This document shows, piece by piece, positions 1 to 35,427 of a DNA stretch of 35,427 nucleotides; within the stretch, counting starts at the first letter, position 1, and every line of letters begins with the position of its first letter. This DNA is from a virus. The notes beneath the pieces were generated by a model. That model was not told where the DNA came from. It saw only the letters and a program-made list of their open reading frames with translations, and did no database searches. The DNA is taken from the IMG/VR virus record IMGVR_UViG_3300030110_004040, positions 1 to 35,427 of that record, one strand, 5' to 3'. Made by a program: the position numbers and the translations under genes.

Positions 1-414
1 CTTAAATGTGTCCATGTTGCTTTTGATTTCCATTGTGCCCACGGCCTGACCGCTGCTCTTATCAACGATAATCCTGTCAGGTGTGCAGTGCATATGTGGC
101 AGGACCTGGATAGACCCGTCACCAAAGCTGGCAACCGCTGTTAAGCCCCGAAGACTCAGCACCGGCAGCGCCAACTCTGCCACGACTGGTTCGAGTTCGT
201 GGCCACGGGCGAGCTGGTCGGCTTCCCTTGGTTCACTGCGTGCCAACAGGTCAGCCTTGACTGAGTGCTGGTTACCGTATGGATTCAAGCCGAGGACCAT
301 GGAGCTATTCGATGCACCCAGGCTACGCATAACGTCAACCGTGGGCGCAATCTTGACACCGAAGTGCTCTTCGATGGCGTCACGGTCAACCGTTGGATAG
401 ACGTAGGTACTCAT
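1..414 (-). CDS. YqaJ-type recombination exonuclease, N-terminal part, cut by the window edge (variant copy)
   Basis: Reading inward from ATG at 414, this encodes the first 138 residues of the same protein that is intact at 33626-34648. It keeps the nuclease features: the RGHELEP segment, HCTPDRI and the metal-binding EIKSN. It differs at scattered positions, for example LPHMHC here against EPWIHC in the intact copy, and it starts with ATG rather than GTG. The C-terminal two thirds lie beyond base 1. Base 1 corresponds exactly to base 34235 inside the intact gene, so if the ends are joined the reading frame continues into the intact copy's 3' part. The start overlaps the upstream stop as ATGA. 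YqaJ-family exonucleases resect double-stranded DNA for a partner annealing protein. This is most likely an allele of the right-end gene, not a second gene. Confidence 0.85.
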   Translation of the reverse strand, partial: MSTYVYPTVDRDAIEEHFGVKIAPTVDVMRSLGASNSSMVLGLNPYGNQHSVKADLLARSEPREADQLARGHELEPVVAELALPVLSLRGLTAVASFGDGSIQVLPHMHCTPDRIIVDKSSGQAVGTMEIKSNMDTFK

Positions 415-770
415 CGCGGGTACCAGTCAATCAACCTCTCATCCAGGGCATCACTTCCACCAAAGAGGACTGAAACCCCTGAGTAATCAGACGGATTGTC
501 GAGGGTTTGCAGGGCTAGGTACCCCGCAATCTCTCGAATCGTGTCACCACTACTGCGCGTGGACACGTCTCGAATCTTTCTGGCAATTGCCAGTGCGCGG
601 TCTCTATCATCAGGAGACCAGTCCCTGCCAAGTTCAGCCGCCGTTTTGTTCATGGCCTTCATGCGGAGACCAACCCGACTCACCACCAGATTCTCACCAG
701 ACCCATACTTCCTGATTCGCTCTAGCTCTTCCCTGGCTCTGTCTTTTCTGCTCTTTGCCTCGATGCTCAT
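411..770 (-). CDS. Small hypothetical early protein, variant of the right-end gene 34648-34986
   Basis: The 119-residue product is basic and helical in its N-terminal half. Its core (VGLRMKAMNKTAAELGR, then DRALAIARKIRDVS) matches the product of 34648-34986, whereas both termini are different. I chose ATG 770 over the further upstream ATG because GGGGG lies just before it and it overlaps the stop of the preceding gene by four bases (ATGA). The core could be a small helix-turn-helix-like fold (TAAELGR followed by a charged turn and an amphipathic helix), but this is only a suggestion. No function is recognised. Its place directly upstream of the recombination exonuclease suggests an early accessory role. 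The unrelated termini suggest recombination or fast change between haplotypes. Confidence 0.7.
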   Translation of the reverse strand: MSIEAKSRKDRAREELERIRKYGSGENLVVSRVGLRMKAMNKTAAELGRDWSPDDRDRALAIARKIRDVSTRSSGDTIREIAGYLALQTLDNPSDYSGVSVLFGGSDALDERLIDWYPR

Positions 771-988
771 GCTGCCCCCTTTTCTTTTTTGCTCATCTCT
801 TTGAGCCATGCTGTCCCGGCGTTGAAGCCGTCAATGTAACGCTTTTGATCATTCCACCAGTCAGGATAGGTCTCCTGACCGCTGGCCCCATGCTTAAATC
901 CGTGGGTAAAATCTTCGACCTGTATCGTGTCCAGCCCCATCGAGCCAGCCGACAGCAGTACGGCGGTTATCGCGCTCTCAATACACAT
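767..988 (-). CDS. Hypothetical early protein found only in the left haplotype; paralogue of its upstream neighbour
   Basis: This encodes 73 residues, starting at an ATG preceded by GGAGAGG. The middle contains an FTHGFKHG segment and then YIDGFNAG. This mirrors the product of 992-1234, which has FNKGFSHG followed by YMRGIRAG, so the two genes look like a tandem duplication that has diverged. There is no counterpart at the right end, where the two flanking genes are adjacent. It overlaps the next gene by ATGA. The repeated HG and aromatic/glycine pattern is not one I can assign to a known family. It accounts for most of the 240-nt length difference between the two terminal copies. Confidence 0.65.
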   Translation of the reverse strand: MCIESAITAVLLSAGSMGLDTIQVEDFTHGFKHGASGQETYPDWWNDQKRYIDGFNAGTAWLKEMSKKEKGAA

Positions 989-991
989 ATC

Positions 992-1234
992 TTAGTCCCT
1001 CTCCTGTGTTGTCATGCTCATTCTGAACTCGTAACCGGCACGTATGCCGCGCATGTAGTTATCTGTCTTTTTGGGGTAAAAGGGCGCGCCCTCGCCATAC
1101 CCATACGTCCCGTGACTAAACCCCTTGTTAAACTCATGTGTCGAAAAGATAAGCCCGTCACCCTTAAGGTGTCGGCGTAAGAGCGCAACGAGAATCCTGG
1201 CAATCTCTCCAACTCTGTCAATATGCACAGGCAT
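992..1234 (-). CDS. Small hypothetical early protein with HG/GF motif (left variant)
   Basis: The 80-residue product begins MPVHIDRVGEIARILVALLR and contains STHEFNKGFSHGTYGYGEG and YMRGIRAGYEFRMSM. ATG 1234 was chosen over an upstream in-frame ATG because GGGGGG lies six bases before it and because it then follows the preceding gene's stop by two bases. The right-end gene 34989-35228 is the same protein with a few substitutions. The neighbouring 767-988 product is a shorter paralogue. The N-terminal helix is amphipathic and the rest is rich in Gly, His and aromatics. The function is unknown. Confidence 0.7.
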   Translation of the reverse strand: MPVHIDRVGEIARILVALLRRHLKGDGLIFSTHEFNKGFSHGTYGYGEGAPFYPKKTDNYMRGIRAGYEFRMSMTTQERD

Positions 1235-1236
1235 CG

Positions 1237-1446
1237 TCAGCCCCCCAGTTTGACGACGTTGATAATTTCTCCACAAGGCTCAATGTGTGTAACCTTGCGG
1301 TGCTTGAATGCTTTAATGTGCCTCTCAAAGGCCTCAAGGGTGCTGTGATAGTCGCTGGGGTCATCGGAAAGCCAGACACCGACAGAAAACCATACACAGC
1401 TTCGCTCCACACCATCCCCCGCACTGTTAGTTTGTACAGACATCAT
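1237..1446 (-). CDS. Small hypothetical early protein (left variant, complete)
   Basis: The product has 69 residues, or 68 if the second of two adjacent ATGs (1443) is used; GGGGG lies four or seven bases upstream. It includes CVWFSVGVWLSDDPSDYH and a C-terminal half with HRKVTHIEPCGEIINV, suggesting a small mixed alpha/beta or beta-rich fold. The 5' end overlaps the last codons of the upstream gene (1427-1720) by 20 bases, a sign of translational coupling. The same gene is truncated at the right window edge (35231-35427). No family is recognised. Confidence 0.65.
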   Translation of the reverse strand: MMSVQTNSAGDGVERSCVWFSVGVWLSDDPSDYHSTLEAFERHIKAFKHRKVTHIEPCGEIINVVKLGG

Positions 1447-1720
1447 CAGTCCCCCATGTGTCGATTGTTAGGTGTCGGCGCACTGCTTCAATCTCAGAGC
1501 GTTGTGGTACCCAGCTGTCCCGGTCTGGCTTGGGACCAAAGAAGGGGCCCACGTGTTCTCTGTTTCTTGGGTCGTTGTCCCAGTCCCCGAACTCTTCATC
1601 GAAGTAGTTAGCCATCAAGGCCGCGAGATCCTCGTTCGTCATGCTTGCCGCGTCATCTGCGGAAAACCTTTGGGCGATAAGCCCCGCAAGCTTTCTTGTG
1701 ATTATGGCGTATATGCTCAT
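1427..1720 (-). CDS. Hypothetical early protein
   Basis: This encodes 97 residues from ATG 1720, preceded by GCGGGGACGCA; a longer start at 1780 has no comparable ribosome binding site and would overlap the upstream gene. The N-terminal part (MSIYAIITRKLAGLIAQRFS) is helical and mildly hydrophobic. The middle is acidic (NEDLAALMANYFDEEFGDWDND) and the end is charged. It is the first gene upstream of the polymorphic segment and is present only once. The function is unknown. Its position in a run of overlapping genes indicates co-transcription with the recombination genes downstream. Confidence 0.65.
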   Translation of the reverse strand: MSIYAIITRKLAGLIAQRFSADDAASMTNEDLAALMANYFDEEFGDWDNDPRNREHVGPFFGPKPDRDSWVPQRSEIEAVRRHLTIDTWGTDDVCTN

Positions 1721-1760
1721 TGCGTCCCCGCTTGTGTTGTGTTGTAAGGTTTTACCATCT

Positions 1761-2093
1761 TTACGTTGTGCCGTCAACACCTGTTAGCACTCGCACTGCA
1801 CGCCGCAGCTTTTTGACGGCTTCGTCTCGCTCCCTTCGGACTTCATCCAGATGGTTAAGCCACCACTCATTGATTCTTCTGTGGTCTTCGCTGGTTGTCT
1901 GCTCTTCCGCTTCGGCCAATCTCAAGTCCCGACTGTCGAACCACGCTTCAGAGTCTGGCCCTGGTCCGCACGGCCTATCGAACTGGACAAAGCACACAGG
2001 CTTTCCAGTTTCCGACAGTTTGATGGTTTTCACTGTGCCCACGGTTTTGTCACTGTATGGGGTTTTTACTCTGTCTTTTAAGTAGGGCTTCAT
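1761..2093 (-). CDS. Hypothetical early protein with SH3-like N-terminus and coiled-coil tail
   Basis: The product has 110 residues. The first about 55 (VGTVKTIKLSETGKPVCFVQFD, then AWFDSRDLRLAE) have the pattern of a small SH3/KOW-like beta barrel: a VGTV strand, a value strand and a closing acidic dLrlae turn. This layout is common among uncharacterised phage early proteins. The remaining residues form a charged amphipathic helix (INEWWLNHLDEVRRERDEAV), probably a coiled coil. It starts with ATGA overlap against the upstream gene. The fold is inferred from pattern only, and no biochemical role can be stated. Confidence 0.65.
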   Translation of the reverse strand: MKPYLKDRVKTPYSDKTVGTVKTIKLSETGKPVCFVQFDRPCGPGPDSEAWFDSRDLRLAEAEEQTTSEDHRRINEWWLNHLDEVRRERDEAVKKLRRAVRVLTGVDGTT

Positions 2094-2278
2094 GACTCAC
2101 CGCCAAGATAGCCAAAGGTGATATCAACACCCTCCCTCATGGTTTTGCCGTCAATCCATCGCACCTCTTCGTCGGTGCCATCCTCGTATTTAATGATGAA
2201 TGTATGGCTGAATCCGTATGAAACCTCTTTCCATGAGACAGCGCTAACTTCGTGTCGCGTTCTTGTGTGATTGATCAT
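2090..2278 (-). CDS. Small hypothetical early protein
   Basis: The 62-residue product is rich in beta-prone residues (VSYGFSHTFIIKYEDGTDEEVRWIDG), suggesting a compact beta sheet. It overlaps both neighbours by four bases (ATGA), which supports the start and the reality of the gene despite its small size. The function is not recognised. Confidence 0.65.
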   Translation of the reverse strand: MINHTRTRHEVSAVSWKEVSYGFSHTFIIKYEDGTDEEVRWIDGKTMREGVDITFGYLGGES

Positions 2279-2664
2279 TTCACCCCGCCTTTCGTGTTGT
2301 GATTTGGATCACGGTCTCGTTGCATTTCGTCCAGGTCGAAGCGTTCTACCATGCCGCCCCGGTCAGCGATGTCTTGCATCATTGCCCAATATGCGCGGCG
2401 CTCGTCGAACATGTCACCGAAACAGTCAGGCCCGAATTCGTCCATCATGTGGTCCGGGTTGTCACTGTGAACAATGACCCGTCGGGCCTTGTGTGTGTAG
2501 ATTACGAACTCGTGACCGTCCAGGGTCTCATGTATCGCATCGTACCTGTCTGCGTCTTCGCCGTAGTCAGCAACGACCCCCTCGCCGCCAAGCTCGGCGG
2601 GCCGGTTATCACTCAGCCACTCGGCAAGCCTTCTAATTTCGTTCCAGTATTCTCGCTGTGTCAT
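2275..2664 (-). CDS. Acidic hypothetical phage protein
   Basis: This encodes 129 residues, strongly acidic in the centre and C-terminus. The segment DAIHETLDGHEFVIYTHKARRVIVHSDNPD resembles a pattern I associate with widespread uncharacterised phage early proteins (a YDAIHE...VIYT...V...SDN arrangement). The DEFGPDCFGDMFDERRAYWAMM segment looks helical. The start at 2664 overlaps the upstream stop by four bases. The role is unknown; the acidic surface would suit a host-protein-binding inhibitor, but nothing in the sequence establishes that. Confidence 0.7.
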   Translation of the reverse strand: MTQREYWNEIRRLAEWLSDNRPAELGGEGVVADYGEDADRYDAIHETLDGHEFVIYTHKARRVIVHSDNPDHMMDEFGPDCFGDMFDERRAYWAMMQDIADRGGMVERFDLDEMQRDRDPNHNTKGGVK

Positions 2665-2969
2665 TTTGCACCCCCTTCAATGATGGCTAAATCTTCGCAT
2701 GGCTCATTGGCAGGCCCGTATTCTCCAATGTTGGCGTCCCACTGAACCATCACCGTCCACTCGCCGTCGTAGCCTCGTGCCTGGACTGGCGGACTGGTTA
2801 CGGTGCCGATAAAATCAGCGCCATAATTTTCGTAAACAACCCTGGAACCTACTGTTAAGTAGTGGTGCCTAGTGTCTGGGAATCCATCCCAAACACGGCC
2901 TGGGATCTCAACCGGTGGCGGGTTGTAGATGTACCGCTTCAGTTCGTAGTCGTAGTACGGGTACTTCAT
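2661..2969 (-). CDS. Hypothetical early protein, probable SH3-like fold
   Basis: The product has 102 residues and a Tyr-rich N-terminus (MKYPYYDYELKRYIYNPPP). It is followed by a beta-barrel-like stretch, LTVGSRVVYENYGADFIGTV, then EWTVMVQWD, ending with an acidic EDLAIIEGG. The G-x-x-V-V-Y...GTV...V.WD pattern resembles that of 1761-2093 and suggests another small SH3/KOW-type domain. It begins within the stop of the upstream gene (ATGA). No function is known. Confidence 0.65.
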   Translation of the reverse strand: MKYPYYDYELKRYIYNPPPVEIPGRVWDGFPDTRHHYLTVGSRVVYENYGADFIGTVTSPPVQARGYDGEWTVMVQWDANIGEYGPANEPCEDLAIIEGGAK

Positions 2970-3157
2970 TCCGCACCCCCTTCATTGTCGCGAAACCTTC
3001 GATTCCAGGACAGACCCCCGAGAAAATGGCCCATAGTGAAGATACAAATAAGGCTATCAACAAGCGTGAACAGCTCGTCAACTACCCACTCCCTACGCTG
3101 CCATTTCGTTGACCATTTCGTAGTTCTTTGAATGGCTCGCTCTTGAAACTCGTTCAT
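2966..3157 (-). CDS. Small membrane-associated early protein
   Basis: The product has 63 residues from ATG 3157, which is preceded by GGGGGTGCATC and overlaps the upstream stop as ATGA; the longer reading frame to 3226 lacks these signals. The N-terminal 28 residues are basic and rich in Trp (TTKWSTKWQRREW). Residues 29-50 form a hydrophobic stretch (ELFTLVDSLICIFTMGHFLGG) that could span or insert into the membrane. It lies directly downstream of a gene with a signal peptide (3154-3387), so the two may act together at the cell envelope, for example in superinfection exclusion. That role is inferred from context only. Confidence 0.6.
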   Translation of the reverse strand: MNEFQERAIQRTTKWSTKWQRREWVVDELFTLVDSLICIFTMGHFLGGLSWNRRFRDNEGGAE

Positions 3158-3387
3158 GATGCACCCCCTTTTGATTTCTTCTTTTTTCGCTTTGGCTCTC
3201 TTGCGCCCTCGATAGAATCCAGGCAATCTTTCACCGTTTTAAATGTCGCGACCGGACTCTTGATTTTGTCCCACCAGGGCGAGTCGATGCCGTGGCATAT
3301 CAGAGACCTAGTTAATTTCACTTGTGGCTGAGGGTCCGCCAAAGCGGGACCCGCTACCATCAGCATCAGAATGAGTACGGTTTTCAT
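3154..3387 (-). CDS. Secreted small early protein with signal peptide
   Basis: The product has 77 residues. The first 17 (MKTVLILMLMVAGPALA) form a classic Sec signal peptide with a likely signal peptidase I site after ALA, before Asp18. There is no lipobox. The mature part has exactly two cysteines (about 31 and 55), which could form a disulfide in the periplasm, and a very basic tail (KRKKKKSK). ATG 3387 was chosen because it places the signal peptide at the N-terminus and overlaps the upstream stop by four bases. An exported protein in an early operon is unusual and points to an envelope function such as blocking a second phage. This is inference. Confidence 0.7.
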   Translation of the reverse strand: MKTVLILMLMVAGPALADPQPQVKLTRSLICHGIDSPWWDKIKSPVATFKTVKDCLDSIEGAREPKRKKKKSKGGAS

Positions 3388-3668
3388 TGCTCGTTTCCCT
3401 TCGGTGCCAAAATAACGCAATGATGCCGAGAGCCGCCGAGCCCGCTATTGCAGCACTCGCACCCGGACCATGAAAAGGTTTCGTCTTTTTCACTATTGCC
3501 GGCATGAATCGAGCCCCCGTCCGGGGTACTGGCTTCAATGCCTGACTCGATGGATTCGAGGCGATCAGCCGGGTTGTCGTGGTAGTTTTCGAGGCCTTCA
3601 ACTTCGCCATAGACGATTACAAAAAGGCACTCGCTACAGACCCTAAAATCATCATTAACAACAATCAT
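3384..3668 (-). CDS. Cys-rich, probably zinc-binding phage protein
   Basis: The product has 94 residues with an N-terminal C-x2-C (RVCSECLFVIVYGE, Cys11 and Cys14) and a C-terminal cysteine cluster (WSGCECCNSGLGGSRHHC, Cys70, 72, 73, 84). This arrangement matches a common family of uncharacterised phage early proteins with paired CSEC and CxCC..LGG motifs, and most likely coordinates zinc. The start has AAGGGG at good spacing. It overlaps the downstream signal-peptide gene by four bases. The biochemical function is not known to me. Confidence 0.75.
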   Translation of the reverse strand: MIVVNDDFRVCSECLFVIVYGEVEGLENYHDNPADRLESIESGIEASTPDGGSIHAGNSEKDETFSWSGCECCNSGLGGSRHHCVILAPKGNEQ

Positions 3669-3689
3669 TGTTCGCCCCTTCGAGTTCTT

Positions 3690-4055
3690 TCATTGTCCAC
3701 CTTCCTCTCGTCTTTTGCGCCTTACCTCTCGTAAGGCTTGTCTGGTTTCTGCATACATGTCTGCGGCACAGTCGAGGCCGGTCAAGCTTGGCTCATGCTC
3801 TGATAAAAGCTTAGTCGCCAAGATCATTTCTTTGTGTTCGGGGGTCCAGCCCCGAGGGTTGACCGGAAGCGCCGCTTGGATGTCGTCAAGTGCATCCCGC
3901 AGGTGCTTTGGCATCCTTGCGAGTCCAGTGCTACGCAGCTTAGCGAGCCTAAGTGCAAAATTAGCGACGCTGGCGCGATGCTTGTCCCAGTCGTCCCGAT
4001 ACCAGTTAAGGCGGCGAAGTAGTTCGTCTGTAGCCATATCTTTACCCGCTGTCAT
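3690..4055 (-). CDS. Helical hypothetical early protein
   Basis: The 121-residue product is charged and helical throughout (TDELLRRLNWYRDDWDKHRASVANFALRL, later YAETRQALREVRRKRREE), with a basic tail. The ATG at 4055 has GGAG upstream; MATDELL at 4037 is an alternative start. It is the first gene downstream of the first of three double-hairpin elements and the last of the early genes to have one. No family is recognised. Confidence 0.65.
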   Translation of the reverse strand: MTAGKDMATDELLRRLNWYRDDWDKHRASVANFALRLAKLRSTGLARMPKHLRDALDDIQAALPVNPRGWTPEHKEMILATKLLSEHEPSLTGLDCAADMYAETRQALREVRRKRREEGGQ

Positions 4056-4081
4056 CGCCCGCGCTCCTCTCGTTTGTTGTC

Positions 4082-4138
4082 CGCTCCATCAAGGGCACCA
4101 GCTGTGATGCACTTGAGGCAGCGCCCCCCGTAGGGGGC
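4082..4138 (-). ncRNA. Double-hairpin intergenic RNA element, copy 1
   Basis: It begins five bases after the stop of the upstream gene (4144-4578). Hairpin A is GCCCCC-TACG-GGGGGC, a six-base-pair stem closed by C-G around a UACG (UNCG-type) tetraloop. Hairpin B has an outer CGCT/AGCG pairing, then TCAAG/CTTGA, then GCATCA/TGGTGC with a CAGC loop. In copies 2 and 3 the middle pairing is TTAAG/CTTAA, so both sides changed together. The spacer GGACAACAA and a GAGAGGAG ribosome binding site for 3690-4055 follow. There is no U-tract after hairpin A, so a simple intrinsic terminator is unlikely. Confidence 0.7.
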
Positions 4139-4143
4139 TCGGT

Positions 4144-4578
4144 TCACCTGTTCGGTTGTTGTCCGCTCCATTCGAAAGTTGTTCCTGCTTTTTCCCTTGC
4201 TTCGTAACGCTTAACCGCGTCGACGGCCTCCTCTAAGGTGTAAAACCTCTCGTATGGCCTCGGGTAATTGTGACGCCGTTCTGACCATTCCGCGACATCT
4301 ACCGCCTTACCATTTCGGTATGCTGTAACGTCGAAACCATAGAGATCGAAGTCGGTCTCTTCGTCTGGGTTTAGGACCTCGTTTTCCCAATTAATCGTAA
4401 TCCAGAAGTCGAACCCTCTGGTGACGATAGGCGGCACGGCGAACGGGAACCCTCGGTCTCCGTCGGTCCTTCCATACCTCACGCGTGTGTCGCAAGTTTT
4501 GCCCCCGTCGAGCCGAAGCTTGTTATAAAACTTTTTCGATGCCACGCCTTGCCCGTCTTGAAGTTCTGCTTTGGTCAT
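4144..4578 (-). CDS. Hypothetical early protein
   Basis: The product has 144 residues from ATG 4578, preceded by GAGAGGAG; the longer frame to 4614 would start inside the upstream RNA element. The protein is mixed alpha/beta with beta-prone central strands (FDFWITINWENEVLNPDEETDFDLYGFDV) and a C-terminal helix (YTLEEAVDAVKRYEAREKAG). The last codons (WSGQQ) contain a 14-base exact copy of the leader sequence seen in the adjacent intergenic element (4156-4169 and 4074-4087), so its 3' end may have been extended by duplication of a leader. The function is unknown. Confidence 0.65.
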   Translation of the reverse strand: MTKAELQDGQGVASKKFYNKLRLDGGKTCDTRVRYGRTDGDRGFPFAVPPIVTRGFDFWITINWENEVLNPDEETDFDLYGFDVTAYRNGKAVDVAEWSERRHNYPRPYERFYTLEEAVDAVKRYEAREKAGTTFEWSGQQPNR

Positions 4579-4606
4579 TGTCCGCACTCCTCTCTGTTGT
4601 TGTTTC

Positions 4607-4662
4607 CGCTCCATTAAGCCCCTGAGATTCAGAGACTTAAGGGAGCGCCCCCCGTAGGGGGC
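4607..4662 (-). ncRNA. Double-hairpin intergenic RNA element, copy 2
   Basis: It starts eight bases after the stop of 4671-5009. Hairpin A is identical to copy 1 (six pairs, UACG loop). Hairpin B pairs CGCTCC with GGAGCG, then after one mismatch continues as an unbroken 12-pair stem: TTAAGTCTCTGA with TCAGGGGCTTAA (including T-G wobbles) around a three-base loop. The leader GGAAACAACAA and the ribosome binding site of 4144-4578 follow. The inner stem shares little sequence with copies 1 and 3 but keeps the pairing. Confidence 0.7.
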
Positions 4663-4670
4663 TGGACCAG

Positions 4671-5009
4671 CTACAGTCTGGCAATGGTTCGACCTGATTC
4701 GTCTTTCACGTAGAAGTGGCCAAGCCCGCGTCGTGTCATTGCGCCGATTTTGAGAAGGCCATCAGCAGCCCACACCTCAAAAACCACGCGCTTGTAATCG
4801 TCTACAAGAATCTGAAAAATCGGCGCGCGCTGGTCTACTCCATCATGCTTGAATTCGACCATGTCGCCGCTGGTGAACTCTTCGCCTTTTACAATCACAA
4901 CTGTCCCGCTTGGGATCATCTCAAAATGCTCATCTCCGCCCACCTCTATGTGTGGGTATGAAAATGGGTGTGCGTATGCTTTGCCGTCTACGTATGCGAT
5001 TCTTCTCAT
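4671..5009 (-). CDS. Hypothetical beta-rich early protein
   Basis: The product has 112 residues from ATG 5009, with GGAG five bases before it; a longer frame would run into the RNA element. It is predicted mostly as beta strands (GTVVIVKGEEFTSGDMVEFK, FQILVDDYKRVVFEVWAADG), typical of a small barrel or sandwich. It sits between copies 2 and 3 of the double-hairpin element. I do not recognise the family. Confidence 0.65.
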   Translation of the reverse strand: MRRIAYVDGKAYAHPFSYPHIEVGGDEHFEMIPSGTVVIVKGEEFTSGDMVEFKHDGVDQRAPIFQILVDDYKRVVFEVWAADGLLKIGAMTRRGLGHFYVKDESGRTIARL

Positions 5010-5034
5010 GCTGTCTCCGTTCGTTTTCGTTGTC

Positions 5035-5086
5035 CGCTCCATTAAGCCCCCCATAGAGGCTTAAGGCAGCGCCCCCCGTAGGGGGC
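5035..5086 (-). ncRNA. Double-hairpin intergenic RNA element, copy 3
   Basis: It starts six bases after the stop of 5093-5338. Hairpin A is identical to the other copies. Hairpin B pairs the outer CGCT with AGCG, then TTAAGCCTC with GGGGCTTAA around a short TATGG loop. The sequence GGACAACG and the GGAG ribosome binding site of 4671-5009 follow. The loop and inner stem differ from copies 1 and 2. Confidence 0.7.
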
Positions 5087-5092
5087 TGGGGT

Positions 5093-5338
5093 TCAGTCCT
5101 CGAATGCTGGTCGCGTCTCGCCCATCGTGCCAATGAAGTGATTGCCCGCCTTGATCTTAGCGACAGCCTCCTCCATAACCTCAATCTGAGCCTTGATGAT
5201 GCACACGTACATATCACCAGCGGATCCGCCGATGGCGAAACCTGCGGGGCAAGTGTTGGCGGCAAGCCTCGCCTTGAGGCTTGCCAGCATCCCATCAAGG
5301 ACTAGCGTCGGTGCGTTAATGCTGACTGTGAATTCCAT
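5093..5338 (-). CDS. Small hypothetical early protein
   Basis: The product has 81 residues. A beta-strand start (MEFTVSINAPTLVLDG) is followed by a long helix (MLASLKARLAA), an Ala/Gly-rich middle and another helix (AQIEVMEEAVAKIKAG). The GGAGGGG ribosome binding site lies inside the last codons of the preceding gene, two bases apart, so the pair is coupled. It is the last gene before the first double-hairpin element met by transcription. The function is unknown. Confidence 0.65.
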   Translation of the reverse strand: MEFTVSINAPTLVLDGMLASLKARLAANTCPAGFAIGGSAGDMYVCIIKAQIEVMEEAVAKIKAGNHFIGTMGETRPAFED

Positions 5339-5340
5339 GA

Positions 5341-5526
5341 TTACCCCTCCACCTTTACGGTGACTTCCATGACGTTGTTTGCGTTTTCCATGAGCTTGGC
5401 CAAGGTGGCTGGCTCAAAATAAACATCGACCGGCTTTCCGTCTGAGTCCATATTCTGTAGTCGAAGCCTAATGTCTCCGTTCAATGTCATTCGCTGTACT
5501 GCTACGTAAATGTTGATGGTCTCCAT
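5341..5526 (-). CDS. First gene of the leftward early operon, hypothetical
   Basis: The product has 61 residues from ATG 5526, preceded by GGAGGCAGT. It is mixed beta/alpha (MTLNGDIRLRLQ, then VDVYFEPATLAKLMENAN). The preceding leader has GGAGCAAACGAAACGAAC, similar to the spacer that follows each double hairpin (GGAGCGGACAACAA), but no hairpins are present here. It is the promoter-proximal gene of the whole leftward unit. No family is recognised. Confidence 0.6.
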   Translation of the reverse strand: METINIYVAVQRMTLNGDIRLRLQNMDSDGKPVDVYFEPATLAKLMENANNVMEVTVKVEG

Positions 5527-5723
5527 ACTGCCTCCGTTCGTTTCGTTTGCTCCATCTGTAAACAAGGTAGCAGTGTGACGGGATAACTGCAAAAGGTTTT
5601 TGTGAGGTAGGGAAGCAACACAGGGAAAGCGCAATGATTCAGCAAGGTTAGACGTACAAGTTTTTTACGCTGTGACCTTTCTTAGTCTATTAAGGGTGCA
5701 TTGCTGTAGTCTACTTATATACA
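5527..5723. promoter_or_regulatory. Divergent control region between the early and late units
   Basis: No gene is visible here. The near-palindromic heptamer TAGTCTA occurs at 5683-5689 and 5707-5713 as a 24-base-spaced direct repeat, and a related TTAGAC half lies at 5648-5653. A TTATATA stretch at 5715-5721 sits just before the structured leader and could be a minus-10 box for rightward transcription. I could not match a convincing minus-35 hexamer at normal spacing on either strand. It must hold promoters for both units because all genes point away from it. Confidence 0.5.
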
Positions 5724-5934
5724 GAAACCCCAGTGATTCAGGGCAGCCGAGCCCCAAGGCAGAGGCTGGCCCCGATGGAGCCGGAGAGGGCGGGTTGAAA
5801 ACCCCAGCCCACGGATAAGGTAGGGTGGCTGGAAAGGTTACTAGAAAACAAGTTCCTAGGGAAACGAGTTGAGGGGCCGGTTTCGGGGGAGGCGGGTCCC
5901 CAGGTGTTCAAAACTCGCACGAAAGGCTACCCCT
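5724..5934 (+). ncRNA. Structured leader of the late operon, candidate regulatory RNA
   Basis: This 211-base gene-free stretch is dense in complementary segments. Stem a: GGGC 5741-5744 with GCCC 5751-5754, or alternatively CAGCC 5744-5748 with GGCTG 5764-5768. Stem b: GGGC plus GGGTT 5788-5796 with AACCC plus GCCC 5800-5810. Stem c: CTAG 5841-5844 with CTAG 5856-5859. Stem d: CGAGTT 5865-5870 with AACTCG 5912-5917, enclosing GGGG/CCCC and CCG/CGG. GGTAG 5819-5823 can pair with CTACC 5927-5931, just before the ATG of the next gene, and GAAACC 5724-5729 with GGTTTC 5879-5884. It could be a translational switch or an antitermination leader (as lambda 6S or put RNAs). No known class was matched. 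Confidence 0.5.
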
Positions 5935-6231
5935 ATGTCCTCAGCCGCACTAACCGCCGCCCTCGCCTTTTTGGCAGGGCTGCTAGGCTTCCTGTGGCGG
6001 GGCTATTCCAGGGCCATGAGAGACGCCAGAGGGGCGCGAGATGCAGCCCTTGAAGTGGTTCGTCAGAACCGGGCCCGTGCAGAGCAGGAGCACACCAGAA
6101 CGATGGAGACAATCGATGAAAAGCAAGCGCAGCTGGAGAACGCCGACAGTCGTAGCCTTGCTGGTGACTTTGATGCCCTCTTTGGTGGTGGCGACCCCTT
6201 GCCAGAAGACAGCGCCGGTGACGATGGGTAG
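5935..6231 (+). CDS. Putative i-spanin (Rz-like) membrane coiled-coil protein
   Basis: The product has 98 residues from ATG 5935, preceded by AAGG at eight bases. Residues 4-21 (AALTAALAFLAGLLGFLW) form one transmembrane helix, followed by a basic flank and a long charged helix (ARDAALEVVRQNRARAEQEH) and an acidic, Gly-rich tail. This is the layout of Rz-type inner-membrane spanins, which link the inner and outer membranes and fuse them at lysis. It is nested with an out-of-frame gene starting within it (6116), as Rz/Rz1 pairs are. A generic small membrane protein is the alternative. It is the first gene of the late unit and lies behind the structured leader. Confidence 0.55.
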   Translation: MSSAALTAALAFLAGLLGFLWRGYSRAMRDARGARDAALEVVRQNRARAEQEHTRTMETIDEKQAQLENADSRSLAGDFDALFGGGDPLPEDSAGDDG

Positions 6232-6487
6232 CACTGTGCCATGTAGCGGTGGGCTGTTGGTGCCGGAAGCCGCAGCCAAGGAAGCCGTGCGTTGTGGCGC
6301 TGTTCTTTTGCCGAAGTGTCGAGCCGACTTGAGGCTATGCGAGGCCACCCAGGTAGACGCTACTTTATTAACGCCTGCGCTCGAGCGCCCGTTAGTAAAC
6401 GCACGCGCGTGGGTGGTGGCCGTCAGCTTCCTAACGGTGGGGGTGATCGTAGGTTGGGCCCTTGGTCCTCGTGTCTCTTTACCCTAA
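6116..6487 (+). CDS. Putative spanin-partner lysis protein, signal peptide plus C-terminal membrane anchor
   Basis: The product has 123 residues from ATG 6116 with GGAG eight bases upstream. It overlaps the preceding gene by 116 bases in another frame. Residues 10-26 are a signal-sequence core ending in VVA. The mature part has five cysteines (29, 43, 60, 68, 75) in a CSGGLLVPEAAAKEAVRC...LPKCRADLRLC pattern, and residues 99-116 (WVVAVSFLTVGVIVGWALG) form a C-terminal transmembrane helix. Similar C-x-G...LP-x-C-x-A patterns occur in lysis-cassette proteins of other phages. An Rz1-type outer-membrane lipoprotein is less likely because TPC is a poor lipobox. A two-membrane u-spanin-like role is possible. 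Confidence 0.5.
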   Translation: MKSKRSWRTPTVVALLVTLMPSLVVATPCQKTAPVTMGSTVPCSGGLLVPEAAAKEAVRCGAVLLPKCRADLRLCEATQVDATLLTPALERPLVNARAWVVAVSFLTVGVIVGWALGPRVSLP

Positions 6488-6618
6488 AAAATTCGGGCCG
6501 CATTTTCATTTAGTTTCCTACCTTTTACCCCCATAACCACCCACCGTTAATTCTATTACGTTTCTTTCTCTCTTCGTAGTTGCGATGTTCTTTGTGCGGG
6601 ACACATCACGGAGAGACA
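6488..6618 (+). other. Pyrimidine-rich intergenic spacer before the helicase
   Basis: There is no gene and no clear promoter or hairpin. The strand is strikingly rich in C and T (for example TTTCCTACCTTTTACCCCC). A TTG-started frame opening at 6580 is not favoured because GGAG lies at normal distance from ATG 6619. Confidence 0.35.
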
Positions 6619-7866
6619 ATGTTAGACCTTGAGCTAGTTGCATTAGCTAACGCTATGCAGGGCAACGGCACCGATAGAGTTGTCGCTTTGCCAAAGGCAT
6701 GCTGGTCAGACCCACGCACCCAGGTGCTGGCTAAGGCTATTAAGCAAGCCCACAATGAAGGACGTGCAGATGAAGTCGCGGTTGCTCAAGCATTAGGCGA
6801 GGGCACTGAAGACTATAAGCTTGTTGGTGGTCTTCCTAAGCTGCTGTCACTCACAAGCCATTACGGTGGAGGCCGCACAGCTTTTGATGAGTTGCATGAG
6901 GCTGCTGAGTTAAGACAGACAAACGCTGCCATCGAAGCTGCTATGACTGCATCTTCTCAGGCGCTCAGTCCTACCGATGCCAAGGATGCTGCGATTGCTG
7001 CATTGCTGTCTATCGAGACTGGAGGGAAGTCAGAGTCTACGCCCACGAGTCTTGGGGACTCGCTGGCTACAGTCATGGAGCAAAGCAGGCAAGCATATTT
7101 AGATCCCACCTCCGAGCATGGAGTAACCACCGGCTTTGAAAACCTCGATTGGATTCTAGGCCAGTGGCAACCTGGGGCTGTATATATATTAGGAGCCGGT
7201 ACAGGACGCGGTAAATCTGTCATGGCACTCAACTTCGCCATGGCCGCTGCTAAGTCAAATCATGGCGTATTATATATATCGCTAGAAATGGGTCACGCAG
7301 ACCTCACCCGAAGACTCGTAGCCGCTGAAGCCAGAGTACCACCCGATGCCATACGCTCAGGTAGACTCAATCATGACCAAATCGACGCCATGAGACATGC
7401 ATCAACAGCACTAGAGCTTATCGGCAACAACCTTATGATTATGGATAATGTCCATGTCGATGCCGAAAGACTCTCAGCTATCGTCAAAACTGCACAAGCA
7501 TCTCGAAGCATCGACCTCGTTATCGTCGATTACCTTCAATTGCTAAAGTGTGAGTCCACTTACAGCCGTGAAAGAGAAGTGGCATCCATCAGCGCAGGAC
7601 TCCTGGCCGTATCAAGGCAATGCGAAGTGCCCGTTATCGCACTCAGTCAGCTAAACGACCAAGGGCTCGTCAGAGAATCACGCTCCGTCGAGCATGACGC
7701 ATCAGCCGTTTTGCGTATAGACTATGAGGATGACGCCTGGATACCAGGGTCGTCAGGAGTTGACTGCCACCTGCGCGTGCTTAAAAACAGACACGGCAGA
7801 ACCGGAAGCATATCACTAACATTTGAGCGTAGACATCAACGGTTTGTCGAACGCATATACGAGTGA
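6619..7866 (+). CDS. DnaB-type replicative DNA helicase
   Basis: The product has 415 residues. The C-terminal RecA-like domain has a Walker A loop GAGTGRGKS (192-200), the following VLYISLEM strand (motif H1a), a Walker B strand LVIVDYLQL (300-308) and the sensor ALSQLN (341-346). Near the end, HDASAVLRI fits the last helicase motif. The N-terminal about 130 residues resemble a shortened DnaB N-domain; typical DnaB is about 450-470 residues. It unwinds DNA ahead of the fork as a hexamer. No primase, loader or polymerase gene is visible, so host enzymes are probably recruited. It lies among late genes, not with the recombination genes on the other strand. The start at ATG 6619 has GGAG. Confidence 0.93.
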   Translation: MLDLELVALANAMQGNGTDRVVALPKACWSDPRTQVLAKAIKQAHNEGRADEVAVAQALGEGTEDYKLVGGLPKLLSLTSHYGGGRTAFDELHEAAELRQTNAAIEAAMTASSQALSPTDAKDAAIAALLSIETGGKSESTPTSLGDSLATVMEQSRQAYLDPTSEHGVTTGFENLDWILGQWQPGAVYILGAGTGRGKSVMALNFAMAAAKSNHGVLYISLEMGHADLTRRLVAAEARVPPDAIRSGRLNHDQIDAMRHASTALELIGNNLMIMDNVHVDAERLSAIVKTAQASRSIDLVIVDYLQLLKCESTYSREREVASISAGLLAVSRQCEVPVIALSQLNDQGLVRESRSVEHDASAVLRIDYEDDAWIPGSSGVDCHLRVLKNRHGRTGSISLTFERRHQRFVERIYE

Positions 7867-7876
7867 AGAGGAAATG

Positions 7877-8587
7877 ATGGCACCAGAAGAATACAATCTC
7901 AAAGAAATCGATAAGGGTAACTTCACCCAAATCATGATCGCTCGACTTGTCGAGTTCTGGCAGGGATGCAAAAACCTCGAACCAGACGGCAAGTGTGGAC
8001 CAAACACACAACAAAGCATCATCGACTCCATCTTTGAAGGCGACGATATCGAAATCGGACCACTCGCAGCAGCAGCCCTCGAAGTTGCACGCCGCGAAAT
8101 CGGGTACGGCGAAGAAGGTGGAAACAACTCAGGTATGCATGTCGCCAAGTATCATCGCATCGCTGACGATGGAAACGATGACGACGATGGCGCATGGTGT
8201 GCCGCATTCGTCTCGTACTGCTTTGAAGAAGGTGCAAAGCAAATCGGTATCGAAATGCCATTCAAAAGAAGCGGTGGGGCCAAGAGACTCTTCAGCAATG
8301 TCACCATCACTGGCGCAAACGTACAAGATCCAAGACCCGGTGATGTCGTCCTCTGGGATAGAGGTGCCCCCGGCTCATGGCAAGGGCACATCGGCATTGT
8401 CGAATCAGTGTCCGATGGCATACTGCACACAATCGAAGGCAACGTCGGCTCATACCCGGCAAAAGTAAAACGACTTAGCTACGACCTGCATGACCTACTA
8501 CTCGGACATGGAAGCCGATGGGAAGGCTTCGCACGATGCGCCGAAACTGGCTCATGGGTCGAAGTACACGCATACATAGGAGAGTAA
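7877..8587 (+). CDS. Endolysin with CHAP-type peptidase domain
   Basis: The product has 236 residues. The CHAP/NlpC-P60-like domain shows the catalytic cysteine in GAWCAAFVSYC (Cys108), a PGDVVLWD strand, and the catalytic histidine in QGHIGIVES (His171), followed by TIEGN (Glu187 or Asn189 as the third residue). Such enzymes cleave peptidoglycan amide bonds. The N-terminal segment LVEFWQ...DGKCGPNTQQSI (about 24-48) resembles a peptidoglycan-binding repeat. There is no signal peptide or membrane anchor, so a holin is needed for release. The start is ATG 7877 (or 7874) behind GAGG, ten bases after the helicase stop, indicating coupled expression. Confidence 0.88.
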   Translation: MAPEEYNLKEIDKGNFTQIMIARLVEFWQGCKNLEPDGKCGPNTQQSIIDSIFEGDDIEIGPLAAAALEVARREIGYGEEGGNNSGMHVAKYHRIADDGNDDDDGAWCAAFVSYCFEEGAKQIGIEMPFKRSGGAKRLFSNVTITGANVQDPRPGDVVLWDRGAPGSWQGHIGIVESVSDGILHTIEGNVGSYPAKVKRLSYDLHDLLLGHGSRWEGFARCAETGSWVEVHAYIGE

Positions 8588-8588
8588 T

Positions 8589-9083
8589 GTGAGCGACGAA
8601 CAAATCAAAAATGATGACTTCATCACGGCAATCGAAGAAGGTGAGTCAACCCAACCACCTGGAGGAATGATATGGGGCAGCTTCTATGAAACAGTTGCAT
8701 CCATCAAAGACTCACTCAAAGTCACCCATGACGTTGCTAATGGCACGGAGACTGCCCTCACGTTCAACCAAAGCGTCAAGGCCCTCCTTCTTATTACCAG
8801 AGAGGAACTCACAACTACGGCAAAACTGGCGGGTACTGATTCTTATATCGAGAGTACCCCAAGTCTCCATGCTGCCGTCTCACTGGTAAGGGGCGCACTA
8901 CACGTCCTCGAATCAAAGCCTGATGACACCGATGCCGTTAGACTGATTGTAGAATTCTTAACTGCTGCTTCTCAAGTTATGGGGATGGATGATGAAGGCG
9001 ACGGCTGCGACGTTCACAAAGCAATGTGCGGGCGGATTATCCGTGACTGGGATGTCGCTACCGAAAAGGAAGCGCAGCACTAA
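8589..9083 (+). CDS. Acidic hypothetical protein
   Basis: This GTG-started gene has GGAG seven bases upstream, immediately after the endolysin stop. The 164-residue product is acidic and mostly helical (SVKALLLITREELTTTAKLAG, AVSLVRGALHVLES, VRLIVEFLTAASQVMG). No motif of a known family is visible. It lies between the lysin and the terminase genes and overlaps the next gene by 32 bases, so it is probably produced late. Confidence 0.7.
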   Translation: MSDEQIKNDDFITAIEEGESTQPPGGMIWGSFYETVASIKDSLKVTHDVANGTETALTFNQSVKALLLITREELTTTAKLAGTDSYIESTPSLHAAVSLVRGALHVLESKPDDTDAVRLIVEFLTAASQVMGMDDEGDGCDVHKAMCGRIIRDWDVATEKEAQH

Positions 9084-9750
9084 GTCATTCAAAGATAGCA
9101 GGCTATACAAGCGCATCAGTAGCTACCCAGCTAGAGATGGCGCAAAGCCATGCCACTTTTGTGACTCAGAGCTGTACCAGTACGACAAACGCACAGACTT
9201 CTGCTGGGCTCCAGAATGTATGACCAAACTGGTCCTGGGCCTACGAAAGCAAAAGCCAAAGCTCGAAAGTGTACTGCTGCAAATTGCAGAGCTTATGCGC
9301 TCCGATATCAAGGATGCAGCATACGAAGTGGCAATCACAACCCTGCTCTCAAAGACCAGGGAGATGAAGAAGCGCGACCACGTTGGCGCGTTCTTCTCAC
9401 CGCAGATTGTCTACTACCGGGCACTAAATGTACTGGCCAAGCTGGAGTGTCAGTACAAAAAGGATGGCAGAACCGTCAGCCTTGCGTACAACATGATTGA
9501 AGAAATTGTAGACACAGAGGCACCCTTCGCCACCGCGTCAACAAGCCCGTTACTGCGCCTTAAGGTAGTTAGACTCATCGAGGCCATCGATGAACAGGTG
9601 GGTAGGCCATACGTCTATCTGCTCCTGGGGTTGATAACCCCGGTTGACTTCCGTAAGCTTACAAGGTGTAGCCGTGCAGTTTTTGTTGAAGATATGAACC
9701 GAATAAGGGCAATCGCGTCAGAGCACTTTACTGTCGCGTATTACCGATGA
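9052..9750 (+). CDS. Hypothetical protein with N-terminal zinc-ribbon-like motif
   Basis: The product has 232 residues. A basic start (MSLPKRKRSTKSFK) is followed by C-x2-C and C-x4-C (Cys34, 37, 51, 56), a plausible zinc site, and then a helical body. ATG 9052 gives a 32-base overlap with the preceding gene and a weak ribosome binding site, so translational coupling is likely; an earlier ATG at 8989 would lengthen the overlap. A basic zinc-ribbon protein next to the terminase genes could bind DNA, for example at packaging, but no family is recognised. Confidence 0.65.
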   Translation: MSLPKRKRSTKSFKDSRLYKRISSYPARDGAKPCHFCDSELYQYDKRTDFCWAPECMTKLVLGLRKQKPKLESVLLQIAELMRSDIKDAAYEVAITTLLSKTREMKKRDHVGAFFSPQIVYYRALNVLAKLECQYKKDGRTVSLAYNMIEEIVDTEAPFATASTSPLLRLKVVRLIEAIDEQVGRPYVYLLLGLITPVDFRKLTRCSRAVFVEDMNRIRAIASEHFTVAYYR

Positions 9751-9762
9751 TGAAGGACCGCC

Positions 9763-10017
9763 ATGAGTAGCAGGGACGCCAAAACACTCTCCCAGGTCAT
9801 CGCACAGTTGCCCACCGTCGATGTTGATGATATTGGAATCAAAGAACTGGTGCTGCGACTCATTGTTGAGACGCCCGACGATGCCCCCGATGGAAACAAC
9901 GCCTCAAGAGCAAAAGTCAAACTCGACGCTCTCAGGCTGCTGGCTGACATCAACAAGAATAACTCGTCAAAAGAAACGCACCAAGACCTACTCTCTATCC
10001 TGGCAGGTGACGAATGA
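9763..10017 (+). CDS. Putative small terminase subunit
   Basis: The 84-residue product is helical and acidic at the end (SRAKVKLDALRLLADINKNN, then a DLLSILAGDE tail). Its size, composition and position two genes upstream of the large terminase fit the small packaging subunit, which recognises phage DNA and activates the motor. The ARLKALRLLADI-like helix is also seen in putative small terminase proteins of other phages. No helix-turn-helix is convincing, so the call is tentative. Start ATG with AAGGACCGCC upstream. It overlaps the next gene as ATGA. Confidence 0.45.
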   Translation: MSSRDAKTLSQVIAQLPTVDVDDIGIKELVLRLIVETPDDAPDGNNASRAKVKLDALRLLADINKNNSSKETHQDLLSILAGDE

Positions 10018-10217
10018 GCGGCGCAAACGAAGAACTCATCAACCATCGTCTCGGCGTTCTTGAAAGAGACGTTAAAGATTTAACGGCCAACATCTACGAC
10101 CTAACATCTAGCGTCAAACTGCTGGCTGCTGGGATGGCTCACGTCAAATGGGCAGGAATGGCTGCGGCTGCAAGCGTGATTGCTCACGTAGCCAGCACAC
10201 TCCTCGCCGCAAGCTAG
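10014..10217 (+). CDS. XhlA-like small membrane protein, putative holin
   Basis: The product has 67 residues: an N-terminal charged coiled coil (INHRLGVLERDVKDLTANIYDLTSSVKLL), then a hydrophobic C-terminal helix (WAGMAAAASVIAHVASTLLA, about 46-65). This is the architecture of XhlA-type proteins (haemolysin/holin accessory). It would help permeabilise the inner membrane to release the CHAP endolysin. Finding it between the small and large terminase candidates is unusual. It overlaps both the preceding stop (ATGA) and nearly abuts the terminase. Confidence 0.65.
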   Translation: MSGANEELINHRLGVLERDVKDLTANIYDLTSSVKLLAAGMAHVKWAGMAAAASVIAHVASTLLAAS

Positions 10218-10218
10218 G

Positions 10219-11778
10219 GTGCAGTACTCAAAGTCAGACCTTGAGCAGATACGTAGATGCAAAGACGACTTTCTTTACTTCTGCAAATTCGTAAAGATAA
10301 TCAATAAGGGCGGTAAGCTCGTTAAGTTTGAACTCAATGCATCCCAAAAGATGCTCTATGAGGCACTTCAAACTAACCAGTGGCAAATCGTCCTCAAGGC
10401 ACGGCAGACAGGAACATCGACCTTTGTTGCAGCTTACTACCTTCATAAAGCGTTGTTTATCAGGAATCACCGCGTCGCAATTGCTGCCCATACTCTTGAA
10501 GCTGTTAGGCAGATTTTCAACATCTATCAAACGATTTATGACAATCTTCCGGCGCAACTAAGGCTCCCATCTACAAACGAAAACGCCAACGAGCTAAGGT
10601 TCAAGCACGGCTCTCGAATCAAAGTCGGCACCCCAAACGGGTTCCGTGGTTCGACCTACCAAAGCATCCACGCCTCAGAAGCCGCGTTCTGGAAAAGTCC
10701 CGACGAAGATATTGCCGCTCTGTTGCAGACGGCTGGTGAAAACCCAACCATCATCTTCGAGAGTACGCCCAACGGCCTGAACCATTACCACAACCTGTGG
10801 ACCACTGAGTCTGGGTACAACAAGGCGTTCATCTCGTGGCTCATTGAGCCCAGCTATAGCCAGAAGAAGAAGGTCGAGCCAGCGCCGACCGACAGCGAAA
10901 AGGAATTCCTCAAGTCTCTGCCAGCACTCTCAAAGAGTCAGCAAAACTGGGCAATCCAAACACTCCGCACCAAATGTGCAAACTCAACAGCCACATTCAG
11001 GCAAGAGTACGCAAGCGATGCCGTCTCATGCTTCATCAGCAGCGGCGAGCGCGTATTCGACCTCGTTTTCCCAGATGCCAAAGTCGGAGTCGGGCTCATC
11101 GAGTACGAAACACCTAACCCCCTCCAGGCATACATCATGGGCGTCGATGCCGCCGAAGGTGGGCCAAGCGGTGACTACTCAGCATTCACAGTGCTGACCC
11201 GCTCCAAGCCACCACGGATTGTGGCGACATACTACAACAAAGAACCCGTGCAAGACTTTGCGTGCCAAGTCATGGCAACCGCAACCAAGTACAACGCCAT
11301 GGTCAATGTCGAGGCCGCGTCCACCGGATATGCAGTCATTGAGTACCTCAAGAGAGGTGAGCACCCGCATCTGTACCGGCGCATGATTAAGGATAAGACC
11401 TCGGCAGAGCTAACCGAGAAACTAGGGTTCAATACCAATACGAAGACCAGGGCACTGCTGATGGCCAAGCTCCACGAGCTTCTCATGGGCCAAAAGATGA
11501 AGGTAATCGATGAGCGTTTACAGCATGAGTTGAATACTTTTGTATATGTAAACGGAAAGCCTAGACACGACACCGGCTGTCACGATGACCTTATATTCTC
11601 CCTGGCCCTGGCGTATGTGGCCTACGAGCAGTCTGATTATATCTACCAGACAACGAAGCTCAAAAAGCCCACGTCAATTCAAGAGGTGCTCAAGTGGGAA
11701 GCTGTACACGGTAAGAAGTATAATCCGAATAAACAGGATGACTATACTTTCGAAACCGTGTTCAGTATGATGAACTGA
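10219..11778 (+). CDS. terL: Terminase large subunit (DNA packaging ATPase-nuclease)
   Basis: The product has 519 residues from a GTG. The ATPase domain has a Walker A-like ARQTGTST (61-68), a Walker B segment ending SIHASEAAFW (catalytic Glu about 154) and a C-motif ESTPNG (181-186). The C-terminal RNase H-like nuclease has IMGVDAAEGG (Asp310), VNVEAASTG (Glu364) and HDDLIFSLALA (Asp456/457). It pumps phage DNA into the prohead and cuts it. The length is normal for the family. No strong ribosome binding site precedes the GTG, so it may be coupled to the small membrane gene, which ends two bases before. Confidence 0.95.
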   Translation: MQYSKSDLEQIRRCKDDFLYFCKFVKIINKGGKLVKFELNASQKMLYEALQTNQWQIVLKARQTGTSTFVAAYYLHKALFIRNHRVAIAAHTLEAVRQIFNIYQTIYDNLPAQLRLPSTNENANELRFKHGSRIKVGTPNGFRGSTYQSIHASEAAFWKSPDEDIAALLQTAGENPTIIFESTPNGLNHYHNLWTTESGYNKAFISWLIEPSYSQKKKVEPAPTDSEKEFLKSLPALSKSQQNWAIQTLRTKCANSTATFRQEYASDAVSCFISSGERVFDLVFPDAKVGVGLIEYETPNPLQAYIMGVDAAEGGPSGDYSAFTVLTRSKPPRIVATYYNKEPVQDFACQVMATATKYNAMVNVEAASTGYAVIEYLKRGEHPHLYRRMIKDKTSAELTEKLGFNTNTKTRALLMAKLHELLMGQKMKVIDERLQHELNTFVYVNGKPRHDTGCHDDLIFSLALAYVAYEQSDYIYQTTKLKKPTSIQEVLKWEAVHGKKYNPNKQDDYTFETVFSMMN

Positions 11779-11826
11779 TTTTTATGACTTTCTTTGGGCG
11801 GTCTAAAGCCCATCGTAGGGGACGCA
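11779..11826 (+). promoter_or_regulatory. Short spacer with a small hairpin before the scaffold gene
   Basis: TGGGC (11795-11799) can pair with GCCCA (11808-11812) around an eight-base loop, after a T-rich stretch. It is followed by the GGGG ribosome binding site of the scaffold. This may tune expression of the capsid block or be incidental. Confidence 0.25.
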
Positions 11827-12645
11827 ATGAGCAACCTGTTAGATGAAGGCGCACTTGACGATCTCGCCAGTCGTTTGTCTGATGCTGCGGAGGCAGAGCC
11901 AGAAGCTGAGGTGGAAGCCCAGCCTGAAGCAGTTGAGGAAGTTGAGGAAGAGTCACCGTTAGAAGAAGATGTATCAGAAGAGGTAGAGGCCGCTTCTGAA
12001 GAGGGTTCATCACCTGTTGACGCCGAGGCGTCTGAAGACGGAGACGAAGATGACAAGGGAGACGATGCTGATGGTCACGCTGTGCCTTATAAAAGGTTCC
12101 AGAAGGTCATCCAGGCCCGAAACTCGTTTAGAGAAGAGGGTGAGTCGCTTAGGCAACAGATTGAAGAGCTTAAAGCTCAGGTCAATCAGCCGAAGCAAGC
12201 AAGAGCCCCCAAAGAGCCAGTAGAAGAAAAAGACTGGCTAGACGAGGCGTTGGAAGAGTCCCAAGTACCTGATCAGTATGAGGAGCTTAACGAACGACTT
12301 ACACGGTTTGAGGTGTCGCAACAAAAAGCGTTGTTAGAACAAGAACTTAACGGCGTTCTGGAGCAACACCCTAACGTACCACGCGAGCTACTGATTCAAG
12401 CTGTGGTGCAAAACCCAAACGAGAATCTTAATACTGTGGCTGAAAGATACAGCAGCTACATTGCAGAGGTTCAAGAGAAGGCGATTGCAGAGCATATGAA
12501 GACAGTAGAAGTCGCACCGAAGAAAAAAGCAGGGCCTCCGCGCCCAAAGAAAACTGGTGCAGCCAAAACAGAGGAAGCACCAAAACCCCTCGATCGTGAT
12601 AGCCGGTACAAAGCAGTACAAGAAGCTATCGCAAGAATGACTTAA
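11827..12645 (+). CDS. Scaffolding protein
   Basis: The product has 272 residues. The first half is extremely acidic (long Glu/Asp runs such as EVEEESPLEEDVSEEVEAAS), the middle is coiled coil (FREEGESLRQQIEELKAQV) and the C-terminal part is basic (APKKKAGPPRPKKTGA) with a helical end. Scaffold proteins drive coat assembly and leave before DNA enters; a basic C-terminus binding the coat protein is typical. The gene stands directly in front of the major capsid gene. ATG 11827 has GGGG at good spacing. Confidence 0.85.
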   Translation: MSNLLDEGALDDLASRLSDAAEAEPEAEVEAQPEAVEEVEEESPLEEDVSEEVEAASEEGSSPVDAEASEDGDEDDKGDDADGHAVPYKRFQKVIQARNSFREEGESLRQQIEELKAQVNQPKQARAPKEPVEEKDWLDEALEESQVPDQYEELNERLTRFEVSQQKALLEQELNGVLEQHPNVPRELLIQAVVQNPNENLNTVAERYSSYIAEVQEKAIAEHMKTVEVAPKKKAGPPRPKKTGAAKTEEAPKPLDRDSRYKAVQEAIARMT

Positions 12646-12661
12646 AGGAGCCTCAAAACTC

Positions 12662-13918
12662 ATGCCTCTTTCAACAAACGAAATTGGAAAACTTCTCAAA
12701 GAGTTCTTCCTGTCACCAGTACAGGAACAGCTAAATCGCGAGACCATCGCACTCGATATGTTCGAAAAAGCCCGCGTTAACTGGGCAGGCCGCGTTGCCA
12801 TTATCCCCATTCACACCGGAGCTACCGGCGGCGACGTTGACTTCAGCGATGCTGGAACGGTTCCAGCAGCACGAGAGCAGAGCTTCGCCAAGCTCTCCGT
12901 CGAAGCCCGACGCCTTTTGGCCCGCTTCCAGGTTGACGGCATGGTCATGACTGCTGCTCGCAAGGGCAACACCGACCAAGTTATCAACTGGATGGAAGGC
13001 TCCATGGACCTTCTGACAGAAGATGTTCGCGACAAGATGAATCAGGCCGTCTTTTCTGGTGGTCAGGTATTCGGGTATGTCACTTTTACGCGCGGCGTTC
13101 TCGCCGCAGGCGGGGCTGGTCATGTTGGCGCATTCTTTGGTGACATGCCAAAGCTTTCCGCAGAGATTGGTGCTGGCGTTACAACCTGTAACTTGGTTGA
13201 CATTAATACCGGCAATCCCGTCCAGACGGCGACAATCACAGTGCCCGCCGGTTCCGTTCTTGCTCGTGAGGCAACCTTTGTCCTCGGCGTAGGAGGCTTA
13301 ACTTCCGCACAGTCAGACATGATTCTTGCTGTTGAGGTCACCACTAACAACGCTTTGGCGGGTGCAGCAACCTACGCTCAGGAGCCTTTGGGTATCTACG
13401 GAAACCTTGGTTCGTCTGTGATGTTTGACGTCAACCGTCTAGCCAACCCTGTCCTGGCATCAAACGGTTTTAAGCCCGGTGCTGCGGTTTCGCGTGCAGC
13501 CTTGGACTTGGATGTTATCCAGACGGCCATCGATTCCGTGCTTGAGGCCAGCGGCGAAGACATCGACGTTATCTTCATGAACCCGTTGCAGCGACAGAGC
13601 TACACCGCACTGCTTACTGCGAACATGCAAACCATTACCGACAAGGCTGGCCGTGGCGACGGTGGTTTCACCGGACTCAGCTATGGTGGTGTGGACATTC
13701 GTTCCAGCCGAGCATGTGGTCGCGGTGGCATGGTCCTGATGTCCATGAAGCACTGGAAGCTGTTGCAGCTTGATAAGGGCGGATTCGCAGACTTTGACGG
13801 TTCCGCACTGTCTCGTGTTGCGAACACCGACGCAGCCGAGGGTTACTACAGGCACTACTACAATACTGCCTGTACTCGACCCAACGCCCAGGCGGTTATT
13901 GCCGGCATCAACATCTGA
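12662..13918 (+). CDS. Major capsid protein, HK97-like fold family expected
   Basis: The product has 418 residues, about average for podovirus coats. N-terminal helices (IGKLLKEFFLSPVQEQLNRET) are followed by mixed segments typical of P/A domains: TLxVEARRLLARFQVDG-like strand and helix, and DLDVIQTAIDSVLEASGEDIDVIFMNPLQRQS near the C-terminal third. Residues about 165-250 form an inserted beta-rich region (CNLVDINTGNPVQTATITVP). AAGGAG lies upstream at wide spacing. It follows the scaffold and precedes the portal. The fold assignment is from position and general pattern; I see no obvious decoration domain. Confidence 0.88.
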   Translation: MPLSTNEIGKLLKEFFLSPVQEQLNRETIALDMFEKARVNWAGRVAIIPIHTGATGGDVDFSDAGTVPAAREQSFAKLSVEARRLLARFQVDGMVMTAARKGNTDQVINWMEGSMDLLTEDVRDKMNQAVFSGGQVFGYVTFTRGVLAAGGAGHVGAFFGDMPKLSAEIGAGVTTCNLVDINTGNPVQTATITVPAGSVLAREATFVLGVGGLTSAQSDMILAVEVTTNNALAGAATYAQEPLGIYGNLGSSVMFDVNRLANPVLASNGFKPGAAVSRAALDLDVIQTAIDSVLEASGEDIDVIFMNPLQRQSYTALLTANMQTITDKAGRGDGGFTGLSYGGVDIRSSRACGRGGMVLMSMKHWKLLQLDKGGFADFDGSALSRVANTDAAEGYYRHYYNTACTRPNAQAVIAGINI

Positions 13919-14244
13919 TGAAGCGAGACCCTCGCCTTCATGGAGTGGCTTTGGTGCGCGCAGCGGGAGTTGAAGGTTTCAACAAACCCAAGCGCACACC
14001 GAGCCATCCTACTAAGTCGCACGTTGTTGTGGCTAAGGATGGCGATACGGTTAAGACAATCAGGTTTGGCCAGCAGGGTGTAAAAACCAATCAAACTGCT
14101 GGTCAGCGTAAAGCCTTTAAGTCCAGGCATGCTAAGAATATTGCCAGGGGCAAGATGTCTGCGGCTTATTGGGCTGACCGTGTAAAGTGGAGCCCTAAGA
14201 ACACTAAGGATAAAGACAACCAAAAGTGGGTCAAGGGTAGCTAG
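13918..14244 (+). CDS. Basic hypothetical protein encoded after the capsid gene
   Basis: The 108-residue product is strongly basic. The segment RFGQQGVKTNQTAGQRKAFK followed by SRHAKNIARGKMSAAYWADR matches a conserved phage family (FG..G..T....KAFKARHAKNI..GK.SAAYWA..VKW) of unknown role. It starts at the TGATG overlap with the capsid stop, so it is coupled to it. Its basic nature and place in the head block suggest a virion or head-assembly function, unproven. Confidence 0.72.
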   Translation: MKRDPRLHGVALVRAAGVEGFNKPKRTPSHPTKSHVVVAKDGDTVKTIRFGQQGVKTNQTAGQRKAFKSRHAKNIARGKMSAAYWADRVKWSPKNTKDKDNQKWVKGS

Positions 14245-14261
14245 ACACAACTGGAGAGAAC

Positions 14262-14426
14262 ATGTCCTGCGCTCCATATCTTTGTTTGATTGCTTTTATG
14301 ATGCTTCCTGCATTTATAAATCAGTCGCTCAAGCTGTGGGGCGTTTGGCATAACTACCAACAACAGAAGGCGAACATTGGTGTCACGCCAATCGAGTCTG
14401 TCGCTGACCTCCTAGAGATTGATTGA
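14262..14426 (+). CDS. Small single-span membrane protein
   Basis: This 54-residue gene is short but has GGAG seven bases before its ATG and fills the gap between two structural genes. The first about 25 residues (SCAPYLCLIAFMMLPAFINQ) are hydrophobic, likely one membrane span; the rest is polar and ends ...ESVADLLEID. It could be a virion minor protein or a lysis accessory. The function is unknown. Confidence 0.55.
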   Translation: MSCAPYLCLIAFMMLPAFINQSLKLWGVWHNYQQQKANIGVTPIESVADLLEID

Positions 14427-14435
14427 GGTAGCCTT

Positions 14436-14840
14436 ATGAAGTATGGCCGCAAGACAACGTCTATTGCCAGGATGAAGGCTGCTAAAGAAATGTCTGACAA
14501 GGAGGGCAGCACCTTCGCTGATATACTTCCGCTTATCGGCATGGGTGGTGGTGCTATTGCTGGCAGCTTTGTGGGCAACCCCATGGCTGGCGCTGCACTC
14601 GGCGGCTCCCTGGGTCAGGGCCTTGGTGCTATGGCTTCCGGTGCTGGTGAAAAGGATGTTGCCCGAATGGGTGCTGGCGCTCTCGGTCTTGCCAACCTCG
14701 CCACCGACAAGAAGTCTGCTGATATCATTAGAAAGATCTTGGGTGGGCCGAAGGTTACTAATCGCATAGGTGTTCTTGGTGACAGCCTATACAATCGCAA
14801 GGTTGAGGATGGTAAAGGCATTGAGTGGGATCTTATCTGA
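14436..14840 (+). CDS. Gly/Ala-rich hypothetical protein, possible minor virion protein
   Basis: The product has 134 residues: a basic helical N-terminus (MKYGRKTTSIARMKAAKEM), a Gly/Ala-rich hydrophobic centre (LIGMGGGAIAGSFVGNPMAG and further) and a polar tail. Such amphipathic, membrane-interacting sequences are seen in ejected virion proteins. GAGG lies upstream. Its stop overlaps the portal start (TGATG), so it is coupled to the portal. The function is inferred from composition and place. Confidence 0.6.
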   Translation: MKYGRKTTSIARMKAAKEMSDKEGSTFADILPLIGMGGGAIAGSFVGNPMAGAALGGSLGQGLGAMASGAGEKDVARMGAGALGLANLATDKKSADIIRKILGGPKVTNRIGVLGDSLYNRKVEDGKGIEWDLI

Positions 14841-16666
14841 TGATGGAAATCAAAGACATTGCCAAGCTCATCGCTGATGCCAAGAAAGAGAACAAGCCCG
14901 TTGTTCGTACTTGGGATTTAATCTCTCGCTATGTAGCGGGTAAGCAGTCACTTAGCTTTGACCGCAAGATTAACCAGTTCATCAGACGACAGCGCACTGA
15001 CAACCGGGTGGTCATCAACAGGCTTCTCGGTATTCAGCGCACAGTCATTGCCAAGCTTCAGATTATCTATCCATCGGTAGGCGTCTTGCCCGCATCGCCA
15101 TCTAGTGAGGATATCTCCAGGGCCGAGTTGAGCGAAGAGGCGATTCAGTACAACTTTCATAACGACAACATGAAAGAGACGCTGAACGACCACATCCTCG
15201 ACTTGGTTCAGTTTGGTACTGCTGGGCTGCACACCTACTACGATGCGGATATAGACCGGGTTACGACCAAGACGGTCTCACCCTACGACCTGCTTGTTGA
15301 GGTTGGTGCTACCAGCATTGATGAGTCCAGGTTTGTGGCCATCAGGCACTTCATTCAGAAAGAGGTGTTGAAGAAGGCGTACCCTGAGCAAAAGGAAAAG
15401 ATCGAAGACTACACGCCACCAGTTGTCGATGACGACAAGCCTACGGAGAAGGCCCTGGCTGACAGGTGTGAGGTCTTTGAGGTGTACTGCGACGATGGCA
15501 GGCATCTCATCATGTTTGAGGGCAAGTGTTTGTTTAAGGGTGAATGGGACGGTGTTCACCCTGTGTGCGTTAGCCGGTACTCAAAGCTTCCACGCGAGTT
15601 CTGGGGCATCGGCCTCATCGAGCCCTGCTTGGAATTGCAGAACCTCTACAATCAGGCGAGAACCCAGGTTCTCAAGAACGTAGAGTTAATGTCGAACCCG
15701 AAGTGGCTCATCCCTAAAACCTCCGGGGTGAGTGCAGACAGCATCAGAGGGAAGGCCGGGGAGAAAATCTACTACAACCCCGCTGGTGGCACACCGCAGC
15801 AGTTAGCGGCTGCACCGTTACCATCTTACGTGTTCGACAATATTCAACGTCTACAAGCTGAGATTCAGGATGTCGCTGGCATCCACAATATCTCGATGGG
15901 CAAGCGTACTGTAGGCGTTACGTCTGGTAAGGCAATCGAAGCGTTGGCGTCTCAGGATGTCAGCCAGCTTCAGCTTACCCAGTCGAGCATTGAGTACACG
16001 GCAGCGCACGCATTCTCGAAGGTGCTCCAGCTTATGAAGGCGCACTATACCGAGGGCAAGATGATTGCCATGTTCGACACCTACGGTAAGGCGGTCTTCA
16101 GAGAGTTGAAGGCGTCTAACCTTGTTGAGAACCCAGACGTGTTCATTAGCGCGTCTTCAATGTTCCAAGATACGAAGCAGACCAGGGATGCTCAGATACT
16201 TGAGCTTTTCCAGCTTCAGTTGATCGACCAGGAAACCGCAATGCGGGAGCTGTCCTTCAAGACGGGCACATCCTTTAGGCTCCAGAAAGCTGCCACGATG
16301 TCTCATGCTCGTGAGGCTCTTGCCGCAGTCATTGCTGGTTTCGAGATTGAGGTCATGGCTAATGACGACATTGATGCATTCAAGACCGTCTTCAGCGACT
16401 TCATTAAGAGCTCTGATTACTATGACCTTCCTGAAGAAACGCAGGATGTTATAGCCTCAATCCTGAATGCGCTGCTTGTCCCGCTTGATGATGCAGCGCT
16501 TCAGGGTCTTGAGGGCAAGCCGGTTGTCTACCCAAGACCACCGGCACCTATGCAGGCCCCTGCGCCCGGACCCCAGCGACAGACAAGGCTGGTGCCGCCG
16601 AATGCAGGGTTTGACCCACAGGCTATCCTTGACGAGAACGCAGAAGCCCAGGGAGAGATGCCGTGA
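14840..16666 (+). CDS. Portal protein, P22-like type
   Basis: The product has 608 residues (606-607 if the next ATG is used). Portal-type features are INRLLGIQRTVIAKLQIIYPS near the N-terminus (wing/stem helices), a long helical segment IQRLQAEIQDVAGIHNISMG about residue 350 and a Pro/Ala-rich tail. Its size (about 600) and position after scaffold and capsid fit the dodecameric vertex through which DNA is packaged and ejected and to which the tail attaches. The Pfam class is judged from general pattern, not from a search. It overlaps the adaptor gene as GTGA. Confidence 0.85.
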   Translation: MMEIKDIAKLIADAKKENKPVVRTWDLISRYVAGKQSLSFDRKINQFIRRQRTDNRVVINRLLGIQRTVIAKLQIIYPSVGVLPASPSSEDISRAELSEEAIQYNFHNDNMKETLNDHILDLVQFGTAGLHTYYDADIDRVTTKTVSPYDLLVEVGATSIDESRFVAIRHFIQKEVLKKAYPEQKEKIEDYTPPVVDDDKPTEKALADRCEVFEVYCDDGRHLIMFEGKCLFKGEWDGVHPVCVSRYSKLPREFWGIGLIEPCLELQNLYNQARTQVLKNVELMSNPKWLIPKTSGVSADSIRGKAGEKIYYNPAGGTPQQLAAAPLPSYVFDNIQRLQAEIQDVAGIHNISMGKRTVGVTSGKAIEALASQDVSQLQLTQSSIEYTAAHAFSKVLQLMKAHYTEGKMIAMFDTYGKAVFRELKASNLVENPDVFISASSMFQDTKQTRDAQILELFQLQLIDQETAMRELSFKTGTSFRLQKAATMSHAREALAAVIAGFEIEVMANDDIDAFKTVFSDFIKSSDYYDLPEETQDVIASILNALLVPLDDAALQGLEGKPVVYPRPPAPMQAPAPGPQRQTRLVPPNAGFDPQAILDENAEAQGEMP

Positions 16667-17334
16667 ACACCACTGAGTTGCTGCGATACTTCGAGATGGT
16701 GATTGACGAGAGTGACAACACGTTCGTCAACGAGACGGACAAGTACCTATTCCTCAAGCTGGGCCATAACGAGTTCAGGACCATCGCCTACGAGGAGACG
16801 CCTCTCGATATGGTGTCTACCGTCAACTACACGTTGAGCAGCGCAAAGACGATTGACCTAACAGCGGTTCCTCCAGACGGTGGTGCTGCTGGAGATGTGT
16901 TGCTGGGTGCAGCATCAACAAACCCCATGCTCAAGATCCATTCTGTGGCCATGATGTCTACAGATGACGTGTCGTACTATTACGACTTGGTAGTAGATAA
17001 CCGAGAGATTACGGACTACCCGTACCCGATTCTATCTACGCCTATCGCATGGTTGAGGGCCTCCACCCTCCGTTTTGCTACAGCGCAGACGGGTACAGTC
17101 AGGGTTAACTACCTCAAAGAGGCCAGCGTTGACTTCTCTGCGGCTTCTGGGTTTGTGGATGACTTTCCTCAGTTTCACCCTCTTATCGCCATGTTTGCTG
17201 CCAAGCACTACAGCGTGATTGATAACGGTGTGAACGAGCAGCTAGAGGCTAAGACGGCACAGTTCACCCAGGAGATGCGCTCATTCTTGCAGAGCACCAG
17301 GGTTCCACGAGGGGCGAGTTGGGTACAGGAGTAG
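16663..17334 (+). CDS. Head-tail adaptor protein (gp11/gp4-like)
   Basis: The product has 223 residues. It follows the portal and precedes the large nozzle-like gene, the arrangement of T7 gp11-gp12 and of P22 gp4. The segments FVNETDKYLFLKLGHNEFRTIAYEET (helix) and AVEFLHxxF-like PQFHPLIAMFAAKHYSVIDNG are typical of adaptor helical bundles with a beta insertion (LKIHSVAMMSTDDVSYYYDLVV). It forms the ring linking portal and nozzle. GTG start coupled by four-base overlap to the portal. Confidence 0.7.
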   Translation: MNTTELLRYFEMVIDESDNTFVNETDKYLFLKLGHNEFRTIAYEETPLDMVSTVNYTLSSAKTIDLTAVPPDGGAAGDVLLGAASTNPMLKIHSVAMMSTDDVSYYYDLVVDNREITDYPYPILSTPIAWLRASTLRFATAQTGTVRVNYLKEASVDFSAASGFVDDFPQFHPLIAMFAAKHYSVIDNGVNEQLEAKTAQFTQEMRSFLQSTRVPRGASWVQE

Positions 17335-17338
17335 TTCA

Positions 17339-19945
17339 GTGGCGACATCTAAGCAGCAACTGGACATCCTTAGCCCTACGATGTCGCTTGACCCGGCAAA
17401 TGACGGCAGCTTTGTCCGCAATATGGAGAACAGGCAGGGCTCCTGGGCTGTAAGGCCGGGGTTTGGTCTTCTCTATCGTGGCGATACAACCATGTCGCTC
17501 ACCTCGACAAGTCAGGGATACAAGAAACACCTCGGTAGTCGCATCATTAAGACAGCCTTTGGCCACACTCAGATAGTTACAGTGCTATCTGCTGACGTGT
17601 TTACTGGTGAGAGCCGAGAGGTTGGCACCTATAGCTCTGTTTACTCTGTTTCTATCTTTGATATTGAGGACAACACGAGGGTTGAGCACATCCTGCACTC
17701 TGTGACAGGTGATGGTGGCCGCAGTTTCCATGAAGCCAGGGTCTTAAAGGCGTGTTACGAGGAAGCATCAGACCGCACAGCCGCTAAATGGCGTCTCTCT
17801 GACGCCAAAACGGTGGCATTCCAAGAGCTGGCTGGCAATCTCTACTTCTCAAACGATGATATCGGCGTTTATGTCTATCGCCCAGCCCTGGTGGTGGAGC
17901 GTTCAGCGCAAATTCAGGGTGCAGACGAGTATGACTGGTCTCCAGCGCGGGGTGAGTCTAGCTCTGTGACCCCAGTGGTGTTCTCTGATGGGTTGAACAC
18001 TGAAGCCTTCAACTATATCAGCAATAATGACCTGTCTGGCGTGTCTGCTATGTGCGAGCACCAGGGTTCGTTGGTATATGCTTCAGGCAACACTATCTTC
18101 TACTCTGATGCCTACCTGCCTAACAACATCAAGGCAGCAAATTCAGACATAATCCCGGTTTTGTCTAACATTACTGCAATGGCGTCTAACGGCGAGTTGA
18201 TTTACGTCTACTCTCGTGACGAAACCTGGGTCATCCAGCCTGCATTGTCGCAGACCGGCCTGCTTGCTGGTGGTGTGTTGACCCGTGTCTCTGCCGAGGT
18301 TGGGTGTGTAGCCCCATCTGCCATCATGTCCATACGCAACGTGCCTATGTGGATCTCAGAGCAGGGTGTTCACGCAATTAACTCCAACTTTGGCTATCAG
18401 ACAATCTCTGAGCCCATTCAAGAGTACTGGAGAGGGGGGGTCTCAGACCCATTCTCTCATTATGCGACACAGGCGAATGTGGTTGGTAGTGGTCCTGGTG
18501 CAACAAACCTTGGAAACCAGCAGCCAGAGACGTTTAGCGCACCGCCCATTGACCCAATGATTGGGTATAATGAGCGATTCGATGAAATCTACTGCTCATT
18601 CGATGACAAGGTTTGGGTTTTCTCTAAGGGTACATGGCTGGTTTGGGACTTTGAGACGTATTACTCAGCCCTAATTAACCCAAAGGTGTCTGCGCTTGAC
18701 CTTGTTAATGGTTGCCAAGTCCTCTCCATGCTTGGCCAGACGTACATGGTTGCCGTAGATAACCCGCTCACTGAGGCTGGGCTTGTTGCTGGCCAGTCGC
18801 GCACAATCTTCCCGTACAGCATTTACGAGCTTGGCCGGGGTGGCGGGACGGATAACAGCTATGCCAACGAGCAAGACCTGATTGTCAGCAATGATATGGA
18901 AAAGATTGCCACCGGGCCTGCCATTGGTTCTGGCGGTGGTGGTGCCGCGTTTTACCTTGAGCTTACAGAGATAAATGCGGCTGGTGAGTATGTGTTTCTC
19001 CTGTCTGGCGTCCCGCCGTCTGGGGCTGGGGTATCAATCCCAGACGGTTGGACGTTCAGGATTAGCTTTAACTCAACATACTGGGAGCCGGTTGATAACG
19101 TTGCCAACCTTGACTACCAACTACCCAATGAGCGAATTGGCAGCTTGAGTGCGATAACCAAGGCAGATAGGAGCGATGTGGCAGGTGCGGCAAGCATTAA
19201 CGGCGACTGCATAAACATCGAAGTTGTCGGCGTTCAGTATCTTAACGAGCGGTACAAAAACCCGCTCATGTACGTCCGATTTAAGCCAACGGCGGCAAAC
19301 TCGGGAACTAACACCTTCGGCTGGTCGTTCCCTGCTGGCTGTGTGGCTACGATCAACATTGGCGGGGGTGGCAATGTCAACGCCAGCGTGTTTGTGAACG
19401 ACCTAAGTTATGTACCGCAAGGAATATCGGAGGGGTTTGGGCAGTCTGTGGCCTATCTATACAAGGCTCCAACTGCAAGGCCCGGTGAGAACCAGCAGAT
19501 AAGGACTCGTGGGCTTTACACCAGGGTGACCTCTCATGGTGAGGGCGCAACACTTACGCAGCAGAACTACCCCTACCGGCTATACAATGCAGCCTTTGGT
19601 TCAGACAAGAAGCTGTACAACGACCAAGTTATCTACAGCGCAAGCGAAGTTGTAACTCTGCCAAAAGAGACATCGATCAGAACCAGGATCCAAAGGGCTG
19701 GCGTGATGGTCGATAAGACCTTTAATGGTAAAGCCTACTATGCAGCCCCCGCGAATGCGGCTACAGGCAACCTGCTCATCGACAACCAACAGGTTGACGA
19801 GATTGCTATGAGCACCAGTGCAAGGGGTGGCAGCATCGGGGTTATGCTTTTCGGGTTTATCCTAAACAAGGCGGAAGCCATTAGGCTGTACGCCGCGAAG
19901 ATGACCTATAAGGTTGTCGGTGGCGCAAGAAGGCGGGGCCGTTAA
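17339..19945 (+). CDS. Large tail nozzle-like protein
   Basis: The 868-residue product is beta-rich with aromatic/Gly repeats consistent with a propeller-like body, for example FDEIYCSFDDKVWVFSKGTW and SKGTWLVWDFETY. T7 gp12 (794 residues) and P22 gp10 occupy the same place and role (tail nozzle/DNA plug) and are also beta-propeller proteins. The N-terminus carries a DPANDGSFVRNMENRQGSWAVRPGF segment typical of tail proteins that bind the adaptor. GTG start behind AGGAG. The function is inferred mainly from position and size. Confidence 0.6.
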   Translation: MATSKQQLDILSPTMSLDPANDGSFVRNMENRQGSWAVRPGFGLLYRGDTTMSLTSTSQGYKKHLGSRIIKTAFGHTQIVTVLSADVFTGESREVGTYSSVYSVSIFDIEDNTRVEHILHSVTGDGGRSFHEARVLKACYEEASDRTAAKWRLSDAKTVAFQELAGNLYFSNDDIGVYVYRPALVVERSAQIQGADEYDWSPARGESSSVTPVVFSDGLNTEAFNYISNNDLSGVSAMCEHQGSLVYASGNTIFYSDAYLPNNIKAANSDIIPVLSNITAMASNGELIYVYSRDETWVIQPALSQTGLLAGGVLTRVSAEVGCVAPSAIMSIRNVPMWISEQGVHAINSNFGYQTISEPIQEYWRGGVSDPFSHYATQANVVGSGPGATNLGNQQPETFSAPPIDPMIGYNERFDEIYCSFDDKVWVFSKGTWLVWDFETYYSALINPKVSALDLVNGCQVLSMLGQTYMVAVDNPLTEAGLVAGQSRTIFPYSIYELGRGGGTDNSYANEQDLIVSNDMEKIATGPAIGSGGGGAAFYLELTEINAAGEYVFLLSGVPPSGAGVSIPDGWTFRISFNSTYWEPVDNVANLDYQLPNERIGSLSAITKADRSDVAGAASINGDCINIEVVGVQYLNERYKNPLMYVRFKPTAANSGTNTFGWSFPAGCVATINIGGGGNVNASVFVNDLSYVPQGISEGFGQSVAYLYKAPTARPGENQQIRTRGLYTRVTSHGEGATLTQQNYPYRLYNAAFGSDKKLYNDQVIYSASEVVTLPKETSIRTRIQRAGVMVDKTFNGKAYYAAPANAATGNLLIDNQQVDEIAMSTSARGGSIGVMLFGFILNKAEAIRLYAAKMTYKVVGGARRRGR

Positions 19946-20511
19946 TGACTGAGCTTCGCCAGATTCGCGACAAGAACATGTCACTAACTCAGCTTCGCAA
20001 CGAGGGTATAGTCAACGGCTATCACCGGCTGGACGTTCAGCAGAACCCAATCAAGTACTCAAAGAAGCGAGATGAAACCGTCTTAATCGAAGGCGAGTTC
20101 AAGGGGCACACTGCCGACAAGCCTCACACCCTCATCAGGGCTGTAGAGGTTGCTGAGTTCAGTGGCGTTATGAAGGTTGAGGCTGGTGCAACAATCCAGG
20201 GGGTCACATTCAAGGGTGACGCAGTGCTGGCAGAGGTTACGGGCACAATGCCTGCGATGTTCAGGGACTGTACATTCATCAGGAACGCCTCAACAAACCT
20301 GACAACAGCCTTCGTTACCGTCGCATCTGGTGCCAAGGCCACGTTCTCTGGTTGCAGGTTCAGGTCTGCTGAAGATACAGGTGTAATGCAAGGTGCTGGC
20401 AATGTGGTATATAATGATGCCGCAAACGCGGCTACCGATGTTTCTGTTGTAGCCTGCGTTAACGAGACCGGGTGGTCTCACTCAAACGCTACCGTCCTGG
20501 GCGAGGTGTGA
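19945..20511 (+). CDS. Beta-helix-like virion protein
   Basis: The product has 188 residues. The N-terminal 60 are charged, then short repeated beta strands with stacked-turn spacing (GVMKVEAGATIQGVTFKGDA, MFRDCTFIRNAS, KATFSGCRFRSAED) suggest a right-handed beta helix. Phages use such folds in fibres, spikes and baseplate-like tip parts. The gene overlaps the nozzle stop by one base (TAATG). The position suggests a tail accessory or fibre-anchoring protein. Confidence 0.6.
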   Translation: MTELRQIRDKNMSLTQLRNEGIVNGYHRLDVQQNPIKYSKKRDETVLIEGEFKGHTADKPHTLIRAVEVAEFSGVMKVEAGATIQGVTFKGDAVLAEVTGTMPAMFRDCTFIRNASTNLTTAFVTVASGAKATFSGCRFRSAEDTGVMQGAGNVVYNDAANAATDVSVVACVNETGWSHSNATVLGEV

Positions 20512-20514
20512 ACG

Positions 20515-21297
20515 ATGTCAGTTTTGCCGCAGCCATCAAACCGCATCATCAGAGAGCAGTTCAGTGAGGGCACAACCATTGACTCCGACAGGATTCAGGG
20601 AGCCCTCGATACTGTAGAAGCCCGCATTAACGAGATTCCTCGTGGCGATATCCTGCCTCGGTACGTTGAGCAGACGATTCATGCCGGGTTTATGCCGCCA
20701 CTTCAGCCGCTGCCATCCTGGAACGGGCCTTGGGGTCCGCTATACAATTCATCGTCCTGGGTCACTGCGCCCGGGCTTGATAGCGTTGTTAACGAGTTAA
20801 GGGTTAAGGGCTGTTATAACGCCAACGTTGCGTCCCCAGCGACGAGCAACCAGTTTGTCTGGTCTACATCCGTTCAATACGTAAGACCCTGCATAGTTAA
20901 TGAGTTGCATTTTAATATGGTACGAGACGTCCCGACAGCACCGTGGGGCGGAACAGGCAACTCAGCGCACGCAATCATTAGCGTGGATAGCGACAGTGAT
21001 AGCGGTGACCGGCATCTGAATAGTTTTGAGGTGGTAAAGCATAACCTTACTGATAGCTCGTGGCGCTTCAGGCGTGATGCCCCATCTGCTCCGGCTTTGG
21101 ATATGGATCCCCCACACGCAAACGATCTATATGGCAACATTGTTTCATTCAAGGGGCTCGGGGTTTCAATACCTGCGGGTGCAAGGGTTAGGTATCAGAT
21201 GGTCTTGCCTGCGGAAGCTTCAGCGGGGTGGTCGGCTACCCCATATAGGCTAATAGTCGCAGGGCTTACCGTTCACTACCTTGAAGAAGTTGTCTAA
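20515..21297 (+). CDS. Putative tail/virion structural protein
   Basis: The product has 260 residues with a coiled-coil or anchor-like N-terminus (FSEGTTIDSDRIQGALDTVE) and then beta-rich sequence with many Trp and Pro. This resembles an N-terminal virion-attachment segment followed by a receptor-facing beta domain. It ends one base into the next gene (TAATG). No family is recognised; the late structural context is clear. Confidence 0.6.
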   Translation: MSVLPQPSNRIIREQFSEGTTIDSDRIQGALDTVEARINEIPRGDILPRYVEQTIHAGFMPPLQPLPSWNGPWGPLYNSSSWVTAPGLDSVVNELRVKGCYNANVASPATSNQFVWSTSVQYVRPCIVNELHFNMVRDVPTAPWGGTGNSAHAIISVDSDSDSGDRHLNSFEVVKHNLTDSSWRFRRDAPSAPALDMDPPHANDLYGNIVSFKGLGVSIPAGARVRYQMVLPAEASAGWSATPYRLIVAGLTVHYLEEVV

Positions 21298-22955
21298 TGA
21301 AGCACACGTTTAACAAGTTGGCGCGTGGTGTAAAGCTACAAATAGGCCACATCTACACTGCCATTAGCTCCGCATTGCTCAACCTTACCGATAAGGCGGG
21401 CGGTGCCGATGGGGTGGTGGTTGACCAGATGGCCGCACCGGATGGCCCATTTACTATCCACTTGGCGGTCCCAAACTTTGGGGCTGCACGCAAGGCAACA
21501 TCGATACCTTTTGTCCTGCCTGCATATCAGGATGATGGCATCTGGTCTAACCTGTTTCCCGGTGAGGGCACGCCGGTATTTAGGGTGGAGGCTATTGGTG
21601 TCTCTTTTGACTCACACGATGAGCTTGCCGCAATAGGTGGTTACGGCGCGGCAGACCAGGATAAGGCGATATTTGGTGGCCTTACTGATTATGAGGTTGA
21701 GATCTCAATCCTTGAGACGGAGCAGGAGAGCAATGGCTACACCGTTCAAGACCAGTCTAGATATTCATCGGTATGGTCCAACACAATACCTGCAACAGCA
21801 TGGGAGGCGGGCCTAAACCCGAAAACTTACTCGGAAATCAGTGCAGAACTTAATCCGATGCGCACGTATATACTTAGGGTTGTGGCCCCCAACCTGGATG
21901 CCCAGGCTCCAGTTGTTTACGCCATGCCTAATTTGAATATATGGCTAAGGTTAACCACAGCCCTCTCTGAGAGAGATGTTCATAACCCGTCTGCCGGAAA
22001 GTATGCCCAAAACATGCCCTCAACTCATGACGGCATGGTGCAGACGGATCCAATAACAACGACCAGCCCAGCAGCCGGAGATAAGATTACGGCAGAGTCC
22101 GCAACCCCGACGGATGCATATGATGGCGTCCAGACCGCGCTCGGAAAGGTGGATAAGGTATTCAGGGATAAACTGCGAGGTGGTTACAACATCCACTCTG
22201 AGCTGCCATCCAATGAGAACCTTACAGATGGCGCAGCCTACAAGGTTATCGCGGTGCCGATGTGGGGTAACTTGAGGGAAGACATTACCCCGGCTAATGC
22301 CGGTGTCGCCATGCCGTACATTGGTAGCTCTCCACACACTGCCATGATGACAGACCGAAGAGTTATACCAATCTCAAACAATTTCACCGTCCATCACGTA
22401 ATTGCGTGCGCTAACTATGGGACAGACAATGCCTACCCAAGTCGCGGGTCATCTTTACCGGCTGCATCATTTAGCCATAATGTCGGTGTTGGCATAGGGT
22501 CTGGCTTAAGGTCAGACCTTCACACCTACCAGCAGGTGGCGTATCTAAGGTGGACCCCATACACCGCTGCAACCCATGCCATAGACACATGCCGGGTGAC
22601 GCTCAACGACACAATTAATGACTCATGGGAGATTGTGAGCGCCCCCTTGGTCCATATAGCTGGAGAGGTAAGCGATAATTATGGTGTGCAAGGCAAGCCG
22701 TTTTTTATCGGCCAGTCTAGATTTAACAGCGTTGCGCCAGACGGTACCAATGTGAGGACCAGTGTTGGCAACTCTGTCCATGCGCCGATTGCCCCAAGTA
22801 CTGCTGGTCAGGAAAGTTTTATAGAAGTCAGGTGGGGCATTCAGGACACTACCGATGTCACGACCCTCGACGCTGGCACAGTCATTGTCCCAAGGTACGG
22901 GTATTGGGTTTACATTATAGGCAAGACCACCACGGTCACAAGCAATCAGGAGTAG
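21297..22955 (+). CDS. Putative tail/virion structural protein, beta-rich
   Basis: The 552-residue product is rich in beta-prone and Asn/Thr/Gly segments (YTVQDQSRYSSVWSNTIPATA; PVVYAMPNLNIWLRLTTALS). The N-terminus (MKHTFNKLARGVKLQIGHIY) could be an assembly handle and resembles the start-type region of the preceding protein in being helical. It is coupled to the preceding gene by a TAATG junction. The role might be a tail-tip or adhesin part, but no known domain is visible. Confidence 0.6.
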   Translation: MKHTFNKLARGVKLQIGHIYTAISSALLNLTDKAGGADGVVVDQMAAPDGPFTIHLAVPNFGAARKATSIPFVLPAYQDDGIWSNLFPGEGTPVFRVEAIGVSFDSHDELAAIGGYGAADQDKAIFGGLTDYEVEISILETEQESNGYTVQDQSRYSSVWSNTIPATAWEAGLNPKTYSEISAELNPMRTYILRVVAPNLDAQAPVVYAMPNLNIWLRLTTALSERDVHNPSAGKYAQNMPSTHDGMVQTDPITTTSPAAGDKITAESATPTDAYDGVQTALGKVDKVFRDKLRGGYNIHSELPSNENLTDGAAYKVIAVPMWGNLREDITPANAGVAMPYIGSSPHTAMMTDRRVIPISNNFTVHHVIACANYGTDNAYPSRGSSLPAASFSHNVGVGIGSGLRSDLHTYQQVAYLRWTPYTAATHAIDTCRVTLNDTINDSWEIVSAPLVHIAGEVSDNYGVQGKPFFIGQSRFNSVAPDGTNVRTSVGNSVHAPIAPSTAGQESFIEVRWGIQDTTDVTTLDAGTVIVPRYGYWVYIIGKTTTVTSNQE

Positions 22956-22959
22956 GGCT

Positions 22960-23508
22960 GTGGCTACAGCAGACCAAATCAGACGACAGTCGTACATTCA
23001 GAGCGAGCAGGCACGCACACGTGCAGCCGAAGCCCTTGCCGACCAGATAACCCTGGCTCAACAGGGTGTAACATTGGCTCAAGAGGCAAGCGATAAGAGC
23101 CTTGCTGAGATGAGGGCTCAAGCAGCGAGAGGTCTTGCCAGCCAGTTCCAGGCAGCAGGGCGAAGGGCTGCTGGCGGTGGCACACTCGCAGCGCTTGGGC
23201 AGGCGGGCCTCGATACTGAGCGAGCGGTGTCTGCTCAACAGGCTCAAAACGATGCAAGAATCCAGGCTGCAAAGATGGCTGCGGCAGATGTCGAGGCTAC
23301 CAAGACAATGGAACGCTCAGAGCTTCTTGACCGGCAGAGGAACGCCCAGGAGCAGTTTGCTGCAATCCTTGCAGGCATGCCAGACGAAGATCTTTTTGGC
23401 GCAAACACTGACAGGCAAAACTACTTGCGGTCACAGTATCGACAGGTGGAGGATCCCGCACTCAAGGCCATGATTCTTGAGCGGATAGCTTTGGAGGGTA
23501 AGGGTTAA
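22960..23508 (+). CDS. Internal virion/ejection protein, small (gp14-like by position)
   Basis: The 182-residue product is almost wholly helical and Ala/Gln-rich (EQARTRAAEALADQITLAQQ, AAGRRAAGGGTLAALGQAGL). It is the first of three consecutive helical proteins of about 182, 460 and 1381 residues. This matches the size order of T7 gp14 (196), gp15 (747) and gp16 (1318), which are ejected into the cell to carry DNA through the envelope. GTG start with AGGAG. The assignment is by composition and position. Confidence 0.6.
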   Translation: MATADQIRRQSYIQSEQARTRAAEALADQITLAQQGVTLAQEASDKSLAEMRAQAARGLASQFQAAGRRAAGGGTLAALGQAGLDTERAVSAQQAQNDARIQAAKMAAADVEATKTMERSELLDRQRNAQEQFAAILAGMPDEDLFGANTDRQNYLRSQYRQVEDPALKAMILERIALEGKG

Positions 23509-24890
23509 TGGCACGTATTCTCAGACGCAGAGTGGTTCAGATGCCAAAGGTTGCTTCAAGTAGGCGTAACCTTGCGTCTGAGATTAACCAGTATCTTCAG
23601 TTGGGCCTTAATGCTGGGCAGATTATTGAGAAGATAATCCCTGACGACCCCAAGACAACACCAGAGGCTTACGGAGAAACGGTTAAGGCGCGACTCCTTG
23701 GCACTGGTCAGGACAGCGTGTACGATCAGTATATCAAGGGTCAGATTCAGCAACCCTCTCCGCTAGAAGCAAAGGTCCCTCTCGCCGATGCTTCATCCCC
23801 CGCACCCTCGGCGGGGAGGGTTGTGCCAATCCTTGACAATATGGGCAACCAAGCCCCAGAGCCAGCCCCAGAGCCAGCCCCAGAGCCAGAACCTATGCAG
23901 GCTCAGAAGGCTTACGTTAGCCAAACCGTGACGGATGCACGCAGGGCTAGAGGGGAAACCTTTAGAAAGGTTATGGCCAACTTCAATGAGGGCTTGGCTA
24001 TCGTGAGGGAAAACTCTAACCCGTGGAACCGTGGCGAGAAGATAGACAAGTACATCGCCGCATTTGAAAGAAACCTTGCCAAGTCACCGCTTATGAACAG
24101 CGGTTCAGACAAGGCTCGCCGGGCTGCTGTGGATCTTTACCGTGCAAACCTCAATGCTGCCACAGCGCGGGACAACAGAGCCTCTATAGAAAAAGTGGCT
24201 CAGGAGAACAGAGAAGCCACCGCTGCCGCCATTGAGAGAAGAGCGGTACTCAAAGAACAGTACCGTGTTGCGAAGGATGCGGGCGACAGAGAGCTTGCAA
24301 AGTTTAAGAAGGGGCTCAGGGTTGACCTAGAGAAGCTTTTGCAGAGAAATCGTCTAGGCGTTGAGTCTCACAAGCAGGGAAATCGCGACAAGAATAGGGC
24401 TGCAAAGTATCTGATGGACATTCTCACCAAGAAGCCATCAAAAACCCAGGCTGAAAAAACCTTTATCGCCGAAATGAAGCAAAAAGATAAAGCTGTTGAA
24501 AACTATGATGACGCAATGACCAAGCTTCAGGCCCTTCTCGCCATGGAAAGCACTCAAGATGTATTCTTGTTGGCGGAGAGCGACCTTAACGATGAGCATC
24601 GTCAGATTAGGGAGGATGTGGATGCTCAGATTGCAATCGTGGAAGCCAGAAGAGCAGCGCATTCAGCCATGCTTCAAAGGTTAACGGGTCTAGCAGGGCA
24701 AGACTCTGAGCTGCTAGAGGTAATACCTAATGCACTGCCAGCATTTGAGATGCCTGTGTGGGTGCCAGAGGGTACAGCAGAGCAGCCCGCGCCAGCCGAT
24801 GCCCAGGGTGCAGGCGGCGGTGCAGACCCGGTTAATGATGCGGCTACCGTGAATAAAATACAGCAGGAACTTAGAGGATTTAATCCTTGA
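23508..24890 (+). CDS. Internal virion/ejection protein, medium (gp15-like by position)
   Basis: The product has 460 residues: a basic N-terminus, a Pro/Glu-rich linker (about residues 115-128, PEPAPEPAPEPEP) and a long helical C-terminal body (YRANLNAATARDNRASIEKV; LLQRNRLGVESHKQGNRDKN). The linker is encoded by three 12-base tandem repeats. The start overlaps the preceding stop (TAATG). It is read as the second ejection protein on position and helix content. No enzyme motif is visible. Confidence 0.6.
   Translation: MARILRRRVVQMPKVASSRRNLASEINQYLQLGLNAGQIIEKIIPDDPKTTPEAYGETVKARLLGTGQDSVYDQYIKGQIQQPSPLEAKVPLADASSPAPSAGRVVPILDNMGNQAPEPAPEPAPEPEPMQAQKAYVSQTVTDARRARGETFRKVMANFNEGLAIVRENSNPWNRGEKIDKYIAAFERNLAKSPLMNSGSDKARRAAVDLYRANLNAATARDNRASIEKVAQENREATAAAIERRAVLKEQYRVAKDAGDRELAKFKKGLRVDLEKLLQRNRLGVESHKQGNRDKNRAAKYLMDILTKKPSKTQAEKTFIAEMKQKDKAVENYDDAMTKLQALLAMESTQDVFLLAESDLNDEHRQIREDVDAQIAIVEARRAAHSAMLQRLTGLAGQDSELLEVIPNALPAFEMPVWVPEGTAEQPAPADAQGAGGGADPVNDAATVNKIQQELRGFNP
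23853..23888 (+). repeat. Three tandem copies of a 12-base repeat encoding a Pro-Glu linker
   Basis: GCCCCAGAGCCA occurs exactly three times in a row, followed by a degenerate fourth (GAACC). It encodes the PEPA-type linker in the medium ejection protein. Slippage at this site could change linker length between strains. Confidence 0.9.
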
Positions 24891-24905
24891 TAAAGGGTGG
24901 CGTAA

Positions 24906-27900
24906 GTGGCTGATCCAACAGAAAGCGAACGTTTACCCACAGCCCGTGAGACCATCAACAGGCTAGTGAAACTTGGGCAGACGCCTGAAAAGGCAAGGCT
25001 CCTGGTAGAGGAGAATCTCGGCTTCACCATTCCAACCGGGCAAATGGACCTTACAGCCAAGGAGCTTAAGCGCCGCGCAGAGCAAATCAAGCAGCGCAGG
25101 TCTGAGCCCACAATGTCTGTTGACAACGAGTCTCGGTTCAAGACTCCGGGGCCATCTCGCGGCATCGTTCAGACTGTAGGCGTCCCGATAGCGCAAGCCT
25201 TTGGCGTTGCCACTACGGCGTTTGAGCCATTAAGTGATGAAGAGACGTCATCCGTGGTTAAGACGTTTCAGGATAGCTACAACCAGCTTGAAAAAGAGAC
25301 CGATATTCGCATGGAGAGGGATGCGGCACAAAACTTCATTGATAACGTGTCGGGCATATCTGAGGGTACCATTGACTTCTTTAAACAGGTTATTGGGGCT
25401 AAGTCTGAGCGCGGACTATCTGACACTGAAGCAATATATGATGCATACAAGGCGGGTAGAGCGATCCCTGGACAGGTGATGGCTGGCGGTGCCGCCTTTT
25501 TGGCAAGGCTGGTAACCGACCCTAGAACTTTTTACACGCACCCTGCGGACGCCTTCTTGACAATGGCCCCAATGCTTCCAAGTATTGCGAAGTCAGCAAG
25601 GCTTGGTAATGCCAAGGCGGTAAAGGCGCTCAAGGAGCTAGAAGACGCTGGCGTTTTGAGGTCTGTTGCTGGTGGGGATGTTGCACAGCTTGCGGTCAGA
25701 GGGGCACGCGCTGCCCTAGAGGCACCCGGCAAGGTTTTAGACGCCCCACTGCCCGGCCCGCTCAAGAGCCAAGTCAGAGCCCCGGTCCAGATGATCGATG
25801 GCGTTCCAACTGGCGGTTCAAGAGCAAGAACGTTTAGGGATCTCGCCACCAGTGCGCTCAAGGGTGCAGGTGTTGGGGTAATGGCTGACGAGGTGCTGCT
25901 TGGTGCTCTTGTTGGTGCATCACCAGCGGCACTAGCCCCTGCGGTTCAGGCGTTAAAAAGGTACAGACCAGAGCTTGCAGAGGCCGCTCGCGAGTCAACA
26001 AGGTTTGGCGACCTTCCAGAGAGGGGGGTGTCCGCCTTGTTTAAAGCCGTCGAGGCGGTAGACGGGTCAATGCTTAGGCGCTGGTTTACCGACGTTGCGG
26101 CAATGGATAACGCTAGAGCGGAAGCATTGCTAAGGGAGGCTATCCAACAGCCGGAAAGGTTTGCACAAAGGTTGACCCAGGATATCGACCTCCTGGCCAG
26201 TCTTGCTGAAAAGGCTGACACAAAGACAGGCTTTGAGCTTGCATCCTATGAGCCAGATCTTGGCACGGCCATAACGGTTAGAGATCCTACAGGTGTGCCA
26301 ATGCCGGGTAGCGAGAGCGCCCTACTTCAAAGGCTTGGAGAGGGGTCAACCGCACCATTAGTCGCAAAGCTTGGCCCCGATGAGGCCAGGGTTATTGACC
26401 GGATTGCAGACACAATTGCTGGCGGTCTGTCCAAAGCCAGGGAAGATTTAGCCAAAGGCGTAAAGCCTCAGCAGGACTTGAGAGATAGGTACGTCACGCA
26501 GATACGTGAGGTGTGGACGGGTAACGCACCCGGCTATCTCGATGAGCCATCAGTCAATGGCGCTGTGATGAAATACCTTGTTGATTTAGGCATGGAGCCA
26601 TCAATGGCTGGTGCCCAGCTTAGGCTTGCGGACAGTGAGTGGAGGCAGGGCCGCAAGGTGGTGCAGATAAAGGGCATACCACCGAAGGTTGAAGGCGGTG
26701 ACTGGACCGAGGTCAACATTCGCGATGTTATAGCCAAGGCTGTCGAGAAGTCCCCCGAAGCGAAAAGAACAATCCTCGAAAAGACTGCTGCTGGAATCGT
26801 TAAAAACGAGGCAGTCAACCAGAGAACCAAGCTAATCGCAGATACAGCAAACCCGCTTGTGGAAATCTTCGAGGAACGCTGGCTAAAGAGCGGCGGGGTG
26901 ATGAAGAGTGGTGCCAGGAAAGAGTTCAACAAGATACTCACGGAGAAGCCGGAAGTCTTTACGGACATAATCGTTAAGATGTACGAGCTAGAGAAGGGGC
27001 TAGTCCCCGGTGCTCCGGTCATGTTCTTGCCGATGCAGGGTAGCGGGCTCACAGTGCCCAACCTTACCGCCAACCTACAAGGGCGGCACATTACTACGGT
27101 CGCACAGGCCATATCAGAAAAGCATGGCATATCCCTAGAGGCAGCAAAGAGGGAGGTCCGAGACCTTAGAGACAGAAAGCTGTTCGGCATGGAGAGGGTT
27201 GACGAGCTTGGGGGTTACCTTGACCCAGCCGCAGCTAAGGCTTTCGACAGAATAGATGCCGCCGAGAAGTTTCGCGGTGACGTGAGCAGCTCGCTATCTC
27301 GATGGTCCAAGAGGTTGAAGAAAAACCTGACCGTCCTAAATGTATCATCAGGCGTCAACAACATCACCGCCAACGTCCTGCTCCAGAGCGTAAGCAGGGG
27401 TGTGCCGATGTCTGTAATCATCAATGAGCTTGGTCAGACCGGCCTGTCTTACCGTAGGTTCAAGGCTGGCAAGCTTGATGACCCAGGCGCAACGGCTATG
27501 TATAGAGCACTAGAGCGGACAAACTTGCTCGATAGCGACATGATTGCCGTTGAGACCCACCTATACAAAGGCGAAAGCCTGCCCCAAAGGCTGGCCAAGC
27601 CGTTCGAGAAGTTCTATCGACAAGGTGACGCACTGCCCAAGCTTGAAGAGGCGTCAAGAGTATACAAGAAGTCTATGTCCCAGCTAGACATGCTCAAGAA
27701 TGGTGAGAGCGTGGCGTTCATGGTTGATACCAACAAGGTTGTGCCAATCAAGAGAACCCAGGCGGGCTTTGAGATGAAGGGGCGTGCGCTGTCGGCTGAC
27801 GAGCTTGCCGATATTGTGGCCAGGGGCTCCGCAATGGCTGCTGAAAACAAGTTCTTCAACTACAGTGACACGGGGGCCTTAAGTAAGAAGGTTCTCGCCA

Positions 27901-29051
27901 AGGGTGAGAGCGCGTTCGTATCTCCATTCTATACTTGGTTTAGCAAGGCGCTGGCTGGCAGGCGTGGTGGTCTCGTTGGCAACGTCCTACTGGGGGACTT
28001 TTCCCCAATACTCTCAACGGACAGTGCTGCAATTACGCGAGCGCAGCTTGCCGACGCGACACTCCAATCCGGAAAGAGGGCCATGTTTACCCAGGTCGGT
28101 GACATAGAAGAAAAGGCGGCACGAGACGGCCTGCGCCAAGTGGTGGGGTATGAGGGCATAGAAGAGCCCACGCTGATGACCCGGATGAAGGATGGGGCGA
28201 TTGGCGTCACCAGTTTGCAGGGTGTTAACTTTGCAGCACCTTTTATTCTCGGCCTTCGCGCTGGCTTTGGTGCCCTATCTGTCGGCAGGGGTGACACGTC
28301 GGCAGAGAAGTTAAACTCGCTGATGCGAAAAAGGCAGGAGGGCGAGAGTGTCAGATCTTTTCAGCGCCGCAAACGCAGGGCGTTCCTTGCTCTCAAGCAA
28401 ATTAGGGGCGAAAGGCTTTCAGGCAAGAACTCGCTAGAGCTTTTAGGCTTGGCGGGTGGTCCCATGCTCGACATTCTTAGGGCGATAGAAGAGGACGGCA
28501 AGAATGAGTATGGTTACAGCCGAACTGGAGATGAGCTTTTTGCAGCACTAGGGTCAGCCCTTATTGGCGGCACCGTTGCGCGGGGCATTCAAACGGCGAG
28601 AGCGGCAATTAGTGAGAAGGGGGTTTTCGGCCACCTGCCTGCTGGAGTCAGCCTAGACCCTGCCCGCAAGGAAGAGCTTGCCTCGTTTATGGCCAGGAGG
28701 ATGATAAGCCTTTTTGCTCCAAGGCCCGTAAGGATTAAGTCTCTAAAGAAGTCGAAGAGAACTGTTACATCCAAAGGTGTCAAGAGAGGCAAAGCCAAGT
28801 CAGTAATAAAGGGTGCTGCGGAATACCAAGTCAATGCTGTCAGGGAAGCCCTCACCAAGGGCACGATTGGCGAAATCGAATCTGAGCTTAAGGATATCGA
28901 GGGTAGCAACCTTCAGATAGACAAGGTTGAGCGGAAGAGGTTGCAGGCTTTGAAGAAACTGTGGGAGAATGTAATCCCAGGCGTAATAAAAGATTACGAA
29001 GACAGCATTCCAAGGAATGTTGCCGAGTTTGAAAAAATAAGCCGCGAATAA
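24906..29051 (+). CDS. Large internal virion/ejection protein (gp16-like by position)
   Basis: The product has 1381 residues, the largest in the genome and mostly helical. It is the third member of the proposed ejection set. Ala/Leu/Gly-rich stretches (about residues 190-320) may interact with membrane; a basic segment near 1280 (KKSKRTVTSKGVKRGKAK) may bind DNA. Unlike T7 gp16, I see no lytic transglycosylase motif in the N-terminal region, so peptidoglycan opening may be done by another protein or not be needed. GTG start behind AAAGGG. Confidence 0.6.
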   Translation: MADPTESERLPTARETINRLVKLGQTPEKARLLVEENLGFTIPTGQMDLTAKELKRRAEQIKQRRSEPTMSVDNESRFKTPGPSRGIVQTVGVPIAQAFGVATTAFEPLSDEETSSVVKTFQDSYNQLEKETDIRMERDAAQNFIDNVSGISEGTIDFFKQVIGAKSERGLSDTEAIYDAYKAGRAIPGQVMAGGAAFLARLVTDPRTFYTHPADAFLTMAPMLPSIAKSARLGNAKAVKALKELEDAGVLRSVAGGDVAQLAVRGARAALEAPGKVLDAPLPGPLKSQVRAPVQMIDGVPTGGSRARTFRDLATSALKGAGVGVMADEVLLGALVGASPAALAPAVQALKRYRPELAEAARESTRFGDLPERGVSALFKAVEAVDGSMLRRWFTDVAAMDNARAEALLREAIQQPERFAQRLTQDIDLLASLAEKADTKTGFELASYEPDLGTAITVRDPTGVPMPGSESALLQRLGEGSTAPLVAKLGPDEARVIDRIADTIAGGLSKAREDLAKGVKPQQDLRDRYVTQIREVWTGNAPGYLDEPSVNGAVMKYLVDLGMEPSMAGAQLRLADSEWRQGRKVVQIKGIPPKVEGGDWTEVNIRDVIAKAVEKSPEAKRTILEKTAAGIVKNEAVNQRTKLIADTANPLVEIFEERWLKSGGVMKSGARKEFNKILTEKPEVFTDIIVKMYELEKGLVPGAPVMFLPMQGSGLTVPNLTANLQGRHITTVAQAISEKHGISLEAAKREVRDLRDRKLFGMERVDELGGYLDPAAAKAFDRIDAAEKFRGDVSSSLSRWSKRLKKNLTVLNVSSGVNNITANVLLQSVSRGVPMSVIINELGQTGLSYRRFKAGKLDDPGATAMYRALERTNLLDSDMIAVETHLYKGESLPQRLAKPFEKFYRQGDALPKLEEASRVYKKSMSQLDMLKNGESVAFMVDTNKVVPIKRTQAGFEMKGRALSADELADIVARGSAMAAENKFFNYSDTGALSKKVLAKGESAFVSPFYTWFSKALAGRRGGLVGNVLLGDFSPILSTDSAAITRAQLADATLQSGKRAMFTQVGDIEEKAARDGLRQVVGYEGIEEPTLMTRMKDGAIGVTSLQGVNFAAPFILGLRAGFGALSVGRGDTSAEKLNSLMRKRQEGESVRSFQRRKRRAFLALKQIRGERLSGKNSLELLGLAGGPMLDILRAIEEDGKNEYGYSRTGDELFAALGSALIGGTVARGIQTARAAISEKGVFGHLPAGVSLDPARKEELASFMARRMISLFAPRPVRIKSLKKSKRTVTSKGVKRGKAKSVIKGAAEYQVNAVREALTKGTIGEIESELKDIEGSNLQIDKVERKRLQALKKLWENVIPGVIKDYEDSIPRNVAEFEKISRE

Positions 29052-29079
29052 CCACAACACTATTAAGGAGTGGTAACCA

Positions 29080-29412
29080 ATGGCCGCTGGAATAACAGCA
29101 AGAAGTTACGTAAACAACTGCGTCTTCTCTGCTAAAACAAAGTACATCAAGATCCCTGCGAACTCAGGCTCTGACGCTGAAGACCTCATCAGCCAGATTA
29201 CTTCTTTGGCTGGGTTCTTCCCGTCATCGGTCCTTCTGAGCAACAACTCAGCAGCCACCATCTACATCAGAGACGAAGCAAGCAAGGCTTCGGCAGGCGA
29301 GGGTATCGCCATCTCTGAGCTTGGCAGCATGTTCATCCCCCTGGTTGGCGTTCCAACTGGAGGCATCTACATACAGAACGGTGCGGCAGTCTACGCCCTG
29401 TGCTTTGAGTAG
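29080..29412 (+). CDS. Small virion structural protein
   Basis: The product has 110 residues behind a strong AAGGAG ribosome binding site. It is beta-rich with small polar residues (AATIYIRDEASKASAGEG; IPLVGVPTGGIYIQNGAAVY). The strong ribosome binding site suggests high-level synthesis, which would suit a capsid decoration or fibre-tip protein. It precedes the fibre genes. The family is not recognised. Confidence 0.6.
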   Translation: MAAGITARSYVNNCVFSAKTKYIKIPANSGSDAEDLISQITSLAGFFPSSVLLSNNSAATIYIRDEASKASAGEGIAISELGSMFIPLVGVPTGGIYIQNGAAVYALCFE

Positions 29413-29420
29413 GGGGCAAC

Positions 29421-29912
29421 ATGAGCAACCTGCTAAGCAACTTTACAAACAGTGGTCCGGTATCTGGTGGTTCCGGTAGTGGCACCGTCACCTCGGTCGG
29501 CCTTTCGTCCGACTCTGGTAGCGTCACACCCATCACAGCATCTGGCACCTTTGCCATCGTTGGTGCTGATGGCGTATCGACCAGCGCATCGGGCTCGACT
29601 CTTACAATTTCTGGTGGTGGCTCTCGTAGTATTGCAACGAAGACTGGCAACTACAGCGTCACCGCTTCGGATGGCTTCATTCTGATTGACCATTCCGGCA
29701 GCTCAGGAGACATCACCCTCACACTTCCAGCGCCAGCTTCGGGGTTGAGTGGTGAGTCCTGGCACTTCATCGACACAGGTTCAGCGGGCACCTATAAGAC
29801 CATCATTGACGGCAATGGTGGCAACGTGAACGGATCGAGCACTTACAATCTGATTGGCGCTAACGCGGCAGTCTCAATCGTGTCTGATGGCACTAACTTT
29901 TACGTGTACTAG
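29421..29912 (+). CDS. Putative fibre protein, short
   Basis: The product has 163 residues. The first about 80 are Gly/Ser/Thr-rich repeats (GSGSGTVTSVGLSSDSGS), followed by ATKTGNYSVTASDGFILIDH and a beta-strand run. The segment resembles modular repeats found in tail fibres and in other phages' short fibre proteins. It probably combines with the adjacent 29924-30757 and 30759-31472 products to make the host-recognition apparatus. Confidence 0.65.
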   Translation: MSNLLSNFTNSGPVSGGSGSGTVTSVGLSSDSGSVTPITASGTFAIVGADGVSTSASGSTLTISGGGSRSIATKTGNYSVTASDGFILIDHSGSSGDITLTLPAPASGLSGESWHFIDTGSAGTYKTIIDGNGGNVNGSSTYNLIGANAAVSIVSDGTNFYVY

Positions 29913-29923
29913 GAGGTACAACG

Positions 29924-30757
29924 GTGGCTTATTCAGTATCAAATGACAGCGTGCTTTTGGGTAATGACCTTAAGGCTTCGGACGGAACGACGGCAATCAC
30001 CTTGACCGACAGCACTGGTGCTGTTGCAACCGCAGGCGCAGTCAGCGCAGGTGGCGACGTCACCCTTGCAAGCGGTAAAGACCTTGTGCTCCAGGGCGGC
30101 GGCTACATCAAGGCCGGTGCCAGCGGCACCCTCTTCAAGAACAGCAGCGACACCACCATCCTAAGCAGCTCGGGCGGGGACATCTCCGTCAGTGCAAACC
30201 TGGGTGTTACCGGAGACCTCACCGTCACCGGCAATGACATCAAGGACAGCAGTGCCGCAACCGCACTGTCCTTCAGCTCTGGTGCTGTTACCACTGGTGG
30301 CAACTTCACCGTTGGTTCGTCGGGTACCACCACATTCAACGGCATTGCCTACACATGGCCATCTGCTGACGCGACCTCTTCTGGCTACGTCCTCAAGAGC
30401 AATAGCCTGGGCACCCTTTCATGGGGCGCTGATAATTCCGGTGGTATCACCACTAGCCGACAGACTGGCACCAGCTTTTCTGCTGCCGCTGGGTATTTCT
30501 ACCTGTGCGACATCAGCGCAAGCTGCGAAGTGACCCTCCCGACGCCATCTGCTGGTGACCGCATTATCTTCAAGGCTGGTGGCTCTGTCAGCGGAAGCGT
30601 TAAGGTTTCGCTGAAGTCCGCTGCTGCTGCTGACAAGATTGATGGCGCTGCACACAACTCCAGCCCACTTGACGCCCTTGTTACTGCATACGCTGCCGTT
30701 GAGCTTGTCGCCTGTGCTGGTGACGGCCTTGGCACCATTGAATGGTTCATCGTGTAA
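29924..30757 (+). CDS. Tail fibre protein
   Basis: The product has 277 residues. Typical fibre repeat units are present: VTLASGKDLVLQGGGYIKAG, NLGVTGDLTVTGNDIKDSS, NFTVGSSGTTTFNGIAYTWP and then GYVLKSNSLGTLSWGAD. These repeats (including the YTWPSAD...LSWG step) are widespread in phage fibres of aquatic bacteria. The C-terminal 100 residues are a distinct beta domain, the likely receptor-facing or trimerisation end. GTG start behind GGAGG. Confidence 0.8.
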   Translation: MAYSVSNDSVLLGNDLKASDGTTAITLTDSTGAVATAGAVSAGGDVTLASGKDLVLQGGGYIKAGASGTLFKNSSDTTILSSSGGDISVSANLGVTGDLTVTGNDIKDSSAATALSFSSGAVTTGGNFTVGSSGTTTFNGIAYTWPSADATSSGYVLKSNSLGTLSWGADNSGGITTSRQTGTSFSAAAGYFYLCDISASCEVTLPTPSAGDRIIFKAGGSVSGSVKVSLKSAAAADKIDGAAHNSSPLDALVTAYAAVELVACAGDGLGTIEWFIV

Positions 30758-30758
30758 C

Positions 30759-31472
30759 ATGGCATACCGTAATCCCAACCCCGTGACACACTTCGAGGTG
30801 TCCGGTCAGTCAAACGCAGAGCCCGCTTCCGACAATGGTGTGACCCTTGTTGCTGGGTCCGGCGTGACCCTGACAACGGGGTCGGGGTCGGTTACCATCG
30901 CTGCGAGTGGTGGTGGTAGCTCATCGGATACGTTTTCGGTCGATCACTTTGGTCGTTTCCGGTGGGCTAATAATAATATTCATGGCCACCTTACTTACAC
31001 GGAGTACTCAAGGTACTCCTATGTGAATCAGACGCTGGACGGCAAGGTTACATACAGTGATGGGACCATCAACTGTGCCTCCTTTACGTCGAGTATCGTC
31101 AACTCTCTTCTGTATATCAGGAGTGGGATTGTGGCCGTCGATTGCACGCTAGATGCGTTCACTGTTGACGGCTACTGGACGGTCAACCTTTCAGACGGCA
31201 ATGCTAAGTGGTCAATGTGGCGAGCACCTGCGCCAGCTGACGGCACAGATTATGACGACCTCGTAACCTGGACCCGCGTTGGAAGTGTCACATGGCCTGG
31301 GACTGGTACAGATGACACCTACAACAAGGGGTCAGTCACCATCAGCTCTGGCAACTCTTACGATGCAGGCGACTGGTTTGCACTAACGGTGCAACCGGGC
31401 GGCTCTGACGTCTACACTGGGAGCAGCACAAACAACGCCTTCAGCATGTCTTCAAAGTGGAGTGTGTCATGA
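30759..31472 (+). CDS. Putative tail fibre or receptor-binding protein
   Basis: The product has 237 residues, starting one base after the fibre stop. The N-terminal 70 residues are Gly/Ser/Thr-rich like the two preceding proteins (VTLVAGSGVTLTTGSGSVTI), and the rest is a beta-rich domain with many Trp and Tyr (YWTVNLSDGNAKWSMWRAPA), consistent with a carbohydrate-binding surface. It overlaps the next gene as ATGA. The exact role is inferred. Confidence 0.6.
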   Translation: MAYRNPNPVTHFEVSGQSNAEPASDNGVTLVAGSGVTLTTGSGSVTIAASGGGSSSDTFSVDHFGRFRWANNNIHGHLTYTEYSRYSYVNQTLDGKVTYSDGTINCASFTSSIVNSLLYIRSGIVAVDCTLDAFTVDGYWTVNLSDGNAKWSMWRAPAPADGTDYDDLVTWTRVGSVTWPGTGTDDTYNKGSVTISSGNSYDAGDWFALTVQPGGSDVYTGSSTNNAFSMSSKWSVS

Positions 31473-31720
31473 TAACTGGTCAGTCTTACGGCGCACCAAC
31501 GGGGACCGCTGGCTCTCCAGCAATTAAGCTGAAGGATATAGATGCAGATTGGGTTCTAATCATTATGGTGACAGAACCCACAATGCCATTCTCTGGGATG
31601 AGCAGGGAGACCAACATCATCCCAGGTGACCTCCAGGTCTTCGAAGCCAAGGTCCAGGCGCAGGCCCCCACCGAGGCTGAGCTGATGGAACTCCAACACA
31701 TCGTGTACGTTGCGAGCTAA
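31469..31720 (+). CDS. Small hypothetical late protein, possibly fibre-associated
   Basis: The product has 83 residues from ATG 31469, which overlaps the preceding stop by four bases. It is mixed alpha/beta (IKLKDIDADWVLIIMVTEPT, then AKVQAQAPTEAELMELQ). Its size and place after the fibre genes would suit a fibre-assembly chaperone, but no family is recognised. Confidence 0.6.
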   Translation: MITGQSYGAPTGTAGSPAIKLKDIDADWVLIIMVTEPTMPFSGMSRETNIIPGDLQVFEAKVQAQAPTEAELMELQHIVYVAS

Positions 31721-31725
31721 TAACC

Positions 31726-32070
31726 ATGGAAACTATAACCTCAAGCCTACTGGACTTCGGTGCGCTTGGGCTATTCGCCGGGTTCCTCATCTGGCAGCAC
31801 ACCAAGAACACCAAGCGTCTCGATGAGACTGTTGAGTCCTTTCAGCAGACAGTCAGGGACCAGGAGACTGCACACAGTGCAGCCGAAGAGCTAATCCGCA
31901 ATCGGTATGACAATGTCATAGCCCGTCATGAGGAAAAGCAAAGCGTCATCTATGCTGATGTGGTTAAGAAGCTCGATGACCATGGTCGTATCTTGGAAGA
32001 TGTCCACGCTTCAATCAGGGGAATGCAGGCCCAGCGATTGCTGGACCCAACGCTCACCCAGCTTGACTGA
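31726..32070 (+). CDS. Putative holin-like membrane protein with coiled coil
   Basis: The product has 114 residues. Residues 7-23 (LLDFGALGLFAGFLIWQ) form one N-terminal membrane helix, followed by an extended charged coiled coil (NTKRLDETVESFQQTVRDQE; EEKQSVIYADVVKKLDDHGR). This is the layout of BhlA-type single-span holins and of some spanin subunits. It is the last gene of the late unit and is read only at a weak ribosome binding site. Whether it is the main holin or an accessory with the XhlA-like protein at 10014 cannot be decided from sequence. Confidence 0.55.
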   Translation: METITSSLLDFGALGLFAGFLIWQHTKNTKRLDETVESFQQTVRDQETAHSAAEELIRNRYDNVIARHEEKQSVIYADVVKKLDDHGRILEDVHASIRGMQAQRLLDPTLTQLD

Positions 32071-32096
32071 GCGACAAGCTACCGACCAGCATTCCA

Positions 32097-32134
32097 AGCA
32101 GGAAGCACCCGATTAGGAATAGGTGAGTCCTGCT
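32097..32134. terminator. Stem-loop between convergent units, possible bidirectional terminator
   Basis: AGCAGGA (32097-32103) pairs with TCCTGCT (32128-32134), and inside it CACC pairs with GGTG, separated by AG/AG. It lies in the only gap between the convergent late and early units. There is no strong T-run on either side, so it may act as a Rho-independent terminator only weakly or protect transcript ends. Confidence 0.5.
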
Positions 32135-32137
32135 CAT

Positions 32138-32665
32138 CTAATCTATCCAGCTAAACCGGGCACGACTGCCCTCTTTGTCGAGCACCCACTCACCATACAA
32201 GGCAAGCAGACCAGCATCGGCCAGACCATCCTGGTCAACTCGACATCTGCCTGGACGCAAGCCCAGACCAGGGAGTAGCTCCTTGACCCTGGTGATGGCT
32301 CTTTGCTTTCCATGGCCCTCTGCCCCCTTGAGCATAACCTTCTGCCATGTCTGGGGTGGTGGGCTTTCGATGTGCAACCTCAAGGCTTTACACATCCCGT
32401 ACAGCTCACCGTATCGAGACCCGAGTCTAAACATGGATGAGACGCCTTGCCGTGGCATGGCTTGCTGTCTCTCCAGCACGACCATCCTGACAATGCGTCT
32501 CTCCAGGAAGGACATGACCTCTTCGTAATCAAGAAGCTCTTGTTTAAACGGCATCATGAGGGAGGCGACGACTTCGCCCCCCTCGATGGCCACTATTGCG
32601 CCCCGTCTACCGGGGTCAATACCGACAATGGCACCCTTCAAAACGGCACCGGGTCTGAGCCCCAT
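32138..32665 (-). CDS. RuvC-like Holliday junction resolvase
   Basis: The product has 175 residues. The RNase H-fold motifs are IVGIDPGRRGAIVAI (catalytic Asp17), VVLERQQ (Glu65) and DGLADAGLLALYG (Asp146/150), matching RuvC-type resolvases that cut branched DNA. The start at 32665 overlaps the SSB gene by 28 bases. A TTG at 32641, overlapping the SSB stop by four bases (TTGA), would give a protein starting just before the first catalytic strand, as in typical RuvC. It is the last gene of the leftward unit and probably trims recombination intermediates before packaging. Confidence 0.88.
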   Translation of the reverse strand: MGLRPGAVLKGAIVGIDPGRRGAIVAIEGGEVVASLMMPFKQELLDYEEVMSFLERRIVRMVVLERQQAMPRQGVSSMFRLGSRYGELYGMCKALRLHIESPPPQTWQKVMLKGAEGHGKQRAITRVKELLPGLGLRPGRCRVDQDGLADAGLLALYGEWVLDKEGSRARFSWID

Positions 32666-33021
32666 CCACCACCACTGCTGCTCACATCCTTGTGCTTTGG
32701 CTCATCGTCCTTGTAGTCAATGACGGTGATGTTGTCGCAGTTGATTGTAAGGTCCAGGCCATGGTCTCCATTGTTCTTTTGAAAGATCTTGGGAGGCATC
32801 AACCGACCATCAACGACAACCCGGTTGCCCTTGCCGACCTTGCCAGCAACCCACTCGCCTTGCTTACCCCACACCGATACCCGCCACCATGTTGTCTGGT
32901 CGTTACCGTCTCGGTCCTTGCCATTGCTCACGGCTAGGCGTAGCTCGGTCACACTGGAGTTGCCTGCCTGCTTCCGTTCAGGGTCGGCACCAAGCCGACC
33001 CATAACTGTTACTTTCTGCAT
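32638..33021 (-). CDS. ssb: Single-stranded DNA-binding protein
   Basis: The product has 127 residues with an OB-fold. Typical features are MQKVTVMGRLGADPE at the start, LRLAVSNG, WWRVSVWGKQGE (aromatic DNA-stacking), VGKGNRVVVDGRL and a flexible Gly-rich linker with an acidic-Pro-Phe end (DPVPF) that recruits partner proteins. It coats single-stranded DNA during replication and recombination. It overlaps the ERF gene (TAATG) and the resolvase, so the four-gene module is co-translated. Confidence 0.95.
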   Translation of the reverse strand: MQKVTVMGRLGADPERKQAGNSSVTELRLAVSNGKDRDGNDQTTWWRVSVWGKQGEWVAGKVGKGNRVVVDGRLMPPKIFQKNNGDHGLDLTINCDNITVIDYKDDEPKHKDVSSSGGGWGSDPVPF

Positions 33022-33629
33022 TACTTATCCTTTCTGAAGTTGTCTTTTCTGTTCATGATCTCAGCCTTCAGGCTGGCGATCTTATCACTATCAAGCTCTT
33101 TCACTGACATGCCCATCTCCGCTTGAGCAAAGTCCTCGACCAGAACAAGGCTGATACCCTCATCAATGCATGCCTTCTTCAAGTCCTTGATGGCGCCTGC
33201 TGGGTTGGCCTGCTTTTGAGCCCTTGCAATCCTTGCAGCCGCTTCACCGTCGTCATCTTCGGACACCATGCCAAGGGCGGACTGCAATCCATAGCGCCGA
33301 CTGTAGGTTAGCGCCGACCCGTACGCCTGGGGGTCTTCAGTCCTACCCCTCGGTACCACGAATGGCACCAACTGGCTGATGAACTGACCGCTTGCACCAT
33401 GCATGATGGTCGTCTGCATGGCGAGCCCACCAAGACCCTCGACCACACCTTGTGTAACAAACAGGTCATGCTCTGCAAGCACTGCCCTCGATGCCTCATC
33501 AACAGCCCGCAGGTCTGCGTACCTGCTTTTGAAGTGTGGGTTTTTGCCCGTCTTAAAGGCTGCACCCATCGCTCCGAAAGCCTTGCACATCGCAGGCGTT
33601 AACTTGTCCGTCTTTTCTGAAGTCTTCAT
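33021..33629 (-). CDS. ERF-family single-strand annealing protein
   Basis: The product has 202 residues. It has the ERF signature NPHFKSRYADLRAVDEASR (about 30-48) and a YGSALTYSRRYGLQSALG segment near 103-120, followed by the acidic EDDDGEAA. The C-terminal region is helical and charged. ERF proteins anneal complementary strands, usually after end resection by an exonuclease, such as the YqaJ-type gene four bases upstream (overlap ATGA). It acts in recombination-dependent replication and genome circularisation. Confidence 0.93.
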   Translation of the reverse strand: MKTSEKTDKLTPAMCKAFGAMGAAFKTGKNPHFKSRYADLRAVDEASRAVLAEHDLFVTQGVVEGLGGLAMQTTIMHGASGQFISQLVPFVVPRGRTEDPQAYGSALTYSRRYGLQSALGMVSEDDDGEAAARIARAQKQANPAGAIKDLKKACIDEGISLVLVEDFAQAEMGMSVKELDSDKIASLKAEIMNRKDNFRKDK

Positions 33630-34648
33630 TCCCGCACCTCTTTCCTTTTTACGTAAATACGATTCTTCTTTCCAATGGTCACCGACACACCTTCACCAAA
33701 GGCCCTCTCATGCGGTCCCAAGGCACGTATCAGGTGGTTGCTGACGTTCGCATCCTCCTCCTTGAGCTTTTTGATTACCTCTCTAATCTCAAGCTTACGC
33801 TCTGCCAGTGACACGATGGTATCACTGACCTCCATTACTCCATGCCTCTCATCAAAGGACAGCATCAAAGCATCACGACACTCGCTCGACCCATCGATAG
33901 GTGGCATCTGGTCCAGCACAATGTGCTTCTTGTACCAGTCCGAAAGCTTTGGAACGATCTCACGCTCAAAGCCATCGATGTCGGGGTCGATTGTCGCGAC
34001 ATGGAGCCTCGCCATATCGATATCAATCATCTCCCTGGCAAGGCTGACCGCAGCCTGTAGACCATCCTTCTTGATAGCGTTACGCAACAACGTAAAGCTA
34101 TCCTCGCTGGCAGCTAGGCACACAAGCATGCTTTCACGCATATGCTTGTCTGCGTTTGGCCATGTCTTGGAAACACCCCATGCACACTGCCTCACCTGGA
34201 GATTGTGGTCTGGTCTTTCGTCGGATACGTAGGGCTTAAATGTGTCCATGTTGCTTTTGATTTCCATTGTGCCCACGGCCTGACCGCTGCTCTTATCAAC
34301 GATAATCCTGTCAGGTGTGCAGTGAATCCACGGCTCAACCTGGATAGACCCGTCACCAAAACTGGCCACCGCTGTTAAGCCTTGAAGACTCAGCACCGGT
34401 AGCGCCAATTCTGCCACCAGTGGTTCGAGTTCGTGGCCACGGACGAGATGGTCACCCTCCCTTGGCTCACTGATTCCCAACAGGTCAGCCTTGACTGAGT
34501 GCTGGTTTCCATAAGGATTCAGACCGAGGACCATAGAGCTATTCGACGCACCCAGGCTACGCATAACATCAACCGTGGGCGCAATCTTGACACCGAAGTG
34601 TTCCTCGATGGCGTCACGGTCAACCGTTGGGTAGACGTAGGCACTCAC
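33626..34648 (-). CDS. YqaJ-type recombination exonuclease
   Basis: The product has 340 residues, GTG start. The nuclease core includes RGHELEPLVAE (Glu73/75), HCTPDRIIVDK (Asp113), VGTMEIKSN (Glu129, Lys131) and NLQVRQCAW (Gln151). This is the lambda-exonuclease/YqaJ viral recombinase fold. The C-terminal part is helical with a basic end (IGKKNRIYVKRKE). With ERF it forms a two-component recombination system. The N-terminal region also occurs as a diverged copy at 1-414. The GTG overlaps the preceding stop by one base. Confidence 0.88.
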   Translation of the reverse strand: MSAYVYPTVDRDAIEEHFGVKIAPTVDVMRSLGASNSSMVLGLNPYGNQHSVKADLLGISEPREGDHLVRGHELEPLVAELALPVLSLQGLTAVASFGDGSIQVEPWIHCTPDRIIVDKSSGQAVGTMEIKSNMDTFKPYVSDERPDHNLQVRQCAWGVSKTWPNADKHMRESMLVCLAASEDSFTLLRNAIKKDGLQAAVSLAREMIDIDMARLHVATIDPDIDGFEREIVPKLSDWYKKHIVLDQMPPIDGSSECRDALMLSFDERHGVMEVSDTIVSLAERKLEIREVIKKLKEEDANVSNHLIRALGPHERAFGEGVSVTIGKKNRIYVKRKEVRE

Positions 34649-34986
34649 TACTTAGGCTCATAGTCGAGTAGCTCACCGTCAAGCACACACAATGCGCCGA
34701 CGCTGAACAGCGGGTCATTGGGGTCGTTGCCTTCGTAGTTGTACAGGTCCATGTACTGTGCAACTACGCGCACGGTATGCACGCTGCTCTTCATTGATAC
34801 GTCTCGAATCTGTCGAGCGATTGCCAACGCTTTGTCTTTGTCACCCTTGGCAAGATACCTGCCAAGCTCCGCCGCTGTCATGCCCATGGCCTTCAAGCGA
34901 ACCTTAACCCGGTAGGCAAGCGGGTCTTCGTAGGTCTTTGTCTTGAGCATCTGCTCCGCTGCTTTTCTGTTTGGATGTACCATCAT
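34648..34986 (-). CDS. Small hypothetical early protein (right variant)
   Basis: The product has 112 residues, or 111 from the second of two adjacent ATGs, with GAGAGG upstream. The core YRVKVRLKAMGMTAAELGRY...DKALAIARQIRDVS matches the product of 411-770; the N-terminus (MMVHPNRKAAEQMLKTKTYE) and C-terminus are different. The core may be a helix-turn-helix-like unit, but this is not demonstrated. It is directly upstream of the exonuclease with a one-base overlap. Confidence 0.7.
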   Translation of the reverse strand: MMVHPNRKAAEQMLKTKTYEDPLAYRVKVRLKAMGMTAAELGRYLAKGDKDKALAIARQIRDVSMKSSVHTVRVVAQYMDLYNYEGNDPNDPLFSVGALCVLDGELLDYEPK

Positions 34987-34988
34987 TG

Positions 34989-35228
34989 TCAGTTCCTCTC
35001 TGGTGTTGTCATGCTCATTCTGAATTCGTAACCGGCACGTATGCCGCGCATATAATTTTCGTTACCTCGGTACCAGGGCGCGCCCTCATTGAACCCGTAC
35101 ACCCCGTGGTTGAAACCCTCGTTAAACTCATGTGTCGAAAAGACAAGCCCGTCACCCTTAAGGTGTCGGCGTAAATGCCTGACAAGCGCCCTGGCAATCT
35201 CTCCAACTCTGTCAATATGCACAGGCAT
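34989..35228 (-). CDS. Small hypothetical early protein with HG/GF motif (right variant)
   Basis: The product has 79 residues from ATG 35228 (GGGGGG upstream), corresponding to the left gene 992-1234. It shares MPVHIDRVGEIAR, THEFNEGFNHGVYGFNEG and YMRGIRAGYEFRMSM. In this haplotype it is followed directly by 34648-34986, without the paralogue seen at 767-988. The function is unknown. Confidence 0.7.
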   Translation of the reverse strand: MPVHIDRVGEIARALVRHLRRHLKGDGLVFSTHEFNEGFNHGVYGFNEGAPWYRGNENYMRGIRAGYEFRMSMTTPERN

Positions 35229-35230
35229 CT

Positions 35231-35427
35231 TCATCCCCCCAGTTTGACGACGTTGATAATTTCCCCGCAAGGCTCAATGTGTGTAACCTTGCGGTGCTTG
35301 AATGCTTCAATGTGCTTCTCAAAGGCCTCAAGGGTGTTGTGATAGTCCCCGGTGTCATCGGAAAGCCAGACACCGACAGAAAACCATACACAGCTTCGCT
35401 CCACACCATCCCCCGCACTGTTAGTTT
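35231..35427 (-). CDS. Small hypothetical early protein, start cut off by the right edge
   Basis: This is the right version of 1237-1446. It encodes the last 65 residues (from TNSAGDGVERSCVWF to VVKLGG); the first four residues lie beyond the window. The frame and end match the left copy with a few substitutions (for example TGDYHNTLEAFEKHIEAF). Confidence 0.65.
   Translation of the reverse strand, partial: TNSAGDGVERSCVWFSVGVWLSDDTGDYHNTLEAFEKHIEAFKHRKVTHIEPCGEIINVVKLGG

Follow-up and report, generated by a model that had tools for sequence, protein, structure and literature searches.

RNase III processes the early mRNA of T7-group phages, as textbooks describe. Among the sites involved, T7 R1.1 has been described (PMC6121014, PMC8708148), and RNase III cuts it at nt 5887 (PMC8708148). 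For the E. coli enzyme, a 12-bp stem with a tetraloop suffices for one cut, and an R1.1 variant with full pairing receives cuts in both strands (PMC8708148). Preferences vary among bacteria, the alphaproteobacterial enzyme of S. meliloti cutting R1.1 at an atypical site (PMC6121014).

Other described systems resemble the locus presented here in part. Some intrinsic terminators are UNCG-capped, with a GC stem and a cUNCGg loop behind the stop codon, as in our elements. The T4 promoter early stem-loops (PeSLs), as cited in PMC4503421, share with our elements a stem-loop behind an early gene, a common leader that follows it, and a location where genes are gained and lost. The start-associated sequences of mycobacteriophages (SAS/ESAS; PMC3203893) likewise combine a repeated sequence near the start, a Shine-Dalgarno, an upstream inverted repeat and wide junctions between non-structural genes; for the ESAS repeats, mRNA hairpin formation is unsupported according to the authors (PMC3203893).

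Three elements in a leftward early operon

The window, i.e., the whole 35.4-kb stretch of viral DNA that was analysed, carries helicase, terminase and structural genes in a rightward block, and small early genes and recombination genes in leftward blocks (functions partly assigned by eye). Starting near 5555, the leftward early operon reads Z, A, element 1, B, element 2, C, element 3, D, followed by small, mostly overlapping genes (Table 1). An earlier note on this DNA had described three copies of a double hairpin at early-gene junctions, each opening with an identical UACG-capped hairpin; all three were recovered at these junctions, and all are read on the minus strand, i.e., in the direction of the operon.

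Table 1. Positions in the window of the elements, the neighbouring genes, their leaders and a putative promoter.
Feature	Positions	Strand	Remarks
Element 1, hairpin 1	5071..5086	-	GCCCCC UACG GGGGGC, 6 nt past gene A stop
Element 1, stem 2 (RNase III-type)	5036..5070	-	predicted cut between 5041 and 5040, by analogy with T7 R1.1
Element 2, hairpin 1	4647..4662	-	8 nt past gene B stop
Element 2, stem 2	4608..4646	-	12 uninterrupted pairs above U bulge; predicted cut between 4613 and 4612
Element 3, hairpin 1	4123..4138	-	5 nt past gene C stop
Element 3, stem 2	4083..4122	-	window's best match to the T7 RNase III site model; predicted cut between 4088 and 4087
Gene Z (61 aa)	5341..5526	-	first early-operon gene
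Gene A (81 aa)	5093..5338	-	upstream of element 1; relative in phage G007, 39% identical
Gene B (112 aa), orphan	4671..5009	-	between elements 1 and 2
Gene C (144 aa), orphan	4144..4578	-	between elements 2 and 3
Gene D (121 aa), orphan	3690..4055	-	downstream of element 3
Gene Z leader	5527..5555	-	ATGGAGCAAACGAAACGAACGGAGGCAGT; operon's own 5' leader, like those of B, C and D, without hairpins
Gene B leader	5010..5040	-	Shine-Dalgarno GGAG; aligned to gene Z leader, p about 0.001
Gene C leader	4579..4612	-	leader alignment
Gene D leader	4056..4087	-	leader alignment
Putative early promoter	5564..5592	-	TTGCAG-17-TACCTT; aligns with its counterpart in phage G007; weak

Hairpin 1 is identical in all three elements, and the 19-mer GCCCCCTACGGGGGGCGCT occurs three times against 0.01 expected. 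Stem 2 adjoins it with zero unpaired bases between the two (3/3 elements) and follows the consensus GCU.CC.UYAAG-inner-CUURA.U.GG.AGC, in which TCAAG/CTTGA or TTAAG/CTTAA pairs are extended downward through CC/GG and GCU/AGC. In every element, a common leader and then a Shine-Dalgarno come after stem 2. The element junctions are ~80-90 nt wide, and the other junctions checked either overlap or measure at most about 40 nt.

The leaders of genes B, C and D take the form ATGGAGCGGA..., are A-rich and carry a GGAG Shine-Dalgarno and an ATG start. Since the hairpin-free leader of gene Z is of the same kind (ATGGAGCAAACGAAACGAACGGAGGCAGTATG), the sequence past each element looks like the 5' leader of the operon itself. 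The putative promoter ahead of gene Z was missed by our sigma-70 scan, and the promoter-leader region of the first early gene of phage G007 (see below) can be aligned with that of the window. Another ACAACA-rich leader (AAGATGGTAAAACCTTACAACACAACACAAGCGGGG) was seen at the K-L junction (1715-1775, minus strand), with no double hairpin. When the leaders of the window were compared with PMC3203893, the 13-nt GGGATAGGAGCCC was missing beside the start codons, so that SAS/ESAS elements were rejected; our elements also show support for mRNA hairpins, the opposite of what is stated for ESAS.

This layout could be taken to mean that the elements are never cut, and instead form an insulator in which the double hairpin blocks ribosomes that have completed the upstream gene from drifting into the next one and keeps the A-rich downstream leader and Shine-Dalgarno independent, perhaps with passive stabilisation of the mRNA. 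The position of hairpin 1 just 5-8 nt behind the stop codon would suit such a role, as would the fact that the element genes lack the overlapping and coupled type of junction frequent in the rest of the operon and that each has a leader and Shine-Dalgarno of its own. However, predicted leader accessibility, in which the element genes could not be separated from other genes of the operon, exceeded the average of the operon in the case of B and C, though not of D, and an insulator leaves unexplained why the elements and the T7/T3 RNase III sites match each other reciprocally (see below). We thus regard an uncut insulator as unlikely.

A GC-rich UNCG hairpin directly behind stop codons is also what one would expect of a partial terminator or pause site grading expression along the operon, and the best matches in phage lambda to a model built from the elements are terminator-like hairpins. 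Yet no U-tract follows either hairpin on either strand, a terminator scan finds nothing at the elements, and hairpin 1 is followed immediately by a second conserved and structured stem with no promoter detected downstream. Intrinsic termination was rejected on the missing U-tract, already raised in the earlier note, and the negative scan, and partial termination or pausing appears very improbable. Two further candidates were discarded: integron attC sites, as the elements have no RYYYAAC or GTTRRRY boxes and no integron integrase was seen among the open reading frames (by eye), and translational bypassing, as a take-off/landing repeat is present at element 3 only.

RNA folding and compensatory change

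On the minus strand, the minimum free energies of the three copies are -34.4, -41.1 and -34.1 kcal/mol (z -3.4, -6.1 and -3.2), and none of 200 shuffles per copy reaches the native energy. Plus-strand z-scores are weaker (-1.6, -2.3 and -1.8), a bias due to several pairs being G.U in the mRNA, and the structure was therefore assigned to the mRNA. In a genome-wide fold scan element 2 ranked third, and elements 1 and 3 were absent from the 25 sites listed. After correction for GC content, the window's strongest hairpin is that at 18996-19065 on the plus strand (-40.8 kcal/mol), within the coding gene 17339-19945. GC-rich sequence with several possible hairpins and no recognised gene was also noted at 5738-5930 (plus strand), where the early and rightward promoter regions diverge.

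The inner loops of stem 2 pair better than versions whose letters were shuffled within the fixed outer stem (p 0.008, 0.002 and 0.044 for the three copies). The earlier note had seen in these loops a changing sequence with preserved pairing, and arm swaps narrow this claim: the arms of copies 1 and 2 are interchangeable, and copy 3 pairs with itself only, so that the true compensatory rewrite is that of copy 3 versus the other two. Across the alignment, four pairs are altered on both sides and 97% of cells are paired, against 32-57% in slid controls, figures that come from a small sample of three paralogous copies in one phage.

The absolute conservation of hairpin 1 and its GCGCU flank might alternatively point to a binding site for a phage or host regulator, acting either as an RNA operator or as a DNA site. 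No candidate regulator could be linked to the element, however, and a DNA site would fit poorly with a stem 2 that is conserved as structure and biased toward the mRNA strand; we judge a regulator site extremely improbable.

Comparison with T7 and T3 RNase III sites

To relate the elements to known processing sites, covariance models were run in both directions. The T7-site model was built from eight T7 RNase III sites only, at coordinates located in the T7 record, and was run unfiltered on both strands of all 35 kb. Its top match in the window was element 3 (16.6 bits, E 0.027), the next reaching 10.2 bits (E 2.1). Elements 1 and 2 scored weakly (4.4 and 4.1 bits), and were the best two matches in a 506-nt stretch, in the same register. 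In the related phages G007 and G008 this model found nothing better than E 0.85.

The element model, built from the three window elements only and likewise run unfiltered, gave 17 matches in T7 at E up to 10, six of which were RNase III sites in the stem-2 register: R18.5 ranked first and R4.7 third, with R0.5, R1.1, R0.3 and R1.3 after them. In T3, where the sites are annotated in the record, four of 12 matches were RNase III sites, again through stem 2 (R1 at the top, then R0.5, R1.3 and R4.7). By a simple binomial tail the enrichment is about 3e-9 for T7 and 6e-6 for T3. As single matches in T7 and T3 are weak (best E 0.059, all E-values being rough owing to a short calibration), it is this enrichment that carries the reverse test. 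Lambda gave a better score (E 0.006), located on terminator-like hairpins that resemble hairpin 1 of the model.

The two sets of sites also share a short motif. CTYAAG-N9-35-CTTNATG, a pattern chosen post hoc, occurs three times in the window, each time in an element, and all of its occurrences in T7 (5/5) and T3 (4/4) are RNase III sites, against a background of zero in lambda, three in 163 kb of other sequence and 0.2-0.3 per shuffled genome. When T7 early junctions were folded for comparison, the same stem faces were seen (CUCAAGG...GGCCUUUAUGA). Like the T7/T3 sites (R0.3, R0.5, R1, R1.1, R1.3, R4.7 and R18.5), our elements thus lie at gene junctions of an early transcript in several copies per operon, are about 60 nt in size with a 10-12 bp hairpin, and present a CUYAAG 5' face and a CUUNAUG 3' face in the same register. 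The earlier note knew of no named RNA class that would fit, a statement that the reciprocal match of stem 2 does not support; its broader idea of a modular leader that processes or insulates the early mRNA survives in part, with processing now favoured by the evidence.

Several differences set the elements apart. They carry an extra UNCG hairpin fused upstream, and the terminase of their phage has no more than distant kinship with those of named phages. At its cut site, T7 R1.1 has an asymmetric 4/5 internal loop where the elements have a single bulged U, although T7 R1.3 and R3.8 also fold without such a loop. Set against the 12 bp that suffice for the E. coli enzyme, the stems above the U bulge are 10, 12 and 11 bp in elements 1, 2 and 3, which places element 1 at the short end. 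In T3, the loop of R18.5 (L047:35038-35088) is CUACGG, the same UACG tetraloop as in hairpin 1.

Probable gene gain and proposed processing of the early transcript

The closest relatives of this phage are other IMG/VR contigs, with terminase identity up to 99-100%, and the named phages among the matches listed stay below 30%. Searches for the element itself by DNA pattern found no homologue in viral contigs (one chance match within a coding gene and six unrelated) or in genome contigs (three unrelated matches), and nothing relevant in annotated phages; no Rfam family exceeded its gathering score, permissive E-values giving chance matches only. Nor did a search through a conserved neighbour gene recover anything beyond G007. 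The earlier note had counted a lack of homologues with conserved pairing against its proposal, and the collections searched indeed yielded none. With no orthologous element, the case for conservation is that of three paralogues together with the T7/T3 cross-match.

G007, the largest relative, is about 93-94% identical over the helicase-to-capsid segment and has an ortholog of gene A, but its genes overlap tightly where the window reads A-element-B-element-C-element-D, with no B, C, D or element. Proteins B, C and D are mutually dissimilar, and have no relatives in annotated phages and none above chance in Pfam or PHROGs; for protein C, viral contigs yielded none either. Because G007 lacks these genes and elements and B, C and D have no detected relatives, the elements probably arrived with, or multiplied with, recently gained genes. 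At the scale of the whole window, the two ends (1-1430 and 34235-35427) form a repeat, about 88-90% identical and differing in length by about 240 nt, and the repeat includes a partial second copy of a YqaJ-like exonuclease gene; the window is probably a circularly permuted ~34.2 kb genome assembled across two strain variants.

It would be possible to see in this pattern a modular boundary cassette akin to the T4 PeSLs, in which the repeats are kept mainly as recombination promoters for the swapping of early genes. The elements flank three orphan genes missing from G007, genes B, C, D and Z have common leaders, and the 15-mer TGGAGCGGACAACAA of the leader recurs as an exact copy at 4156-4170, inside the end of gene C (EWSGQQPNR) and 82 nt upstream of the gene D leader, where it is probably a recombination scar. 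On the other hand, selection for DNA identity would not be expected to yield a copy 3 that is rewritten and still paired, and gene swapping may well be a by-product and not what the elements are for. PeSLs themselves were rejected as a scan limited to the sigma-70 consensus found no promoter in the elements or between stem-loop and next gene; unlike PeSLs, our elements also have two stems and an RNA structure conserved beyond sequence. A boundary cassette thus seems quite improbable.

We consider it fairly likely, on comparative sequence grounds, that the elements are instead mRNA processing signals of the T7 early-operon kind, with stem 2 cut by the host RNase III; the comparison is with the E. 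coli enzyme, and that of the host may differ. Because E-values are rough, single cross-matches weak, the three copies paralogous and RNase III preferences variable among hosts, we describe them as working like a T7-type signal, i.e., as probably a variant with two hairpins of the RNase III processing signals known from T7, and claim no descent from T7. The nt 5887 cut of T7 R1.1 falls within UUUAU↓GAUUG (arrow, cut), which maps onto the elements as CUURAU↓GGAGC, the very point where the leaders of B, C and D begin to resemble the first leader of the operon (Table 1). RNase III would thus recognise stem 2 and likely cut on its 3' side at this point, and a second cut on the 5' strand may be possible as the base of stem 2 is almost fully paired.

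Such cuts would split the early transcript into separate mRNAs, one for Z-A, one for B, one for C and one from D onward. Those downstream of a cut would begin with a leader resembling that of the uncut transcript. Those upstream would have hairpin 1 at the 3' end, whose very stable UNCG-capped stem behind the stop codon would shield them from 3' exonucleases. As hairpin 1 adjoins stem 2 without an unpaired base, the two may also stack, with hairpin 1 taking the place of the lower helix found in T7 sites. It is tempting to go further and speculate on a distinct two-part module, in which a double cut excises stem 2, the stacked UNCG hairpin becomes a 3' cap, and new early genes bring the module with them and become independent mRNAs at once, an extension that we find conceivable but less likely than not.

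If the elements do work like T7-type signals, uncultured phages of another lineage would also use such a signal, either by convergence on the preferences of the enzyme or by transfer. The element would then represent a compact natural cut-and-protect part for operon splitting, and CTYAAG-N-CTTNATG in a stem at gene junctions may serve as a short motif for finding such sites in phage genomes.
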